From Williamsia sp. 1135 (GTDB taxonomy: Bacteria > Actinomycetota > Actinomycetes > Mycobacteriales > Mycobacteriaceae), in NCBI RefSeq assembly GCF_002095395.1, contig NZ_MJEI01000099.1, positions 62,001 through 126,000 on the forward strand: DNA of 64,000 nucleotides. The letters are read 5' to 3'. Under the pieces are notes generated by a model. It ran no database searches. It saw only the letters and a list, made by a program, of their open reading frames with translations, and had not been told where the DNA came from. How positions within the stretch are numbered: position 1 is the first letter of the stretch; each line of letters starts with the position of its first letter. Both the position numbers and the translations under genes were made by a program. This document shows, piece by piece, positions 1 to 64,000 of the stretch.

Positions 1-2225
1 CTCTCGGAAGTCTTGCCGGAAGGGGTGGTGTCGACAGAGGTGGGGTCGGTGTCGTCGGAGTCGTTGTGCATTCCGTCCACGCGCGGAATCCATTCGAGCC
101 AGCTCGGGAACCACCAGTTCGCCTTGCCCAGGATCTCCATCGTCGACGGGACCAGCAGCAGGCGCACGATGCTGGCGTCGATCAGCACCGCGACCGCCAG
201 CCCGACGCCGAGGATCTTCAGGCTGCGGTCGGGCAGGAAGGCCAGCGAGAGGAAGACGCAGATCATGATGAGGGCCGCGCAGGTGATGACCCGCGCCGTG
301 CTGGCCAGACCCTCCGCCACCGACGTGGTTGCATCGCCGGTCTTCTCGTACCGCTCTTTGATCCGGGACACCAGGAACACCTCGTAGTCCATCGCCAGCC
401 CGATGGCCGTGACGAACAGCATCATCGGTACCCAGCTGTCGATCGGGCCCGCCCGTCCGACACCGAATATCGATGCACCCCAGCCCCACTGGAAGATCGC
501 CACGATGACGCCGTACGCGGCACCGAGGGAGAGCACGTTGACGATCACGGCCTTGACCGGGACGACGATCGACCGGAATGCCAGGACCAGGAGCAGGAAT
601 GCTGCCGCGAGCACGGCCGCGATCGACCACGGGAGCAGATCCAGGGTGACCTCCGCGTAGTCGATGGAACCAGCGGTGATACCTGTGATCTGCACCGACA
701 CATCCGAATTCGGTCCGAGCGAGTCGGGGATGATCTCCGATCGCAGCCGATTGACGAGATCGGTCGTCGCCTCGTCCTGTGGTCCGCCCTTCGGGATCAC
801 CGTCATCACCGCGATCTCCGACCCATCGGTGACGCCGACCGGAACGACCGGGGTGACGCCGCTGTCGATGACGTCGGGATCGGCGGCTATACGTTCGGAG
901 AGAGTGTTGAGCGTCGCGGCGGGGTCACTGCCCTCCGGGTATTTCGCCACGACGATCAGAGGGCCGTTCGCCCCGATCCCAAATCCTTCGGTGACGTAGT
1001 CGTACGCGACTCGTGTGGTCGCTTCCGTCGACCGGTTGCCGGCATCGGAGAAGCCCAACCGCATCTGGAATGCCGGTATCGAGAGGATCACCAGGACCAG
1101 CACGGCGCCGATCACCCCGACCCAGGGCCGCTGCTGGATCTTCTGACTCCACTTCTGCGCCCAGACCCCCTCCAGCGCGCGATCGGGATCCTTGCCGCGG
1201 CGTTTGCGCAGCCAGTGCAGAGACAGTCGGTTCACTCGGGTGCCGATGACCGAGAGCAGGGCCGGGAGCAGCGACATCGAGGCGACCAGCGTGCCGAGAA
1301 TGCCGATGATCGCGGCAAAGGTGAGCGCGGGACCGAGTTCTCCGCCGGAGATGAGGATGCCGCACATCGCGATGATGACGGTGCATCCGGCGAACAGCAC
1401 TGAACGGCCGGCACGTTGCATCGCGACTGTCACAGCCCGTTCGGGGTCGAGCCCCTCGTGCAGACCTGACCGGAAGCGGGTGACGATCAGCAACGCGTAG
1501 TCGATCCCCACGCCGATGCCGAGGATCAACGTCACCGAGATCGCAAAGTTCGGAATGTTCATGAAGTTCTGGACGATGAACAATATCGACGCCCCGACCC
1601 CGACCCCGAACAGCGCCGACAGGATCGGGAGACCGGCTGCCACGACCGATCCGAAAGCGACGAGCAGAATGATGAGCGCGAGTAGCACTCCCACGCCCTC
1701 GGCAGCCCCGCTCGGCGGTTGCTCGTCGAAGCGGGGATCGCTGAACTCGACTCCGACGCCGGGTATCTCGGTCTTGTCAGCGATCGTCTTGATGCTGTCG
1801 ACGCGATCTTGCACCTCGGAGTCTGTGCCGGTGCCGAGGTCGAGGGTGGTCACCGATATCCGGCCGTCCTGCGAGATCTGCGCGCCGGGCGCATAGGGAT
1901 CGCCGACGGTGACGTCGGGCGAGGAACCCCTGATCTCGTTGACCAAGCTGTTCACGGCCTGCGTGACCTCCGGATTGCGGACGCCGCCGGGTACCGCCGG
2001 GACCGCTGCGATGACGATTTGTCCGGCCGTCGCCTCGTCGCCTTGCCCGGCGTTTTCGAGTAGCTGGCCGGCCTTGCCCGACTCTGTCCGGAGGTCGTTG
2101 GTGAAGGTTGTCGTGGTGGGGCCCGCCCACATTGTCGCCGCCGCGATGGCCGCGATGAGGACCACCACCCAGGCCCCGATGACAGACCAGCGCCTGCGAA
2201 TGATGAATGCGATGTAACGGTCCAT
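1..2225 (-). CDS. MMPL/RND-family membrane transporter (3' end outside window)
   Basis: The frame is open from the ATG at 2225 leftward through position 1, so about 741 residues are visible and the C-terminus is missing. The protein starts MDRYIAFIIRRRWSV, has an N-terminal membrane segment, a large extracytoplasmic loop, a membrane bundle containing GIGVGIDYALLIVTRFR, a second loop, and a second bundle with the matching AMAMDYEVFLVSRIKERYE. This duplicated half-structure with the GxxxDY signature is typical of actinobacterial MMPL proteins, which export lipids or drugs by the proton-motive force. The visible tail (SDDTDPTSVDTTPSG) is acidic and low in complexity, so the end is probably close. 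A strong inverted repeat lies just upstream. The substrate cannot be told. Confidence 0.93.
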   Translation of the reverse strand, partial: MDRYIAFIIRRRWSVIGAWVVVLIAAIAAATMWAGPTTTTFTNDLRTESGKAGQLLENAGQGDEATAGQIVIAAVPAVPGGVRNPEVTQAVNSLVNEIRGSSPDVTVGDPYAPGAQISQDGRISVTTLDLGTGTDSEVQDRVDSIKTIADKTEIPGVGVEFSDPRFDEQPPSGAAEGVGVLLALIILLVAFGSVVAAGLPILSALFGVGVGASILFIVQNFMNIPNFAISVTLILGIGVGIDYALLIVTRFRSGLHEGLDPERAVTVAMQRAGRSVLFAGCTVIIAMCGILISGGELGPALTFAAIIGILGTLVASMSLLPALLSVIGTRVNRLSLHWLRKRRGKDPDRALEGVWAQKWSQKIQQRPWVGVIGAVLVLVILSIPAFQMRLGFSDAGNRSTEATTRVAYDYVTEGFGIGANGPLIVVAKYPEGSDPAATLNTLSERIAADPDVIDSGVTPVVPVGVTDGSEIAVMTVIPKGGPQDEATTDLVNRLRSEIIPDSLGPNSDVSVQITGITAGSIDYAEVTLDLLPWSIAAVLAAAFLLLVLAFRSIVVPVKAVIVNVLSLGAAYGVIVAIFQWGWGASIFGVGRAGPIDSWVPMMLFVTAIGLAMDYEVFLVSRIKERYEKTGDATTSVAEGLASTARVITCAALIMICVFLSLAFLPDRSLKILGVGLAVAVLIDASIVRLLLVPSTMEILGKANWWFPSWLEWIPRVDGMHNDSDDTDPTSVDTTPSGKTSE

Positions 2226-2288
2226 GTCGTGCTCCCCGGGCAGTGGTCGAGTGGACGTCTCTCATCATTGCCCTGTTCGGAGGGCAGC

Positions 2289-2312
2289 GATATCAGGATT
2301 GACCCTGATATC
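2289..2312. promoter_or_regulatory. Perfect inverted repeat upstream of the MMPL gene
   Basis: GATATCAGG at 2289-2297 and CCTGATATC at 2304-2312 form perfect 9-base arms around a 6-base spacer. The site sits about 65 bases upstream of the MMPL start and looks like an operator for a dimeric TetR or MarR-type repressor. No regulator gene lies next to it inside the window, so the cognate protein is unknown. Confidence 0.55.
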
Positions 2313-2518
2313 TCCCTGAACTCATCGGTGCGTCAACGGTAGACCCGCACAACGTCCGATGTCTGCCCCTTGTCGTGTTCGTGTCCATCTATCGGGGGAC
2401 AAGGGCGTGTCATCCGACAGAACCCCTGATCAGCGGGTACTCGTCCATCAATTCCGGACGCATTGTTGTCTCATCGCCGCAACATGAGGTGAACAACCAC
2501 TCGAGACAAGGAACGATA

Positions 2519-2966
2519 ATGAACGCCTCGCAGCTCACCCTCTCCCAGACTCGCCTTCGCACCCGGGTTGCCGGCGCGGGTGCGGCTCACGCCGGAACGG
2601 TGCCGGTGACCAATCCTCCCGAGCCTTCGATCGCCATGACGATCACCAACCACACCGACAAGACCGAATACCTCGGAGACTCGGGCCCCAACGGTGGCCA
2701 GTGGGTCCAGGCCCCCAAGCACGAACTCGCACCGGGTGCGTCGGAGACCGTCGTCGCGGTCGCGCCGGGTCAGACCTCACTGACGGTCAACGTGAACTAT
2801 CACGTCGGGTTGTTCGGGCCGACCGCCGATACTCGATCGAGAACATGGCAGCAACACCAACTTGATCAACACCGGGGTCTACAACAACAACGTCGGCCAC
2901 TACATTGTTGACGCCAACATGGCGTCGTCCTTCCCGAACGCCAACGTCGTCTACGATCTGGTCTGA
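2519..2966 (+). pseudogene. Small probably exported protein, frameshifted twice
   Basis: The reading starts at ATG 2519 (MNASQLTLSQTRLRTRV) and gives a Thr/Asn/Gly-rich beta-type sequence (MTITNHTDKTEYLGDSG) to about 2827. The coding signal then moves to a second frame (RYSIENMA, about 2827-2849) and to a third (NTNLINTGVYNNNVGHYIVD to the TGA at 2964-2966). Adding one base at each junction would restore a protein of about 149 residues. The N-terminus keeps an AHAG-type cleavage site but lacks a hydrophobic core, as if part of a signal peptide were deleted. I do not recognise the family. It may be a decayed gene or contain sequencing errors. Confidence 0.55.
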
Positions 2967-2990
2967 CTCGCGGAGCAGCGCCGCGGCGGT

Positions 2991-3025
2991 GGTGCTGCCG
3001 CCCAGCCCATCTGGGCGGCAGCACC
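2991..3025. terminator. Strong hairpin, likely terminator
   Basis: GGTGCTGCCGCCCAG (2991-3005) pairs perfectly with CTGGGCGGCAGCACC (3011-3025) over a 5-base loop, 25 bases after the stop of the small exported protein. Only a weak T-rich stretch follows, as is common in high-GC actinobacteria. It can also serve the leftward direction, but the next leftward gene begins far away at 2225. Confidence 0.6.
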
Positions 3026-3128
3026 ATGCGGTTTTACACTATGGAGTTGTCAAAGAAGCATGCGCGGTCCCGACGTTGGTCGGGTGCGGCAGGAATTGAA
3101 AAAAGACTATGGGGTCGAGGGGTAGGGG

Positions 3129-4343
3129 TCAGGCCGCGAGTGTCATGGTCCGGCGGTTGTAGGCAGGCAAGGGTCTTCGCAGCGGATCTACATCAGCCGG
3201 CGGAATCAACCACGGATGGCCATCGCTACCCATCTCGATCTCCCACTCGGTGTAATGGATTGCGCGATGGCAGGTTCGGCACAACAAGCATCCATTTCCG
3301 ACCGTGGTGGTACCGCCGTTCGACCAGTAGATGATGTGGTGGCAGTCTGACCAACCGGCGGGTGCCCCGCACTTGATGCAGCACGTGTCGCGAATGATGA
3401 TGGCTTTACGGACAAGTCCTGTGAACAGGCGTTTCGGCGGGCTCAAGTCGATCGGCACCTCCTGGCCGTCCAGGGTGATCGAGCTGATGGTCGAGTCACA
3501 CGCCAGCATGGCGGCGGTGGCTTCGGTGATCGGACCCATCCACTCGAGCGACGCCCGGTTCGGATGGTCGGCCGGCACCGATACATTGACCTCGGTCCGC
3601 GGCGCCGAAATGAACCCATCCCCGCCGCCCCCACCGCAATCGAGCAACTGGTGAAACGCGTCCGCCCGGATCTGTGTCTTGCTCCGCGGATCCTTAGAAC
3701 CATCAGGCTGGGGCCGAGGTTTACTCCAGAAGCTCAGTGCCGAGTGCACCTTCTCGGCGATCTGCGCGTCCACATCGAACCGGCCGACCAGGCGACCTTC
3801 ATTGACCTCGAAGTCAAAACTGTTGAGCGAAGGATCTTCTGCCGGCGGGGGGCCGCCGGTGTCGTCTGCGATCTGATTGCCCAGTCCGCGAGCGGTCTTC
3901 TCGACTTCTGCCGGTGGTGCGCCGGAGATAACGTGAGACAGGAGAGTGCTCTCGTACCCAGATCGTTCCTCCGTCGTTACTCCCACCTCGGAGCGTCCAT
4001 CGATATGATGAAGTCCCTTGACGATCGCGTCGACGTGCTCGGTCGAGAGGAATCCATCTCGAAAATATCCGGCTGTGCGATCGAGGTTCACCAGGCCGGT
4101 GCCCACCCGTACCCAGCGGGCAGCCGCAGACGGCGCAGCACCATTGGCTTGCAACAACTTTGACGTGGTCGAGCCCGCCTCCCGCGCGACACCCAGCCTT
4201 TCCATCACCGCAGCGCACACCGACAACTGATGCTCCGTCGCATTACGCAACGTGATCAGATCCTTCACCAGCCGCAGTACACCCGCCGAATCATCAGGCA
4301 CCTTCAGCTCAATCAGAGCGTCGACCGAATCGAGAACGTTCAT
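3129..4343 (-). CDS. DUF222 / HNH endonuclease domain protein (13E12 repeat type)
   Basis: This 404-residue protein has an N-terminal helical DUF222 region (about residues 1-270) and a C-terminal HNH nuclease motif with zinc-type cysteines: CCIKCGAPAGWSDCHHIIYW followed by GNGCLLCRTCHRAIH. Such proteins are present in many copies in mycobacteria and gordoniae and are thought to be DNA nucleases of mobile origin, with no settled role. I place the start at the ATG at 4343, because GGGAGG lies 8 bases upstream; an upstream in-frame start at 4373 has no such site. The gene stands alone. Confidence 0.9.
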   Translation of the reverse strand: MNVLDSVDALIELKVPDDSAGVLRLVKDLITLRNATEHQLSVCAAVMERLGVAREAGSTTSKLLQANGAAPSAAARWVRVGTGLVNLDRTAGYFRDGFLSTEHVDAIVKGLHHIDGRSEVGVTTEERSGYESTLLSHVISGAPPAEVEKTARGLGNQIADDTGGPPPAEDPSLNSFDFEVNEGRLVGRFDVDAQIAEKVHSALSFWSKPRPQPDGSKDPRSKTQIRADAFHQLLDCGGGGGDGFISAPRTEVNVSVPADHPNRASLEWMGPITEATAAMLACDSTISSITLDGQEVPIDLSPPKRLFTGLVRKAIIIRDTCCIKCGAPAGWSDCHHIIYWSNGGTTTVGNGCLLCRTCHRAIHYTEWEIEMGSDGHPWLIPPADVDPLRRPLPAYNRRTMTLAA

Positions 4344-4585
4344 TGCACAACACCTCCCATGAGAAACCGTCAAGGATCAGTCGGCGGCATCTTCCCGGGA
4401 AGGGGGCATGTATCCAGATTCGTCATCAGTGGGGCCGACTAAGTCCAATGTAACCCGTCGAACGTATGTGCGCAAGGTGTATTTTCGATCAATTCCACTG
4501 ATGTGCAACATCTTTCGACACCCGAACGCTCGGCGCGGATCTGACGATCACAGCGTACCGAAGCCCTCTGACATCAAGAATTCAG

Positions 4586-5188
4586 TCAAGGTCGGGGTAA
4601 GACCAGCCGTAGTGCATGGGCAACGACGGCGTCGAGGTCGTCTCCGAGGTTGCCGTTCAGCCATTCCTGCGCGAGCTCGGCCATCGCCCCGGTGTACATC
4701 GAGGCGCCGACCCGGGCCGCGACCGGATCGGACGCCGGTTTGATGTGTCCGCTCTCGGTCAAGACGACATCGCGCAGCAGGTCCTGGGTGAGCGCACGAC
4801 GCTCGGCCAGCACGGGGTTGGCGCGGGCGTCGGTGAACAGGACGCGTCCTCGTCTCGGGTCGGTGGAGCTGAACCCCAGTACGGCCTTGATGCCGGCGTG
4901 GGTGCGCGCGCGAACAGAAGGGCCGGCTGCGGTGATCGCCCGCTCGACATCTGTCGCGAGATCGAGCGCAACCCGGTCGTAGACGGCTCCCAGGAGTTCG
5001 CCCGTATCGGTGAAGCTCTCGTAGAAGTAACGGGTGTTGAGCTCGCACTCTCGGCACACCGACCGAACGGACAACGCTGCCTCGCCGCCGGATCCGAAGA
5101 GCGCGAACGCTGCGTCGACGAGTAGCGCACGACGTTCTGTGCGGCGGTCGTGCAACGGGACGCCGGCCCATCGGGTGGGGGAGGACAT
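4586..5188 (-). CDS. TetR-family transcriptional regulator
   Basis: This is a 200-residue protein with an N-terminal helix-turn-helix (about residues 15-60: RRALLVDAAFALFGSGG, then LSVRSVCRECELNTRYFYESF) and a helical ligand-binding C-terminus. It is divergent from the MpaB-like oxygenase gene, about 110 bases away, and probably represses it. Its recognition-helix region (LNTRYFYESF) closely resembles that of the TetR at 9361 (LNKRYFYESF), so the two regulators flanking this locus look like paralogues. The start is the ATG at 5188; in-frame GTG codons lie just upstream. Confidence 0.88.
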   Translation of the reverse strand: MSSPTRWAGVPLHDRRTERRALLVDAAFALFGSGGEAALSVRSVCRECELNTRYFYESFTDTGELLGAVYDRVALDLATDVERAITAAGPSVRARTHAGIKAVLGFSSTDPRRGRVLFTDARANPVLAERRALTQDLLRDVVLTESGHIKPASDPVAARVGASMYTGAMAELAQEWLNGNLGDDLDAVVAHALRLVLPRP

Positions 5189-5244
5189 CACCACACCATA
5201 GATCGTTCGGGGTTTCTTCGGTCAAGGTCTGGTCACGGCCGTCT

Positions 5245-5260
5245 CCAGAACCTATTCTGG
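5245..5260. promoter_or_regulatory. Candidate TetR operator
   Basis: CCAGAA (5245-5250) and TTCTGG (5255-5260) form an inverted repeat with a 4-base spacer in the divergent promoter between the TetR gene and the MpaB-like gene. The motif CTGGTCAC occurs twice around it (about 5229 and 5257). This position fits an autoregulatory TetR site, but the repeat is short. Confidence 0.4.
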
Positions 5261-5298
5261 TCACAGACGTAGCCAAACCACCTCGGAGGATTGATCTC

Positions 5299-6297
5299 AT
5301 GTTGCCGGTCTTGCCCCATCAACTAGCCGGTCACTGGCTCAATCAACGCTTCGACGACAACATCCGTAAGAACTACTTCCGCGGAATGGACTTCGCGGGC
5401 CCTGAGGGCGACCCGGGCTGGTTCGGGCCCGGCAGCGCAGTCTGGCACGTGCACTCCCACACGTCGGTGCTGATCTTCGGGCTGCAGTGCGCGTCCTACC
5501 TCGAGCGTCTCGATCCCAGCATTTTCTGGATGGGGATGCACCACTCGCGCCTCGTGGAGAAAGGCGGCGACGGTGAGGCGACCGGCCGACTCGATCCGGC
5601 CGGGATCGCGGTGCGGTTGGGCCACTCGGTGGCGTTCTTCATCGGAACCGCCTACGGGTCGACGGAGACCGCGGAGCGACTGGCACGCACCGTGCGGGCG
5701 ATGCATCACACCATCAAGGGGATTCGCCCCGATGGACTCTCCTACGATGCCGACGATCCCGAATGGTTGCGGTGGAACTACGCCACTGTCGTATGGGGCA
5801 TCGCCACCGCCCACGAGATCTACCATCCGCGCCCGCTGCGAGGCGACGAGTTGGACCAGTACTACGGCGAGTTCGTACGCGTCGGGCATGCGCTGGGCGG
5901 TACTGATCTGCCGACCACCAAGGCCGAGACGCTCGACTGCCTCAAGTCGTACCTTCCCAAGCTCGGCCTGACTCACGGAAACGCGGTGGCCACCGGCATC
6001 AACGTCACCGACCCGTTCCAGGGTGCGGTCGACTGGGCGGTCCGCGACACCATGCCAGGTTGGGCTGCGCAACTGGTGATGTACAAGCCGCCGAATGTCA
6101 TCGAGCGCACCGCCCGTCGCAGCGCAGTCTGGACCTCACTCAACGCCTTGCAGACGGCCATGGGTACTGCACCGGAGTTCACTGCGGCCAAGGCGAGGGT
6201 GGCCGGCGGGACAGCCGTGGCGAACACCTTGCCGACCTACGAGCTCGGCACAGATCCTGTACGCGATCGGGAGACCGTGGAAGCGACCATGGCATAG
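5299..6297 (+). CDS. MpaB/latex-clearing-protein-like oxygenase (DUF2236)
   Basis: This 332-residue protein has the features of the oxygenase MpaB family: a His-rich core (SAVWHVHSHTSVLIFGLQ, GMHHSRL, RAMHHTIKGI) and the conserved NYATVVWGIATAHEIYH segment, with histidines that would bind heme b. The family includes rubber oxygenase Lcp and fungal/bacterial MpaB-type enzymes that cleave isoprenoid or other alkenes. The precise substrate is unknown here. A good GGAGG lies 8 bases before the ATG. It faces the P450-SDR operon tail to tail and is divergent from a TetR gene. Confidence 0.82.
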   Translation: MLPVLPHQLAGHWLNQRFDDNIRKNYFRGMDFAGPEGDPGWFGPGSAVWHVHSHTSVLIFGLQCASYLERLDPSIFWMGMHHSRLVEKGGDGEATGRLDPAGIAVRLGHSVAFFIGTAYGSTETAERLARTVRAMHHTIKGIRPDGLSYDADDPEWLRWNYATVVWGIATAHEIYHPRPLRGDELDQYYGEFVRVGHALGGTDLPTTKAETLDCLKSYLPKLGLTHGNAVATGINVTDPFQGAVDWAVRDTMPGWAAQLVMYKPPNVIERTARRSAVWTSLNALQTAMGTAPEFTAAKARVAGGTAVANTLPTYELGTDPVRDRETVEATMA

Positions 6298-6323
6298 TCG
6301 GATTCATCGTGGTGCGCTGCGCG

Positions 6324-7754
6324 TCAGTTTCGCGTCAGTCGCATGGGCAATCCGTCTGCGGGTGTCGGGCCGGTTCCCCACGTCATCAGTGGGGTGTACG
6401 ACTCCGGGACAGTCCAGGCGAAGTCGAGGAGCATCCTGTGCAGAATCGCCTTCACCGTGAGTCCGGCGAAGTGCAATCCGATGCATTTGTGCGCACCGGC
6501 GCCGAACGGTGACCAGGCGTACCTCTCGAGCTTCTTGAGGGTGGCCGGATCGTCGAATCGGCCGGGGTCGAACACATCCGGTCGGTCCCACCAGGTGTCT
6601 ATTCGCATCGACGTGTGGACGCTCAGCGCGATCTCGGTGCCGCGCGGGATGAAGTGGCCGGCAATACTGGTGTCTGCGGTGGCCTGCCGGAACAGCGTGC
6701 CTGCGGGTGCATACATCCTGAGCGACTCCTTGAATGCGCAGTCGAGAAGATGTGCAGAGTTGAGTTCCTCGATGGACGGTTCTTGGGGGAGGCGGCGCGC
6801 TTGGTTGCGTAGGTTCTGCTGCAGCTCAGGGTCTTTGCCGAGGTGGTACAACAACATCGACAGGGCGATGGTGCTGGTGTCGTGCGCTGCCATGAGCAGG
6901 AAGATCATGTGATTGGTGATGTCATCATCGCTGAACGTGTGTCCCTCCTCCGTCTCGGAGTGGCACAGCACGGTGAAGAGGTCATCGCCGGTTCCTGCGC
7001 GCCGCTCGGTGATCGCACCACGGAAGTAACGTTGCAGTTCGCGTCGTCCTCTGAGGCCGCGGGACCAGCGTCCGGCCGGAAAGGGCTGCCGCACAATGAC
7101 TTGTGCGCCGCCCACCGCGTCGTCGAAAGCGCGCGTGAGAAATCGGGCGGTGGCCCCGTCCGCGGGTTCTCCGACAAACACCTGACTCGCCATTGCGAGC
7201 AGCAGGCGCTTGACCTGGTCGTAGATCAGGATTCGATCTCCCGGTGCCCACGTTGCCAGGGTGTTGTTCACAAGGGGTCGCGTCATGTCGAGATAGCCGA
7301 TGAGTCGTGCACGGGTGAACGCCTGCTGCATGATTCGACGATGAAGGAGGTGTTCGTCGAAGTCGAGCAGCATGAGTCCGCGGTGGAAGAAGGGACCGAT
7401 GACAGGCTTCCAGCCGGCTTCGCTCGAGAAGACCTTTTCCCTGTCGAGCCACACTTCGTGCAGCGCGTCGGGGCTGACCACCGTGACGACCCGAAACCCG
7501 ACTGCACCGGTCCAGAACACCGGCCCGAATCGTCGATACCGATTGCGTCCGAACTCGAGTGGTTCGGCGATACTCTCCAGCGCGTGTCCCAGACCGGGCA
7601 TGCCGTAGCTGCCCATCACCGGCTTGAGGCCGCTGCCGGCGGGAGGCGTCGCCAGCGGTTGTGCCGCGGCCGGATACATCGACGTCACCCGCGCACCGGT
7701 GCGCTGAACTGCGTGAGCGACCGAGGCTCGCGAGAGCAGGTCTGCAGTCTTCAT
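6324..7754 (-). CDS. Cytochrome P450
   Basis: A 476-residue P450 with all diagnostic motifs: the I-helix oxygen-binding AAHDTS, the K-helix ESLR, and the heme-thiolate loop FGAGAHKCIG near residue 430. It is a soluble bacterial-type monooxygenase and needs a separate ferredoxin/reductase, which is not encoded nearby. Its start overlaps the stop of the upstream SDR by four bases, so the two are translationally coupled. With the unknown protein at 8557 they form a three-gene operon read leftward. A lipid or steroid-like substrate is inferred only from the context of an MpaB-like oxygenase and an SDR. Confidence 0.93.
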   Translation of the reverse strand: MKTADLLSRASVAHAVQRTGARVTSMYPAAAQPLATPPAGSGLKPVMGSYGMPGLGHALESIAEPLEFGRNRYRRFGPVFWTGAVGFRVVTVVSPDALHEVWLDREKVFSSEAGWKPVIGPFFHRGLMLLDFDEHLLHRRIMQQAFTRARLIGYLDMTRPLVNNTLATWAPGDRILIYDQVKRLLLAMASQVFVGEPADGATARFLTRAFDDAVGGAQVIVRQPFPAGRWSRGLRGRRELQRYFRGAITERRAGTGDDLFTVLCHSETEEGHTFSDDDITNHMIFLLMAAHDTSTIALSMLLYHLGKDPELQQNLRNQARRLPQEPSIEELNSAHLLDCAFKESLRMYAPAGTLFRQATADTSIAGHFIPRGTEIALSVHTSMRIDTWWDRPDVFDPGRFDDPATLKKLERYAWSPFGAGAHKCIGLHFAGLTVKAILHRMLLDFAWTVPESYTPLMTWGTGPTPADGLPMRLTRN

Positions 7755-8560
7755 GGTGTCGTCGTCCTGTCGAGGTAGGCCTTGCGTTGGCCGGGGTCGA
7801 AAGCGCCGGGTTCTCGTCCCCCGACCAGACGTTTGGCGCCGAGCAGGAGGTTCTCGGGAACTCCCTGCTCGACGAGACCCATGGGGGCCAGCCAGCGTGG
7901 CACCGTGACCTCTGGACGACCGTGGCGGGTGCTGGCGACGATGGCCCGTGCGACGTCCTCGGGTTCCAGGGTCGGCTGGAGTCTCAATGTGACACCGGAC
8001 GTCAGGTCGGTGCGGGTGGCGGCAGGCATCACCGTGGTCAGGGTGACCCCGGTCCCGATCAGCTCGGCGCGGATCGCTCGTGACAACGCAACGACCCCGA
8101 ACTTGGAGGCGCAGTAGGTGGCCATCCCCGGAGTCGACACCTTGCCGGCCATGGACGACACGTTGACGATATGCCCACGCCCACGAGAAATCATGTGAGG
8201 CAGCACAAGCCGGGTTCCGGTGACCACGGCACCAAGATTGATGGCCAGTTCACGGTGCAGCGCGTCCAGACCGTTCTCGACGAACCGCCCCATGAGCTGG
8301 ATCCCGGCGTTGTTCACCGATACGTCGATATCGCCGCCGTCGGCGTTGGCCACCACGAACTCTCGGAAGCTCGACGTGTCGGTCACATCGAGATGGTGCG
8401 AGCGTGCACCGATCTCACCGGCGGTCGCCGTGGCGACGTCGAGGTCGACGTCTCCGATGGTGACGATCGCGCCGCGTGCTGCCATCGCCGCGGCAGTTGC
8501 CTTACCGATGCCGCGTGCCCCGCCCGTCACACCCACTCGGGCACCGTCGAGGTCGATCAC
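7751..8560 (-). CDS. Short-chain dehydrogenase/reductase
   Basis: A 269-residue classical SDR with the NAD(P)-binding TGGARGIG near the N-terminus, the NNAG motif, the catalytic serine in VNVSSMAG, and YCASK. The C-terminal extension (APMGLVEQGVPENLLLG) is longer than in minimal SDRs. It is coupled by four-base overlaps both to the gene before it (8557) and to the P450 after it, so it probably oxidises or reduces the P450 substrate or product. Confidence 0.92.
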   Translation of the reverse strand: MIDLDGARVGVTGGARGIGKATAAAMAARGAIVTIGDVDLDVATATAGEIGARSHHLDVTDTSSFREFVVANADGGDIDVSVNNAGIQLMGRFVENGLDALHRELAINLGAVVTGTRLVLPHMISRGRGHIVNVSSMAGKVSTPGMATYCASKFGVVALSRAIRAELIGTGVTLTTVMPAATRTDLTSGVTLRLQPTLEPEDVARAIVASTRHGRPEVTVPRWLAPMGLVEQGVPENLLLGAKRLVGGREPGAFDPGQRKAYLDRTTTP

Positions 8561-9243
8561 AGCGGGCTACCGATGGGCTGGAGCAAGGCAAAGTGCGCGA
8601 TGAGGCGAACCTCTCCTGACCGCATGGTGAGTAGCGCTCGGCCGAGGTAGACCCCGGGCACGATCTCGACGATCTCGTCGCGGGTTCGCTTGATGGGAAA
8701 GGTTCGAACACTGGGATTCTTGTATGCGGGAACCCCGTAGTCGAGCGCGCGGACCATCACCCTGGGCTCGATGCGGCCCTCCTCGATCGAATGGTCGAAG
8801 TCGAAACCTTCCACTTCGCCGTCGCCCCGACGCAATCCCCGGTACCCGACAGCGACGATCGGCATCGCCAGGCGAGCGATGGACGCGAGACGGTTGAAGC
8901 CTGTACCGGCCCGGAGATCGAATGTCTTCCCTTGCCAGGTCGGATTGATGCGCATCAGCGGATTGGCCAGGTATGCCTCCGGGATCCCGAAGAGGTTCCC
9001 GACGATGAGGCCCTCGAGTTTGCCGTCGGGACCGTCTGGTGCCGTGCCTTCGCCGAAGAGGATCCTCAACGCAGGCAGATCGTTTCGATCACCGAGTTCC
9101 TTGATGTACTGCCAGGTCGCGGCCCGTGCGACTGTGGGGCGGGTCTGAGCCAACCCGCGCAGTTCGACGAGCATCGCGGTGACTGCCGAAGCTTCTCGCT
9201 CGGCCGCTATAGGTGAGTCGACCTGCTGCGTTGGTGCAGACAT
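8557..9243 (-). CDS. Conserved protein of unknown function, first gene of the P450 operon
   Basis: A 228-residue protein with no signal peptide or membrane segment. The start is the ATG at 9243, preceded by GGAGG; open frame extends upstream but runs into the operator palindrome. The middle (GKLEGLIVGN, PTWQGKTFDLRAGTG) alternates Gly and aromatic residues in the manner of lipid-binding calycin/GXWXG-type proteins, but this is a weak resemblance. It heads the operon with the SDR and P450 and is divergent from a TetR regulator. No function is assigned. Confidence 0.7.
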   Translation of the reverse strand: MSAPTQQVDSPIAAEREASAVTAMLVELRGLAQTRPTVARAATWQYIKELGDRNDLPALRILFGEGTAPDGPDGKLEGLIVGNLFGIPEAYLANPLMRINPTWQGKTFDLRAGTGFNRLASIARLAMPIVAVGYRGLRRGDGEVEGFDFDHSIEEGRIEPRVMVRALDYGVPAYKNPSVRTFPIKRTRDEIVEIVPGVYLGRALLTMRSGEVRLIAHFALLQPIGSPL

Positions 9244-9256
9244 CGGGAAACCTCCG

Positions 9257-9309
9257 AATCTGGTACGAATCAGTGCCAATTGACACTGTGGGACGAAACG
9301 TACCAGATT
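9257..9309. promoter_or_regulatory. Nested palindromic operator between the P450 operon and its TetR
   Basis: An outer perfect 11-base inverted repeat, AATCTGGTACG (9257-9267) and CGTACCAGATT (9299-9309), encloses an inner near-palindrome CAGTGCCAATTGACACTG (9271-9288, two mismatched positions). It lies in the divergent intergenic space, 14 bases upstream of the 8557-9243 gene. It is the obvious binding region for the TetR encoded at 9361 and could bind two dimers. Confidence 0.65.
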
Positions 9310-9360
9310 GGATGGGCCCGTCAAGACGTGTTTCGACCGGTAAATGCGAAACTTGCGAGC

Positions 9361-10023
9361 GTGATTGGTGGCGGTGAGCGCAACTATGCGGGCACAAGTG
9401 CGGCGGCTCGCGTCGAGAAGAGACGTGCGAGCTTGCTGGACGCTGCCCTCTCCGAGATGGCGCAGAGTCGCTGGCGTTCAGCGACTGTTGCGAGCGTGTG
9501 CACCGAGGCGCGATTGAACAAGCGTTACTTCTACGAGAGTTTCGAAGATCTCGACCAACTCGCCGACGCGGTGATCGACATGGTCGCCGGTGAAGTGGTC
9601 GTTGCCGCCATCGGTGGCTTCATCGCGACCGCAGAGTCTCCGCTGGACGAACAGGCGCGCACTGTGGTCGCCGCGGTGGTCGACGTACTCGGTGAGGATC
9701 GGCGCAAAGCGTTGGTGCTGCTGGGTGGTGTATCGACGGCGACCAGTCAGGATGACAAGCGGAGGGCGGCGATCTCAGGGCTGACAACTGTGCTGGTCGA
9801 TCATGCGAGGAAGATTCATGACGTTGCGCTCGAGCGGGATTCGCTTGCCGCAACCGGTCCGGCGTTCGTCATCGGTGGAACTGCCCAAACGATCCTGTCA
9901 TGGGTTAATGGAGACCTGCCGGTCAGTCGTGAGCAGTTGATTGAAGACATTGCTGCCCTGTGGCTGGCGCTGGGCGAGAGTGCCTCCGGGATCGCACGAT
10001 CGAGAATCGAGCCGGAAGAATGA
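9361..10023 (+). CDS. TetR-family regulator of the P450 operon
   Basis: About 220 residues. The helix-turn-helix is in residues 20-65 (RASLLDAALSEMAQSRW, ATVASVCTEARLNKRYFYESF), followed by a helical effector domain. The open frame extends back to 9280, but that part overlaps the operator palindromes and reads unlike protein, so the GTG at 9361 is a better start. It is divergent from the SDR/P450 operon and probably represses it. Its last 100 bases overlap the convergent serine hydrolase gene. It looks like a paralogue of the TetR at 4586. Confidence 0.85.
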   Translation: MIGGGERNYAGTSAAARVEKRRASLLDAALSEMAQSRWRSATVASVCTEARLNKRYFYESFEDLDQLADAVIDMVAGEVVVAAIGGFIATAESPLDEQARTVVAAVVDVLGEDRRKALVLLGGVSTATSQDDKRRAAISGLTTVLVDHARKIHDVALERDSLAATGPAFVIGGTAQTILSWVNGDLPVSREQLIEDIAALWLALGESASGIARSRIEPEE

Positions 10024-11392
10024 GCAGCGCCGCGGCCAGAAACCATGTGATGAGGGACAGGATCAGCATGATCGCGGCGTCGGGCATCCAGATCCGCATC
10101 ACCTGGAGGTTGGTGCCAAAGAGGCTGGGCAGCAACCAGAGTGCGCTGATGATCACAACGGCGGCGGCAGCCATCGTCCAGCGCAGTCCACGTCGCGCCG
10201 GACGCCACCAGGACGCAATGGCTATCGCGAGACCGAGTGCCGCGACTGCTGAGACCACCCAGGGAAGCGCCGTCAGCAGCGGGTCGCCGCTTGTCGCCGT
10301 CGGCGATTGTCCGTCGAGTAGCAGTAGCAAGTTTTCGGCGACCGAGGCGAGTGCAGGGGCCTTGGCTTCGCTGTAGGCGTTGGCCAGGACAACCACGGCC
10401 TGACCGTCCGGGCCGAGCATCACATGGGCGAAATAGCCTGGCGTGGCTCCGGTGTGGTGAACCAACGGTCCGAGATCCGACGGTGTGATTCGCCAGCCGT
10501 AGCCGTACTCGTCGTCACCAGCGTCGACGCGGGGGTCATGGAGCTGTCGTAGTGCGTCCGGGCTCCGGACATCCGGGGCGCCACCGTTCTGTGCCCGTGC
10601 GTAGCGGACCATGTCGTCAAGCGTCGAGGAGACGTAACCGTACGGCGTCCCCGAGTCATCGAATCCGGGTGAGTAGCTGCGTGGTGATCCCCACCAATAC
10701 CTATGTCCTGCAGAGAGGGCCGTTGCGGTGTCGGACGTCGTCGCGGTGTGGTTCATGCCCAACGGTTCCAGGAGATCTGACCTGAGGACCTCGCCGAAGG
10801 GCCGGTCGTCGAGTTCTTCGATCAATGCGCCGAGGATCAGGTAGTTGGCGTCGCTGTACTCGTATTGCCCACGGGTGCCGGAGTGTTCGAGGTCCTCTGC
10901 CGCGTGTCGGACCGCGCCATCGGTGTTGTCGAAGCGTTCGGCGACTGCGAGTCCGTCAGCGGTTGAGTAGCCGCTGGTGTGGGTGAGCAACTGCTCGACC
11001 GTCGGCGAGGCGTCTGCGAGCCAGGGCAGATGGTTGCTGATCGGCTCGGACAGGGTCAGCTCGCCCCTGTCGACGCGCTGCACGATCAACGCCGCTGTCA
11101 TGGCCTTCGCCACCGATCCGATCAGAAATTGGGTGTCAGGGCCGATGGGCGCGCCGTTGCCATCATCGCCGGACAGCCACTCGAATCCGGTGGCCTCTGG
11201 GGTGACGACGGCGGCCGCCATCCCCGGAATGTTCTGGTCGACGGCGACTTCGGAAAGGTACGCAGAAAGATTGGCATTCGTGTCTGGACTCACCGGGCTG
11301 GGTGTGGCTGCCGAAGGTCCGGCAGTTGCCGTCAGCGCGATGACGCCGAGGGGCACCAGGCATCCGAGGACCAGGTGTCGGATTCTTCTCAC
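9923..11392 (-). CDS. Membrane-anchored serine hydrolase (beta-lactamase/PBP4* family)
   Basis: A protein of about 489 residues: an N-terminal signal segment (HLVLGCLVPLGVIALTATA), a class-C beta-lactamase-like domain with the SxxK tetrad in IGSVAKAM and the YxN motif in YSDANY, then three or four C-terminal membrane helices. Such proteins are usually peptidases or esterases rather than true beta-lactamases. The start is taken as GTG 11392 because GGAGG lies 7 bases before it; an ATG at 11416 is the alternative. It is divergent from a TetR gene, and its 3' end overlaps the TetR at 9361 by 101 bases, tail to tail. Confidence 0.88.
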   Translation of the reverse strand: MRRIRHLVLGCLVPLGVIALTATAGPSAATPSPVSPDTNANLSAYLSEVAVDQNIPGMAAAVVTPEATGFEWLSGDDGNGAPIGPDTQFLIGSVAKAMTAALIVQRVDRGELTLSEPISNHLPWLADASPTVEQLLTHTSGYSTADGLAVAERFDNTDGAVRHAAEDLEHSGTRGQYEYSDANYLILGALIEELDDRPFGEVLRSDLLEPLGMNHTATTSDTATALSAGHRYWWGSPRSYSPGFDDSGTPYGYVSSTLDDMVRYARAQNGGAPDVRSPDALRQLHDPRVDAGDDEYGYGWRITPSDLGPLVHHTGATPGYFAHVMLGPDGQAVVVLANAYSEAKAPALASVAENLLLLLDGQSPTATSGDPLLTALPWVVSAVAALGLAIAIASWWRPARRGLRWTMAAAAVVIISALWLLPSLFGTNLQVMRIWMPDAAIMLILSLITWFLAAALLILPARFSIVRSRRHSRPAPATGQQCLQSTAHD

Positions 11393-11416
11393 GGGCTTGC
11401 CTCCATTCCAATACAA

Positions 11417-11446
11417 CTATATTGCTATTTCAACATAGCCATATTG
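11417..11446. promoter_or_regulatory. AT-rich operator between serine hydrolase and TetR
   Basis: CTATATTG (11417-11424) and CAACATAG (11431-11438) form an inverted repeat with one mismatch. A further half-site, CCATATTG, follows at 11439-11446, and CAATA lies just before at 11410. The AT-rich block stands out in this GC-rich DNA and lies between the divergent hydrolase and TetR genes, so it probably holds both promoters and the TetR operator. Confidence 0.5.
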
Positions 11447-11478
11447 TTTTGAATGGCAAGGGGGCCTAGAGTCGGGGT

Positions 11479-12117
11479 ATGGCACGCACGGCGAATCACG
11501 ACGAACGGCGGACGCAGATTCTGGGGGGCGTGCGCGCCGTCGCCACCAGTTCGGGGATCGGGCGGGTGACGGTCGCTCGTGCAGCCGAAGCGGCCGGTGT
11601 GTCCGTGGGTTTGGTCCAGCACTACTACGGATCGAAAGAAGACCTCCTCATCGACACATTCGCGTCGGTGCGCGCTGACGTGCTCACCAGGATCGATGCC
11701 GAGATCGCGCGGGCTGACAGGCGTGGGGCCCGCGTCGAGGAGATGCTTTTCGACGGCTTGGGCCAGTTGCTACCGATCGGTGCGCGTAAACGGGATGAGG
11801 TGTACGTCGCGCACGCGTTCGCCGGACTGGCTCTGGAAGACGCCAAGCTCCGCGGGCATTTGCGTACGGCGAATGAACAATTGCAGGAGCGGGTCGCCAC
11901 GGGTCTGACCAACGGCAAGGAATGCGGTGAGGTCGATCCGAGTCTCGACGTCGATGAAGCCGCCTACGCGTTGGTGGCGTTGACCGATGGTCTTGCCGCG
12001 CAGTTGCTGATCCACGCGGGCGCGGCTCAGAGGAAGTGGGCGCTCGACTCGATTCGGGCACGCGCCGGCGAGCTGTGTCCAGGGGAGTGTGGGCACCGCC
12101 GGGTCAGCAGCGGATGA
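11479..12117 (+). CDS. TetR-family regulator (BetI-like)
   Basis: A 212-residue TetR protein with the HTH at residues 10-55 (RRTQILGGVRAVATSSG, VARAAEAAGVSVGLVQHYYGSKEDLL). The VQHYYGSKEDLL end of the HTH and the C-terminal helical domain are of the BetI/TetR_C_6 type. Its gene is divergent from the membrane serine hydrolase, which it probably controls through the AT-rich repeat between them. Confidence 0.88.
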   Translation: MARTANHDERRTQILGGVRAVATSSGIGRVTVARAAEAAGVSVGLVQHYYGSKEDLLIDTFASVRADVLTRIDAEIARADRRGARVEEMLFDGLGQLLPIGARKRDEVYVAHAFAGLALEDAKLRGHLRTANEQLQERVATGLTNGKECGEVDPSLDVDEAAYALVALTDGLAAQLLIHAGAAQRKWALDSIRARAGELCPGECGHRRVSSG

Positions 12118-12216
12118 GGCCCTGCACCGAACGTGTCGCGCTCTGGAAAATGTGATCTGAACCACATTAGCCCCACCTGCCCCAGCGGGAGGGCGAACAA
12201 CAGTTCAGAGCGAGTG

Positions 12217-13347
12217 TTACGGCGTCGCCGCGTACGCCGCCGCGAGGTCGATCCGCAACCAGCCGCCGTCGGGGCCGGACTGGTCGAGCGGGTAGCCGGC
12301 CGGGATGGCCGTCTGCTCGAGGATTCCCAGGCGTTGCTGATCGGACAGGTGCGGGAACTTGGTCCGCAAGAGCGCGGCGGCCTCGGCCGGGATCCGGTTC
12401 TGCCGCCCGGGGTTCACCTGCGGGAGCCCGTACGTCATCAGTGTCTGGTGCTCCGCCACGGCCTGCTCGGTGGTCAGGTACGGCGTGTCGGTGGCGATGT
12501 ACTGGGCCAGCGGCAGCCCGGTGGCCTTCTCGAGTTGTTCACGAAGTTGGGTGCCTGCCTCGTCGATCAGCCGGTCGAAGCCGGGATCGGAGAGGCGGGC
12601 CGCGGTGAGGTCCATAGCCATGAGCCTTCCGCCCATCACGTCGAGCGGGTAGTGGACGCCGAGAACGACGCGTCCGAGTCCGATCTCGCCGGCGCGGGCG
12701 ATGATCTGAGGGCCGAGTTCCGGCAGCCAGGACGCCAGGAGCGCCCCCTTCCAGTACCCCATGTTCGCGTGACCCGACGGGTACGAGCCGTTGCCTTCGA
12801 GCTCGGAGTAGAGGTGGCCGCCGGGCTCGTCATACCGCTTGATACTGGCCGGTGCCGCGACGAAAGGTCGCGGATTGTTGAAGAACTGCTTCTCGGGCAA
12901 GGTCGTTCCCGACGGCAGACCGGCGCGAGCCAGGTCACCCTCGGCCAGCGCGGCAACCTTCGGCAGCTTGCCGTCGTCCAATAGCTTCAGGAAGACGGGG
13001 CCCAGCTTCTCACCGAGCGCTGCGGCGAGCGAGACCAGGCGGTCGTCATAGTTGATCTCGATCGCGTCCTGTTGTGCCTCAGGGGTCGCCTCATTGTTGA
13101 TACGCACGACGGTCTGCAGGTTCTGCGCCATCAGGGCGGGGTTCTTGTCGCGCAATTCGGTGAAGCCATCCAGGACCGGCAGATACGTGCCGCCTGCCGG
13201 GAGGTCCGACGGGTACGGGCCAATCAGCTGGGCAGGAGTGAAGCTCTGCGGCGCTGTATCGGCCGTGGCAACCCCGCTGACCGGAAGAACGAGGGCGACG
13301 GCCGCCAGCATCGTCAAGACGATGGAGCGTGAACGCGAAAACGACAT
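12217..13347 (-). CDS. Secreted class A acid phosphatase (PAP2 superfamily)
   Basis: About 376 residues. After the start at 13347 comes a Sec signal peptide (RSIVLTMLAAVALVLPVSGVATA). The three-part PAP2 phosphatase signature follows: KQFFNNPRP, YPSGHANMGYW, and GRVVLGVHYPLDVMGG. These supply the phosphohistidine and phosphate-binding residues. The enzyme would act outside the membrane on organic phosphates. It stands alone next to the tRNA block. An upstream ATG at 13383 would add 12 residues before the signal peptide and is less likely. Confidence 0.9.
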   Translation of the reverse strand: MSFSRSRSIVLTMLAAVALVLPVSGVATADTAPQSFTPAQLIGPYPSDLPAGGTYLPVLDGFTELRDKNPALMAQNLQTVVRINNEATPEAQQDAIEINYDDRLVSLAAALGEKLGPVFLKLLDDGKLPKVAALAEGDLARAGLPSGTTLPEKQFFNNPRPFVAAPASIKRYDEPGGHLYSELEGNGSYPSGHANMGYWKGALLASWLPELGPQIIARAGEIGLGRVVLGVHYPLDVMGGRLMAMDLTAARLSDPGFDRLIDEAGTQLREQLEKATGLPLAQYIATDTPYLTTEQAVAEHQTLMTYGLPQVNPGRQNRIPAEAAALLRTKFPHLSDQQRLGILEQTAIPAGYPLDQSGPDGGWLRIDLAAAYAATP

Positions 13348-13531
13348 GACCAGGATATTTCCCGAAGCCGACCGCGGGCACAAGTTTACGAATCGCTGAT
13401 CGAGGTGCGTACTGGGCGAACGCCGAACCGGTTACCGCGATGTGGAGCGGTATTCATCTCGCGGCAACCCCAGCGCCGCCGCCGAAAGCGACGGCCCCGG
13501 ACGGGGCGGTCTCGCCTCAAGTTGATGGTGG

Positions 13532-13604
13532 TGCCCCCTCTCGGGCTCGAACCGAGGACCTGCGGATTAAAAGTCCGTAGCTCTACCAACTGAGCTAAAG
13601 GGGC
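13532..13604 (-). tRNA. tRNA-Lys (TTT)
   Basis: Read on the minus strand, the sequence folds as a full cloverleaf: acceptor GCCCCTT paired with AGGGGGC, D arm, anticodon loop CTTTTAA with anticodon TTT, and T arm CTCGG-TTCGAGC-CCGAG. A CCA is encoded at 13529-13531. Confidence 0.96.
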
Positions 13605-13877
13605 GTGCCCCGGAACCGTCGGTTTCAGGGCGTCACGAAGTTTACAGATGAGGTGCACGTAGATGAAAACGGGGCAGTGCCATTGTCGGAGGGGCTAGGG
13701 CTCGCGCACCCTTTGGTGCCTGCCGCACCGGATCAACCCGGTGCGCGGAGCACCACACGGTGCAGCAGCTACGTCCGAGTGAGGTGTCGAAATGGCAGAA
13801 AACCGAGGTTGACGTGCTGATTTGGGATTTGCCGCATCGGTGTCATATTCTGATTCAGCTCCCAACGGAGATTACCG

Positions 13878-13950
13878 GCCCCCTTCGTCTAGCGGCCTAG
13901 GACGCCGCCCTTTCAAGGCGGTAGCGCGGGTTCGAATCCCGTAGGGGGTA
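13878..13950 (+). tRNA. tRNA-Glu (TTC)
   Basis: The acceptor GCCCCCT pairs with AGGGGGT, the anticodon stem is CCGCC/GGCGG with loop CTTTCAA giving anticodon TTC, and the T arm carries GGTTCGAATCC. CCA is not encoded. It is the first of three co-directional tRNA genes. Confidence 0.96.
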
Positions 13951-13988
13951 CGCATGGCCATAGTGACGTATGGCTGAGCACAAAGCAT

Positions 13989-14062
13989 GGCCCTGTGGCG
14001 CAGTTGGTTAGCGCGCCGCCCTGTCACGGCGGAGGTCGCGGGTTCGAGTCCCGTCAGGGTCG
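13989..14062 (+). tRNA. tRNA-Asp (GTC)
   Basis: The acceptor GGCCCTG pairs with CAGGGTC, the anticodon loop CTGTCAC gives GTC, and the T loop is GGTTCGAGTCC. It lies 38 bases after tRNA-Glu and is probably co-transcribed with it. Confidence 0.96.
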
Positions 14063-14132
14063 CTTTACCGTCTCCGGTTCGCCGGAGGCCGCAAGACAGC
14101 AGTAGGTGTGGCATTCGGTTCGAGTGCCGTCC

Positions 14133-14206
14133 GGCCAGGTAGCTCAGTTGGTACGAGCGTCCGCCTGAAAAGCGGAAGGTCGTCGGTTCGATCCCGACTC
14201 TGGCCA
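14133..14206 (+). tRNA. tRNA-Phe (GAA)
   Basis: The acceptor GGCCAGG pairs with TCTGGCC, the anticodon loop CTGAAAA gives GAA, and the T loop is GGTTCGATCCC. CCA is encoded at 14207-14209. It is the last tRNA before the terminator at 14241 and the defence-like cassette. Confidence 0.96.
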
Positions 14207-14240
14207 CCACTAAGTTTCAGGTCACAGGCTCAAAGCCTTC

Positions 14241-14271
14241 AATCCGGTCCTCCATGAGGGCCGGATTTTTT
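14241..14271 (+). terminator. Intrinsic terminator of the tRNA operon
   Basis: AATCCGGTCCTC (14241-14252) pairs with GAGGGCCGGATT (14256-14267), a 12-base stem with one G-U pair and a 3-base loop, followed by an unbroken T run to 14271. This is a classic Rho-independent terminator after tRNA-Phe. Confidence 0.9.
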
Positions 14272-14387
14272 CATGGGGCAGATATGGGTCGAAAGTCTTG
14301 ACTGTTTCTCCGCTAAGCGGCAGGTCGGTCGACATCAGCGACACGATCTCGGGAAACGGGCTCAAAGGCTCGGACCCACAGCGATGG

Positions 14388-15134
14388 CTACGGGGTGCCG
14401 GTGGCCTTGGTCCACAGCAGTGCGTCGAGGAGTCGCAGGGGTTCCTCGTCGATGCGCAATCTAGCTTTTGCTGCAGCCTCGCGAAGTTGCGCGAGTTTGC
14501 CCTCGATCAAGTCGTGCGTCATCAGGTACGCGAACACCTGGATGTCGTTGCTGAAGCGTCCGAGCCTGCCCGTACCGGCGCCCAGCGCTTTCCAGCCGGA
14601 GAGGTAGCCGCAGACTTGGCTGTCGCGTACGGGGAAGAGGTTTGGTCGTTTGCGGGCGCAGAGTTTGGCTGCGAACACCCAGTGGTTCGAATCCTTGGTG
14701 TCGGTGGCGAGCAGTGTGCGGAAGAGATCGTGAAGTCTCCACATCTGCTCAAGGACGCTGGCGTCGAGACTGGCGGCGATGGCGAGCGATGGTGGCAGGG
14801 CGGCCAAGAGGTCAGTGGCTTGATTTCTTGTGGGTCCTGGGGCGAGGAGGCATCGTCCCTGTCGATTGGTCACGGTGATGCTCAGGCGGCTCACGGCGTA
14901 CAGGTCGTCCGCTTCGATCGACGTCTCTGAGTTGTGGCCCGCGTCGAGGAAGCTGGTACCGGCGTACTCCCTGAGTGGGTCATAGAAGTAGCCAAGTCTG
15001 CGGAGTGGGTCGTCGCCGGTGAGGGCCTCGAGCGTTTGCGAGAGCGCAGTTTGTAGGGTCTCTTGTTCGACGGGCTCCCACGACTCGGGAAGCGCGTATG
15101 TGCGGTCGTTGGCGTACTGCCCGGGGTGACTCAT
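14388..15134 (-). CDS. DUF6308-type protein, third gene of a defence-like cassette
   Basis: A 248-residue soluble protein of unknown function that I match to the DUF6308 family from its overall character (YFYDPLREYAGTSFLDAG, FRTLLATDTKDSNHWVFAAKLCARKRPNLFPVRD, GRLGRFSNDIQVFAYLMTHDLI). The C-terminal half is rich in Arg and Lys. The ATG overlaps the present stop of the upstream GIY-YIG gene by four bases, so translation is coupled. Its company (GIY-YIG protein, restriction-system-like protein) suggests defence against foreign DNA, but that is inference. Confidence 0.72.
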   Translation of the reverse strand: MSHPGQYANDRTYALPESWEPVEQETLQTALSQTLEALTGDDPLRRLGYFYDPLREYAGTSFLDAGHNSETSIEADDLYAVSRLSITVTNRQGRCLLAPGPTRNQATDLLAALPPSLAIAASLDASVLEQMWRLHDLFRTLLATDTKDSNHWVFAAKLCARKRPNLFPVRDSQVCGYLSGWKALGAGTGRLGRFSNDIQVFAYLMTHDLIEGKLAQLREAAAKARLRIDEEPLRLLDALLWTKATGTP

Positions 15135-16351
15135 GACTTGACCGTAGGGAGTTGCGCTTCATTCTTGGCGGTTATGGCCAGTAGCGGCGGGATTGGAAGT
15201 ATTGGGTAGCTTCGGGTTCGGTGGTGTACTCGAGGAGGTTGCCGAGTTTGGTGGCAAGGACGTCGCGGACTTGCGCGGGGGGTGGCGAAGAAAAACTCTC
15301 GTCGTGGGTTTGCGTGGTTCAGGCGCAGTTCTGTGAACTGTTGGTGCAGTTGGTTTTCGAGTGTGACGGCGTCGTCGGAGAAGTAGATGGCGTGGACGTC
15401 GAAGGGGAAGGGGACTGAGGCGCTGCTGAGTTCTCGGATGCGGTCGAGTGGCTCTAATCGGCGGGTGAGTCCGATCTTGACGACGTTGGGTCCGAAGGCT
15501 CCGATGTTGGAGATCACGTAGACGTAGCCAGCCCGGATGTTCGCGGCGCGGTAATCGTTGTCGGCGATGGCTTGGTCGAGGCGTTCGAGCTCTTGCTGTG
15601 CTTCGTCGCGTTCGGCTGCGCTGGTGACGCGGTCGAGGAGGTTTCGGTAGTGCTCGCGTTCCTTATCGAGTAGCCGCCGTTGGTTGGCGAGTTCCTGTTC
15701 GGCTTTGCGTTCGTCTTTGAGGCGTTCGCGTTCTTCGCGGGCGGCCTCGCGTTCGTCTTGGACCTTCATGAGGTAGTCAGCGGTGAGTTCGAGTTCTTGG
15801 GTGCGGAGGCCGTGGTAGTCGGCGGCGATGTGCATCTGCATAATGGCGCCGTGCTTTTCGATGTCGGCGGCTGCTTTGTCGAGTCGTCGGGTCGCGGTGA
15901 CGAGGTTGCCGGCGCGGATGGTGCGGACGCAGTTCTCGGCCTCGGCGTTGTAGGCGCGGAGCATGAGTTTGGCGAGATCCCCGGTCAGACGTCGGCCTTG
16001 GGCGAGGGAGTTGTTGAAGCTGAATTGTTTTGACACTTCGATGGCGTCGCCGCCGGTGATGGCGTCGCGGATCTGCGAACGCAGGGCGGCGAGGCTGACT
16101 TTGTACGCCTCGGCGTTCTCGAGGGGATGGTGGTACTCGTACAGTCCAACCTCTTGGAGAACCAGCGCGTCGTCCACAGTAATGACACGTTCGTCGATGA
16201 CGGGCGTGGCGGGGGCGGAGACCTGGGGCGGAGGCACGTGCTTGAGCTGCGTGGTCAATTCGGTGACCTTGTCCTGCAGGTTCGCAGCTTCGCGCTCTTT
16301 TTCGACGAGAGTGCGGCGCAGTGCGGTGATGACGTCTTGGGGGTTGCTCAT
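15131..16351 (-). pseudogene. DUF4041 / GIY-YIG (T5orf172) nuclease-like protein with C-terminal frameshift
   Basis: The 406-residue reading has an N-terminal coiled coil (residues 15-40), a DUF4041 region (about 60-180), a second long coiled coil (195-260), and a T5orf172/MUG113 GIY-YIG domain (GYVYVISNIGAFGPNVVKIGLTRRLEP to NHANPRREFFFATP). After FFFATP the frame becomes an unnatural RASPRRPCHQ tail. One base fewer in the C6 run (G6 on the plus strand, 15277-15282) restores AQVRDVLATKLGNLLEYTTE and a TAA at 15172-15174. The nuclease core is intact in either case. It may be a frameshift, phase variation or a homopolymer error. Confidence 0.78.
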
Positions 16352-17613
16352 CCGCGGATGCCCTGTCCGGCAAGCGGGATCAGGCCGTAAGGGTTCTTGG
16401 ACACCGCTGCGGCCAAGTGCTTGAGGGTTTCGATGGGTTCGACGCGGGCCAAATCGATGGCCAGGAAGTTTTGGCGGTCGACGGCGAGTTGTGCGAGCGG
16501 TACGCGGCGGTCGTGGCCAGTTGCTGGGTCGACGGTGTCGACGGCAACGGTCAGGGAGATGGCGTCGACGATGCCTTCGCGGTCGGCTTAAAACACTTCG
16601 TGCGGCGTGCGTAGCGCAGTCTGATGGATGGCGTTGTTGTAGCGGCGCTTGAGCTCGGCGGCAGACAGCCGCGTTGTGGTGAACTCGTCTTTGGCCTTGA
16701 CGTAGCGGACGGCTTTCACGGCGGGGAACTGATCCGGAGTTGGGACGAGGACGGTCACCGCGAGTTCGCGGTCTGCAGTGATGAACTCGTAGTCATAGTC
16801 GACCTGGAACTGTTCTGGGTAGGTGGAGTTGGCGAGCACGATCCCGACGTACTGCTCGAGTGCGCGCCCGGCGCCGTTTCGTAGGTCAGCGATGAGCTGG
16901 TCGAGCTCGGAGTTGGTTCGTCGGATTTCTTCGCGCCGCGATTGATTCACAGTCTCGTGGTCCCGTTGGGCTTGTTCGAGTCGGGTGAGGCGGTCGAACT
17001 CGATCGCGAGCCAAGCCTGGCGGGCGACGCCGTTGCGTGTGAACAAATCGTTGAGTTGGCCGTGCCAGTAGGTCATGCTGCTGGCGTACTGTGCGTGTGT
17101 GGCGGCGAGTTGCGCTTCGTATTTGCGTTGACCACCCAGTTTTGCGCTGAGGCCGGACGGCTGTTCGGGCGCATGGAAGTGCGGTCGAGGCGGGATCGGA
17201 ATGTAGGTAGGGGCCGGGGTTTCCGTCGACAGGGTGCCGGTGGCGAGTGTCGTGGGTTCGAAGACTTGCCGGAGTCGTGTCAGGTCGACCCAGTCGTCGA
17301 TCTCTAGCGTTGCTGCGAGTAGTTCCTCAATTTCTTGCTGTTGGGCGACCGCTTCGGCGGTCTTCTCTGCGGCTTCGGCTTCGCACTCGGCGGCGTAGGC
17401 CGCCGCCATCTGCTTGTTGAGACGAACCTGCTCAGCGCTAGAAGCGCGCCGCGCCGCGTCAGATGCTCTGCGATGGGCACTTGCTGCGCGCTGCCGAGCT
17501 AGTGCGGCCTGGTTGTACTGACGTACTGCGAGCCTTTGTTGCTGAGCCTTGCGCTTGGCGGCCAACTGTTGCTGATGTTGTAGCTCGGCAAAGAAACCGC
17601 GACGACGGGCCAT
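16348..17613 (-). pseudogene. Restriction-system-like protein interrupted by an in-frame stop
   Basis: From ATG 17613 (MARRRGFFAELQHQQQ) the protein has a long Ala/Gln/Arg-rich coiled coil (residues 10-110) and a C-terminal domain with YPEQFQVDYDYEFITADREL and VKAVRYVKAKDEF. It reads to HEVF and then a TAA at 16588-16590. The same frame continues well beyond (ADREGIVDAISLTVAVDT to GQGIRG) and stops at 16348-16350, overlapping the next ATG by four bases as an operon member should. Related actinobacterial proteins read HELFEADR here as I recall, so a GAA to TAA change is likely. The 340-residue shortened product might still be made. Confidence 0.72.
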
Positions 17614-18416
17614 CGCATCTGAATACACCACGCGGCATCGAATTGCACGCAGTAGGGCCCCAAATCTGGACTCAGCATACGAAGCTCTGCGAACTCGCAG
17701 AGTCGCACGCGCGGTGCAAGTCTCATCTGTTTGGACTCTATCGGAGTGCCTATGAAGTCGTGTAGGACAGCCAAGATCGCTGAAGGTTTCAACTCAACTA
17801 CCCCTAGTCCATTTGGACTGGATGAGGAGCAGTGCTCCGGTGTTCTCGACGATCCCCATTCTGGTGAGCCGCGTTGACCGCGTTCACGGTGGTGCGGTCG
17901 AGGATTTCCAGCATCGACGGGGCGATCCCGGCGGCGGCGATTGCCGAGACCGCTACGTCGGATAGAGCCGGGAGCGTTGCCACAAGTGTGTGCGCTTGTG
18001 GTGGCGCCGGTAGCAACCGCAGGGTGATCTCGGTGATGACCCTAGAACAGGCTATCGTCGTGTGGCTGGCTATGCACGGTAACTCCACGTCCAGTCAAGA
18101 ATCTAGACGTGGCAAGACTCAGACTTGAACGGTTTAAGAGGCTGCCTCCGCTATAAATTCTGAGGCCTATGCTCTATTCCGTTCGAAGCGAACTCGTGCG
18201 GTCCACGACGAGTTCTACAAGACCCGCGTAATGCCAGGTGCCAGAACGTTTGACCTGCCGTTCGACCGGGCCGGCCCAAATCAGTGTCGTACACCGATGA
18301 AGATTCGGGCGAGAGATCTTTCCGTAGGCGAATACTTCTCGCCTAGCGGCATTGCTCAGAAACTGCACATCGTCCCCGATGACTTCGTCTGACACCGCTG
18401 GAAGGTCGTTCGAGGC
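17614..18416. other. About 800 bases without an intact gene
   Basis: Between the interrupted restriction-like gene and the MerR gene I find no convincing complete gene, tRNA or repeat. The only recognisable coding trace is the oxidase remnant at 17872-18043. An open frame of 73 codons at 18174-18395 (minus) has no ribosome site and no recognisable content. The region looks like a scar between the cassette and the chromosomal backbone. Confidence 0.6.
17872..18043 (-). pseudogene. Remnant of a GlcD-type FAD-linked oxidase
   Basis: About 57 codons read VITEITLRLLPAPPQAHTLV, ALSDVAVSAIAAAGIAPSML, EILDRTTVNAVN. This matches the start of the C-terminal domain of glycolate-oxidase-type FAD-linked oxidases (usual pattern GVITEVTLRL...PSALEFMDR). 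No FAD-binding domain or C-terminal end is present on either side, so it is a fragment of a gene once about 450 codons long. Confidence 0.6.
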
Positions 18417-18824
18417 CTAGGTTGTGGCGTGCGCTTCGTATGGCGCCCAGGGCGTTTCGCGGAGTGCGGGACAGTGTTCAGGGGTGGGGTGGTGCGCGAT
18501 GTGGATCATCTGGTCGAGGGCGTCGCGTGCGGCGGCCAGATCCGCCATGGCGGTGGTGATCCGGTCGCGTTCTGCTGTCAGTAAGTCGAATGTTTCGGGG
18601 GAGGCCTGGCCGGTGTCGACGCAGGGCAGCAGCTGCAGGACGGTTCGGCTCGACAGCCCGGCGGTGAAGAACTGCTGGATCAGCTTCACGCGCTCGATGG
18701 CTGATTCGGGGTAGGTCCGCTGGCCGCTGAGGGTGCGTTCGGAATGGAGCAGTCCCTGCTCTTCGTAGTAGCGCAGCGCGCGGGTGCTGACCCCCGCGCG
18801 GTGTGCGACGTCGCCTATCCGCAT
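18417..18824 (-). CDS. MerR-family regulator
   Basis: A 135-residue protein starting MRIGDVAHRAGVSTRALRYYEEQGLL, the winged HTH of MerR regulators, followed by the QRTYPESAIERVKLIQ wing and a dimerisation coiled coil. The C-terminus has one His-Cys stretch (HIAHHPTPEHCPA), which might sense metal or thiol, but no full metal site. It is divergent from the SDR gene at 18961 and probably activates it through the long-spacer promoter between them. Confidence 0.92.
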   Translation of the reverse strand: MRIGDVAHRAGVSTRALRYYEEQGLLHSERTLSGQRTYPESAIERVKLIQQFFTAGLSSRTVLQLLPCVDTGQASPETFDLLTAERDRITTAMADLAAARDALDQMIHIAHHPTPEHCPALRETPWAPYEAHATT

Positions 18825-18863
18825 CCGACCAACCTCCTGTGACCAGGCAATCCACGGTCGGAC

Positions 18864-18895
18864 TTGCCCTTGACGTCAACGTGAAGTTCTAGATT
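18864..18895 (+). promoter_or_regulatory. MerR-type promoter with a 20-base spacer
   Basis: TTGCCC (18864-18869) and TAGATT (18890-18895) are separated by 20 bases, the over-long spacing that MerR activators correct by untwisting DNA. The spacer holds an imperfect palindrome CTTGACGTCAACGTGAAG (18869-18886), with perfect core TTGACGTCAA. It drives the SDR gene, and the MerR gene starts on the other side. Confidence 0.6.
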
Positions 18896-18960
18896 AGCCG
18901 ATGTCGGGCCGCATACGGCCGGACCAGCACAGGAACTCTCTCAGAAAGCAAGGTCCCCCA

Positions 18961-19686
18961 ATGGACGTCAACAACCAGATCGCGCTCGTCACCGGAGCAA
19001 ACCGCGGCATCGGCCGCCAGTTCGTCCTCGAGTTGCTCGACCGCGGTGTGAGCAAGGTGTACGCGACGGCTCGCCGTCCGGAGACACTGGACTTCGACGA
19101 CAACCGGGTGGTGCCGGTGCGGCTCGACCTTCTCGACCACGAGTCCGTCGTCGCAGCGGCAGCCACGGCGTCGGATGTCACCCTGCTCGTCAACAACGCC
19201 GGTATCTCAACCGGTGCGTCGCTCATCACCGGTGACCTGGCCGAGATCCGTCGCGAGATGGACACGCACTTCTGGGGCACGTTGGACGTCATCCGGGAGT
19301 TCACCCCCACCTTGGCCGTGAACGGTGGCGGCGCGATCGTGAACGTCCTGTCGGCGCTGTCGTGGTTCTCAACGCCGAGTACCGGTTCGTACTCCGCCGC
19401 CAAGGCTGCCGAGTGGAACATGACGAACGGTGTGCGATTGGAACTTTCATCTCAGGGCACGTTCGTGCAGGGTGTGCTGCTCGGCGCCGCTGACACCGAT
19501 ATCGCGGCAGGGTATGACGGGCCGAAGATCGATCCCCGTGAGGTTCCGCGCCGCTCACTCGACGGCCTCGTCGACGGCTCGATCGAAGTCATCGTCGACG
19601 ACTGGACCTCAATGGTGAAGGCCTCACTCGCGGGAGACCCTGCCGCGTTCTATGCGCAGATGAGCGAACTCCTCGGCGCCGGCTGA
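18961..19686 (+). CDS. Short-chain dehydrogenase/reductase
   Basis: A 241-residue classical SDR with TGANRGIG at residues 12-19, LVNNAG, the serine of NVLSALSWF and YSAAK. The start is ATG 18961. It is controlled by the adjacent divergent MerR gene, an arrangement common for oxidative or electrophile stress. The substrate is unknown. Confidence 0.92.
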   Translation: MDVNNQIALVTGANRGIGRQFVLELLDRGVSKVYATARRPETLDFDDNRVVPVRLDLLDHESVVAAAATASDVTLLVNNAGISTGASLITGDLAEIRREMDTHFWGTLDVIREFTPTLAVNGGGAIVNVLSALSWFSTPSTGSYSAAKAAEWNMTNGVRLELSSQGTFVQGVLLGAADTDIAAGYDGPKIDPREVPRRSLDGLVDGSIEVIVDDWTSMVKASLAGDPAAFYAQMSELLGAG

Positions 19687-19751
19687 CCAGTTACCCGGCG
19701 TGGCACGCGAGGTCCGAGCACATCGACTGCCAGTGTCTCTAGGCTGTGGAC

Positions 19752-21020
19752 ATGGAGCATGTCATCTGGTGGCAGGTGTACCCGCTGGGGTTCGTGGGAG
19801 CCGAGGCGACGTCGATCGAGGGAACGGAGCACCGGCTGGAACGGATTGTCGATTGGTTCGACTATCTGCTCGAGCTCGGATGCAACGGCTTGTCGCTGGG
19901 CCCGGTCTTCGCGTCGTCGACGCACGGCTACGACACGATCGATCACTTCCGGGTCGATTCTCGGCTGGGCGAGACCGAAGATCTCGAACGGCTGATCGCG
20001 GCGGCGCACGACCGCGGCATCAAGGTGATGCTCGACGGGGTCTTCAACCACGTCGGCCGGGACCACCCGAAGTTCCGTGAGGCGCTGCGGGGCGGGCCGA
20101 CTTCGGAAGCAGGGCAGTGGTTTCGGTGGAATGGTGACAAGCCTGTTGCTTTCGAGGGCCACGACATCCTGGTCACGCTCAACCATGACAACCCGGCCGT
20201 GCAGCAGTACATCGCGGACGTGATGACGCACTGGCTCGACCGCGGGATCGACGCCTGGCGCCTCGACGCCGCCTATGCCATCGCTCCCGCGTTGTTCCGG
20301 ACGGTGCTGCCTTCGGCGCGTGAACGGGCGCCGAAGGCCTGGTTCGTCGGGGAGATGATCCATGGTGACTACGAGGGTTACGTAACCGCCTCGGGTCTCG
20401 ACTCGGTGACTCAGTACGAGCTCTGGAAAGCGATGTGGAGTTCGCTGAACGACGAGAACCTCTTCGAACTGGGCCATGCCATCGAGCGCAACAACGGCAT
20501 GCTGGAGACCTTCGTGCCGGCGACATTTGTCGGCAACCATGACGTGACGCGCATCGCGAGCACCCTCTCGGACGAGCGGGTCATTCCGGTCGCGGTGGCT
20601 CTGCTGTTTTTTCTCGCCGGCGTCCCGAGCGTCTACTACGGCGACGAGCAGGGCTTTCGCGGCGTCAAGGAGGAGCGGGTTGGTGGTGACGACGCCATAC
20701 GTCCCGTCTTTCCCTCTGGCCCCGATGATCTCGCGCCGTACGGGCGCGGTCTGTTCGAGCTACACCAGGCGCTGATCGGCGTGCGGCGCCGCCATTCGTG
20801 GCTGCACAGTGCACATACAGAGGTGCGTGACTTGAGTAATCAGTCAGCGACTCTGATCTCCAGAGGCAGCGGTGAGGAACTCATCTTGACGATCGATCTC
20901 ACTCGATTGGATTCAGATCCTGAACCCCACGGGTTGGTGGACGGCAGCCGTCATGTCGTGGCCAGCGGTTCAGGTTGGTCGATCGCCGAGTCTGTCTCAC
21001 CGGCGGCGGAAGGTCGGTAG
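19752..21020 (+). CDS. GH13 alpha-amylase-family glycosidase
   Basis: A 422-residue compact GH13 protein. The conserved regions are visible: DGVFNH near residue 95, GIDAWRLDAAY with nucleophile D172, WFVGEMI with acid/base E201, and FVGNHDVTRI with H263-D264. There is no signal peptide, so it acts in the cytoplasm, probably on maltodextrins or trehalose-like glucosides. It is short for the family, with a reduced C-terminal sheet. A GTG at 19746 is an alternative start. It has no sugar operon around it. Confidence 0.9.
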   Translation: MEHVIWWQVYPLGFVGAEATSIEGTEHRLERIVDWFDYLLELGCNGLSLGPVFASSTHGYDTIDHFRVDSRLGETEDLERLIAAAHDRGIKVMLDGVFNHVGRDHPKFREALRGGPTSEAGQWFRWNGDKPVAFEGHDILVTLNHDNPAVQQYIADVMTHWLDRGIDAWRLDAAYAIAPALFRTVLPSARERAPKAWFVGEMIHGDYEGYVTASGLDSVTQYELWKAMWSSLNDENLFELGHAIERNNGMLETFVPATFVGNHDVTRIASTLSDERVIPVAVALLFFLAGVPSVYYGDEQGFRGVKEERVGGDDAIRPVFPSGPDDLAPYGRGLFELHQALIGVRRRHSWLHSAHTEVRDLSNQSATLISRGSGEELILTIDLTRLDSDPEPHGLVDGSRHVVASGSGWSIAESVSPAAEGR

Positions 21021-21109
21021 TTTCGGCTTGTGATGCCGCCCGCTCACTCGGATCGACGTGAGTGATCACACCGCGACCGGTGCCGAAACCATGCCTACCG
21101 TTGGGGCAT

Positions 21110-21790
21110 ATGCGCGAATTGTTCACTCCACATGCCCGACTGTCCTGGATACTGGCCGGACTTGCCGGTCTGGTGGGCGCTGCCGCCTTCACGAATACCG
21201 CCGGCTACTTCGTGACCTTCATGACCGGCAACACCGAACGCGCCGCCGTCGGATTCTTTTCGGGCCAGAATGCGCTGGCAGGTGCAGCTGTCCTGCTGGT
21301 CTTGGTTTTTGTTGCAGGAGTGGTGATTGCGTCGTTGTGCCGCCGCCATCTGTGGCGAGATCACCCGCACGGAGCGACTGTCCTCACCACCGCGGCCCTG
21401 TCGATTGCGTCGTTGGTCGATGTCCTGATGACGGGTTGGAGTGCCCCGCAAGTTCAGTTCGTGCCTATTTTGTTCATTTCGTTCGCGATGGGCGCGCTCA
21501 ATACGTCTTTCGTCAAGAACGGTGAAGTCTCCATTCCGTTGAGCTATGTGACCGGCACTCTCGTCAAGATGGGTCAAGGTATCGAACGGCATATCAGCGG
21601 TGGCTCCGCGAAGGAATGGCTCGAGTACTTCCTGCTGTACGCAGCATTCACCCTGGGCGCGGTGACCGGAGGCGTCATGAGCCTGGTCATCACCGGACCA
21701 CAGGTGCTGATTGCAGCGACGACTGTCTGCGCAGTGACCACGCTGTACACATACCGACGCACCGAGGAGAACTCCACGGTCCTCGGATGA
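21110..21790 (+). CDS. DUF1275/YoaK-family membrane protein
   Basis: A 226-residue protein with six predicted membrane segments and the family signature near the start (GLVGAAAFTNTAGYFVTFMTGNTERAA), followed by the matching VTGTLVKMGQGIERH in the second half. DUF1275 proteins are widespread and are suspected small-molecule transporters. The start is the ATG at 21110 (MRELFTPHARLSW). Confidence 0.9.
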   Translation: MRELFTPHARLSWILAGLAGLVGAAAFTNTAGYFVTFMTGNTERAAVGFFSGQNALAGAAVLLVLVFVAGVVIASLCRRHLWRDHPHGATVLTTAALSIASLVDVLMTGWSAPQVQFVPILFISFAMGALNTSFVKNGEVSIPLSYVTGTLVKMGQGIERHISGGSAKEWLEYFLLYAAFTLGAVTGGVMSLVITGPQVLIAATTVCAVTTLYTYRRTEENSTVLG

Positions 21791-22125
21791 CGTAGCGGGT
21801 GCCGCGCTTGGTCCACCACATTCGTCCCCGAATCAGGATGCCGAGGGGAATATGCCCTTGATCGGCCGCTAGGGGTCCGAATCTGGTGGTCAAGCGAAAC
21901 AATTCACGTGCCGAGTGGCCCCTTGCCCACCCTCACCCTCGTTCGATCAGCACTCGGTGATGTGATGTGCGCATTGCGCTGATCTGCCTGAGATGTGCTG
22001 AGCTGCACTGTCCTTCCGAGTGTGTGCTCGGAGCGTTGCTCACCACGCAGGAGATGGGCCAAAATCCGTCGACCCGCGGCACGTGCTCACCTCGAACAAG
22101 GGCTACCACTACCCGGCAGCGATGA
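21791..22125. other. Intergenic region between convergent genes
   Basis: This stretch of 335 bases separates the end of the DUF1275 gene from the end of the DIP1984-type gene on the other strand. I see no gene, clear terminator hairpin or repeat in it. Confidence 0.6.
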
Positions 22126-22599
22126 TCATTCGTCGATCAGGTCGTATTCCCAGTTGGCCTGTTGGATCTCCAGGTCGATGTGTCGAATGCGCTGGGCAAG
22201 ATCGTCCGCTGTTGCCCTCAACTCTGAAACGGGCAGCGCCGCTACGTAAACGAGCTCCGAACGCAGCTGCCGCTGTCCGAATCGATCGGATTCTCGCCCC
22301 GACGCGGCGTCGGCGGCCGACGAGGTCACCTTGTGCCGCATCCGCAGCACATCCCGGTGCGCGAGCGCGGCCGTGACGGTCTGATCGCGCACCGACGCCC
22401 TGCTGTTGGTCCGATTGATCCTGCGGATGAGAACTTCCAATCGGTCGAAGACCGCACTGAGCTCCGAAAGCAGCGCAGACGCGTCCTCTGCTGGTGATTC
22501 ACCGTCTTGATAACGCGCGTTGGCCAGGATCCGAGACTTCAGATGCTCGGATCGGCGTATCAGTTCCCCTCGTTCAGCGAGGGCTTCCGCGAGCTTCAT
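22126..22599 (-). CDS. DIP1984-family protein (septicolysin-like)
   Basis: A 157-residue all-helical protein (MKLAEALAERGELIRRSEHLKSRI, then VLIRRINRTNS and MRHKVTSSAAD) that matches the DIP1984 family, first named from Corynebacterium diphtheriae and also labelled septicolysin. Its function is not established. It has no signal peptide and is a single gene, divergent from the deaminase gene by 280 bases in which I see nothing distinctive. Confidence 0.85.
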   Translation of the reverse strand: MKLAEALAERGELIRRSEHLKSRILANARYQDGESPAEDASALLSELSAVFDRLEVLIRRINRTNSRASVRDQTVTAALAHRDVLRMRHKVTSSAADAASGRESDRFGQRQLRSELVYVAALPVSELRATADDLAQRIRHIDLEIQQANWEYDLIDE

Positions 22600-22879
22600 G
22601 ATCTACGCTCCGGGGCCGAAGTGCCGGAAGCGGAAAACGTGGGGGCGCTCATGCGCCTTTCGACGTATCGAATGTGTTCATTCACAACAAGTACCACATC
22701 GCGGCCATCATCGGAACCCTCGGGCGGCGTCCGACTCGTGCAGCGGACCTCGGAGCCTCGTCGCGGTCTCGCGGTAGGTTGTCGTGATGATGCTTGTCGG
22801 AGCGAGTCTCGGCGGTTGCCTGATCGAAGGGATCCGCCGGCAGCTGATTCGACACCAGGACAGATAGATTGGACCACGT

Positions 22880-23872
22880 ATGACGATTCTCCCAGTCGCC
22901 GAACTGCACCTCCACCTCGAGGGAACGCTCGAGCCCGAGACGATCTTCAGTCTCGCCGAGCGGAACAAGATCGAGCTGCCGTACGCGGACGTCGATGAAC
23001 TGAGGGCACGGTTCGACTTCGCCGACCTGCAGTCGTTTCTCGATCTCTACTACGCCAACATGTCCACACTGCAGACCGCCGCCGATTTCGCCGAGATGAC
23101 CAACTCGTATCTGGCCCGTGCGGCGCTTGCAGGTGTCCGGCATGCCGAGGTCTTCGTCGACCCGCAGGCTCACCTTCTGCGCGGCATCGCATTGGAGGAA
23201 GTGATGGGGGGAATCACCTCAGCGCTTGATGCTTCCGTCGCAAACCACGGTGTCAGCACGGGTCTGATCGTTTCGATGCTGCGCGACCAGAGCGCGGAGT
23301 CTGCCATGGACGTCCTCGATGACGTGATCGCGCTGGGAATCCCGATCCTCGGAATCGGACTCGATTCGGCTGAAGTCGGGCATCCGCCGTCGAAGTTCGT
23401 GGACGTCTACGCGAAGGCACGCGCAGAGGGTCTGCATCTTGTCGCACATGCTGGGGAAGAGGGCCCGCCGGAGTACATCTGGGAGGCGCTGGACCTGCTC
23501 GGTGTCGAACGGATCGACCACGGGATCAGGTGCCTGGAGGATGAACGGCTCGTCGACCGCCTGGTGACTGAGCGGGTCCCGCTGACCGTGTGTCCACTCT
23601 CCAACGTCAGCCTGAAAGCCGTTGATCACCTGTCCGACCATCCTCTCGCCGCCATGCTCCACCGAGGACTGAACGTGTCGGTCAACTCCGATGATCCGTC
23701 CTACTTCGGCGGCTATGTCGACGACAACCTCATCGGGGTGCGTGACGCGCTTGATCTCGATGCCGACGACCTTGTGACGTTGGCGCGGAACTCGGTCTCG
23801 GCATCCTTTGCGGAGGATGGCCGAAAAGCTGAGATCCTGGCAGAGATCGCGGTAGCGGCACGGACCCTGTGA
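22880..23872 (+). CDS. Adenosine/adenine deaminase
   Basis: A 330-residue zinc-dependent deaminase of the adenosine deaminase family. It shows the metal-binding ELHLHLEGT near the N-terminus, VAHAGEEGPPEYIWEALDLL with the catalytic Glu, RIDHGIRC, and NSDDPSYFGGYVDDN. The DDPSYFGGY form of the last motif is more typical of the adenine deaminase branch (ADE/AAH1 type) than of classical adenosine deaminase, so hypoxanthine from adenine is the likelier reaction. It stands alone in purine salvage. Confidence 0.92.
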   Translation: MTILPVAELHLHLEGTLEPETIFSLAERNKIELPYADVDELRARFDFADLQSFLDLYYANMSTLQTAADFAEMTNSYLARAALAGVRHAEVFVDPQAHLLRGIALEEVMGGITSALDASVANHGVSTGLIVSMLRDQSAESAMDVLDDVIALGIPILGIGLDSAEVGHPPSKFVDVYAKARAEGLHLVAHAGEEGPPEYIWEALDLLGVERIDHGIRCLEDERLVDRLVTERVPLTVCPLSNVSLKAVDHLSDHPLAAMLHRGLNVSVNSDDPSYFGGYVDDNLIGVRDALDLDADDLVTLARNSVSASFAEDGRKAEILAEIAVAARTL

Positions 23873-23978
23873 GGGTCGGGGCGGCGACCGCGGATATGTC
23901 TCCGGTTCTCCGTCTGAAAACTCTGCACTGCAACACTTCTCGGTCTGATTCGTCATGAGTGTAGGCTGGAGATAGCTC

Positions 23979-23996
23979 CCGAGACGGGTGTCTCGG
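23979..23996 (+). other. Short perfect hairpin before the DCC gene
   Basis: CCGAGAC (23979-23985) and GTCTCGG (23990-23996) form a 7-base perfect stem with a 4-base loop, 22 bases upstream of the DCC-family start. It may be an operator, an attenuating 5' leader hairpin or the terminator of the deaminase gene. Nothing further supports one choice. Confidence 0.35.
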
Positions 23997-24018
23997 TGTG
24001 TGAGTGAAGGGGGAGCTG

Positions 24019-24456
24019 ATGTCCGATCGTCCGGTCGTTCTGTACGACGGGGTGTGTGGCTTCTGCAACAGTGCAGTGCAGTTCCTGCTGCGGATCGACC
24101 GTCGCGGGGAACTGCGTTTCGCCGCGCTGCAGAGTGACTTCGCCGGCGGCGTCATTGCTCGGCATCCCGAACTGGCATCGATGGATTCCCTTGTCTACGT
24201 CGGTAATCCTGAGACTGCAGCGGAATACGTGGCCGTGCGGTCCGACGGTGCGCTACGTGTCATCGCTCACGCCGGTCGGCCGTGGCGGTGGTTGCACATC
24301 GCTGCGGTTATCCCTCGTCCCGTGCGAGACCGGCTCTATGACGGTTTCGCCGCCATCAGGTATCGCGTGTTCGGCAAGCTCGACACCTGCCCGATTCCGT
24401 CACCGGAAGTTCGCGCGCGATTCCTGGACCAGGGCGACCCGGCACAAAGTTTGTGA
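24019..24456 (+). CDS. DCC-family thiol-disulfide oxidoreductase (DUF393)
   Basis: A 145-residue thioredoxin-fold protein beginning MSDRPVVLYDGVCGFCNSAV. The DGxCxxC motif places it in the DCC family. A hydrophobic stretch (RWLHIAAVIPRPVRDRLYDGFA) and IRYRVFGKLDTC follow as in other members. GGGGGAG lies 5 bases before the ATG. The partner protein is unknown. Confidence 0.9.
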   Translation: MSDRPVVLYDGVCGFCNSAVQFLLRIDRRGELRFAALQSDFAGGVIARHPELASMDSLVYVGNPETAAEYVAVRSDGALRVIAHAGRPWRWLHIAAVIPRPVRDRLYDGFAAIRYRVFGKLDTCPIPSPEVRARFLDQGDPAQSL

Positions 24457-24466
24457 CCTGGCCGGA

Positions 24467-24727
24467 TCAGTCATCGCGCGCCGATCGTGCTGTCACCGCG
24501 GATGCGGTCGGCTCGTGCACGTCATCGGGCTCCCAGCGCAAGAGATCGCCTGGCTGACAGTCGAGTACGTCGCAGATCGAGGCCAAAGTCGTGAATCGAA
24601 CCGCCTTGGCGCGTCCGTTCTTGAGGACGGCGAGATTGGCTGGGGTGATGCCGATCAGTTCGGCGAGAACACCGACCGGCATCTTGCGCCGGGCGAGCAT
24701 GACGTCGATGTCGACGATGATCGGCAT
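24467..24727 (-). CDS. Small XRE-type HTH regulator (YozG-like)
   Basis: An 86-residue protein that is almost entirely one Cro/CI-type HTH: MPIIVDIDVMLARRKMPVGV, LAELIGITPANLAVLKNGRAKAVRF, TLASICDVLDCQPGDLLRW. It is translationally coupled to the DUF2975 membrane protein by a one-base stop/start overlap (TGATG). This pairing is widespread and probably forms a membrane-linked regulatory pair. It likely binds the palindrome at 25284-25304. Confidence 0.93.
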   Translation of the reverse strand: MPIIVDIDVMLARRKMPVGVLAELIGITPANLAVLKNGRAKAVRFTTLASICDVLDCQPGDLLRWEPDDVHEPTASAVTARSARDD

Positions 24728-25233
24728 CAGATGACCTCGTCCAGCTCAGATTGCAGATGCTTGGCCTCACGGTCGAGAGCGACCGCTTGGGCCAGTAGCG
24801 CGCGCAGAACGTAGACGACGAGGGCGACGCCGCCCACGACGAGAGCCGCACCGCAGATGAGACCGACCAGACCCGGGGCCACCTCGTCACCTGGTGAGCT
24901 GTGGTTTGCGAACCGCGCCACCACTGCAATGGCGAGAATCAGGACCCCTCCTGCGGCGATCGCGCCGATGATGCCGTCGACATAGCGGAAGGAACCGTGC
25001 GAGAACACGGTTCCGCGGCGAATCATGTTCAGTAGCCGCCAGATACAGATCGCGATCACCTGCAGACAGGCAACACCCACGATGCCGATGACCGCCAGCG
25101 ATACGCGGACACCCGCGGGGGCGTCGTCCATGTCGAACCACAGCACCGGCGCGATCGCTATCTGCACCACCACAGAACCCGCGAGTGCCATCGCGATGAC
25201 GGCACGCAACGTCAGTACAGCCCACTTGCCCAT
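24727..25233 (-). CDS. DUF2975 membrane protein
   Basis: A 168-residue protein with four membrane helices (starting MGKWAVLTLRAVIAMALAGS) and the IRRGTVFSHGSFRYVDGIIGAI segment typical of DUF2975. The ATG at 25233 is preferred; a longer open frame upstream crosses the operator. It precedes its XRE partner gene, and the pair probably senses a membrane or small-molecule signal. Confidence 0.88.
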   Translation of the reverse strand: MGKWAVLTLRAVIAMALAGSVVVQIAIAPVLWFDMDDAPAGVRVSLAVIGIVGVACLQVIAICIWRLLNMIRRGTVFSHGSFRYVDGIIGAIAAGGVLILAIAVVARFANHSSPGDEVAPGLVGLICGAALVVGGVALVVYVLRALLAQAVALDREAKHLQSELDEVI

Positions 25234-25283
25234 CCGGAACCCCTCAGTCGGTCTTCGTCTGTTTCGGTCGAAGATCAACCAAA

Positions 25284-25304
25284 ATCTATCGTATAACGAT
25301 AGAT
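25284..25304. promoter_or_regulatory. Perfect palindrome upstream of DUF2975/XRE
   Basis: ATCTATCGT (25284-25292) and ACGATAGAT (25296-25304) form perfect 9-base arms with a 3-base spacer. The site is 51 bases before the DUF2975 start and 60 bases before the divergent PPOX gene. It is the natural operator for the XRE regulator and may control both directions. Confidence 0.6.
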
Positions 25305-25363
25305 ATGGCCAGTGGAAGCAAGCTCGCGGATACAAGGAACGCCGTCAACGCAATAATCGAGGC

Positions 25364-25795
25364 ATGACTACCGAATCATTCGATCCGCGCGAACTGCTGG
25401 CGAACAGCAAGCTGGGGGTGCTGGCGACGATCAAATCAGATGGCCGTCCACAGCTGTCTCCCGTCACGCCGTTCTACGACCGGGCGGACGAGTCCATCTA
25501 CATCTCGGCCACAGACGGTCGCGCCAAGACTCGGAACCTGCGCCGCGATCCGCGTGGCGTCCTCGAGGTAACCAGTGCCGACGGGCGGTCGTGGGCGACC
25601 GCGGAAGGGAGCGTGACCATCATCGGGCCAGGCACCGATCCGCACGGTCCTGAGGTGGAAGCACTGGTCGGGTACTACCGCGCTGCGGCAGGCGAGCATC
25701 CCGACTGGGACGAGTATCGGTCGGTGATGGTGTCCGACCGAAGGGTTCTGGTGACGATCCACGTCGACCACGTCTACGGAGAACACATCGGCTGA
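25364..25795 (+). CDS. PPOX-class (F420/FMN) oxidoreductase
   Basis: A 143-residue split-barrel protein (LLANSKLGVLATIKSDGRPQLSPVTPFYD, then KTRNLRRDPRGVLEVTS). This pattern is that of the PPOX/FDOR-B group, many of which use coenzyme F420 in actinobacteria. Cofactor and substrate cannot be fixed from sequence alone. The start is ATG 25364. Confidence 0.85.
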   Translation: MTTESFDPRELLANSKLGVLATIKSDGRPQLSPVTPFYDRADESIYISATDGRAKTRNLRRDPRGVLEVTSADGRSWATAEGSVTIIGPGTDPHGPEVEALVGYYRAAAGEHPDWDEYRSVMVSDRRVLVTIHVDHVYGEHIG

Positions 25796-25801
25796 TCGCC
25801 A

Positions 25802-26725
25802 TCAGGCATTCCAGCTGTCGGGGGCGGTGCCGTCGACGTCGGTGAAGCCGTATTCACGGGCCAATTCTGCTGAACTGACCGACTTCTGATTCCACCGCGC
25901 CCGGTTCGGGTCCGCGGCGATGGCGGCGACCGCACGGCCGACGTAACGCGGCGATTCGGAGGACGCGAAGGCCGGTGGCGCGGTCGGCAGCCCATCACCC
26001 CGGTTGTCCTGCAGGGCCTCGCGCCAGGTGGCCTCGGTGACCTGCCAATTGTCGAGCATCATCTCCGAACGCAGCCAACCAGGCGTGATTGCGACGGCAG
26101 TGGCGCCGCGCTCGGCCAATTCGTGGCCTTGCGAGTAGGCGAGCCGGTTGACCGCCGCCTTCGCCAAGTCGTAGAACACCGATATCCGGTAGCGGTCGGC
26201 GTTGTATTCCGCTGTGCCATCGGTGATTTCCACCAGCAGACCACCGGGCTCAGCGACGAGTAGGGGTAGCAGGTGGTGCGAGGTGATCAGGTGGGTATCG
26301 ATGCCAAGTCGCAAGATGCGGAGACCGCGATCCAGGTTGTGCTCCCAGATCGGGGTATTCCATTCCGGTGGAGCACCTTTCAGTTTCTCCGCGCCCCAGA
26401 TGTCGTTCACGAGGACATCGATGCGACCGTAGTCGCGTCGTAGCTTCTCCGCGAGCTTGTGCACTTGCTGCGGATCAAGATGGTCGACCTGCACCGCAAC
26501 GCCGGTGCCGCCGAGTCGGGTGACCAATTCCGCGGTCTCTTCGATGGTCTCGGGACGATCGTAGTCAGAGTCGATCCCGCCGCTGCGGCTGCTGCGGCCG
26601 GTGCAGATGACCGTCGCACCCGCCTCCCCGAGACCCGCCGCAATACCGCGACCGGCGCCTCGGGTGGCGCCGGCCACGACGGCTACCTTGCCGCCCAGTG
26701 CCTCGGGAGAAACTCTTGGGCTCAT
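25802..26725 (-). CDS. Short-chain dehydrogenase/reductase (307 aa)
   Basis: An SDR with GATRGAGRG for the cofactor, an Arg-rich loop after beta-2 (CTGRSSRSGG) that suggests NADPH, VNDIWGAEKL where NNAG normally sits, and YDLAKAA as the catalytic YxxxK. It is longer than usual, with an insert around residues 45-65. It overlaps the stop of the YdeI-like gene by four bases, so the two form an operon. The role is unknown. Confidence 0.88.
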   Translation of the reverse strand: MSPRVSPEALGGKVAVVAGATRGAGRGIAAGLGEAGATVICTGRSSRSGGIDSDYDRPETIEETAELVTRLGGTGVAVQVDHLDPQQVHKLAEKLRRDYGRIDVLVNDIWGAEKLKGAPPEWNTPIWEHNLDRGLRILRLGIDTHLITSHHLLPLLVAEPGGLLVEITDGTAEYNADRYRISVFYDLAKAAVNRLAYSQGHELAERGATAVAITPGWLRSEMMLDNWQVTEATWREALQDNRGDGLPTAPPAFASSESPRYVGRAVAAIAADPNRARWNQKSVSSAELAREYGFTDVDGTAPDSWNA

Positions 26726-27180
26726 GCATCTGCCGTCCGCAACGCGTCGACGACAGCGGCGATCCGCCGGTCGCGGGTGTCGTCGCGCTTGGCATCGGCG
26801 ACGGACCGAGCGTGTTCTTTTCGGCGCGACGGCGACAGTGCGTCGAAAGCGGCGCGGAGCGCCGGGTCGGCATCGAGTGCCGTAGCGAGTGTGGGCGGTA
26901 ACTCGACCTCACGCGGCTCGGCGTCGAGTTCGATCATGACGTCCACGGTGTCGCCGGCTTCTACGCCGAGCTGCGCGCGAACACTTTTGTTGAAACCGAG
27001 CAGATTCTCGCCGCCCATCCGACCGATGCGACCGCGAACGGTTGTTTCACCGATGGTGAATCGGACTGGCGGGGTCTTCGTGCCACCGAGCGTCGCGACC
27101 TGTTCGTCGGACAGCACGATGGCAGCAGCCGGCCCGCGTGGTTGCAGCGTGGCGGTCAGTTGCAGCGATTCTCCGGTCAT
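26722..27180 (-). CDS. DUF1905 / YdeI-OmpD-associated domain protein
   Basis: A 152-residue protein: a DUF1905 barrel in the N-terminal half (LQLTATLQPRG, RFTIGETTVRGRIGRMGGENLLGFNKSVR) and a helical YdeI/OmdA C-terminus (LPPTLATALDADPALRAAFDAL, SPSRRKEHARSVADAKRDDTRDRR). Members are linked to bacteriocin or antimicrobial-peptide resistance in enterics, but evidence in actinobacteria is lacking. It is coupled to the SDR downstream. Confidence 0.88.
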   Translation of the reverse strand: MTGESLQLTATLQPRGPAAAIVLSDEQVATLGGTKTPPVRFTIGETTVRGRIGRMGGENLLGFNKSVRAQLGVEAGDTVDVMIELDAEPREVELPPTLATALDADPALRAAFDALSPSRRKEHARSVADAKRDDTRDRRIAAVVDALRTADA

Positions 27181-27311
27181 GGCCAGACTCTAGCCAAGCG
27201 CAGGTGGGGCGCACGGGCCTCTCGCGAAAACGATTGAATACGTGGACTCCGATGAGTTTGCGCCCGCGCTCGAGTCGGCATTGGTGTATCGCATTCGATG
27301 AAGGAGGAATC

Positions 27312-27659
27312 ATGCAGATCACGCATACGCTGTCGGTCATGAAGGTTCGCGATCACGATGCGGCCGTTGCTTGGTACACGGCCCTTTTCGGGCGGGGGCC
27401 GGATCGGCGCCCGATGCCGCCGTCGGCCGAGTGGGACCTCGGGTCCGGGCGCGGCGTCCAGGTATATCTCGATCCCGATCACGCCGGTGCTCACGACATG
27501 ATCATCGGCGTCGCCGATCTCGACAAGGCGCTCGCCGAATTGAGTGGCCGCGGGATCGATGGGGAGGCGTACACCGTGCCGTCCGGGCAGTTCAGGCTCG
27601 CCATGCTGTCCGACCCGTCCGGGAACTCGGTCGTGCTTGCTCACGAAGAAACCGCCTGA
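27312..27659 (+). CDS. VOC-family (glyoxalase-like) protein
   Basis: A 115-residue single-domain vicinal-oxygen-chelate protein (MQITHTLSVMKVRDHDAAVAWYTALFGR, then FRLAMLSDPSGNSVVLAHE). AAGGAGG precedes the ATG by 6 bases. It has one beta-alpha-beta-beta-beta module pair, so it works as a dimer. The substrate could be a glyoxal adduct, an antibiotic or an unknown small molecule. Confidence 0.88.
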   Translation: MQITHTLSVMKVRDHDAAVAWYTALFGRGPDRRPMPPSAEWDLGSGRGVQVYLDPDHAGAHDMIIGVADLDKALAELSGRGIDGEAYTVPSGQFRLAMLSDPSGNSVVLAHEETA

Positions 27660-27671
27660 GTAGGTGCCGGT

Positions 27672-28046
27672 ATGACGACTCCGGTCGGCGAGTCGCCCCT
27701 TGCCGGTCTCGACCCGATCCTGGGCCGGTGGAAGACCTCGGGCACGGTGTTCGATGGAGGGGGTGCGATCGAGGCTCGTGTCTCTGGCACCGACACCTAC
27801 CGGCTCCTGCCCGCCGGTGCTTGGATCGCTCACGAGGTCGACGTCAGAATTGGCCAAAACCACACGGTGGCACACGAATTGATCGGCGGGGAGCACCCAG
27901 ACGGTGGATGGACATGCGTTTCGACCGAATGGACTAGACGGCAACAGCTGCCTCTCGCGGCAGCATTGGTTACGATCCCGCCATGGACAAAGGGGCGGCC
28001 GGACGTCTGGCTGAAGGACGACTCGAGGAGTGGAGTCGAGCGGTGA
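27672..28046 (+). pseudogene. Truncated DUF1579-like lipocalin-type protein
   Basis: The N-terminal 80 residues (LAGLDPILGRWKTSGTVFDG, TDTYRLLPAGAWIAHEVDVR, HELIGGEHPDGGW) read like the start of a DUF1579-type protein normally about 150 residues long. At about 27903 the frame continues as non-homologous CVSTEWTRRQQL, while the expected continuation MRFDRMD appears in another frame and soon stops. The rest of the domain is absent. It is probably a frameshifted and truncated gene. Confidence 0.55.
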
Positions 28047-28276
28047 GTTATGACGAGCTCGTCTGGGCGGACAACAACGAATCGACCACCAGGCGGCAGG
28101 TGTCGCAGGATGGTGTCGACTACACCATCGAGTCGACGGTGTATCGGGAGCAAGGGGCGAACGTGTACACGATGGCGGTGCGCGTCAGCGAGGTCAAGAA
28201 GAGTTCGTTCTTTCGTAAGTCGGTCTCCCGATATGGTCGTATGTTCCCCGACGGAAGGTTCGTCGAAGGCGCGTGA
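27983..28276 (+). CDS. Hypothetical 97-residue protein
   Basis: The reading from ATG 27983 gives MDKGAAGRLAEGRLEEWSRA, then a probable beta-rich part (DYTIESTVYREQGANVYTMAVRVSEV) and a basic end (KKSSFFRKSVSRYGRMFPDGRFVEGA). I do not recognise it. The codon pattern looks coding. It overlaps the truncated gene before it and ends 10 bases from the convergent MarR gene. Confidence 0.5.
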   Translation: MDKGAAGRLAEGRLEEWSRAVSYDELVWADNNESTTRRQVSQDGVDYTIESTVYREQGANVYTMAVRVSEVKKSSFFRKSVSRYGRMFPDGRFVEGA

Positions 28277-28286
28277 CGCCTCGGCT

Positions 28287-28808
28287 TCAACCCCTTGGTC
28301 GGCGGTCGATGGCGGAGGCGAGGGTGTCGGCCAGTGCGGGGTCGACGGCGGTGACGACGAGGCGAGCGGCCGCGCCGAGGTGCTCGAGTTGATCGGCCCC
28401 CATGGCGTCAATGACGAGTCGCCGGACCTCGCGGACGTGTGAGGGCGCAATACGTTGTAGCTCTTGCCATCCCGTTTCTGTCAGAATCGCCTCGGTGCGA
28501 CGGCCGGCGCCGCCGCACGAGCGCCGCTCGACCCACCCCGCACCCTCCAGTCGGGACACCGCGTGCGACAGCCGGGACAGAGATCCTCGTGCCAGCCCGG
28601 CGAGGTCACTCATCACCCGCACATGGCCGGGGGCGTCAGACAGCGACACCAGGATGTTGTATTCGAAGAAGTTGATCCCGGCCTCGTGCTTGAGCTGTGC
28701 GTCGAGCTTGCCGGGCAGGGTCATGATCAGCGCTACCAGTGACGCCCAATCGCGTTGCTGATCGCGGGAAAGCCACACATCGCCCGTCTCGTCCTGGTTG
28801 TCGGTCAC
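28287..28808 (-). CDS. MarR-family regulator
   Basis: A protein of about 173 residues with the winged HTH of MarR (LIMTLPGKLDAQLKHEAGINFFEYNILV, then MSDLAGLARGSLSRLSHAVSRLEGAGWVERRSCGGAGRRTEAILT). The start is the GTG at 28808. It is divergent from the FMN-dependent reductase, and two palindromes lie between them, so it probably represses that gene and itself, as seen for MarR-type quinone or electrophile sensors. Confidence 0.9.
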   Translation of the reverse strand: MTDNQDETGDVWLSRDQQRDWASLVALIMTLPGKLDAQLKHEAGINFFEYNILVSLSDAPGHVRVMSDLAGLARGSLSRLSHAVSRLEGAGWVERRSCGGAGRRTEAILTETGWQELQRIAPSHVREVRRLVIDAMGADQLEHLGAAARLVVTAVDPALADTLASAIDRRPRG

Positions 28809-28825
28809 CGTCCCATCGTATCGAA

Positions 28826-28878
28826 GTTGAACATTCAACAAATGTCGGTATGGTTGAACTTGCATGTTCAAGTTCAAC
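28826..28878. promoter_or_regulatory. Two MarR operator palindromes
   Basis: Site 1 is GTTGAACATTCAAC (28826-28839), with 6-base arms and a 2-base spacer. Site 2 is GTTGAACTTG (28853-28862) with CAAGTTCAAC (28869-28878), a perfect 10-base repeat around 6 bases. Both share the half-site GTTGAA, which argues that the same MarR dimer binds both, one near each divergent promoter. Confidence 0.65.
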
Positions 28879-28911
28879 GATCCGTCCCGCCCGTTTTCAC
28901 TAGGAGTCCCC

Positions 28912-29559
28912 ATGACCCTGTTTCGTCTCGACGCCAGCATCCGTGTCGAGGGTTCACACAGCCGCGCGATTGCCGACATCGTCGAACGGGAGTGGCGGGT
29001 GGGTCATCCCGACGACAGCATCGTCCGACGCCAGGTCGGAACCGAGCCCATCCCTTCCACCACCTGGGGGACTGCAGCCTTCGCCGGCTACACGCCAGAA
29101 GATCAGCGCACAACTGAGCAGCGAGAAGCGCTGGGGCTGGCTGCGACCCTCGCTGACGAGTTGATCGCCGCCGACGCGTTCCTGTTCGCAGTGCCGCTGT
29201 ACAACTTCGGGGTCTCGCAGCACTTCAAGACCTGGGTCGACACGGTCCTCACCGATCCGCGATTCGGGCCCACCGGCCCTCCGGCGATCGCCGGCCGACC
29301 TGCAGTGCTCGTGACCGTTCAGGGCGGCAACTATTCGGCAGGCACGCCGCGCGAGGGCTGGGACCATGCGACGGGGTGGATGACGCGCATACTCGCCGAC
29401 GTGTGGAACTTGGATCTCGACGTCATCGAAGCCCCGTTCACCTTGGTCGGTGTGAACCCTGCCCTCGACGAGTTCAAGGATCTCGCCGCAAGTCTGCGAT
29501 CCGATGCCGACGCGCTCGCCACGAAACACGGCCAGGCGCTTTCCGCACCGCGGGGCTGA
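28912..29559 (+). CDS. FMN-dependent NADH-azoreductase / flavodoxin-fold quinone reductase
   Basis: A 215-residue flavodoxin-like-fold protein (LFRLDASIRVEGSHSRAIADI at the phosphate loop; AFLFAVPLYNFGVSQHFKTWVD; VTVQGGNYSAGTPREGWDHAT). It matches the AzoR/NQO group, which reduces quinones and azo or nitro compounds with NAD(P)H and FMN. It is divergent from the MarR gene and is the likely detoxification target of that regulator. The start ATG 28912 has TAGGAG upstream. Confidence 0.9.
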   Translation: MTLFRLDASIRVEGSHSRAIADIVEREWRVGHPDDSIVRRQVGTEPIPSTTWGTAAFAGYTPEDQRTTEQREALGLAATLADELIAADAFLFAVPLYNFGVSQHFKTWVDTVLTDPRFGPTGPPAIAGRPAVLVTVQGGNYSAGTPREGWDHATGWMTRILADVWNLDLDVIEAPFTLVGVNPALDEFKDLAASLRSDADALATKHGQALSAPRG

Positions 29560-29565
29560 CGACCG

Positions 29566-30018
29566 CTACCGTTCGGCGAGCGCGGCCAGCCTTTCGAGCG
29601 ACGCACGCAGATTGTCGGCAGTCGTCGCGCGCGCCCGCACCAGACGTTTCTCGTCGCTCAGATCCGACCAGTCGTAGGTGTGGGTCACGCGCGTATGGCT
29701 GTCGTCGAGCGGTTCGAGCTCCCAGCGCCAGAGGTGACCAGGCGGCTCGTGACCCGCTTCTGAGGGGAGCCACGCGATGAGGCGTCCTTCGTCGAACTCC
29801 ACGATGTGGTTCTCGCGGTCGGCTCCGGTGGTGAGAGTCATCGTGAACACATCACCCACCGCGCGGACACGTTGATCGGCCGAAGCCGCGGTCAGGTTGT
29901 CATTGCCGTCCCAGCTCGGCTGCAAGGACGGGTCCGCGATCAGCTCGAAAATCTGCTCGGCGCTGGTTGCGATGTCGCGGGACGCGCTCACCACCCGGGT
30001 TTCGATGTTCTCGGCCAT
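29566..30018 (-). CDS. SRPBCC-family protein (polyketide cyclase/dehydrase-like)
   Basis: A 150-residue START-like fold protein: VVSASRDIATSAEQIFELIADPSLQPSWDG near the N-terminus, a beta core (LWRWELEPLDDSHTRVTHTYDWSDL) and the long C-terminal helix. The family binds hydrophobic ligands. No catalytic assignment is possible. The start at 30018 (MAENIETRV) is preferred over 30030. Confidence 0.88.
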   Translation of the reverse strand: MAENIETRVVSASRDIATSAEQIFELIADPSLQPSWDGNDNLTAASADQRVRAVGDVFTMTLTTGADRENHIVEFDEGRLIAWLPSEAGHEPPGHLWRWELEPLDDSHTRVTHTYDWSDLSDEKRLVRARATTADNLRASLERLAALAER

Positions 30019-30088
30019 CGTCAGATTCAAGCATTCGTTCGCGACCTGGCCAACCTCGCAATGCCTGCGTGCTGAGTATCATGAGCTC

Positions 30089-30673
30089 GTGACCGAGGAG
30101 CCGCCGGCAGGGCATGTGGTTCTCGTGGTCGATTCCTTGGACCCCCCGTCGGGCCCACCTGTATCGCTGAGGTATCCGCAGCGGGTGTCCCGAGTCATGT
30201 TGGTGATCATCGGGATCGCGCTCCTGGCGCTCTCCGCGGGGCTCACCACCGCTCTGGTCGCCTTGTGGACGGCCGACAGCCCCGGCTCCTGGTTCAACGT
30301 CATCTTCACGGTGATGGGTGCAGTGTTCGTCGCCGGCGGGTGGGCGGGTTATATGAGCTATCTGGGTGACGCCGCGGCTCGCGAGGACGCTGAGACGAGG
30401 TGGGCGATGGTGGGCCCGACGGCACAGCCGCTCAGCGGCATCATCGCCGACCGCGAGGTGTCCCTCGGCGAGACCGGCGAGGTGTCGCGTTTCAGGTTGG
30501 TCATCACGACTGAGGTGGGGGTTCTCGGTGCCATGTGGCGTCCTGAAACTCGTGACAGCAGAGCATTTCTGCAGACCCAGGTGCCCGGTGTCGGCGGCGT
30601 CGTACGCGTGTGGCATGCGGGTACGGGCGAACCGTTCGTCGTCGAAGTAGCCGACCCGACAGTGGTTGCATGA
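30089..30673 (+). CDS. Membrane protein of unknown function
   Basis: A protein of about 194 residues starting from GTG 30089. Two membrane helices (VMLVIIGIALLALSAGLTTAL; FNVIFTVMGAVFVAGGWAGY) are followed by a soluble beta-rich C-terminal domain (REVSLGETGEVSRFRLVITTEVGVLG, RVWHAGTGEPFVVEVADPTVV). I do not recognise the family. It is probably a small membrane-anchored protein with a cytoplasmic domain. Confidence 0.7.
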   Translation: MTEEPPAGHVVLVVDSLDPPSGPPVSLRYPQRVSRVMLVIIGIALLALSAGLTTALVALWTADSPGSWFNVIFTVMGAVFVAGGWAGYMSYLGDAAAREDAETRWAMVGPTAQPLSGIIADREVSLGETGEVSRFRLVITTEVGVLGAMWRPETRDSRAFLQTQVPGVGGVVRVWHAGTGEPFVVEVADPTVVA

Positions 30674-30748
30674 TCCGCGCCACCTGCGGACGGGCGCGCC
30701 AGTTGCAACCGGAGCGTTCGCTCCCAGGCGGCGCGAACCTTCGACAGC

Positions 30749-32242
30749 TCAGGTGCCGCAGAAGGTTTGGAACGATTCGCTGAACACCGGGGGAGCAGGT
30801 GTTGCGTAGTCAGCCCAATCGTCGCGGCGGTCGAACGGATGGGTGACGATGTCCAGCAACTTCTCGAACGGAGCGAGATCACCGGCGGTGGCGGCCTTCA
30901 GAGCTGCATCGAGCTGATGGTTGCGCGGAATGTACAGCGGGTTGACCGCATCCATCGCATCCGCGGCGTCGTCGCGGCCATACCTGGCCAGTTCAGAGCG
31001 CCAACTCGTGAGCCAGGATCCGAGCTGTTCGCGCGGGATGAGGGCGTCCAGAGCGGTTGATTCCCCACGTAGTTCGCCTGCAAGAGCTCGGAACGTGCCG
31101 GTCCAGTCGGCACCGTGGGTCTTCATCAGTGCCAGCAGATCATCGATCAACGCCGGGTCGATGGTTTCACCGCCCACGCCGAGCTTCGCCGACATGCCGG
31201 CCGCATAGTGGTTCTGGAATCGCTCGTCGAAGGAGTCGAGCACTGCCGAGACCGCGGCGATCGCGTCGTCGGGCGTGGAATCGATCAGTGTCAGAAGCGT
31301 TTCCGCCAGCCGCGCCAGGTTCCACTTCAGGACAGCCGGCTGGTTGCCGAACGCGTAACGGGCACCCTGGTCGATGGAGCTGAACACCGCGGCCGGGTCG
31401 AAGGCGTCGAGGAACGCGCACGGTCCGTAGTCGATGGTCTGCCCGGAGATGGTGGTGTTGTCGGTGTTCATGACGCCGTGCACGAATCCGGTGAGGATCC
31501 ATTGCGCCACCAGAGCGGCCTGCGCCTCGACCACGGCTTCGAAGAATGCCAGGTACCGCTGATCGGCCGGCAGTTCGGTCAACGCCGGGTAGTGGCGCGC
31601 GATCGCATAATCGGCGAGGGGTTGCAGGACCTCGCCCTGCCGGACCGCGAACTCGAACGTGCCCACCCGCAGGTGGCTGGCGGCGACCCTGGCGAGCACG
31701 GCCCCGGGCTCCGCGCCGGTTCGACGAATGTCCCGGCCGGTTGCGACCACCGACAATGCTCGCGTGGTGGGGATACCAAGGGCGTACATGGCTTCGCTGA
31801 CCAGGTATTCGCGCAGCATCGGGCCGACGGCGGCGAACCCATCGCCACCTCGGGAAAAGGGCGTCGGCCCAGACCCCTTGAGGTGCAGGTCCACGCGCCC
31901 GTCGTCGCCGACGAGCTCGCCGACCAGTAGTGCGCGGCCATCCCCGAGCAGCGGTGTGTAACCCCCGAATTGGTGGCCGGCGTAGGCCATCGCGACCGGA
32001 GTGGCGCCGGCAGGCGCTGACGCCCCCGACAAGACCTGGACGCCGTCGGCGCTACGCAGGACGTCCACGTCGAGTCCCAGGGATTCGGCCAGCGGTTCGT
32101 TGACGATGAGCAACCGTGGGTCAGGCGCATCAGCTCCCTGCCAGGGCACGGCCAATGCACTCAGTTGCTCGGCGTACGTGCTTTCGAGGCCGGTGATCGC
32201 TGGGTTGCTGCCCACTGCGGAACTCGGTGTTGTAGCCATCAT
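30749..32242 (-). CDS. selO: Protein adenylyltransferase SelO (YdiU/UPF0061)
   Basis: A 497-residue pseudokinase-fold enzyme that transfers AMP from ATP to Ser/Thr/Tyr of target proteins under oxidative stress. The hallmarks are present: YAGHQFGGYTPLLGDGRALLVGE, DLHLKGSGPTPFSRGGDG, GFVHGVMNTDNTTISGQTIDYGPCAF and GNQPAVLKWNLARL. The C-terminus SFQTFCGT has Cys where eukaryotic homologues carry selenocysteine. It is a single gene. Confidence 0.95.
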   Translation of the reverse strand: MMATTPSSAVGSNPAITGLESTYAEQLSALAVPWQGADAPDPRLLIVNEPLAESLGLDVDVLRSADGVQVLSGASAPAGATPVAMAYAGHQFGGYTPLLGDGRALLVGELVGDDGRVDLHLKGSGPTPFSRGGDGFAAVGPMLREYLVSEAMYALGIPTTRALSVVATGRDIRRTGAEPGAVLARVAASHLRVGTFEFAVRQGEVLQPLADYAIARHYPALTELPADQRYLAFFEAVVEAQAALVAQWILTGFVHGVMNTDNTTISGQTIDYGPCAFLDAFDPAAVFSSIDQGARYAFGNQPAVLKWNLARLAETLLTLIDSTPDDAIAAVSAVLDSFDERFQNHYAAGMSAKLGVGGETIDPALIDDLLALMKTHGADWTGTFRALAGELRGESTALDALIPREQLGSWLTSWRSELARYGRDDAADAMDAVNPLYIPRNHQLDAALKAATAGDLAPFEKLLDIVTHPFDRRDDWADYATPAPPVFSESFQTFCGT

Positions 32243-32287
32243 TCGAGGTTAGCCACTCCAGTGCTGTATGCGGTGTCGCCAGTGATT

Positions 32288-32539
32288 TCAGAGGAGGTCG
32301 AAGACGCGACTGAACAGCCCGACGGCGATGATCAGGACGAGGAATACCGCGACAGAGATGACGATGATGGGCAGTGCTCTGCCGCGCTGCGGCGGTTCGT
32401 GGTTCGGACCACCCACGCCGGTCTCGGCCGGCGGGGTGTCACCGGGTGTGACGCTGCCGCCGGCTTCCAGTCCCGCGGTGTCGTTCGGTTCGGGGTTCTG
32501 CGGTTCGAACGCGAAGTCTTCAGAGTCTCGATTGGGCAT
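32288..32539 (-). CDS. DUF6480-type small membrane protein
   Basis: An 83-residue protein with an acidic Pro/Gly/Glu-rich N-terminus (NPEPNDTAGLEAGGSVTPGDTPPAE) and one C-terminal membrane helix (ALPIIVISVAVFLVLIIAVGLF). This pattern is that of DUF6480, common in actinobacteria and of unknown function. The start MPNRDSED at 32539 is preferred. Confidence 0.8.
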   Translation of the reverse strand: MPNRDSEDFAFEPQNPEPNDTAGLEAGGSVTPGDTPPAETGVGGPNHEPPQRGRALPIIVISVAVFLVLIIAVGLFSRVFDLL

Positions 32540-32590
32540 GGTGGCTGAGTACCCGATCCCTCGGATGCCAACCAGCGACGGCAACCGAGG

Positions 32591-33871
32591 TCAGGGGATC
32601 GGTGTCGGTGCCAGGCTGTTGCCGGGCGGGATGGTCGCGCAGTTACTGCGGGTGGGTAGCCCGGCGAACCGCTCGGTCAGGAATTGCAGCCCCTGGGCCT
32701 CGAACGGCGCAAAGGCCTCGGCGTGGGTGAGTCCGTTGAACTGGGAGTAGGTCACGTCGACACCACGCCCGCAGTACTCGTGCGCCAGGCCGACGACGTC
32801 GTCGGTGATCATGATGGTGTCGCCGAGCGCGTTCGCCTTGCCCACTCCCAGGAGCATCGGAGTACGCGGGGTGCCCTGGCTACCCATGATGTTGTCATCG
32901 ATTGCCGCGACGACTTCGGGAACGTCGAGCAGTGAGTTATACGGCGCCTTGACCATCGACGCGTCGGTCAGGGTCGGGTACTTGGAGGCGAAGTTGACGA
33001 TGCATTCGGAGCTGACCTGCTGGGTCACCTGCTGGCCGTACGGGGACAGGAACGTGCTCGTATCGAGGTTGTACGTTCGCTGATAGGCGACGACGAGTGC
33101 GGGGATGACGCCCGCCCACTGCTTGCTGCCACTGACGTAGGGCAGGTTGTGCGCGAGGTCGACTGGCAGCCCGCCTGCCGCGGCACCGACGATGTTCAGT
33201 TCGGGTGAGTACTTCGGTGCTATCTCAGCACCCCACTGAGTGGGAACCGAGCCGCCGGAATAGCCGACGAGGCCGACCGGTGTCGAGGAGGGAGCGTCAA
33301 GAAACGCCTGAGTCGCGCGGATCCCGTCGAGCATTGCGTACCCCGACTGTCGGCCGATGGTCCATTCGAGCTCTTCGCCCTCGTAGTCGGGTGCGACGAC
33401 GGTGTACCCGGCGGCGAGGTATCCGGCGATCAGATTCTGCTCTCCGAAGGCGATGAGGTTCGTCGACCCACCGCTCAGGGTGTAGGAGGGGTCGCACTGG
33501 GAACCGAGTGCGTCGTACGCCATCTGGTACGACACGATCTTTGTCGGGCCGGGTACCAGCGGCCGCAGGACGGTCGCGACGGTGACGGCGCCGCGCCCCT
33601 GCTGATCGGTTGTCCGGTACAGCACCTGGTTGCCGGTGATGGGGGTATCGAGACTGGGCGTTCGGAAGTTCATCGGCCGCGAGCGCAACACGGTGCCGGG
33701 CGCGATGCCGTCCAGGGATCCGTCATAGCTGTAGAAGGGATCTGCCGAGGGCAACGGCGAACCCGGGCCGGGATCAGCCTGTGCTGTCGGAACGCTCGCC
33801 AATGCCAGCGACCCGGTGATGAGGGCGGCCACGGCCACCAGACGCAGGGCGAACGCGCGAACAATGAGCAT
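32591..33871 (-). CDS. Secreted lipase (LIP/secretory lipase family)
   Basis: A protein of about 426 residues with a signal peptide (RAFALRLVAVAALITGSLALASVPTAQA), then an alpha/beta-hydrolase of the secretory lipase family: YQMAYDALGSQCDPSY, GYTVVAPDYEGEELEW, nucleophile in VGYSGGSVPTQWGAEI, and a late YSQFNGLTHAEAF that supplies the His. Many actinobacteria export such lipases to release fatty acids from glycerides. The start is the ATG at 33871; one three codons earlier is possible. Confidence 0.9.
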   Translation of the reverse strand: MLIVRAFALRLVAVAALITGSLALASVPTAQADPGPGSPLPSADPFYSYDGSLDGIAPGTVLRSRPMNFRTPSLDTPITGNQVLYRTTDQQGRGAVTVATVLRPLVPGPTKIVSYQMAYDALGSQCDPSYTLSGGSTNLIAFGEQNLIAGYLAAGYTVVAPDYEGEELEWTIGRQSGYAMLDGIRATQAFLDAPSSTPVGLVGYSGGSVPTQWGAEIAPKYSPELNIVGAAAGGLPVDLAHNLPYVSGSKQWAGVIPALVVAYQRTYNLDTSTFLSPYGQQVTQQVSSECIVNFASKYPTLTDASMVKAPYNSLLDVPEVVAAIDDNIMGSQGTPRTPMLLGVGKANALGDTIMITDDVVGLAHEYCGRGVDVTYSQFNGLTHAEAFAPFEAQGLQFLTERFAGLPTRSNCATIPPGNSLAPTPIP

Positions 33872-34021
33872 GGCGATCATTTAAACACCGACACGGTGCA
33901 TCGGTACCTAATCGAGACAATCGAACGCACTGAAATCGGGCGGTAACGGATTGGCGATGTGTCGCGACAACTCTTGAAGCACTTGTTTCGGTCGGGACCG
34001 AGATCAGGAGAGCTCCCGCGC

Positions 34022-35458
34022 ATGCCCAGTTCGTTCAACCAGTTCGGTCACTCCGTCCCCGCCTGGAAGGTCGTCGGAGAGGCTCGGCACGCGCACCCCG
34101 AGACGCCGCGGCGTCGCCGCGGACCCCGCGTGCTGGTGCTCGGCGCCATCGTGGCCGTGCTGAGCATCGCACTCACCGCCATCAGCTCGCTGCTGTTCTC
34201 TTTCGGCACCGCAGGTGCAGTTGCCGGCCAGCCGGACAAACTCCGCCCCGGATGTACCTGGGACTCTTCGGCCTACTACGTGCAGAACTGCCAGGTCTGG
34301 TCGAAATCCCAGAACAAGAACGTCATAGTGCAGATCCGCGCCTCCGAGGGCAGCAACCGGGGCGTCTATCTGCTCGACGGGATGCGGGCTCGCGAAGACC
34401 GTTCCGCGTGGACGACAGACGTCAAGGCCGCGCAGGTCTACGACCGCAGTACCGACACCACACTTGTCATGCCGGTCGGCGGAGCGTCGTCGTTCTACAC
34501 GGACTGGGACGCCGGCGCCGGTGACCAGAACGCCACCATCAAGCAGGAAACGTTCCTGACTGACGAACTGCCCGCCTACCTCGCCGAGAACTTCGGTGTC
34601 AGCCCGTCCAACAACGCGATCATCGGTCTGTCGATGTCCGCCGGACCGGCGGTCACCCTGGCCGAACGCCACCCCGAGCAGTTCAAGGTGGTGCAGGCGA
34701 TGTCGGGTTACTACCAGACAGACAATCCCGTTGGCGCGCTGGGTGTTTTCGCGTCCCAGACGCTTGTGTCGAACTACACGAACGGCATCGTCAACATGTG
34801 GGGTGCGCCGGGTAGCAACCGGTGGACCGAGAACGACCCGTCGAAGAACGTCAGCAAGCTCAAAGACAACGGCCAGGTGCTCATCATCTCGTCCGGCAAC
34901 GGCTTCTTGACCCCGGGCGAACTGGCCAAGCTGGCGCCCCAGGATCAGATCAGCGCGATCGCCCTCGAGATGCTGTCGGCCGTGTCGACCATCCTGATGC
35001 AGATCCAGGCAACGCAAAGCGGCGCGAACGTCGTCGTGTTGCCCAACTACGGCGGCCACACCTGGGAGAACTGGGGACGCGCTCTGCGGGACGGGCGGGA
35101 CGAGGTGACGGAGACGCTGCGGAACACTCCGCCCGTCACCGCGAAGACCCAGGTCGTCGACGCGACAGGCGGCGAGGTTGCCGACGGAACAGCGAAGGCC
35201 ACCAAGGCTGCGCTGCGTGCCGCCGACGAGCCCTCCGTGCTCCCGGCAGACGTACCCGCGACGACTGAGTCGAGCGTGGCACCATCGGGCGCCGAATCAG
35301 CGACGCCGACAGAGCCGCCGGTATCGGCCACCTCCACCCCGTCGGAAACAACTGGGGCGGATGCGGTCTCGACCGATCCGGCGCTGACGTCCACCGACAC
35401 CTCGGGAACGAGCACTCCGACGACCACCACCACGACGTCGACCTCCCCGGCGCGCTGA
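34022..35458 (+). CDS. Antigen-85-type mycolyltransferase with Ser/Thr/Pro-rich tail
   Basis: A 478-residue protein that transfers mycolic acids to trehalose or arabinogalactan outside the membrane. It has an uncleaved or cleaved signal segment at residues 35-62, then the esterase fold with LLDGMRA, nucleophile S204 in IIGLSMSAGPA and the catalytic His in NYGGHTWENWGRAL. Residues after about 385 form a long Ser/Thr/Pro/Ala tail ending TSTPTTTTTTSTSPAR, unlike the tailless mycobacterial Ag85 proteins. The tail may span or stick to the cell wall. The gene marks the organism as a mycolate producer. Confidence 0.92.
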   Translation: MPSSFNQFGHSVPAWKVVGEARHAHPETPRRRRGPRVLVLGAIVAVLSIALTAISSLLFSFGTAGAVAGQPDKLRPGCTWDSSAYYVQNCQVWSKSQNKNVIVQIRASEGSNRGVYLLDGMRAREDRSAWTTDVKAAQVYDRSTDTTLVMPVGGASSFYTDWDAGAGDQNATIKQETFLTDELPAYLAENFGVSPSNNAIIGLSMSAGPAVTLAERHPEQFKVVQAMSGYYQTDNPVGALGVFASQTLVSNYTNGIVNMWGAPGSNRWTENDPSKNVSKLKDNGQVLIISSGNGFLTPGELAKLAPQDQISAIALEMLSAVSTILMQIQATQSGANVVVLPNYGGHTWENWGRALRDGRDEVTETLRNTPPVTAKTQVVDATGGEVADGTAKATKAALRAADEPSVLPADVPATTESSVAPSGAESATPTEPPVSATSTPSETTGADAVSTDPALTSTDTSGTSTPTTTTTTSTSPAR

Positions 35459-35488
35459 CTCGACCGCACCCCGCTGACTCGACCGCAC
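35453..35488. repeat. Two direct copies of a 17-base sequence
   Basis: CGCTGACTCGACCGCAC occurs at 35453-35469 and again at 35472-35488, a 19-base period. The first copy contains the stop codon of the mycolyltransferase. A short tandem duplication is the simplest explanation. Confidence 0.75.
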
Positions 35489-35491
35489 TGC

Positions 35492-35551
35492 CGCTCACAG
35501 AACTTCGTCCCGCTCGTGAAATAGTGCGAGCAAGACGAAGTTTTGTGAGCG
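35492..35551. repeat. Long imperfect inverted repeat, possible bidirectional terminator or repeat element
   Basis: A 25-base left arm at 35492-35516 (beginning CGCTCACAGAACTTCGTC) pairs with a 25-base right arm at 35527-35551 (ending GACGAAGTTTTGTGAGCG), with three mismatched or G-U positions and a 10-base loop. It lies between the mycolyltransferase and GtrA genes. It may end transcription, or be one copy of a dispersed palindromic element. No second copy is in this window. Confidence 0.65.
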
Positions 35552-35593
35552 TGACTTCCGAGATCGCGACTGAACGAGCAAGGGTGTGGCGCC

Positions 35594-35992
35594 GTGTCCG
35601 GCAGGTGGTACCGCAGTGTGCTGGTCCGCTTCTACCTCGTGGGTGGGGCCAGCGCGCTCGCATACGTGGTGTTGTTCGTCCTGCTGCGATTCGTCATGCC
35701 GTCACAGCTCGCGAATGTATTGGCGCTTTTGATTTCTGCGATCGCCAACACCGCGGTCAACCGGCGATTCACTTTTGGGGTCCGCGGCACTGACGACGTC
35801 ATGCGGCACTATCTGCAGGGCCTCGCCGTTTTCGCTCTGGGACTCGCGGTCACCGGTGGAGCGTTGTGGCTCTTGCACATCTGGATATCCGATCCGTCGC
35901 GAGTGCAGGAGGTCTCCGTACTGTTGGCGGCGAATCTCGTTGCCACAGTGGTTCGCTTTGTGGGCCTACGGCGTGTGTTCGCACCTACCTGA
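35594..35992 (+). CDS. GtrA-family membrane protein
   Basis: A 132-residue protein with four membrane helices and the GtrA pattern (VRFYLVGGASALAYVVLFVLLRF, ISAIANTAVNRRFTFG, then LLAANLVATVVRFVGLRRVF). GtrA proteins help flip polyprenyl-linked sugars for cell-wall or lipid glycosylation. The start is the GTG at 35594. Its position beside a mycolyltransferase and a glycosyltransferase block fits cell-envelope work. Confidence 0.9.
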   Translation: MSGRWYRSVLVRFYLVGGASALAYVVLFVLLRFVMPSQLANVLALLISAIANTAVNRRFTFGVRGTDDVMRHYLQGLAVFALGLAVTGGALWLLHIWISDPSRVQEVSVLLAANLVATVVRFVGLRRVFAPT

Positions 35993-36000
35993 CGGGGGTG

Positions 36001-36438
36001 CTACTCCCGCTGGGTGGATGCCGCCGCAGGGCGTCGTCGTCGGGCCAGGATGAGGGAGACTGCCAGCAACCAGATGACGGTGAGAGCGATGACGACGCTG
36101 ACGCCGTAGGGACGATCGAGGATGGTCGCGTTGTCGGGTGTCTTGTCCGGAGAACGTGGTAGCAGTACGGGCAGTGAGAGGATGAGCACCACCAGGCTCG
36201 CGGTGACGGCGAGCAGCGCGGGCGGCCACCATCGTTGTGGCAAGACTCTCTTCGCGGCGTAGCCGAGGGCGATGCATGCCGGCGCGAACAGTGCGTCGTG
36301 GACGATCAGCCCGCCCGCGAGCCAGAAGATGATCGAAAGCTGATCTGCACGGGGCATGGCCCAGAGCTGTGAGAGTCCGTACCACCCCAACGCCAGGGCG
36401 GCGAGGATCAGGATCGCCCGAATGAAGCGGAGTGTCAT
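36001..36438 (-). CDS. Membrane protein coupled to the molybdo-oxidoreductase
   Basis: A 145-residue protein with four membrane helices (MTLRFIRAILILAALALGWYG; QLSIIFWLAGGLIVHDALFAP; PPALLAVTASLVVLILSLPVL; GVSVVIALTVIWLLAVSLIL). Its start overlaps the stop of the SUOX-like gene by four bases, so it is very likely a partner or folding helper of that membrane oxidoreductase. The family is unknown to me. Confidence 0.8.
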   Translation of the reverse strand: MTLRFIRAILILAALALGWYGLSQLWAMPRADQLSIIFWLAGGLIVHDALFAPACIALGYAAKRVLPQRWWPPALLAVTASLVVLILSLPVLLPRSPDKTPDNATILDRPYGVSVVIALTVIWLLAVSLILARRRRPAAASTQRE

Positions 36439-37613
36439 AGGATCTCGATTCGGGTCAGCCACTTGGTCTGTAGCACCCCGGGCCGGTTCGGCGCGATGAG
36501 CCGGCACGGGTAGCCGTGGTCGACGATCAACTGCTCGCCGTGCAACCTGAGGGCGACGAGCGAGAGTGGATCGTCGGCGGTGTTCGCGGGCAGTGTGCTC
36601 ACTCCGTAGAGTCCGGCCTCCAGCGAGATGAACCGGACGTCGCGGTTTCGGTCTCCGCCGACGAGCGCCACAAGGTTGCGTACCTGAACTCCGCTCCACC
36701 TACCGGTCGCGCTCCACCCTTCCACGCACGCGATCGGAAGGGCGCTGTCGTGTTGCGGCATGGCCCGCAGCTGTTCGAGGGTGAGTTCTTTCGTCACGTT
36801 TCCGTTGCTGATGGTCAGCCGGTAGTCGGGATTGCGGGCCGACTCCTGGACTCCCGCGGCCGATGCCGTTCGGTTGATCGGTATGCCTTGTGGTCCTTCG
36901 CCTGAACGCGGCGCGAGAAACGCGAACCAGCGCAGGAAAGGCACCGTTTGTCCGGCGAAGGCCAGCACAGCGAGGGACCCGACGGCGATGGTGCCCCGTA
37001 GAACCGTGCGCCGTGACACCACCCCGTTCTCCGGTGCTGGTTCGCTCGTGGGCCTTTGCGGCTCGGACGTCGTGCCAGTCGTGTCGATCGGTTCGGTCGA
37101 CTCGACCGGACTTCCCAGGGCGCGCTGGATGATCGGCAGTTTGACGGCTATGTGCACCAGGATCGACGCCACCACCAGGAACGACATGGCGTAGTGGGTG
37201 GTGGTGAAAAAGAACTTCCATGGATACCACTGGGCGGTGTTGAGCAATCCGGTCAGGAGTTGAAAGATCGTCGAGCTCACCAGGACTGCGATCGAGGCGC
37301 GCTCCACGGCTCGTGCGGGTGTCCCGATCACGGGCCTGGCGAAGAGCTTCGGGTAGACGAGTTGGAGTTTGATCAGCAGCAGCGGGATGGCCACGACGCC
37401 GGTGATCACGTGCAGTCCCTGCGTGGTCTGGTAGAGCCACACCGGACGGGACGGCCAGTAGAACCATCCGGGAGGGTGTTGTATCCAATGACTGAGCATG
37501 CCGGTCAAGAAACACACGGTGATACAGATCCCGAGCAACATCCCGACGCGCGCAACCAGCCGGGGACTACGCAGACCGGTATCGCGATCTGCGTCAGCGT
37601 CGAGGGCATTCAT
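36435..37613 (-). CDS. Molybdopterin oxidoreductase (sulfite-oxidase family) fused to a cytochrome-b-like membrane domain
   Basis: A 392-residue protein. Residues 20-160 form four membrane helices with histidines H42, H68, H140 and H154 placed as heme ligands in a cytochrome b561-like bundle. A fifth hydrophobic segment follows a Tat-like SRRTVLRG at 200-207. Residues 240-392 are a short sulfite-oxidase-type Mo-cofactor domain with the Mo-ligand cysteine C296 in PIACVEGWSATGRWSGV. The enzyme probably moves electrons between the quinone pool and an outside substrate. It is coupled to the membrane protein at 36001. Confidence 0.88.
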   Translation of the reverse strand: MNALDADADRDTGLRSPRLVARVGMLLGICITVCFLTGMLSHWIQHPPGWFYWPSRPVWLYQTTQGLHVITGVVAIPLLLIKLQLVYPKLFARPVIGTPARAVERASIAVLVSSTIFQLLTGLLNTAQWYPWKFFFTTTHYAMSFLVVASILVHIAVKLPIIQRALGSPVESTEPIDTTGTTSEPQRPTSEPAPENGVVSRRTVLRGTIAVGSLAVLAFAGQTVPFLRWFAFLAPRSGEGPQGIPINRTASAAGVQESARNPDYRLTISNGNVTKELTLEQLRAMPQHDSALPIACVEGWSATGRWSGVQVRNLVALVGGDRNRDVRFISLEAGLYGVSTLPANTADDPLSLVALRLHGEQLIVDHGYPCRLIAPNRPGVLQTKWLTRIEIL

Positions 37614-37751
37614 CGGATCATCGATCTCGTGCGTCGGCGCCCTGAACCCATCCGGGTGGGAGCGGGCCGCGAATACTCAGTACGCGACGGGTACATGACA
37701 GCTGGTCCCTTGCTTCGGAGGGCGCGATGTGGAAAGTGGTGGATCATCTAG

Positions 37752-37991
37752 ATGAGCAGCCGAACACTCGTTCTCGACGACCTCATGTTGGCTCGGAACG
37801 ATCCGGCTCTGGCGTCGTTGCGAGACAGCGGTTTGTTCGCTGACCTCGCTGCGCTTCATGCGCGCTCGCACGGCGAGAACGTACGCGGTGTGGTGTCGGC
37901 AGGATGGATCGGACCGAGCACCGTTCGAATTTGTTACGACGTGGAAGAGTGCGCAGCCGTCACCAGTAAGCCCCATGCTCGACATCGATGA
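37752..37991 (+). CDS. Hypothetical 79-residue protein
   Basis: The reading from ATG 37752 gives MSSRTLVLDDLMLARNDPAL, ASLRDSGLFADLAALHARSH and GENVRGVVSAGWIGPSTVRI. It is Leu/Ala-rich at the start and coding-like in third-position bias, but no family is recognised. It ends one base before the convergent methyltransferase gene. Confidence 0.4.
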   Translation: MSSRTLVLDDLMLARNDPALASLRDSGLFADLAALHARSHGENVRGVVSAGWIGPSTVRICYDVEECAAVTSKPHARHR

Positions 37992-38657
37992 TCACCGCCC
38001 GGTGAGTTCCATCAAATCGCGACCGCCGATGGTCTCACAGCGATAGCGCAGCCCGACGGTCTCTGCGAGTTCGCAGGCGTAGTCGATGCCGACCCGTGCC
38101 CACGGAAACCATTCGCCGTAGGAGCTTTCGGTCTCGACGCGAGCGGCTCCCCGCCAGAGTCCGGCCAGGCCGCAGTCGAGTTCGACGATGATCGACCCGC
38201 CCGCCGCGATCAGCTCGGACGCGCGTCTCGCCACCCGGTCGGGATCTCCGCCGATACCGATGTTTCCGTCCAGCAACAGCACGTGCCGCCAGCGACCTTC
38301 GCCGGGAAGTCGGTCGAACAGACTGCGTCGGATCGCAACTCCGCCCTGCGCGCGGGTCATGCTCACTGCCTGATCGCTGTGATCGACACCCAGCGCCGCG
38401 ATCCCCCTGTCGATCAGCCGATGTACGAGCCGACCCGGACCGCATCCGAGATCAACCGTGGGCCCGAAGCATTTGTCGGCCACTCGGCGATCGAACTCCG
38501 AGTCCGAACCGACTAGGCTCGTACCGAGCCACCGATCGACTGGCAACAGATCGCGTTGGCCATCGGCGTGCCGCAACCATGTACGTTGGCCGGCAAGACC
38601 TTGTGAGACTGCGCTGTCGAAGTATTGGGTATCCGCGGTCTCGTCGGCGACGGTCAT
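37992..38657 (-). CDS. SAM-dependent class I methyltransferase
   Basis: A 221-residue Rossmann methyltransferase with motif I VDLGCGPGRLVHRL, acidic residue after beta-2 (ALGVDHSDQAVSMTR) and the beta-4 LLLDGNIGIGGDPDR. The start ATG 38657 overlaps the stop of the DUF2064 gene by four bases. It is the third gene of a glycosyltransferase operon, so it may methylate a sugar-containing or lipid-linked product. The substrate is unknown. Confidence 0.88.
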   Translation of the reverse strand: MTVADETADTQYFDSAVSQGLAGQRTWLRHADGQRDLLPVDRWLGTSLVGSDSEFDRRVADKCFGPTVDLGCGPGRLVHRLIDRGIAALGVDHSDQAVSMTRAQGGVAIRRSLFDRLPGEGRWRHVLLLDGNIGIGGDPDRVARRASELIAAGGSIIVELDCGLAGLWRGAARVETESSYGEWFPWARVGIDYACELAETVGLRYRCETIGGRDLMELTGR

Positions 38658-39334
38658 GATGATCGTTCCATCAGAGTCGCAGCGGTTCCCGCGAATCGGC
38701 TGCCGGGTGCACAGCGACGCGCGACTCCGTCGATGTCCTCGGGATGGTCGACATCGCACAGTTCGGGTAGCTCGGTCACCCGGAGCCCTCCTGACTCCAG
38801 TGCAGCTCGGGTTGCCGCTCCGGTTTCGGCTGATGACATCGGCACGCCGGTGAGGGTGTGCGCGCCCCGGGCGTCGTGGAGTCCCAGCCCCCACCAGCCC
38901 CCATCGGTGGCGGGGCCGAGGACACAGTCCGTCTCCTCCAACGCTGCCAATGCGGCCCGGAACTGGCCGGCCGTGATCTGGGGCGTGTCCATCCCGACCT
39001 GGAAGACCGCACCATGGACCACGTCGTCGGTGTCTCGATGGGCGTTCTGAAGCCGTTCGCCAAAGGTGTTGCCGTGCTGGATGATCAGCGTGGTGTGGCG
39101 AAGTCGCCAGCCGATCTCCTCGCCGGCGACGGCATCGCCGAGAGCGCCGGTCATCGCGACGACGACCGGCGCGGTCCCCACCGACAACGCGGTGTCGAGG
39201 GTGTCGAGAAGTGCGGCGGCCGCGAGCTCGGCCGCTTCGATCTCCGAGAACTTCTCGGTGAGGCGGGTTTTGACCTGTCCTGGTACCGGCGCCTTGGCGA
39301 CGATCAGGATTCCCTGGGGCGTGTCAGTGAGCAA
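38654..39334 (-). CDS. DUF2064 / TIGR04282-type glycosyltransferase
   Basis: A 226-residue GT-A-like protein (ILIVAKAPVPGQVKTRLTEKFS, NTFGERLQNAHRD, VFQVGMDTPQITAGQF, VLGPATDGGWWGLGLHD). The family is annotated as the rSAM-linked or arsenosugar-type glycosyltransferase TIGR04282. Here no radical-SAM gene is nearby, so that role does not follow. It appears to begin with TTG at 39334, overlapping the GT2 stop by 11 bases. It is coupled on both sides. Confidence 0.85.
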   Translation of the reverse strand: MLTDTPQGILIVAKAPVPGQVKTRLTEKFSEIEAAELAAAALLDTLDTALSVGTAPVVVAMTGALGDAVAGEEIGWRLRHTTLIIQHGNTFGERLQNAHRDTDDVVHGAVFQVGMDTPQITAGQFRAALAALEETDCVLGPATDGGWWGLGLHDARGAHTLTGVPMSSAETGAATRAALESGGLRVTELPELCDVDHPEDIDGVARRCAPGSRFAGTAATLMERSS

Positions 39335-40019
39335 CTCTCTCCTCCATCTGGTGAAGAACGGTCAGGAAGTCACGGGTTGCCCGCAACGTTCCCTTGAGTG
39401 ATCCCGACACTTTTGATCTACCGCCCGACCGCGGCCGATAGGTGATGTCCAATTCTGTTATCTGCCAACGGGCGGCACCTGCTCGCGCAAGGAGTTCGAC
39501 CGGGTACCCGAAACGGCGGTCGGTGATCCCCAGCCCCAAGAGATCGTCCCGCCGGACCGCCCGCATCGGTCCGATGTCGTGAATGGGTATGCGGTACCGG
39601 TTTCGGAGGCGGCGAGCTATCCACTGGGTTCCCAGTCGAGAATGCAGGGGCCACGTGCGGCGGTCGACGGGCCGGCGTCGCCCGACGGCGAGATCGGCGC
39701 CGGCGGCCACGGCAGCAACCAGTTGCGTGAGGTCGGCGGGATCCATCGAACCGTCACCGTCGATGGTGCAGACGATCTCCGTGGTGCAGGCTTCGACACC
39801 TGCGTGCACAGCCGATCCATATCCGGGAAGCGGTTGACGGACAACGGTGCAACCCAGCGCAGCAGCGACGTCGGCGGTGCTGTCGACGCTGCCGTTGTCC
39901 ACGACGAGTGCCTTGATCCCGGCGGGCAGGGCGCGAATGATCGCAGGCAAGGACTCGGCTTCGTCGCGGCAGGGGATCACGACGGTGGCACTGATGCGTG
40001 ATGTGTTCTGCTGTCCCAT
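39324..40019 (-). CDS. GT2-family glycosyltransferase (dolichyl-phosphate-sugar-synthase-like)
   Basis: A 231-residue GT-A enzyme: ATVVIPCRDEAESLPAIIRAL, VVDNGSVDST, and the metal-binding CTIDGDGSMDP. It ends with IDITYRPR-type and SKVSGSLKGT segments seen in polyprenyl-phosphate sugar transferases, though it lacks a C-terminal membrane helix. The start MGQQNTSRI at 40019 is preferred to 40100. It is the first gene of the leftward GT2-DUF2064-methyltransferase operon and is divergent from the polytopic membrane protein, its possible partner. Confidence 0.88.
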   Translation of the reverse strand: MGQQNTSRISATVVIPCRDEAESLPAIIRALPAGIKALVVDNGSVDSTADVAAALGCTVVRQPLPGYGSAVHAGVEACTTEIVCTIDGDGSMDPADLTQLVAAVAAGADLAVGRRRPVDRRTWPLHSRLGTQWIARRLRNRYRIPIHDIGPMRAVRRDDLLGLGITDRRFGYPVELLARAGAARWQITELDITYRPRSGGRSKVSGSLKGTLRATRDFLTVLHQMEERVAH

Positions 40020-40131
40020 GTCTTCGACGCTATGGGCGAGCGCTGAACATAGCCAGCAGAATCCGGTGACGGAAAAGTGACGTCTGGTCGGAAGTCGCAA
40101 CGGTGCAGCGAACGACGCCTAGTTTGGAAGA

Positions 40132-41499
40132 GTGACCGAAACCATGAACACTCTCACGGATTCAGACACGTCAGGACACCAGCGCTGGATCAGCCGAGGA
40201 GATCTGGTATCCCTCCTAGCCGCAACAGCTTTGCTGACGACCGCGGTCGTCGCGCCCATCGTCGGCGATACCGAGTGGCGCATCAACATCTTTGCGCTCG
40301 CACCACCGCTGTTCGGTGAATACGGACCGCATTTCGGATACGGCACGGTGGCTGCGGTCCTCGTCGCGCTTGCCGTCATCGCGTATGGCCCGACGCTCGC
40401 GACTCGATTGTCGTGGAGATCGGTCATCCTTGCCGCCATGGCGACGTGCCTGGCGTGGACCTTCTCGTTGGCGATGATCGACGGCTGGGACCGCGGTTTC
40501 GCCGGCCGGTTGATCAGGCCGGACGAATACCTAGCCGAGGTGCCCGGTGTCACGGGTATCTCTGGCATGCTCGACGAGTTCTCCGGCCGAATACTGGACT
40601 TCCAGCCGGACTCGTGGACCACCCATGTGTCCGGCCATCCTCCGGGATCCCTGCTGACCTTCGTCCTCCTCGACCGCATCGGTCTCGGAGGCGGCGCCTG
40701 GGCGGCGATCTGGGTCGTGCTCGTCGGGTGCAGTGCGGCCGGTGCGCTGCTGATCACGACCGCGCACTTGAGCGATGAGGCGACGGCGCGGCGGATCGCA
40801 CCCTTCGTCGCGCTGACCCCTGGCGCAGTCTGGATGGGTGTGTCAGCCGATGGCTATTACATGGGAGTCGCAGCGTGGGGAATCGCGCTGCTTGCCATTG
40901 CCGCGACCACGTCCGGCACGCGTGCGGTGGCAGCTGCTGTCGGGAGCGGACTGGTCCTGGGTTGCGCGATCTTCCTGAACTACGGGCTCGTGCTGATGGG
41001 TCTCGTTGCGATCGCGGTCCTCGTCGTCGCCCGGGTGTGGCGACCGATTGTGTACGCCGTCCCGGCCGCGCTGGCTGTCGTCGGGATCTTCGCCGCGTTC
41101 GGGTTCTGGTGGCTAGAGGGCTACCACCTGGTCGTCGAGCGCTACTACCAGGGCGTCGCGACGCAGCGGCCATTCTCGTACTGGGGCTGGGCGAACTTCG
41201 CCTCGGCACTCTGCGCGGTCGGGCCGGCGGCCGCGGTAGGCATCGGACGCGCCTTCCGACCAGGATTGATCCGCCGTCGCGAAGCCGTGGTGCTGCTGGC
41301 GCTGGCCGGTCTGCTGGCGATGATCGTCGCCGACGTCAGTGCACTGAGCAAGGCCGAGGTCGAGCGGATCTGGCTGCCGTTCAGCGTATGGCTGCTGGTC
41401 GCGACGGCGCTGTTGCCCCGACGATCCCACCGGTTCTGGCTGGCCGGTCAGGCCATCACGGCCTTGCTGATCAACCACCTCGTGTGGACCTATTGGTAG
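40132..41499 (+). CDS. Polytopic membrane protein, GT-C-like
   Basis: A 455-residue protein with about ten membrane helices. A conserved extracytoplasmic HPPGSLLTF motif after SWTTHVSG recalls GT-C glycosyltransferases and related actinobacterial membrane proteins. It is followed by a response regulator after 5 bases and is divergent from the GT2 gene. A role using a polyprenyl-phosphate sugar made by the GT2 enzyme is a reasonable but unproven guess. Confidence 0.8.
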   Translation: MTETMNTLTDSDTSGHQRWISRGDLVSLLAATALLTTAVVAPIVGDTEWRINIFALAPPLFGEYGPHFGYGTVAAVLVALAVIAYGPTLATRLSWRSVILAAMATCLAWTFSLAMIDGWDRGFAGRLIRPDEYLAEVPGVTGISGMLDEFSGRILDFQPDSWTTHVSGHPPGSLLTFVLLDRIGLGGGAWAAIWVVLVGCSAAGALLITTAHLSDEATARRIAPFVALTPGAVWMGVSADGYYMGVAAWGIALLAIAATTSGTRAVAAAVGSGLVLGCAIFLNYGLVLMGLVAIAVLVVARVWRPIVYAVPAALAVVGIFAAFGFWWLEGYHLVVERYYQGVATQRPFSYWGWANFASALCAVGPAAAVGIGRAFRPGLIRRREAVVLLALAGLLAMIVADVSALSKAEVERIWLPFSVWLLVATALLPRRSHRFWLAGQAITALLINHLVWTYW

Positions 41500-41504
41500 A
41501 AGAC

Positions 41505-42212
41505 ATGTTTGCTGGTGTGGTGCGAGTTCTGATGGCTGACGACGATCCGATCGTCAGCGACGTGGTGCGTCGATACCTGGAGCGCGATGGGCTGCAGGTG
41601 GCGTTGGTCGGCGCCGGGGACGCCGCGCTCGAACATCTTCAGAATCACCAGGTCGACCTCGTGATCCTCGACGTGATGATGCCTGGCCGTACCGGCATAG
41701 AGGTGCTGACCGACATTCGGAGCGGACCTCTTGCCGGGATGCCTGTCATCCTGCTGACGGCGTCCGGCCAGGAAGAAGATCGCCTCGTCGGATTGGCCGC
41801 GGGGGCCGACGACTACGTCATCAAGCCGTTCAGCCCGCGGGAGCTGGCGCTACGGGTGCAATCGGTGTTGCGGCGCAGTGTCGCGAACTGGTCGGGTACC
41901 GCAGCAGCCGACAACCTTGCCGACGGTGAGGTCGTGATGGATGCGGAAGCACGCAGCGTCACAGTTGCCGGCACACCCGTCAGCACGACCAAACGCGAGT
42001 TCGATCTCCTGCGCTTTTTCCTGTCCCACCGTGACGCGGTGTTCAGTCGCGAACAGTTGCTCTCTCAGGTCTGGGGATGGTCGTTCGGCGACTTGTCGAC
42101 CGTGACCGTGCACGTCAAGCGGTTGCGTGCCAAGCTCGGCGACTGCGATTCGCTGGAGACCGTGTGGGGTCAGGGCTATCGGTGGGTCTCCGCGTCGGTC
42201 GACGAACGGTGA
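41505..42212 (+). CDS. OmpR/PhoB-type response regulator
   Basis: A 235-residue regulator. The receiver domain (residues 6-120) carries the acidic pair D12/D13, phosphoacceptor D56 in VILDVMMPG, T85 and K107 in IKPFSP. The winged-HTH DNA-binding domain (about 135-232) has TKREFDLLRFFLSHRDAVFSREQLL and TVTVHVKRLRAKLG. It lies between the membrane protein and its kinase, with 4 bases to the next start. Confidence 0.93.
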   Translation: MFAGVVRVLMADDDPIVSDVVRRYLERDGLQVALVGAGDAALEHLQNHQVDLVILDVMMPGRTGIEVLTDIRSGPLAGMPVILLTASGQEEDRLVGLAAGADDYVIKPFSPRELALRVQSVLRRSVANWSGTAAADNLADGEVVMDAEARSVTVAGTPVSTTKREFDLLRFFLSHRDAVFSREQLLSQVWGWSFGDLSTVTVHVKRLRAKLGDCDSLETVWGQGYRWVSASVDER

Positions 42213-42216
42213 TCTG

Positions 42217-43314
42217 ATGGCCACCGACATCCGGCAGATCGTCGGACTCTCGCTGCTCTGGTCGGCGCCGGTGGTGCTCCTGGGCACCTTCTTGCTGCTG
42301 GGTCTGCGGCGGTTGTCGCTGGTGACGAGCACCGTGGTCCTGGTCCTGATCCCGCCGATGGCGATCTTGATGGGCGTCATCGGGGTCAGTGGGTTCATGT
42401 TCACCGACGACCTCAAGCGCACCGCGACCGTCCTTGCCTCGGTTGCGATCATCGTCATCCCGGCGGCGGTTCTGCTCGCCCGGTTCCAGGCGCGACGCAC
42501 GGTCTGGGAGCGTCACGCCCGGGATCAGGAGCGGGCGGCCGAACAGTCGCGCCGCGAGTTGATCGCCTGGGTCAGCCATGACCTTCGCACCCCGCTCGCC
42601 GACATCCGGGCCATGGCCGAGGCTCTGGCCGACGGCGTGGTCTTCGACACCGACGAGGTATCGACGTTCGCACGTCAGATCGATCGGGACGCCGTGCGGC
42701 TGTCGGGGATGGTCGACGACCTGTTCGAGATGTCCAAGATCAACGCCGGCGCCCTGCGGCTCGAGCGCGAGAACCTGGATCTGCGCGAGGTGGTCGACGA
42801 GGTCGTCGCGGGGTGCGCTGCCGCTGCCGACCGTGCCGATATCCGACTGCGGCCCGTCATGCCGGACGACGCGGTCATGGTCGACGCCGACGGTCGAGCG
42901 GTCTCCCGGGTTCTCACCAACCTCGTCATCAATGCGATCGCGCACACGCCGAACGGCTGCCCCGTGGAGATCGAGGTGGGGCGCCGGGATTCGCACGCGT
43001 TCCTCCGCGTCGACGACGCCGGTCCGGGAATCGCCGAACACGAGATGGCGAGGATCTTCGAGATCGCCTATCGCGGCACATCCGCGCGGACGCCCAAAGA
43101 CGACAAGGGCCTACCTGTCGGCTCCGGAATGGGACTGGCGATCGCCGAAGGTCTGGTCTCCGCCCATGGCGGCCGGATCTCGGTGTCGAATCGGGACCCG
43201 GGCAGCCGGTTCGAGGTACACCTGCCCGTTCCCGGCGGCCCTCCGGTTCCGAAGGCTCCCGAGATCAGCGCAGAGGCGCCGTCGCGAACTCGCGGAGGCC
43301 GCGCTCCGGCATGA
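42217..43314 (+). CDS. Sensor histidine kinase
   Basis: A 365-residue kinase with three membrane helices in the first 90 residues and almost no outside loop, so it likely senses the membrane itself. The HisKA box has H121 in WVSHDLRTPLADI. The ATPase domain has N-box NLVINAIAHTPNG, VDDAGPGIAEHE and GSGMGLAIAEGLVSAHGG. It pairs with the response regulator immediately upstream. The 3' end overlaps the convergent epimerase gene by 50 bases. Confidence 0.92.
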   Translation: MATDIRQIVGLSLLWSAPVVLLGTFLLLGLRRLSLVTSTVVLVLIPPMAILMGVIGVSGFMFTDDLKRTATVLASVAIIVIPAAVLLARFQARRTVWERHARDQERAAEQSRRELIAWVSHDLRTPLADIRAMAEALADGVVFDTDEVSTFARQIDRDAVRLSGMVDDLFEMSKINAGALRLERENLDLREVVDEVVAGCAAAADRADIRLRPVMPDDAVMVDADGRAVSRVLTNLVINAIAHTPNGCPVEIEVGRRDSHAFLRVDDAGPGIAEHEMARIFEIAYRGTSARTPKDDKGLPVGSGMGLAIAEGLVSAHGGRISVSNRDPGSRFEVHLPVPGGPPVPKAPEISAEAPSRTRGGRAPA

Positions 43315-44306
43315 TCGAGGCGCGGAAGCCGAGCATGGCGGCTGCCAGTGCCGGGTCGGCCACGATGTGGCGGACGTCGCCAGGCCGATAACGGCCGGTG
43401 GTCACCGGCGCCGGACCGGCGATGCCGGTGGTGAGCGATTCAGCGACCTGTTTGATCGATATCGGCTGTCCCGAGCACACGTTGAACGCCTCGAACCGGC
43501 CGCTGCCCGTGTCGGATACGAGTCTTTCGATGGCCGCTACGTTGGCAGCGGCGATGTCGCTGACGTGGACGAAATCGCGCATCTGCCCACCGTCCTCGAA
43601 CACCGTCGGCGCCTGACGGGCCTCGAGCTGTGACCGGAAGATGGCCGCCACGCCGGCGTACGGGGTGTCCCGGGGCATGTGCGGGCCGTACACATTGTGG
43701 TTAGCGCAACGCTGTCACCGCACCTCCGGTCTCCAATGACCAGGCGCGGCAATATGATTCCTGCGCCGCCTTGCTCGCCGCGTAATAGCTACGAGGTCCC
43801 ACTGGAGCATCCTCGGGTGTCAGGGCCCAGGCCGCGGGTTCGCCGCCGGGTAGGTACCTCTCGAATCTGCCGGCTTCGAGATCGGCGGTGCTGCGTGCCG
43901 GTGGGTCCACGATCGCCCCGAGGCCATCGCGGTAGGTGCCGTCGCCGTAGACGACCATCGATGACGCGAGCACCATTCGTTGACACCGTGTTTCGAACAT
44001 GGCTGCCAGTAGACGCGCGGTGACGAGGTCATTGTCGGCTGCGTAGTCAGGGGCATCACGGGCATCGACACCGGCACCGACCCGAGCAGCCTGATGGCAG
44101 ACGACGTCCACGCCGTCGAGCAGTTCGACCAGTGATGCCTGCCGAAGATTGGTGACCAGTACGCCGTCGGGTGCGATGGCGTCCGATCCGTGTGCGGCGG
44201 GAATCATGCCATCCACTGCGACGACGTCGTGGCCGCGTTCGGTCAACGCCGATCTGATGTGGGACCCGATGAATCCGGCGGCGCCGGTCAGCAACACCCG
44301 CGTCAC
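43265..44306 (-). pseudogene. NAD-dependent epimerase/dehydratase with a one-base insertion
   Basis: Starting at GTG 44306 (overlapping the phosphorylase stop) the protein reads TRVLLTGAAGFIGSHIRSAL, the Rossmann start of extended SDR epimerases, then ASSMVVYGDG and the catalytic YYAASKAAQE, until GGAVTALR and a TAA at about 43701. The expected next part, HNVYGPHMPRDTPYAGVAAI, follows in another frame and runs to 43265. One extra base at 43701-43702 (CGCTAACC for CGCTACC) explains it. Without it the protein would be about 346 residues. It is either recently broken or a sequence error. Confidence 0.8.
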
Positions 44307-45106
44307 AGCTCTGCCTCCATGAGGGAAGAGATGTCGTGTTCGCCGCGTGCGCAGAGACATTCGGGTTCCATTGCAGCCACACCGATTGCTCTGATGAGTA
44401 CCTCGCGAACATGTTGGAGCCCGCGCTCGAACACCGCGAATACCTCCGACGCGGTGACGCCGTCGCCGGCCACCAGACCCGCGTCTGTGTCGGTCACCAA
44501 AGCGATGGCCGCGTAACACATCTCGAGTTCACGAGCCAGGACCGCTTCGGGGTGCCCGGTCATGTTCACCAAGGTCCACCCTTGCCGGGCGTACCACTGG
44601 CTTTCGGCCCTCGTAGAGAAGCGTGGACCTTCGACGACCACCATCGTGCCGTCGGGGACGGCGTCCGGGGCGGCTGTGGCAGCTGCGCGACGCAGCGTCG
44701 GACAGTAAGGATCGGCGAATCCGACGTGGATGGCCGGGCCGTCGAAGAAGGTCTGCGCGCGACCGGTCGTCCGGTCGACGAGCTGATCGGGAATGACCAT
44801 CGTCCCTGGTGCGAGGTCAGTATTGAGTCCACCAACGGCACATGGCGCGAACACCTGTCGAACACCCACCGACCGCAACGCCCACGCGTTGGCCCGATAC
44901 GGAACGGTGTGCGGCGCGTACTCGTGCGATAGCCCATGGCGGGGCAGGAACGCCACCGGTACCCCGCCGACATCGCCGATGGTGACAGCGGCACTGGGAT
45001 CGCCGTACGGAGTTCTGACCTCGACCTGCTCGGCACCGGAATGGAAGAACGAATAGAAGCCGGATCCGCCGATGATTCCGATGCGGGGTTGTGTGGCAGC
45101 GCTCAT
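44303..45106 (-). CDS. S-methyl-5'-thioadenosine / purine nucleoside phosphorylase
   Basis: A 267-residue trimeric-type phosphorylase: IGIIGGSGFYSF, FLPRHGLSHEYAPHTVPYRAN for phosphate binding, APCAVGGLN, VVVEGPRFSTRAES, and VNMTGHPEAVLARELEMCYA. The last motif suits MTAP and related 6-oxopurine phosphorylases; the base preference cannot be settled here. It is coupled to the epimerase gene by a four-base overlap, which is unusual for simple salvage and suggests a pathway role. Confidence 0.9.
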   Translation of the reverse strand: MSAATQPRIGIIGGSGFYSFFHSGAEQVEVRTPYGDPSAAVTIGDVGGVPVAFLPRHGLSHEYAPHTVPYRANAWALRSVGVRQVFAPCAVGGLNTDLAPGTMVIPDQLVDRTTGRAQTFFDGPAIHVGFADPYCPTLRRAAATAAPDAVPDGTMVVVEGPRFSTRAESQWYARQGWTLVNMTGHPEAVLARELEMCYAAIALVTDTDAGLVAGDGVTASEVFAVFERGLQHVREVLIRAIGVAAMEPECLCARGEHDISSLMEAEL

Positions 45107-45233
45107 GAATCCAGCCTGCCTTACGCAGCACGTCACCGATGAGCCGCAGTGATGACGTCACAGATTCGTAATACCGTGACCGGCCGCAGACCTGAGCACC
45201 ATTCCGAGGGAGGAACGTCGATAGGGTGGGGAA

Positions 45234-45989
45234 GTGCCCTATCTCCGGATCAACGACGTGGACCTGTACTCGGAAGTCGACGGCACGGGACCTCCCGTTC
45301 TCTTGCTCCACGGTGGTTACTGCTCGCTCGAATCCCTGCGCGCGCAATCCGACGCCCTGGTGCCGGATCATCAGGTGTTCGCGTATGAGCGCCCCGGCCA
45401 TGGACGTTCGGCGGACATCGACGGGGACTACGACTACGCACGCGGGGTTGCCGACACCCTGGCGTACCTGGATGCCCACGAACTGACGAGGGTGGACGTG
45501 ATCGGCTACAGCGACGGCGCGATCATCGGATTGCTGCTGGCGATGAGCCATCCGGATCGGATCCGTTCGCTGGTTGCGATCAGCGCGAACCTCGACCCGA
45601 CGGCGTTCACGCACTCGGACGAAGCCGCCGGCGCCGTGGTTCTGGATTCGCCGGTAGCGGCGGAGGACGCCGACGAACCGGACCTTGAACGGATGCATTA
45701 CGAACGGCTCTCCCCGGACGGCCCGGAGCATGCAGATGTGGTGCTGAACAAGCTGTTTCGTCTCTGGACCAACGAGCCGCGAATCGCGCCCGCCGACCTG
45801 GCCGCGATCACCGCGCCCACCCTCGTGATGTCAGGGGACCGGGACACCATCAGGCCTGATCACAGTCTGCTGATCGCTTCGTCGATCCCGGGCGCTCAGC
45901 TGTCCATCGTGCCGGGTACGACGCACAACCTCATCGCCGAACGACCTGAGCTGATCAGTGTGCTGATCAAAGGGTTTCTGCAGCAGTGA
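45234..45989 (+). CDS. Alpha/beta-hydrolase
   Basis: A 251-residue alpha/beta-hydrolase with oxyanion loop LLLHGGYCSLES, nucleophile Ser in VIGYSDGAIIGL, acid Asp in MSGDRDTIRPDH and a catalytic His in PGTTHNLIAERPE. The start is a GTG at 45234. It ends 22 bases before the convergent iron permease. The substrate is unknown. Confidence 0.9.
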   Translation: MPYLRINDVDLYSEVDGTGPPVLLLHGGYCSLESLRAQSDALVPDHQVFAYERPGHGRSADIDGDYDYARGVADTLAYLDAHELTRVDVIGYSDGAIIGLLLAMSHPDRIRSLVAISANLDPTAFTHSDEAAGAVVLDSPVAAEDADEPDLERMHYERLSPDGPEHADVVLNKLFRLWTNEPRIAPADLAAITAPTLVMSGDRDTIRPDHSLLIASSIPGAQLSIVPGTTHNLIAERPELISVLIKGFLQQ

Positions 45990-46010
45990 GATCGGTGAGG
46001 CGTTTCGTGG

Positions 46011-48116
46011 CTACCTGTTCGACCGACTGAGCAGCCAGACGAAATAGGGCGCGCCGACCAGCGCGATCATCAGCCCGGCGGGAAGCTGAGCGGGCGCGAT
46101 GAGGGTTCTCCCGAGAGTGTCGGCGACACAGACGAGCAGTCCACCGAGCAGCATCGACACCGGGATCACGCGTCCGTGGCGGGTGCCGACCAGCCCGCGG
46201 GCAAGATGCGGGGCGACCAGTCCGACGAATCCGACCACACCGACCGCGATCACACTCAGGGCGGCCAGGACCGCCGCGATCGTCAACAGGATCAGGCGGG
46301 TGCGCTCGAGCCGGATGCCCAAGACCCGCGGGGTGTCCTCGTCGATGGCAATGATGTCGAGGCGGTGCCGCATGCCGATGAGCACCGGTACCGCGAGCAC
46401 CAGAGCGAGGGCGATCGGCACCACGTCGGGGAGCGTACGTCCGTAGGTGGTACCCGAGAGCCACGTGAAGATACGTGGGGTGTCATAGGGATTGGCCCGC
46501 AACAGCAGGAAGGTAGTCACCGCGCTCAAGCCGTAACCGCAGCCGATGCCGATCAGCACGAATCGGTCAGGGAGTAGCCCGCCGCGCCAGGCGAGTGAGG
46601 CGATCAGCGCAAAGGTGGCCAGCCCCAGTGCAACTGCCATGAGAATGATCAACCCACGCCCGCCACCGGAGGTGGACGTCACGACGATCACCGCACCGAG
46701 TCCGGCGCCTGCCGAGATGCCGAGGATGCCGGGTTCGGCCAACGGGTTGCGAACGGTGCCCTGCACGACGCACCCGGCGAGAGCGAGCGCCGCACCCGCG
46801 AGGACGGCGGCGGCCACCCGTGGGACGCGTTCGTCGAGTGCGCGTCCGACGAGGTCCGGAGCGGTCCCCTGCAGCCAGAGCACGATGTCGCCGGTGCGCA
46901 GCCACAGGGTCCCGGCGAGGAGATCGATGATGATCGATGCGATGAGCAAGACGGCTGCGATCGCCAGGGTCACCAGGAAGGTGCGCCGCGAGCGAAGCCG
47001 GATTCGCTGTGACGGCGGTGGTCGGGTGGACCCTGAATCACGTAGGCGCATGGCGAGAGCCACGATGACCACGGCGCCCAGCAGCGCGGTGGGCACGCCG
47101 GTCGGGATCGACGCGGCACCCTGTGCGCCGAGGATCGCGCGGAGCGCGACGTATGCGAGGAGGATCAGCAGCGCCCCGATCAGGCCCGAGACGGGGATCA
47201 GGAAAACATGCCGGTGCAGGGCGTGAATGCGTCCGGCGAGCAGGCGGGCGAGCACGGGTGCCGCAAGTCCGAGGAAGGCGATCGGCCCGGCCAGGGTGAC
47301 CGAGATGGCGGTCAGCAGTACGGCGCAGAGCACCGCGACGATGCGGGTGGATTGGATCGGTACACCGACAGCGGCAGCGGCGTCGTCGCCGAGACCGAGC
47401 ACGTCGAGCCTGCGGGAGAGCAGCAGGGCCACGCACACCATCACGATGATGACCGGGGCCGCGCGTACGAACGCGTCGATGTTCAGCTGCGCGAGAGAAC
47501 CGTTGCCCCAGGCGAAAAGGCCGGTGGTGTTCTCCTTGAAGACGATGAGAAGCATTGCCGTCGCCGCGTCGAGAGCCATTGCGATGGCGGCACCGGCGAG
47601 GATGAGCCGGGTGGTTGCGGTGCCGGCCGCGCGGCCGGACAACCCCAGCACGATGGCCGCGGCAACCAGGCCTCCGAGAAACGCGACGCCGCCCGACGCC
47701 CACAGCGGCACAGCCAGTCCGAACGCGGCCGCCAGGGTGAGCGCGAAGTACGAACCGGCGGTGACGGCCAGGGTGTCGGGAGAGGCGAGGATGTTCCGGG
47801 TGATCGACTGCAGCAGTATTCCGGCGACGCCGAGGGCGAAACCCGCTGCTACACCGGCCAACAGGCGCGGCAGACGGGATCCGGTCAGTATCTCACCGAC
47901 CGGGACCCCGCCGACGGTCTCGTCCGCGCCCCCGAGCATGCGCAGCAGGTCCCACATCCCGACTCCCGAGGTGCCCTGGGTGAGGTGCCACATCCCGATC
48001 AGGACAACGCCGATAAGCAGCGTGACCAACACGGTCGCGCCGCCGACACCACCCCGGACGCCGACGTCGGGCAGCGACTGCCGCTGCTCGACGTCGGCGG
48101 AACGCGTCGTGGTCAA
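46011..48116 (-). CDS. Fused iron-siderophore ABC permease (double FecCD)
   Basis: A 701-residue protein in which two FecCD permease domains are joined end to end, joint near residue 370 (after SGSTRPPPSQRIRLRSRR). Each half has about nine membrane helices and the family pattern (GSRLPRLLAGVAAGFALGVAG; then DERVPRVAAAVLAGAALALAG). One chain thus replaces the usual FepD/FepG pair, as in FhuB. It overlaps the stop of the binding-protein gene by four bases and is last in the operon. Confidence 0.93.
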   Translation of the reverse strand: MTTTRSADVEQRQSLPDVGVRGGVGGATVLVTLLIGVVLIGMWHLTQGTSGVGMWDLLRMLGGADETVGGVPVGEILTGSRLPRLLAGVAAGFALGVAGILLQSITRNILASPDTLAVTAGSYFALTLAAAFGLAVPLWASGGVAFLGGLVAAAIVLGLSGRAAGTATTRLILAGAAIAMALDAATAMLLIVFKENTTGLFAWGNGSLAQLNIDAFVRAAPVIIVMVCVALLLSRRLDVLGLGDDAAAAVGVPIQSTRIVAVLCAVLLTAISVTLAGPIAFLGLAAPVLARLLAGRIHALHRHVFLIPVSGLIGALLILLAYVALRAILGAQGAASIPTGVPTALLGAVVIVALAMRLRDSGSTRPPPSQRIRLRSRRTFLVTLAIAAVLLIASIIIDLLAGTLWLRTGDIVLWLQGTAPDLVGRALDERVPRVAAAVLAGAALALAGCVVQGTVRNPLAEPGILGISAGAGLGAVIVVTSTSGGGRGLIILMAVALGLATFALIASLAWRGGLLPDRFVLIGIGCGYGLSAVTTFLLLRANPYDTPRIFTWLSGTTYGRTLPDVVPIALALVLAVPVLIGMRHRLDIIAIDEDTPRVLGIRLERTRLILLTIAAVLAALSVIAVGVVGFVGLVAPHLARGLVGTRHGRVIPVSMLLGGLLVCVADTLGRTLIAPAQLPAGLMIALVGAPYFVWLLSRSNR

Positions 48117-49171
48117 GCGTTGGTGAGGACGTCGACGTAGGCGTCGACCGCCTGCTGGCAGGAGAGTGGACCGCCGGCGCCCCAGACGCCCGGAGGGAAC
48201 GCGTGCGCGCGGCCCTGTTGCACTGCGGGCAGCGACGTCCAGATCGGGTTCTTCGCCATCTCGGTGACGTAGCTCTCGGCCTCGTCGTCAGTCGAGTAGA
48301 AGAGGTTGGCGTTGCCCACGGCGGTGAGACCCTCGATGTCGGTCTGTGCCAGTCCGTAGGCGGGATCGACTCCGCCGCTGCCGTATTGCTCGTTGATCTC
48401 GTTCGTCCAGGCCGACGTCATGCCGAGCTGCTCGCCCAGTGCGGTGAACAGGGCGCCCTGACCGTGGGGGCGGATGATGACGTTGCCACCCTCGATCCAG
48501 CCGTCGAAGAACAGGAAGTCTCGGTTGGGGAGCTCGACGGCCCGACCTTCTCCTTCGCCTGGGCGAGGTGGTCGTCGAACTCCTGGAGTACCTGGTCGGC
48601 GCGTTCGGTGCGGCCGGTGGCCTCACCGATCTGCGCGAAGACGTTCTTCATGTTGCCGATGGGGTCGGCGCCGTCGGCTCCGAGCGTGGCGAGCACGGGG
48701 ACCCCGCGGGCCTCGAGCTGACCGATGATCTCGTCGTCGGCGCTATGCCTCGACGATGATGAGATCTGGGTTTGCGGCGTAGAGGGTGTCGAGGTCGGGT
48801 TCGCCGCGGGTGCCGACGTCTGCGACGCCCTCGGGGAGCTTCTCGGCGCTGACGTACGTGGAATAACCCTCAGCGTCGGACACCGCCACCGGCGAGACGC
48901 ACAACGTGAGCGCGTCCTCGATCTGCTGCCACTCCAGCACGGCAACGCGCTTGGCAGGCTGGTCGAGTTCAACGGTGCGGCCGACGCCGTCGGTCAATGA
49001 GACCGAGCCGGTTGATGTTTCGGTCGTGTCATCGGTGCAGGCCTGCGAGGTCGGCGGTGCGACGCTGCTGCTGTCGGCCTCGTCGACGCTGGTGGAGCCA
49101 CAGCCGGCGACGGTCAGGGCCACGACGGCAAAGGCCGCCGAGACTGTCGCGAAACTCTTGGTGCGGGTCAC
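48113..49171 (-). pseudogene. Siderophore-binding lipoprotein with two compensating frameshifts
   Basis: The first part (MTRTKSFATVSAAFAVVALT, lipobox VAGC, then VSLTDGVGRTVELDQPAKRVAVLEW) is a FepB/FhuD-type binding protein. It ends at DLIIVEA plus TAG near 48744. The next part (SADDEIIGQLEARGVPVLAT to AQAKEKVG) is in a second frame, and the last part (DFLFFDGWIEGGNVIIRPHG to DVLTNA) is back in the first frame. A base gained near 48745 and a base lost near 48541 account for this, and total length (353 codons) is preserved. It is either a recently broken gene or two sequencing errors. Confidence 0.8.
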
Positions 49172-50061
49172 GAAAAATCCTCTCGAGTGGGGTTGGTGGA
49201 CGTGTTCGGGGCATCACCCGAGAGCCGGGCGGGGTGCCGTCCGATGGGGTCGATGCGCAGGCGGTTCGTGCGATGGTCGAGGTGGACATCGACGCCGATG
49301 TCGTAGACGTTCTCGATGTTCTCGGCGGTGAGGACATCGAGGGGCGCGCCGGAGGCGTGAATTGTGCCCGCAGACATCAGGATCAGGGTGTCGGCGACAT
49401 GCGCTGCGTGATGGAGATCATGTAGGACGATGCCGACCGCTGCGCCGTGTTCATCGGCGAGATCTCGGACGAGGTCCAGGGTGTCGATCTGATAGCGCAG
49501 GTCGAGGTGGTTCGTCGGCTCGTCCAGCAGGACCACTCCGGTGTCCTGGGCGACGCACGCGGCAAGCCAGACCCGCTGCACCTCGCCGCCGGACAACTCG
49601 CCGACAGACCGCTCGGAAAACCCGTGCACGCCGGTGGCATTCATCGCCTTGTCGACGGCTTGTCGGTCCTCATCGGACAGTCCCGAAAAACCGCGCCGGT
49701 AGGGGTGGCGCCCGAACGCGACCACTTCGCGCACTGAAAGTCCCTGTGGTGCAGGGCGGGACTGGGTGAACAGGGTGACTTCCCGCGCGAACTCGCGCGA
49801 ACTCAGCAGCGAGGCCGCACGCTCGTGCGCGCCGAGGCGTAGCTCGCCGGCGTCGATGTTGTGCAAGCGAGCCAATGACCTGAGCAGAGTCGACTTCCCG
49901 CTGCCGTTCGGTCCCACCAGGGCCGTGACGTGGCCGGGCCGGAGCTCGACCGACACGCCATGAACCACTGGCTGCCTGCCGTATCGCAGCGTCAGGTTCT
50001 CACCCACCAGTGCCGGCGGGTGGGCTCGCGCGTCAGGGCGCGGAGCGGGCGAGGAGGTCAT
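49168..50061 (-). CDS. Iron-siderophore ABC transporter ATPase
   Basis: A protein of about 297 residues with Walker A GPNGSGKST, Q-loop TLFTQSRPAPQ, signature LSGGEVQR, Walker B VVLLDEPTNHLD and switch HD in VLHDLHHAAH, as in FepC/FecE. The start MTSSPAP at 50061 is preferred over 50130. It is first in the operon ATPase, binding protein, permease, each overlapping the next by four bases. The iron-box-like site lies about 85 bases upstream. Confidence 0.93.
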   Translation of the reverse strand: MTSSPAPRPDARAHPPALVGENLTLRYGRQPVVHGVSVELRPGHVTALVGPNGSGKSTLLRSLARLHNIDAGELRLGAHERAASLLSSREFAREVTLFTQSRPAPQGLSVREVVAFGRHPYRRGFSGLSDEDRQAVDKAMNATGVHGFSERSVGELSGGEVQRVWLAACVAQDTGVVLLDEPTNHLDLRYQIDTLDLVRDLADEHGAAVGIVLHDLHHAAHVADTLILMSAGTIHASGAPLDVLTAENIENVYDIGVDVHLDHRTNRLRIDPIGRHPARLSGDAPNTSTNPTREDFS

Positions 50062-50145
50062 GGGATCAGTTCTGAGTCGAAGTGGCCACCCGCGCCGTTG
50101 ACCGCGGGTGTCGACCACCCTCGGCGACACCGCGCGAGATCAGCA

Positions 50146-50164
50146 GAAGGTTAGGCAACCCTTG
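50146..50164. promoter_or_regulatory. IdeR/DtxR iron-box-like site
   Basis: The 19 bases centred on AAGGTTAGGCAACCCTT match 13 of 19 positions of the IdeR/DmdR consensus TTAGGTTAGGCTAACCTAA. The site lies upstream of the siderophore importer, so iron-dependent repression is expected. Confidence 0.55.
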
Positions 50165-50230
50165 CAAGTGGACTATAGGGCTAGGACCCTCGTGTCTGCA
50201 ATCCGGATATCGGGACGGCCGATACGGGAT

Positions 50231-51076
50231 TCAGGACATCTGTCGTGTGGCGCGCGGCGCTGCGCAGAAGGCACCGGGTGTCGTTCCCATGACCCGGCGG
50301 AAGGCTTCGATGAAGGTGCTGGGTTGCGCGTATCCCAGCAGCTCGGAGGCGGTCTGCACCTCGTATCCCTCGGACAGCAGGATCAGCGCCTGGTGGACAC
50401 GCAGCACCTGCCGCCACTGCGCGAAAGACAGGCCGGTGGTGCGGCGGAACAGACGGGTGGTCGTCCGTTCGCTGATTCCCAGGGTCTCCGCCCAGTCGTC
50501 GAGCGCGCGGTTGTCGGCCGGATCGGCGAGTAGCGCTGTAGCGATCGCATCGATCCGCTGATCGCCGGGCAGCTGCAGGGTCAGTTGCCGCTCGGTCGGC
50601 TCGAGGACGTCGAAGACCACGAGTTCCGCCCGCGCTCGGGCATCGTCGTCGAGGTCGGTGCGTGCGAGGTGGGTCAGCAGGGACTCGAGGACGGGAGTCA
50701 TCGAGATCGTCGTGGGGCCGTCGAAGGTATCCGGGGTGTGGTGGGGCGCGAAGTACGCGCCGTGGAACTGCGCGTTCGCCGTCAGCCGGCCCGCGTGCAC
50801 CGTTCCCGCCGGCAGCCAGAGCGCACTGCCGGCGGACACGGTGAACACCCGTTTGTCGATCAGCGCGGTCAGCGTTCCATCGCGAACCCACACCAGTTCG
50901 TGAGTCGGATGCGCATGCGGCTCGTACTCCAGGGGAACCCCGGCGGTCTCCGACTCGGCGAAGATGACGAACGACAATGGCGTGCTGTCGGTCACCGTGC
51001 TGGCCCGGCGAACCACGGTGCCCCGCTCACGCGGCCACGATCCGACGCCCGTCCGTTCACGAGCGGGCGATGGCAT
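50231..51076 (-). CDS. AraC-family regulator
   Basis: A protein of about 281 residues: an N-terminal cupin (PHAHPTHELVWVRDGTLTALID, GSALWLPAGTVHAGRL) and a C-terminal double HTH (DDWAETLGISERTTTRLFRRTTG; ASELLGYAQPSTFIEAFRRVMGTTPGAF). Such cupin-AraC proteins next to siderophore importers commonly activate them in response to the chelate. It is transcribed in the same direction, 169 bases upstream of the ATPase gene. The true start may be later than 51076. Confidence 0.88.
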   Translation of the reverse strand: MPSPARERTGVGSWPRERGTVVRRASTVTDSTPLSFVIFAESETAGVPLEYEPHAHPTHELVWVRDGTLTALIDKRVFTVSAGSALWLPAGTVHAGRLTANAQFHGAYFAPHHTPDTFDGPTTISMTPVLESLLTHLARTDLDDDARARAELVVFDVLEPTERQLTLQLPGDQRIDAIATALLADPADNRALDDWAETLGISERTTTRLFRRTTGLSFAQWRQVLRVHQALILLSEGYEVQTASELLGYAQPSTFIEAFRRVMGTTPGAFCAAPRATRQMS

Positions 51077-51144
51077 GCCGACGAGAATACGGCAGCGCCG
51101 CCGGCTGTCGCCGGTAGATCACCCGCTGCCGAACGGCCGACCGG

Positions 51145-52329
51145 TTACTTGGGCACGCGCAGTATCAGCGCCGATCCTTGTCCGCCACCGCCGCACAGCG
51201 CTGCGACCCCGACACCACCGCCTCGACGCCCCAGCTCCAGCGCCAGGTGCAAAGCGATTCTGGCACCGGACATCCCGAGGGGATGCCCAATGGCAATGGC
51301 ACCGCCGTTGACGTTGACCCTCGTGGGGTCGAGTCCGAGCTCACGCGTCGACGCGATACCGACAGCCGCAAAGGCCTCGTTGATCTCGATGAGATCGAGT
51401 CCTGTGGGGTCGATGCCTTCGGTGGCACAGGCAGCGGCAATGGCGCGCGCGGGTTGCAGTTGGAGCGTCGAATCGGGGCCTGCGACCATCCCGTGGGCTC
51501 CGATCTCGGCGAGCGGGGTGAGGCCGAGAGCGTGCGCCTTGGCCTTGCTCATCACGACGACCGCGGCAGCACCGTCGTTGATCGTCGACGCGTTGCCTGC
51601 GGTGATGGTGCCTTCCGGGGAGAACGCGGGTCGCAGACGCGCGAGGGTGGTCGGTGTCGTGTCGGGGCGGATGCCTTCATCGTGGGCGAAGATGACCGGC
51701 TCGCCTTTACGCTGCGGAATGGGCACGGGCACAACTTCGTCCGCGAACAGTCCGTTCTTCCAGGCGGTGGCCGCCCGCTGGTGCGACGCGGCGGCGAACT
51801 CATCCTGGTCTGTGCGGGCCAGCGGGTTGACGCTGTCGGTGAGTGCGCCCATGGCCTGATCGGTGAAGATGTCGTGGAGCCCGTCATAGGCGAGGTGGTC
51901 ACGCATCGTCACGTCGCCGTATTTGAAGCCCGTACGAGACTTCTCGAGCATGTGCGGGGCCTGGGTCATGGATTCCTGCCCACCGGCGACCACGATGTCG
52001 ACGACACCCGCCCGGATGATCTGATCGGCGAGCGCGATCGCATCGACTCCGGACAGACACACCTTGTTGACGGTCAAGGCGGGCACCGACATCGGGATGC
52101 CTCCGGCCACCGCGGCTTGCCGGGCGGGGATCTGCCCTGCCCCTGCGGTGAGGACCTGGCCCATGATGACGTACTGCACCTGATCGCCCGTGATCCCGGC
52201 TTTGTCGAGCGCCGCCTTGATTGCGATGCCGCCGAGATCGGAACCCGAGAACCCTGACAGTGAACCCATGAGACGGCCGACGGGTGTGCGTGCTCCGGCG
52301 ACGATGACCGAAGTCGTGTTGTCGCTCAC
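51145..52329 (-). CDS. Acetyl-CoA C-acetyltransferase (thiolase)
   Basis: A 394-residue thiolase with the acyl-accepting cysteine C91 in [15 protein letters not shown], His in [12 protein letters not shown] and the second Cys in [13 protein letters not shown]. It would cleave acetoacetyl-CoA into two acetyl-CoA. It overlaps the CoA-transferase B stop by four bases, making the last gene of the operon. Confidence 0.93.
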
Positions 52330-52988
52330 GAGATTTCGACCTCGAGGCCGGCACCGGTGGCTGCGATGACGTCGTCGGCGCTCACGCCGGGTGCGAGCTC
52401 CCGCAGGACGAGGGTGCCGTCGCCGACGACGTCGATGACCGCGAGGTTGGTGATGATGCGGTTGACCACGCGCTCACCGGTCAGCGGCAGCGTGCAGGCG
52501 TCGAGGATTTTCGGGCTGCCGCTGCGGTCGGTGTGTTCCATGAGGACGATGACCCGGGCGGCGCCGTGGACGAGGTCCATCGCCCCGCCCATGCCTTTGA
52601 CCATCTTGCCGGGGACCATCCAGTTGGCGAGGTCACCGTGGCGTGAGACCTGCATGCCACCGAGGACTGCGGTGTCGATGTGGCCACCGCGAATCATGCC
52701 GAAGGACAACGAGGAATCGAAGAATGCTGCACCCGGATTGACGGTGACGGTTTCTTTCCCCGCATTGATCAGGTCGGCGTCGACCGCGTCGTCTGTCGGA
52801 TACGGGCCGGTGCCGAGGATGCCGTTCTCGGAGTGCAGGGTGACCTGTACGTCGGAGGTCAGAAAGCCCGGAATCAATGTGGGCAGGCCGATTCCGAGGT
52901 TGACGTATTCGCCGTCGATCATGTCGGCGGCGGCGCGCGCGGCCATCTGGTCTCTGGTCCATCCCGTGACAGTGGTCGGTGCGCTCAT
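52326..52988 (-). CDS. scoB: 3-oxoacid CoA-transferase subunit B
   Basis: A 220-residue beta subunit with the catalytic glutamate E54 in LHSENGILG, and [23 protein letters not shown]. Together with subunit A it would move CoA from succinyl-CoA to acetoacetate. A 3-oxoadipate transferase (PcaJ) is a close relative, but the paired thiolase is of the acetoacetyl-CoA type. It is coupled by overlaps to both neighbours. Confidence 0.9.
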
Positions 52989-53752
52989 CGGGTTGCTCCT
53001 GCGGTCGCTGTGACGGTGCGCTTTTCGATGCGCTTGTCCTGTGGTCCGGTGTGCACGATTCGCTGGACGAAGACGCCGGGTAGATGCACCGATGCGGGGT
53101 CGATCTCGCCTGGTTGCACGAGCTTCTCGACCTGCGCGATGGTGATGCGGCCCGCCATGGCGGCCAGGGGGTTGAAGTTCATCGCTGTCTTCTCGAAGAC
53201 GAGGTTGCCCTCGGTGTCGCCGACTGCGGCATGAACCAACGCGAAGTCGGCGTTGATCGACTCCTCCAGGACGTAGCGTTTCTCGCCGAACGTCCGGGTT
53301 TCCTTGGGAGGCGAGGCGATGGCGATCGAACCGTCGGCGGCATAGCGCCATGGCATTCCGCCTTCGGAGATCGGGCTTCCGACACCGGCTGGGGTGAAGA
53401 ACGCCGGTATCCCGGTGCCACCGGCACGAAGGCGCTCGGCGAGGGTGCCTTGCGGGGTGAGTTCGACTTCGAGTTCGCCGGCGAGGTACTGACGCGCGAA
53501 CTCCTTGTTCTCACCGACGTACGAGGCGGTGACGCGCCGGATGCGGCCCAGCGACAGCAAGATGCCGAGACCGTGGTCGTCGACGCCGCAATTGTTGGAG
53601 AACACTTCGAGGTCGCCTGCCCCGGCATCCGCGATGGCGCCGATCAGGGCGTCAGGAATGCCGCACAATCCGAACCCACCGACCGCCAAGGTCGCGGCGT
53701 CTCGGATGTCCGCGACCGCGTCGGCGGCGGAACCCACAACCTTCGATGCCAT
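52985..53752 (-). CDS. scoA: 3-oxoacid CoA-transferase subunit A
   Basis: A 255-residue alpha subunit ([20 protein letters not shown], then [17 protein letters not shown] and [15 protein letters not shown]). The start is the ATG at 53752; an in-frame TTG lies just before. It is first in the operon A-B-thiolase, whose promoter carries a copy of the IclR palindrome. Confidence 0.92.
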
Positions 53753-53764
53753 CAATGCTCCTAC

Positions 53765-53783
53765 TTGTTCACTGGATAAACGC
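53765..53783. promoter_or_regulatory. IclR operator, degenerate copy at the CoA-transferase promoter
   Basis: This 19-base stretch contains GTTCACTG and AAACGC and matches the strong palindrome at 53884-53902 at 14 of 19 positions. It lies 13 bases before the scoA start. A further half-site AGTGAACG is at 53800-53807. Confidence 0.5.
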
Positions 53784-53883
53784 TCTGCACGATGGCCCCA
53801 GTGAACGTTTTCCCAGTTCGCAGGTCAAGAGGTCGGGGCTGATGGAATCCCGATTGATCGCCGTGCGAACACTCAAGGGCATT

Positions 53884-53902
53884 GCGTTCACTGAGTGAAC
53901 GC
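53884..53902. promoter_or_regulatory. Perfect palindrome at the IclR promoter
   Basis: GCGTTCACT (53884-53892) and AGTGAACGC (53894-53902) form perfect 9-base arms around one G, 14 bases before the IclR start. Autoregulation and joint control of the divergent acetoacetate operon are expected. Confidence 0.7.
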
Positions 53903-53916
53903 GCGAGACTTGGCGC

Positions 53917-54729
53917 ATGGCTGATCTGGACAACCCAAGCGTGGTGGCGCGTGTCGGTTCGCTGTTGCGAGCCGTCGGTGCCGCCGAACCCGCCGGGGCG
54001 TCGACCACCGACCTGGCCAAGGCAGCCGGGATCGCCCGTCCGACCGCCCACCGGTTGCTGACCTCACTGTCGGATGAAGGCCTGATCGACAGGGACACGA
54101 AGACCGGACGCTGGGCGCTCGGACCGGAGTTGTATCTACTCGGTGCGAGCGCCGCGAATCGCTACGACATCACCGGCCAGGCCCGCGACATCCTCGACGG
54201 CCTCGCCCGTGACACCGGGGAAAGCGCGTTCCTCTCCGCACGCCGCGGCGACGAAACGGTGTGCGTGCTCAGTCAAGAGGGCAGCTTTCCGCTGCGATCG
54301 CACGTCCTGCACGAAGGCATCCGTTTCCCGCTGGGGGTCGCTTCTGCAGGCTTGGTGATCCTCACCCATCTCCCCGCGCGGGAGGTCGACGACTTCTTCT
54401 CGCGGACCGACCTCGAACGCAATTGGGGTGAGATGCATTTGGAGTCATCGATTCGGCGGCGGATCGCGGCGACGCTGCAGAGTGGTTACGCCGTCAACCC
54501 GGGGCTGCTCGTCGAAGGGAGTCACGGTATCGGGGCGGCCGTATTCGACCGATCGGGCCGTCCGGCCTGGGCGCTGAGCCTGACCGGGGTGCAGACGCGG
54601 TTCCGGCCGGAAAGGCTTCCGACGTTGGGTGCAACACTTTTGGATGCGGCCCACCTGTTGTCCACGCGGCTTCGGCTCTCGTGTCTGCAGATTTTCGAGA
54701 GCGCTCGAACCTGTTCAATTCAGGAATGA
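53917..54729 (+). CDS. IclR-family regulator
   Basis: A 270-residue regulator with an N-terminal winged HTH (VVARVGSLLRAVGAAEPAGA, STTDLAKAAGIARPTAHRLLTSLSDEGLIDRD) and a C-terminal effector domain (HEGIRFPLGVASAGLVILTH, GYAVNPGLLVEGSHGIGAAVFD). It is divergent from the CoA-transferase/thiolase operon. The likely effector is a ketoacid or its CoA ester. Confidence 0.93.
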   Translation: MADLDNPSVVARVGSLLRAVGAAEPAGASTTDLAKAAGIARPTAHRLLTSLSDEGLIDRDTKTGRWALGPELYLLGASAANRYDITGQARDILDGLARDTGESAFLSARRGDETVCVLSQEGSFPLRSHVLHEGIRFPLGVASAGLVILTHLPAREVDDFFSRTDLERNWGEMHLESSIRRRIAATLQSGYAVNPGLLVEGSHGIGAAVFDRSGRPAWALSLTGVQTRFRPERLPTLGATLLDAAHLLSTRLRLSCLQIFESARTCSIQE

Positions 54730-54861
54730 TTTCCCGTACAGTTATAAAGTAAGTCGATGCCATTGCCGCGGCAATGGTATTGGCCAGGTATTCGGGTTCA
54801 GCCCCAACAGGTCGGATGCTACTCATAATTGAGCCCCCTGACACCTAGCCCATAAGTGGTG

Positions 54862-55500
54862 TCAACGAGACATGAGCTGCTCGGCGCCCGACCCGGTCAA
54901 CGCATCTTCTGGCACCACCCGGCCTGACACCGCGAGCAGCAGATCGATGGCCCGGCCATGCGCCGCCTGACCCTTCTCGGACCCTGTTGCCAGATCGGCG
55001 TCGGTCGCGACCAGTCGTAACCTTTCGATGCGCTCTCGCCCGTCGCCGAAGCGAACGGTGGTTCTGCACTGATAGTCCAGCGCTTCGACGACGGAAGCGG
55101 TGGGATAACTCGCGTTGATCTGCAACGGCCGACGAATGTCCTCCCCGTGGACGAACGCCTCGACCAGTCGAGTGGCAGGGTTCGCGGGCGGCGTGCGCGT
55201 CGACCCGACGACTGCACGCATCGCTTCCAGGGTGTCGCGCGGGTTGTCGCCTCTGGCCCTGGCGATCCCGGAGGCATTGTCTTCGTCGAAATCGAAACGC
55301 GCCACGATCATTCGCCGAACGAAGCCAAGCCTGGAGGTCCCTGCGGAGTCGACCAGGTGTGCCAAGACGTCGTGGACATCCCATCCCGGACACAGTGACG
55401 GCGTCGCCCACGAGCCGTCGGGGATCCGACTCAGGTCTCCAACGAGTTGCGCTCGCTCTGCGTGAACTACCGGCCATACGTCGGACAATGCGATTCCCAT
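54862..55500 (-). CDS. Maleylpyruvate-isomerase-type (mycothiol-dependent, DinB-like) protein
   Basis: A 212-residue protein with the MDMPI N-terminal pattern (VHAERAQLVGDLSRIPDGSWATPSLCPGWDVHDVLAHLVD) and a C-terminal part with LVEAFVHGEDIRRPL. The histidines are placed as in the metal-binding four-helix DinB/MDMPI fold, which in actinobacteria uses mycothiol. The exact reaction is unknown. Confidence 0.88.
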   Translation of the reverse strand: MGIALSDVWPVVHAERAQLVGDLSRIPDGSWATPSLCPGWDVHDVLAHLVDSAGTSRLGFVRRMIVARFDFDEDNASGIARARGDNPRDTLEAMRAVVGSTRTPPANPATRLVEAFVHGEDIRRPLQINASYPTASVVEALDYQCRTTVRFGDGRERIERLRLVATDADLATGSEKGQAAHGRAIDLLLAVSGRVVPEDALTGSGAEQLMSR

Positions 55501-55558
55501 GCTCCGTTAGACCGGTGCCGGACGGAGAACTCATCGCGGCCCCGAGTCCGCGGCCCGT

Positions 55559-56095
55559 TCAATTCTTGCTGAAGCGGTCCCCGGTCACGTCGTAGAGATG
55601 GTGCACGGGGTCGTGGATGAAGTAGATCCCCAGAGTTTCGACGGTGAACTCGCTGCCGTCGCTCCGCAGGCCACGCCGACCGAGTGCGTCGTCCGGAACC
55701 TCGGCGAACGCGTCGGCGACTCGGGTGGCGGCAGCCGTCAGTTCTGTCGCCACGTCACCGGGATCCTGATCTCGATAGCGCTCGGCGATCGCGGTGGCGT
55801 CCTGATCCCAATTGTCGAACTCGGGGACATCCTGGGACAGCATCTGCTCGACGCGTTCGGTGAACTTGGTGAACACGTCGCGAACGTGGGCCGCGTACTC
55901 CAGCGGTGACCAGGTGTCATCGTCGGGCCGCAGGCGAGCGTCACCGCCGGCGAGCGCAGTCGGCCATGCCGATGCGTTCTCCATGACCAGCCGGGGTATG
56001 TCCCGGTAGTCGACGATCGCGGGATCGCATCCGCAGTCCGGGCACGGCCGGTCGAGGACCCATGTCCAGTTCTTGGTGTCCGGTGTGATCGCCAT
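55559..56095 (-). CDS. DinB-family protein
   Basis: A 178-residue protein that carries CPDCGCDP near the N-terminus and the DinB four-helix pattern (WSPLEYAAHVRDVFTKFTERV; IYFIHDPVHHLYDV) with three metal-type His. The ATG at 56095 has GGGAGA upstream. It is divergent from the MAA operon by 205 bases and is not obviously connected to it. Confidence 0.88.
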   Translation of the reverse strand: MAITPDTKNWTWVLDRPCPDCGCDPAIVDYRDIPRLVMENASAWPTALAGGDARLRPDDDTWSPLEYAAHVRDVFTKFTERVEQMLSQDVPEFDNWDQDATAIAERYRDQDPGDVATELTAAATRVADAFAEVPDDALGRRGLRSDGSEFTVETLGIYFIHDPVHHLYDVTGDRFSKN

Positions 56096-56177
56096 CGGGT
56101 CTCCCGTCATCAGGTGCGAGGCAAGATTACCGCTCTGGCGCGAGGGAGTGGGCAATTCGCGCGCGGCGGCCGTTATC

Positions 56178-56207
56178 TTTTCGTGACTTTTCGTGACCTT
56201 TTCGTGA
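56178..56207 (+). promoter_or_regulatory. Three phased copies of TTTTCGTGA upstream of the MAA operon
   Basis: TTTTCGTGA occurs at 56178-56186, 56188-56196 and 56199-56207, with start-to-start distances of 10 and 11 bases, one DNA turn each. The block lies about 95 bases before the first gene of the MAA operon. Such phasing fits binding of several protein copies on one DNA face, for example an activator. No regulator gene is adjacent. Confidence 0.55.
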
Positions 56208-56300
56208 TGTTCGGTGCGTCCTTGCCGACACCTGGTCTGTTCACACTCGAAGAGGTCGAGCAATGGCATTGGACATCAACGGATTCCAGGAAGGAACACG

Positions 56301-56969
56301 ATGGCTGCCATCTTGTTTGGATCAATCAGTACCCTTGCGGATACCTCCGAAATTCAGCGCCGTGCGTTCAACGAAGCGTTCGAAGCCCACGGATTGGACT
56401 GGAAGTGGGGTCGAGACGACTACATCTCCATGTTGGCGAGTAACGGTGGTGCGCAACGTATTGCCGACTATGCCGAGTCTCGTGGCGAGACCGTTGATGC
56501 GGCTGCGGTTCATGCAACCAAATCGTCGATCTTTCAGGAACTGGTGGCGATGCTGGGCATCGAGCCCCGTGCCGGCGTCTTGGACGCGGTTGCGGCTGCG
56601 AAGACCCACAACGTCAAACTCGGCCTGGTCACGACGACGTCACCCGAGAACGTCACCGCGCTGCTCGCCGGACTCCCGGACGTATCTCGCGAAACCTTCG
56701 ATGTGGTGGTGGATTCGGCGACGGTGGACACGGGGAAGCCCGACCCGGCGTCGTACAACTACGCACTGGATCAACTCGGGGAAGACGCCGGCTCGTGCGT
56801 CGCGATCGAGGACAACGTCGGCGGAGTGCACGCGGCCACAGCCGCCTCCGTGATCTGCGTGGCATTCCCGAATCAGAACACCGTGAGTGGCGACTTCTCT
56901 GAAGCCGTCGAGGTTGTCGGTCAGCTCGATGCAGATCGTCTGCGCGCCTTGACCGACACCGATCGCTAG
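56301..56969 (+). CDS. HAD-fold protein lacking the catalytic DxD, first gene of the MAA operon
   Basis: A 222-residue CbbY/GPH-like (subfamily IA) protein. The family start would read FDVDGTLADTSE; here residues 6-17 are [12 protein letters not shown], so both catalytic aspartates (nucleophile and acid/base) are replaced by G7 and I9. The other motifs remain: T111-T113 in LVTTTS, K146 in GKPDP, and E170-D171 in [10 protein letters not shown]. The cap ([17 protein letters not shown]) is intact. The fold is therefore kept but phosphatase chemistry by the usual route is not possible; a binding, chaperone or sensing role is likelier. AGGAAGGA precedes the ATG, and mysA starts 28 bases after its stop. 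Confidence 0.85.
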
Positions 56970-56997
56970 CGCTCACCGGCAGTCAGAGAGGATTCAG

Positions 56998-58224
56998 ATG
57001 AGCGACATCCAAGCCAGCGTCACCGCCACCGAACGCGCATTCCACGTCGAAGGCTACGAGAAGATCGAGTACGACCTGTTGTACGTCGACGGCGTCTTTT
57101 CCATCGACCAGCCACACCTGGCCGATACCTATCGCGGCTATGGCCGCTGCCTGATGGTGATCGACGAAAGTGTGTACGCGCTTTACGGAACGCAGATCCA
57201 TCGGTACTTCGACCACCACGATCTGCAGCTCACGGTTGTTCCCGTCGGTATTGCCGAGACCGCGAAATCGCTCCGCACCTACGAAGACATCGTCGGCAAG
57301 TTCGACGAGTTCGGTCTTGTCCGGACCGAACCGGTCCTGGTGGTGGGCGGCGGCCTCACAACCGACGTGGCCGGTTTCGCGTGTGCCAGTTATCGACGCA
57401 ATACACCGTACATCCGCATACCGACCACCTTGATCGGACTGATCGATGCCAGCGTGTCGATCAAGGTGGCGGTCAATCACGGCAAGCACAAGAACCGGCT
57501 GGGCGCTTACCATGCCTCCCAGAAAGTGTTGCTGGACTTCGCTTTTCTCCGAACCCTGCCTGCCGACCAGGTGCGTAACGGTATGGCCGAGCTCATCAAG
57601 ATCGCGACGGTCGGTAACTCGGCCATTTTCGACATGCTCGACGAGTACGGCCCCGAGCTCCTGCGCACCCGATTCGGGCATCTGGACGGAACTGCAGAGC
57701 TACGCGCAGTGGCGGACAGCCTGACCTATCAGGCCATCGAGACCATGCTCGAACTCGAGGCGCCGAATCTTCATGAGCTGATGCTCGACCGGGTCATCGC
57801 GTTCGGGCACACGTGGAGTCCCACACTCGAACTGTCGCCTCCGGAACCGTTCTTCCACGGTCATGCGATCAATATCGACATGGCACTGTCGACCACGCTC
57901 GCCGAGAAGCGGGGACTCATCTCGGTCGATGACCGCGACCGGATCCTCGGGGTGATGAACCGCCTGGGCCTCGCCCTCGACAGCGACCATCTCACCCCCG
58001 AATTGCTGGCTGAGGCAACGCAGTCCATCCTCAGGACGCGAGATGGACTACTGCGGGCGGCGGTACCGAATCCGATCGGGCAATGCCAGTTCCTCAACGA
58101 CGTCACCGTCGACGAACTCGCCGACACGCTCACCGTGCACAAGAAGATCTGTCTCGACTTCGAGCGCGAGGGTGCAGGGATCGACATGTTCACATCTGCG
58201 CCGATGGCCTCCGTCGATGGCTGA
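56998..58224 (+). CDS. mysA: Demethyl-4-deoxygadusol synthase (sedoheptulose-7-phosphate cyclase)
   Basis: A 408-residue sugar-phosphate cyclase that converts sedoheptulose 7-phosphate, using NAD+ and a divalent metal, to demethyl-4-deoxygadusol, the MAA core. It shows NAD-binding [20 protein letters not shown] (residues 111-130), [21 protein letters not shown] (140-160), and metal ligands E198 ([10 protein letters not shown]), H271 ([11 protein letters not shown]) and H287 (FFHGHAIN). The N-terminus ([20 protein letters not shown]) closely follows my memory of the Anabaena enzyme Ava_3858 and differs from valiolone synthases. The neighbouring mysB, mysC and mysD make the assignment firm. Confidence 0.95.
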
Positions 58225-59050
58225 GATGGTGTCGATCCCGTCGCACCCGGTCACGCCGTCGACAATCCTTGCGGTGGAGCTCGCCGAACTCGTGGAGTTG
58301 GTCGATGCGGCGCCCGAGCCGGCGCCGGGGCTCAAGGACCGGTTGCGACGGGCGCGCGACTTGGCGCGCGGTCTCGACCCCTACCTGGAGGAGTGCACGA
58401 CCCCGGAGTCACCCGCGCTGGCCGCTCTGGCGGCGCGTACTCGGGCGGAGCGCTGGGGAGAGCGGTCGCTGGTCTCCGGATCGGGGCCGTTGGAACAGGA
58501 GATGCTGTCGGGACATGTGGAGGGCCAGACACTGAAGTTCCTGGTCCACATGACCCGCGCCCGCCGGGTCCTCGACATCGGGATGTTCACCGGATACTCG
58601 GCGCTCGCCATGGCCGAGGCGCTCCCCGAGGGCGGCGAGGTGGTGGCCTGTGAGGTCGATCCATACGTCGCCGACGTCGCCCGCCAGTGTTTCGCCGAAT
58701 CACCTGCAGGGAGCCGGATTCGGGTGGAAGTCGGTCCAGCGCTGAACACCGTTCTCCGGCTCGACGGGCCGTTCGACCTGGTGTTCATCGACGCAGACAA
58801 GACCGGGTACCTCGACTACTTCCACTACCTCATCGGCAGTGAGCTCCTCGCGCCGCACGGAGTGATCGCCGTCGACAACACACTCTTGCAAGGGGAGCCC
58901 TACGCGAACAATGGTTCCCGTTCCACCAACGGTCAGGCGATTGCCGACTTCAACCGGGTCGTCGCCAACGATGCCAGGGTGGAGCAGGTGCTGCTGCCGT
59001 TGCGCGACGGGGTAACCCTCATCCGGCGAACGGGTGCGGACGGGCCATGA
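58217..59050 (+). CDS. mysB: O-methyltransferase, 4-deoxygadusol synthase
   Basis: A 277-residue SAM-dependent O-methyltransferase of the catechol-OMT-like family. SAM motif I is [20 protein letters not shown], then [17 protein letters not shown] and the metal-binding [14 protein letters not shown] with [10 protein letters not shown]. It methylates demethyl-4-deoxygadusol to 4-deoxygadusol. The ATG at 58217 overlaps the mysA stop by 8 bases (the ATG at 58226 is an alternative), so translation is coupled. Its stop overlaps mysC. Confidence 0.93.
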
Positions 59051-60348
59051 CGGCAGCGTCGTCGGTCAGGACAATCGGTGCACTGGCGGGACTCCTCGCG
59101 ACGTTTCCGGTCGATCTCGCGGTCACTGTGATCGCCGTGCTCCGGCGCGTGCCACCGCCGGTGGTGGACGAAACGAGCAGGCGCCGCACGGTTCTCATCA
59201 CGGGTGGCAAGATGACGAAGTCGTTGTCGCTCGCCCGCGCCTTCCACCTGGCCGGGCACCGGGTCATCCTGGCCGAATCAGCGAAGTACCGGTTCACCGG
59301 CCATCGTTTCTCCAAGGCCGTCGACACGTTCCACTGCCTCCCGGAACCGACGTCACCGCACTACGCCGATGCATTGCTCGACGTGGTCAAGCGGGAAGAG
59401 GTCGATGTCTTCGTGCCGGTCTCGAGCCCGGCGTCCAGTGTCTACGAGGCGGATGCGGGCGAGATCCTCGGAGACTTCTGCGACGTCGTCCACGGGAATC
59501 TGCGTACGGTGCGGATGGTCGATGACAAAGACCAATTCTCGGAGTTCGCGCGGTCGGTCGGCGTCCGGGTTCCGGATTCGCGGCGCATCACCGACCCGGT
59601 CCAGATCTCGGAGTTCGATTTCCCGCCCGGCCGCGAGTACATCCTGAAGCGTATCGCCTACAACCCCGTCGGGCGCATGGACCTCACGAAGCTCTCACGC
59701 GAGACGCCCGAGCGAAATCTGCAGTTCGCTGCGAGCTTGTCGATCTCCGAGGATGATCCGTGGATCTTGCAGGAATACATTGCAGGCCAGGAGTATTGCA
59801 CGCACGGTACCGCGCGTGCAGGGAATCTACAGGTGTACGCGTGCTGTGAGTCGTCGGCCTTTCAGGTCAACTACGAGATGGTGGACAAGCCGGAAATCCT
59901 CTCGTGGGTGCAGACGTTCGTGGGTAGGCTCGGTGTGAGCGGCCAGTATTCGTTCGACTTCATCGAGGGTGCGGACGGGCATGCCTACGCAATCGAGTGC
60001 AATCCCCGGACTCATTCGGCCATCACCATGTTCGAAGGCCACCCCCAGCTGGCCTCCGCCTATCTCGACGACCGTCACCCGATGATCGTTCCGGACGCGG
60101 ATTCACTGCCGACGTACTGGATCTACCATGAGCTGTGGCGGTTGCTGACCGAACCGGGTCGCCGCCATCGCCTGCGGGTCATCGGACGAGGACGCGACGC
60201 CATCTTCGCAGCATGGGATCCGCTCCCATATCTACTCGTTCATCATCTTCAGATCCCGTCTCTGCTCGTGAAGAGTCTGATCACCGGAAAAGTCTGGACG
60301 CGTATCGATTTCAACATTGGCAAGCTTGTCGAGCTGGGGGGCGACTGA
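59047..60348 (+). CDS. mysC: ATP-grasp ligase forming mycosporine-glycine
   Basis: A 433-residue ATP-grasp enzyme that activates 4-deoxygadusol with ATP and couples glycine. A hydrophobic segment is at residues 10-33, then TVLITGGKMTKSLSLARAFH, the ATP-grasp core (REYILKRIAYNPVGRMDLTK; WILQEYIAGQEYCTHG) and the metal-binding AYAIECNPRTHSAITMF. This layout and length match cyanobacterial MysC. The start shares ATGA with the mysB stop. Confidence 0.94.
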   Translation: MTAASSVRTIGALAGLLATFPVDLAVTVIAVLRRVPPPVVDETSRRRTVLITGGKMTKSLSLARAFHLAGHRVILAESAKYRFTGHRFSKAVDTFHCLPEPTSPHYADALLDVVKREEVDVFVPVSSPASSVYEADAGEILGDFCDVVHGNLRTVRMVDDKDQFSEFARSVGVRVPDSRRITDPVQISEFDFPPGREYILKRIAYNPVGRMDLTKLSRETPERNLQFAASLSISEDDPWILQEYIAGQEYCTHGTARAGNLQVYACCESSAFQVNYEMVDKPEILSWVQTFVGRLGVSGQYSFDFIEGADGHAYAIECNPRTHSAITMFEGHPQLASAYLDDRHPMIVPDADSLPTYWIYHELWRLLTEPGRRHRLRVIGRGRDAIFAAWDPLPYLLVHHLQIPSLLVKSLITGKVWTRIDFNIGKLVELGGD

Positions 60349-61382
60349 TGCGACCGGTGAAAGTTCTCGCCCTGGCGGGCTCGCCCGTCGACTACTTCCG
60401 CGCCGACCTGTCCCGGGTGTACTCGACGGGCTTCGTAGATGCGTTCAGGGGTCTGGACGGCTACCGCATCGAGGTGGCCTACGTCTCGCCTGATGGCCGC
60501 TGGCGGTTCATGAGCGAGCTGAACGCGGACGAGATCGCTGCAGCGCGGGCGGTCTCCCTCGCGGACGCCGTCGGCTACATCCAGGCGCGACGCTACGACG
60601 TGATCGTTCCTGAGATGTTCTGTCTCCCGGGTATGACGGCGTACCGGTCTCTGTTCGACGTGATCGGCGTCCCGTACCTGGGTAACCGTGCCGATGTGAT
60701 GGCACTGACGGCCGACAAGCATTTGACGCGCGTTGTCGTCGCCGGGGCGGGAGTCGCGGTGCCCGCAGGTGAGGTGCTCAGGGCGGGTGAGAAGTACACC
60801 GGAGAATTGCCCGTTGTCGTCAAACCTGCGGACTCCGACAACTCCATGGGTGTGACCTTGGTACGAGAGAACTCGGACATGAACCTCGCAGTTGACGATG
60901 CGCTGCTGTACTCGGATTCGCTACTCGTCGAGACCTACGTACCACTGGGCCGAGAGGTGCGGTGCGGCATAATCGTTCGCGATGGCGAGTTGGTGTGCCT
61001 GCCCCTCGAAGAGTACGCAGTCGACGAGCAGGATCACCCCATCCGCGCTCGCGCCGACAAGCTGGACCGGACCTCCGACGGTCAGCTGTACCTGGTGGCG
61101 AAAGAGTCCACCAAGGCGTGGATGGTCGACGTGGACGACCCGGTGACCGAGGCGGTGTGGGCCGCTGCCCGACGCGCTCACGTCGCTCTCGGTTGCCGGC
61201 ACTACAGTCTGTTCGACTTCCGGATCGATCCGGACGGCGTGCCCTGGTTTCTCGAGGCCGGACTGTACTGCTCGTACTCACCGAGCAGCGTGATCGCAGT
61301 GATGGCTTCCGCCGCCGGTATCACCGTCGATGAGTTGTTCGCCATCGGCCTGCGAGAGATCGCGCGAGAGAAGGCTCGCTGA
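60348..61382 (+). CDS. mysD: D-Ala-D-Ala-ligase-type enzyme attaching the second amino acid
   Basis: A 344-residue ATP-grasp ligase of the D-Ala-D-Ala ligase superfamily: PVVVKPADSDNSMGVTLV, LLVETYVPLGREVRCGI and DFRIDPDGVPWFLEAGLYCS. MysD-type enzymes add a second amino acid (often serine, threonine or alanine) to mycosporine-glycine, giving a shinorine- or porphyra-334-like MAA. The amino acid cannot be predicted. The ATG at 60348 overlaps the mysC stop by one base; an open frame begins upstream but lies inside mysC. Confidence 0.92.
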   Translation: MRPVKVLALAGSPVDYFRADLSRVYSTGFVDAFRGLDGYRIEVAYVSPDGRWRFMSELNADEIAAARAVSLADAVGYIQARRYDVIVPEMFCLPGMTAYRSLFDVIGVPYLGNRADVMALTADKHLTRVVVAGAGVAVPAGEVLRAGEKYTGELPVVVKPADSDNSMGVTLVRENSDMNLAVDDALLYSDSLLVETYVPLGREVRCGIIVRDGELVCLPLEEYAVDEQDHPIRARADKLDRTSDGQLYLVAKESTKAWMVDVDDPVTEAVWAAARRAHVALGCRHYSLFDFRIDPDGVPWFLEAGLYCSYSPSSVIAVMASAAGITVDELFAIGLREIAREKAR

Positions 61383-62143
61383 TGCAGTATCAGGTCGTCG
61401 ATCCGATCGGTGCTCGCGTCACCGATCTGTCCTTGGACGAGGTGGACGGCGGCGACATGGCCCGGCTCGAGAAGCTGCTGGCGGAGGCCGGTGTCGTGGT
61501 CATTCCAGACCAGAACGTAGACGACAGGGCATTTCTCGCGTTCCTGGAGCGGTTCGGTGAGCTGATGTTCACCAAGGGCGAGATGCCGCTCGCGGGCTAC
61601 CCTGACCTCAACGTCATCAGTAATGTCGGCCGGACGACACCGCCGAGGTCCACCTTTCACGTCGACACGACGTATGTGTCGCAGCCGCCCCGGTACACCG
61701 CGTTGCGTGCGGTGCACGTGCCCCAAGAGGGTGGTCACACCCAGTTCAGCAATCAGTACGCGGCGTACGACACGCTCCCTGATGAGATTCGGGAGGACCT
61801 GGCCGGCCGCCTCGTGACCCATGTTGTCACCGGGGTGGATCCGGGCGATGACGCGGAAACGTCCGCTGTCCATCCGATCTTCCTGGCCCACCCGTTGTCG
61901 GGGAGGACCGCGCTCTATTTGTCGGCAGCGGCGAGGTGTGCGGCGATCAGCGGCAAGACGTCGGAAGAGACAGCGGAGGTCATCGCCTACCTCATCACCC
62001 ACTCGACCCGAGAGGACAACGTCCTTCGGCACGCTTGGTCCGCCGGTGACGTCGTGATGTGGGACAACCGGGTTGTCATGCACCGCGCCGACCACAGTGG
62101 TGTGGTCGGCGACCGCGTGATGCATCGGGGAATGGTCAGGTAG
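61382..62143 (+). CDS. TauD/TfdA-type Fe(II)/2-oxoglutarate dioxygenase, likely MAA tailoring enzyme
   Basis: A 253-residue non-heme iron dioxygenase. The iron triad is H93 and D95 (TFHVDTTYVSQPP) with H234 (WDNRVVMHRAD), and 2-oxoglutarate-binding arginines R245 and R249 (GDRVMHRGMVR) have the same spacing as in E. coli TauD. Its start overlaps mysD by one base (TGATG), so it is the last gene of the operon. The known cyanobacterial MAA oxygenase MysH belongs to the phytanoyl-CoA dioxygenase group, so this is a different branch. It could hydroxylate, demethylate or decarboxylate the MAA side chain. The reaction is inference. Confidence 0.88.
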   Translation: MQYQVVDPIGARVTDLSLDEVDGGDMARLEKLLAEAGVVVIPDQNVDDRAFLAFLERFGELMFTKGEMPLAGYPDLNVISNVGRTTPPRSTFHVDTTYVSQPPRYTALRAVHVPQEGGHTQFSNQYAAYDTLPDEIREDLAGRLVTHVVTGVDPGDDAETSAVHPIFLAHPLSGRTALYLSAAARCAAISGKTSEETAEVIAYLITHSTREDNVLRHAWSAGDVVMWDNRVVMHRADHSGVVGDRVMHRGMVR

Positions 62144-62169
62144 ATGTCGCCTGTGCGTTCCCCAAGGCT

Positions 62170-62886
62170 TTACCGGGTAGCGACGGAAGCGCCGTGGAGC
62201 AGTTGAGTAACGTCTGCCGCGCTCGGCAGTATGTGGGTGAGAGGTTGTTGCTCAAGGGTTTCCGCGCCGAAGGAGCCGGATAGCACGCCGACGACGAAAC
62301 CGGCTGCGGCATTGTGTCCGGCCAGAACGTCGCTGGGGGTGTCACCTGCGACAAGTACTCGCCGCACATCGGTCACGCCGGTTGCCTCCATGCAGCGATA
62401 GATCAGATACGGAGCCGGACGGCTGGCCGGGACGAGGTCACTGGTGATCAACGCGTCCACGGTGTCGCTGGGATAGCCGCCGACCGTCCAGCCCAGGCCG
62501 TCGAGTATGGCTTGTGCGATGTCGGACGAATACCCGGTCTGTAGCGCGATCTTGACGCCGGCTTCGTGCAGCGCGGAGAAGGTCTCACCGATTCCTGCCA
62601 CCGGCTTGGGCGGGGCGTCGCGATAGGCGGTCGTGAGGCGTTCGACGAAGTCGGCGAACACCACGTCGACCCGCGTGGTCTCGGCCGGTTCACCGAGTTC
62701 GGCGAGAAGGCCGGCGATGGCTTCTCGCTTGCTGGTCCCTTTCCATCGGGCGAGAAGATCGTGCGGTACCGGGTGACCGACGGCGTCTGACACGACGCGA
62801 TCGAGTACGTCGTAGACAAGTCCTCCCTCGTCGACGGTGGTGCCGGCCATGTCGAGCGCGGCGAGGTCGAAGGTGCGAGTGGTCAT
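62170..62886 (-). CDS. Phosphonatase-like (PhnX-like) HAD hydrolase
   Basis: A 238-residue HAD hydrolase with the phosphonatase form of motif I, LAALDMAGTTVDE (nucleophile D12, A14 instead of the second Asp), then QTGYSSDIAQAIL and VAGDTPSDVLAGHNA. It fits the family TIGR03351, proposed to cleave the C-P bond of a phosphonoacetaldehyde-like compound. It overlaps the GntR stop by four bases and faces the dioxygenase gene with a gap of 26 bases. Confidence 0.88.
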   Translation of the reverse strand: MTTRTFDLAALDMAGTTVDEGGLVYDVLDRVVSDAVGHPVPHDLLARWKGTSKREAIAGLLAELGEPAETTRVDVVFADFVERLTTAYRDAPPKPVAGIGETFSALHEAGVKIALQTGYSSDIAQAILDGLGWTVGGYPSDTVDALITSDLVPASRPAPYLIYRCMEATGVTDVRRVLVAGDTPSDVLAGHNAAAGFVVGVLSGSFGAETLEQQPLTHILPSAADVTQLLHGASVATR

Positions 62887-63641
62887 GAGCTCTCTTTCAC
62901 GATGCGCATGTCGCCGATGGCGCGAGTGGATGCGGGTTGGGTGTTGTCGATGGTGAACGTGACCTTGTCCGGGCGGTACCGGTCGTCGGCGTACTCGATG
63001 GGTTTGCCGGCATGATCGACCGCACGACGCCTCTCCCGCAGCAGGGGAGCGCCGGGATCGATGTCGAGTTGCGCTGCGTCTACGTCGGAGGCGGCGACAG
63101 CGTCGATCGTGTGCCTGCCCTCGAACAGGTCGGCTCCACGCCCGAGGAGGTAGGCGTAGATCGAACCCGAGTCCGGATCGAAGTCGAAAAGCATGCGCCC
63201 GACGGGCTCGATGAAACTGGAGCGTTCGAGCATGGCGGGTGTGCCGTCAAGTGTTCGGAGGCGCAGCACGTCGACGACGGGTTCGCCCTCCTCTACGCCG
63301 AGGGAGGCCGCGGCGACCGCGCTAGCACCTCGTCGGGCAACTTCGATCGTGCGCTGGCCGGGGACGCGCCCGATGTTGTTCGCCCAGGTGGTGAACGACA
63401 TGAACGTCTCGAACGGTTGTGCCACCGCCGCCTCGCGGACGATCGGCGGGCGACCGCGGCTCACGCTGATGAGTCCCTCGTGCCGCACCGTGGCGAGCGC
63501 GGCGCGCACTGTGCCCCGTGACGCCTCGAAACGCGCACACAGACTGGACTCTGACGGTAGCGCGGACCCGACGGGTAGTGTGCCGTCCAGGATTTCGTTG
63601 CGCAGCACATCGGCGACCCTCGTATGTAAGGGAACGGCCAT
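62883..63641 (-). CDS. GntR/HutC-family regulator
   Basis: A 252-residue regulator with an N-terminal winged HTH (LHTRVADVLRNEILDGTLPVGSALPSESSLCARFEASRGTVRAAL; ISVSRGRPPIVRE) and a UTRA effector domain (VVDVLRLRTLDGTPAMLERS; YAYLLGRGADLFEGRHTIDAV). The start is the ATG at 63641. It is in an operon with the PhnX-like hydrolase and divergent from the FAD oxidoreductase; it probably responds to an aminophosphonate. Confidence 0.92.
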   Translation of the reverse strand: MAVPLHTRVADVLRNEILDGTLPVGSALPSESSLCARFEASRGTVRAALATVRHEGLISVSRGRPPIVREAAVAQPFETFMSFTTWANNIGRVPGQRTIEVARRGASAVAAASLGVEEGEPVVDVLRLRTLDGTPAMLERSSFIEPVGRMLFDFDPDSGSIYAYLLGRGADLFEGRHTIDAVAASDVDAAQLDIDPGAPLLRERRRAVDHAGKPIEYADDRYRPDKVTFTIDNTQPASTRAIGDMRIVKESS

Positions 63642-63752
63642 CCGACACCTTCTTTCTGTCGATCGAACCTGTTTGAACAACTCCACCACGAACAGACTTA
63701 GCATGCCTCAATTCGGGGTTGCTGTCCCGAACTGCAAGGTAAACGTTCGGCA

Positions 63753-63770
63753 AACTTGTACAAACAAGTT
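63753..63770. promoter_or_regulatory. Inverted repeat between GntR and FAD oxidoreductase
   Basis: AACTTGT (63753-63759) and ACAAGTT (63764-63770) form a perfect 7-base repeat with a 4-base spacer, with a further TTGTACAA core overlapping. It is 48 bases before the FAD oxidoreductase start and 112 bases from the GntR start, a plausible GntR operator. Confidence 0.55.
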
Positions 63771-63817
63771 GCGCTGAGGTCTTGACCGCAGTTGGTCTCG
63801 GCGGTCACGGTTGTCGC

Positions 63818-64000
63818 ATGACCTCAACACACAACCGTCACGACCTGGTGATCGTCGGTGCTGGAATCGTCGGCCTCGCGCATGCGGCCGAGGCGCTCTC
63901 ACGGGGCGCGTCGGTTGCGGTCGTCGAACGTGACGAATACGCGGTGGGTGCTTCGATTCGCAACTTCGGTCACGTGTGCACCACCGCGCAGGATGGCCGG
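63818..64000 (+). CDS. FAD-dependent oxidoreductase, TIGR03364-like (3' end outside window)
   Basis: Only the first 61 residues are visible: [20 protein letters not shown] with the FAD-binding GxGxx[11 protein letters not shown], then [16 protein letters not shown]. The SIRNFGH segment is typical of the DAO-type family TIGR03364, which co-occurs with PhnX-like TIGR03351 hydrolases and is proposed to oxidise an aminophosphonate to its aldehyde. Its divergent position to the GntR/PhnX-like operon agrees with that. Confidence 0.85.

Follow-up and report, generated by a model that had tools for sequence, protein, structure and literature searches.

A six-gene operon read as a mycosporine-like amino acid locus in Williamsia sp. 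1135 opens with a HAD-like gene lacking the motif I aspartates

Clusters for mycosporine-like amino acids (MAAs), a kind of sunscreen compound, in which HAD and TauD/TfdA genes are conserved have been described for many Actinomycetota in a 2025 preprint (PMC11888242), the available text of which leaves the role of the HAD protein open and, citing the abstract of Osborn and Mahmud 2018, ascribes shinorine, palythine, and palythine-serine to a Rhodococcus fascians operon with HAD and TauD genes. According to the available part of a 2024 paper (PMC11284840), mysABC of R. fascians D188 alone gave mycosporine-glycine in Streptomyces albidoflavus. The MAA clusters of cyanobacteria (Anabaena and Nostoc) share the mysA-B-C(-D) order, and their MysA proteins are 61 to 66% identical to the one studied here in 12 cyanobacterial loci, but they differ in that neither a HAD nor a TauD gene lies beside the 11 loci with mysA-B-C.

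The window analyzed here, a stretch of 64,000 nucleotides from Williamsia sp. 1135, contains six genes arranged head to tail on the plus strand (56301 to 62143), as read from its open reading frames. A HAD/CbbY-like gene (56301..56969; PF00702) precedes mysA, encoding demethyl-4-deoxygadusol synthase (DDGS) (56998..58224; PF01761 and PF24621), which is followed by the O-methyltransferase gene mysB (58217..59050; PF01596), the ATP-grasp-type ligase gene mysC (59047..60348), the D-Ala-D-Ala-ligase-like gene mysD (60348..61382; PF07478), and a gene for a TauD/TfdA-type Fe(II)/2-oxoglutarate (2OG) dioxygenase (61382..62143; PF02668). The overlaps are 8 bases for mysA/mysB, 4 for mysB/mysC, 1 for mysC/mysD, and 1 for mysD/TauD. 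The genes adjoining that of the cyclase, encoding an O-methyltransferase, MysC, and MysD, are those of an MAA cluster. The order HAD-A-B-C-D-TauD on one strand was found in 52 of the 77 loci retrieved via MysA relatives, a set biased toward near kin because the retrieval used window MysA peptides; among the 52, TauD is cut by the contig end in L040, and its match is weak and short in L052. This recurrence indicates that the gene order is more than chance, and the core mys order is common to the cyanobacterial loci. Our loci include R. fascians A44A (L012) and NBRC 12155 (L050). In a comparison with the actinobacterial clusters, including that of R. fascians D188, for which gene content came from the available text of PMC11888242 and gene order from our own loci, the same HAD and TauD/TfdA families stand beside the same core genes, and species is the only apparent difference. 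The six-gene layout is not new; what is added here is the loss of HAD motif I. An earlier note on this DNA had proposed a six-gene MAA operon with these overlaps, a HAD-like gene before mysA-D and a TauD-type dioxygenase gene after them, which agrees with the coordinates, Pfam matches, DDGS-clade MysA, and neighboring genes found here. Its view that MAA clusters are best known from cyanobacteria and a few actinomycetes overstated their rarity, given the many Actinomycetota clusters in the available text of PMC11888242 and the product obtained from R. fascians D188 genes (PMC11284840, as available).

MysA and the 2-epi-5-epi-valiolone-type (EEVS/EVS) synthases belong to one superfamily, and MysA matches the EEVS structure 4P53 at 267 bits, so that the cyclase could in principle be a valiolone maker and the operon product a cyclitol. 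However, the match to the solved Anabaena DDGS (5TPR) reaches 557 bits, and in the tree MysA groups with 5TPR with a clade support of 100/99, with the EEVS-type rows (4P53 plus four plasmid genes assigned by us to this group) outside. At the three positions that we take to be the DDGS/EEVS fingerprint (L267/D281/H360 for EEVS/EVS, Kean 2014), with the letters for EEVS taken from 4P53, the window MysA reads E/A/T, which is DDGS-type, instead of L/D/H. E, A, and T are present in 75, 75, and 74 of 75 full-length MysA relatives, respectively, whereas four of the five EEVS-type rows read L/D/H and one reads L/D/R. With mysB-C-D also lying downstream of the cyclase, an EEVS/EVS identity is ruled out by the tree and fingerprint, and a cyclitol product is highly improbable. 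The call of DDGS rather than valiolone synthase is thus upheld, and placement in the EEVS/EVS clade, named beforehand as the outcome that would overturn it, did not occur. By MysA identity (97%), the closest named relatives are Williamsia sp. 1138 and W. soli. Only one other PF01761 gene is present in the genome itself (5.98 Mb, 107 contigs), and by our reading it encodes DHQ synthase.

MysC has no Pfam match and scores 403.5 bits against NCBIfam PRK06849, just below the cutoff of 406, so it is identified by its resemblance to the gene in the corresponding position of cyanobacterial clusters, with which it is 49 to 53% identical in 11 loci. MysD shares 50% and 47% identity with its counterpart in the mysD position of the cyanobacterial loci L058 and L059, respectively, and the orthologue of mysB adjoins mysA in both cyanobacterial and actinobacterial clusters. 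For the chemistry of the operon, we infer that MysA would convert sedoheptulose 7-phosphate to demethyl-4-deoxygadusol, which MysB would methylate; by analogy, MysC would then add glycine to give mycosporine-glycine, and MysD would add a second amino acid to give a shinorine-type product.

The last gene may extend this pathway to palythine-type products by trimming the glycine arm. H93, D95, H234, and R245 of the TauD-type protein are invariant in 28 of 28 sequences, so that the HxD...H iron site and the 2OG arginine are intact; the roles of H93, D95, and H234 in iron binding and of R245 in 2OG binding are taken, by assumption, from TauD. The folds matched by its AF2 model are TauD, AAD-1, and PlaO1, and the protein is probably the palythine-forming enzyme. 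It falls outside the phytanoyl-CoA dioxygenase family of the cyanobacterial MysH, since its sole Pfam match at an E value of ≤0.001 is PF02668; MysH, as described in the text available, belongs to a different oxygenase family. It resembles MysI of Nostoc sp. UHCC 0926, a TauD/TfdA-family oxygenase proposed for a palythine step in the available text of PMC10510106, a likeness by family description rather than by sequence, although MysI is accompanied by mysF and mysE. An adenylation-domain core motif was absent from the surroundings of all 17 TauD-like loci (14 cyanobacterial; from 8 of 13 genomes searched; loci of <4 kb), with L151 showing a short GGDS-type match only.

Upstream of the operon, four direct repeats of GTKAY (56172..56208, plus strand), spaced 11, 10, and 11 bp from start to start, form a candidate regulator box, an array with one match in the window and none in 100 shuffles. 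A less strict version of the array precedes the HAD gene in 12 of 63 loci, all of which belong to the 27 that lack the TetR gene, and neither strand of the 63 loci has it anywhere else. The GC content of the operon (61 to 65%) is near that of its flanks (63 to 67%), so composition gives no sign of a recent foreign island. As for plasmid carriage, a MysC search of a plasmid collection (E ≤ 1e-30) returned one record, from a Nostoc plasmid, and none from actinobacteria.

The HAD protein combines the fold of a phosphatase with the loss of its catalytic aspartates. The nearest solved structure is that of CbbY (xylulose-1,5-bisphosphate phosphatase; 4UAR and 4UAT), and the AF2 model (pLDDT 95) matches 4UAT, 4UAR, and 4UAU with TM scores of 0.86 to 0.89 and 36 to 37% identity in the structural match. 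In an alignment of 64 HAD sequences (the window and 63 relatives) with 4UAR/4UAT, motif I (56316..56351, plus strand) reads FGSIST against FDVDGT in CbbY, with D8 and D10 of CbbY replaced by G and I. The nucleophile position is G in all 64, the second Asp position is I in 63 and L in 1, and the canonical D-x-D occurs in none. The fold, the cap, and the key residues T111 (motif II), K146 (motif III), and E170 and D171 (motif IV) are shared with CbbY, these residues being invariant in 64 of 64 HADs, as are S8, S10, and D14. Motifs I and IV are the most conserved regions among those measured, with a top-residue frequency of 95% in the motif I region versus 65% at 152 positions outside six regions of our choosing. 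Because the Asp nucleophile and the acid/base Asp are lost, the protein is not expected to hydrolyze phosphate esters by the HAD mechanism, and motif I rules out a plain phosphatase; the label of HAD-like gene is right as to family (PF00702) and misleading if taken to mean a normal HAD hydrolase. E17 and H20 of CbbY, which we take to be substrate-touching residues, correspond to S16 and Q19 in the MAA HAD, so its ligand may differ from that of CbbY. The MAA HADs form one clade (100/96) and, together with a Roseobacter HAD, are split from canonical CbbY (100/99). We read the protein as a putative conserved pseudo-phosphatase serving the MAA pathway. The missing aspartates are undiscussed in the available text of PMC11888242, where "aspartate" and "nucleophil" have no occurrences, and a literature search limited to open-licence PMC papers returned no report of an MAA-cluster HAD that is catalytically dead.

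The invariance of S8, S10, D14, T111, and K146 in all 64 sequences and the strong conservation of motifs I and IV would also fit a protein in which S8, S10, D14, or T111 replaces the Asp and which, by another mechanism, removes either a sugar phosphate or a MysA side product that is inhibitory, a form of metabolite repair for which CbbY, clearing a Rubisco inhibitor, is a precedent (PMC10212915, in its available text). This is unlikely, as both motif I acids are gone in every HAD read, and D14 is not a relocated nucleophile because canonical CbbY is acidic at the same place.

A role of the HAD in the MAA pathway is consistent with the distribution of its gene in Actinomycetota. The MAA-type HAD and mysC occur in the same 7 of 396 Actinomycetota genomes, that of Williamsia sp. 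1135 included, as scored from the best ≤7 HAD and best ≤4 mysC candidates per genome; an eighth HAD match is a canonical FDVDGTL protein. In all 63 loci that have both genes, the HAD gene immediately precedes mysA (gap of -4 to 256 bases), and in two further clusters (L096 and L097), it lies between the cyclase gene and mysB. Among 146 cyanobacterial genomes, 18 carry mysC, and only one motif I-less HAD was seen, 0.33 Mb from the MAA genes of its genome; the related Roseobacter HAD, also motif I-less, is plasmid-encoded, with no MAA genes nearby.

The HAD could instead be an accessory of the TauD-type oxygenase in the palythine step. The two are described as highly colocalized in the available text of PMC11888242, 6 of the 7 HAD genomes among the 396 carry an MAA-type TauD (E below 1e-104), and Kineosporia babensis (L060), which has mysA-D, lacks both. 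Against this, the HAD is present in Aeromicrobium Root472D3 (L028), whose genome has no TauD match at E ≤ 1e-15, and in G214, which has a distant TauD only (3.9e-29), and in six loci (L051, L054, L068, L066, L073, and L094), TauD is moved or inverted while HAD stays before mysA. The two HAD-positive genomes without an MAA-type TauD weaken an obligate link, and we regard an accessory role in the palythine step as doubtful.

The HAD protein is most likely a sugar-phosphate-binding partner of MysA, which would bind the substrate of MysA, or a sugar phosphate related to that of CbbY, and act as a noncatalytic partner or sensor for the cyclase. We put the probability that the six genes form a single operon for an MAA, with the HAD in this noncatalytic role, at about 0.8. 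Points that count against the partner role are the gene position in L096 and L097, the Roseobacter HAD, the HAD-less cyanobacterial loci, K. babensis, S16 and Q19, and the mysABC product formed without HAD, which indicates that HAD is dispensable for the first three steps in that host.

A tentative evolutionary account starts from an ancient CbbY-type sugar-phosphate phosphatase. After a single loss of the nucleophile, it would have retained the ligand pocket and come to serve the MAA cyclase as a dedicated receptor or allosteric partner, coupling MAA output to the sedoheptulose/pentose-phosphate pool. If so, an older form of the pairing may be seen in the cyanobacterium whose motif I-less HAD gene is unlinked to its MAA cluster, and the Roseobacter HAD branch would serve another partner. 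The absence of the catalytic residues cautions against annotating the HAD gene as a hydrolase and makes phosphatase assays likely to fail, the point of interest being sugar-phosphate or MysA binding. The loci also single out a group of mycolate actinobacteria as MAA candidates amenable to study, among which at least three types of upstream control occur.

The six genes of the mycosporine-like amino acid (MAA) operon are open reading frames on the forward strand, comprising the HAD gene (56301-56969), mysA (56998-58224), mysB (58217-59050), mysC (59047-60348), mysD (60348-61382), and the TauD-type gene (61382-62143). The ORF coordinates bear out the head-to-tail layout and the 8-, 4-, and 1-base overlaps among mysA to mysD described in the earlier note, and mysD and the TauD gene also overlap by 1 base. 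Gene assignments are backed by Pfam and NCBIfam, with the weakest being MysC, which scores 403.5 bits against an NCBIfam cutoff of 406 and has no Pfam family. The genome comprises 5.98 Mb in 107 contigs, and its closest named relatives are Williamsia (MysA identity, 97%).

The top solved-structure match of MysA is 5TPR (557 bits), which carries the record name 3-dehydroquinate synthase and which we take to be Ava_3858 of Anabaena, whereas 4P53, presumably the valiolone-type cyclase (EEVS) ValA, reaches only 267 bits. At three fingerprint positions, which we understand from Kean et al. (2014) to be E254, A268, and T347 in 5TPR and L, D, and H in 4P53, MysA of the window reads E, A, and T, and these residues are present in 75, 75, and 74 of 75 full-length relatives, respectively (2 of 77 were excluded as short). 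In a tree of 33 cyclases, the 24 demethyl-4-deoxygadusol synthase (DDGS) sequences, including that of the window, formed a single clade (support, 100/99). Five sequences that we grouped as EEVS-type, namely 4P53 plus four plasmid-borne genes that carry the annotation sedoheptulose 7-phosphate cyclase, fell outside that clade, where the branching order is unsure because of several long branches. The alignment and clade check suggested earlier thus places MysA with DDGS rather than valiolone synthase, in agreement with the bit scores and the E/A/T residues. Two active-site fingerprint sites that distinguish EEVS from DDGS are described in part of an eLife article (PMC4426668). Separately, the MAA clusters at L096, L097, and L196/L230 (cyanobacterium G748) carry divergent sugar-phosphate cyclases that are 37 to 38% identical to MysA, have an E/A/K fingerprint and a longer N terminus, and form a clade (100/99) adjoining DDGS.

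Because the queries in the search for the same six-gene order were peptides from the window MysA, near kin are overrepresented among the 77 loci recovered. The order HAD-A-B-C-D-TauD (A to D, mysA to mysD) occurs in 52 loci, A-B-C in 9 (all cyanobacterial), HAD-A-C-D-TauD, HAD-A-B-TauD-C-D, and A-B-C-D (two cyanobacteria and one Kineosporia) in 3 each, and HAD-A-B-C-D with an inverted TauD gene in 2; the remaining 5 are single patterns, 4 of them truncated by contig ends. Within the window's family, 45 of 301 genomes have a HAD match at an E value of <1e-99, the next match being 7e-41 and the others weaker (60 of 301 at ≤1e-20), and 5 of the 9 listed genomes of the genus, this one counted, carry HAD. 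The mycobacterial clusters L029, L032, and L037 (HAD-A-C-D-TauD) lack mysB, and the best methyltransferase matches in their genomes are distant (1e-18, 2e-18, and 4e-12, versus 1e-103 in the control genome, that of L010); their product may be without the O-methyl group. Near the cluster in 10 loci (L006 and nine others), a diiron (AurF-like) oxygenase-like protein and a ferredoxin-type protein, identified by eye, recur. MAA clusters with HAD and TauD/TfdA genes are already in the literature, so that the operon itself adds a member to a type described before. The portion of a preprint (PMC11888242) consulted describes both genes as conserved in MAA clusters of Actinomycetota, Pseudomonadota, and Bacillota and absent in Cyanobacteriota, and calls the role of HAD unvalidated; part of another article (PMC9789016) describes an MAA cluster in Nakamurella.

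In CbbY, the canonical sugar-phosphate phosphatase relative, motif I, with the Asp nucleophile and acid/base Asp, reads FDVDGTLAETEE, and HAD of the window differs there. Among 64 aligned HADs (the window and 63 others), the nucleophile position is G in all and the acid/base position is I in 63 and L in 1, with D-x-D at the motif I position in none, while T111, K146, E170, and D171 are retained in all 64. On average, the commonest residue at a position has a frequency of 0.95 within the motif I region, 0.92 within motif IV, 0.79 to 0.85 in four other regions of our choosing, and 0.65 over the remaining 152 positions; the altered motif thus looks to be under selection rather than decay, judging from this conservation. 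The AlphaFold2 model of HAD (pLDDT, 95; pTM, 0.90) matches the fold of Rhodobacter CbbY (TM, 0.86 to 0.89). Among the CbbY residues that we take to contact substrate, Y42 and R54 are kept by position as Y41 and R53, whereas E17 and H20 are replaced by S16 and Q19.

In a tree of 51 proteins, for which the bootstrap fell short of full convergence, 35 MAA HADs formed one clade (100/96), and together with a Roseobacter plasmid protein (motif FGSIGTIVET) they were separated from 14 canonical CbbY proteins (100/99). This Roseobacter protein, a CbbY-like HAD without motif I (L080, 7989-8660), has no MAA genes in its surroundings and no MysA match on its plasmid. HAD matches (E value of ≤1e-15) occur in 36 of 146 cyanobacterial genomes; in the loci read from 20 of these, 19 are canonical D-x-D proteins and one lacks motif I (L165, VGSIGTFVET), and most cyanobacterial MAA genomes among the loci read are without HAD. 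This one cyanobacterial CbbY-like HAD lacking motif I (L195, 6855-7556, in the longer stretch) does not adjoin MAA genes, and no other MAA genes were found in the 14.5 kb read around it. In the same genome (G748), an MAA cluster that lacks TauD and comprises a divergent cyclase gene, mysB, a mysD-like gene, and mysC lies 0.33 Mb from it; since 18 of 146 cyanobacterial genomes have mysC, this pairing, expected by chance about one time in eight, is weak support. The loss of motif I looks to predate the linkage of HAD to the actinobacterial operon.

Among 396 Actinomycetota genomes, 8 matched the HAD profile (E value of ≤1e-40). Seven of these (<1e-87), this genome included, are exactly the seven with mysC (≤1e-60), and the eighth match, a CbbY-like protein with FDVDGTL, is of the canonical form; a missed match is possible because at most seven HAD and four mysC candidates were scored per genome. 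An MAA-type TauD (<1e-104) is present in six of the seven, G214 having only a distant one (3.9e-29). The L028 genome has HAD and no TauD at ≤1e-15. HAD lies directly 5' of mysA in all 63 loci of the MysA scan with both genes (gap, -4 to 256 bases; 4-base overlap in 8), and in L096 and L097, found outside that scan, it lies between the cyclase gene and mysB.

Upstream control varies. A divergent TetR gene precedes HAD in 35 of 63 HAD loci (L010, 8528-9094, and the equivalent place in 34 others), with one further TetR gene elsewhere in L051; PF00440 was found in the single TetR protein tested, and TACTGTAC occurs in 15 of the 27 intergenic stretches examined. The window has no such TetR gene, nor do 27 of the 63 loci. 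In the window, four direct repeats of the form GTKAY (56172-56208) lie in the promoter region at intervals of 11, 10, and 11 bp, a spacing that resembles that of OmpR-family response-regulator sites. Four such repeats precede HAD in 12 of the 27 TetR-less loci and were found nowhere else in the 63 loci, and 15 of the 27 have neither TetR nor the box. Among these 15, L068 (Nocardioides mangrovicus) has a divergent MerR-DICT regulator (8381-9202) beside the cluster.

H93, D95, H234, and R245, presumably the iron and 2-oxoglutarate site residues, are invariant in 28 TauD sequences, and both sites therefore look intact at the sequence level. The TauD model (pLDDT, 93) matches AAD-1, PlaO1, RdpA, and TauD structures. 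In L052, TauD is short, with 160 amino acids read and a weak match, and in L068 it is split into two pieces in different frames. A Nostoc TauD/TfdA enzyme is named MysI in part of PMC10510106. According to a 2018 meeting abstract (Osborn and Mahmud) cited in the preprint portion consulted (PMC11888242), the Rhodococcus fascians D188 operon yielded shinorine, palythine, and palythine-serine in Streptomyces coelicolor, and an excerpt of PMC11284840 describes mycosporine-glycine from D188 MysA, -B, and -C in Streptomyces albidoflavus, without HAD. The apparently intact TauD sites and the reported R. fascians products point to a palythine-type end product. Most likely, MysA to MysD would make a shinorine-type MAA, which the TauD-type enzyme would then trim to palythines. 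HAD, given its altered motif I, should not function as a standard HAD phosphatase; in view of the conserved pocket, the linkage to mysA, and the CbbY ancestry, our leading guess is that it may act as a sugar-phosphate-binding partner of the cyclase.
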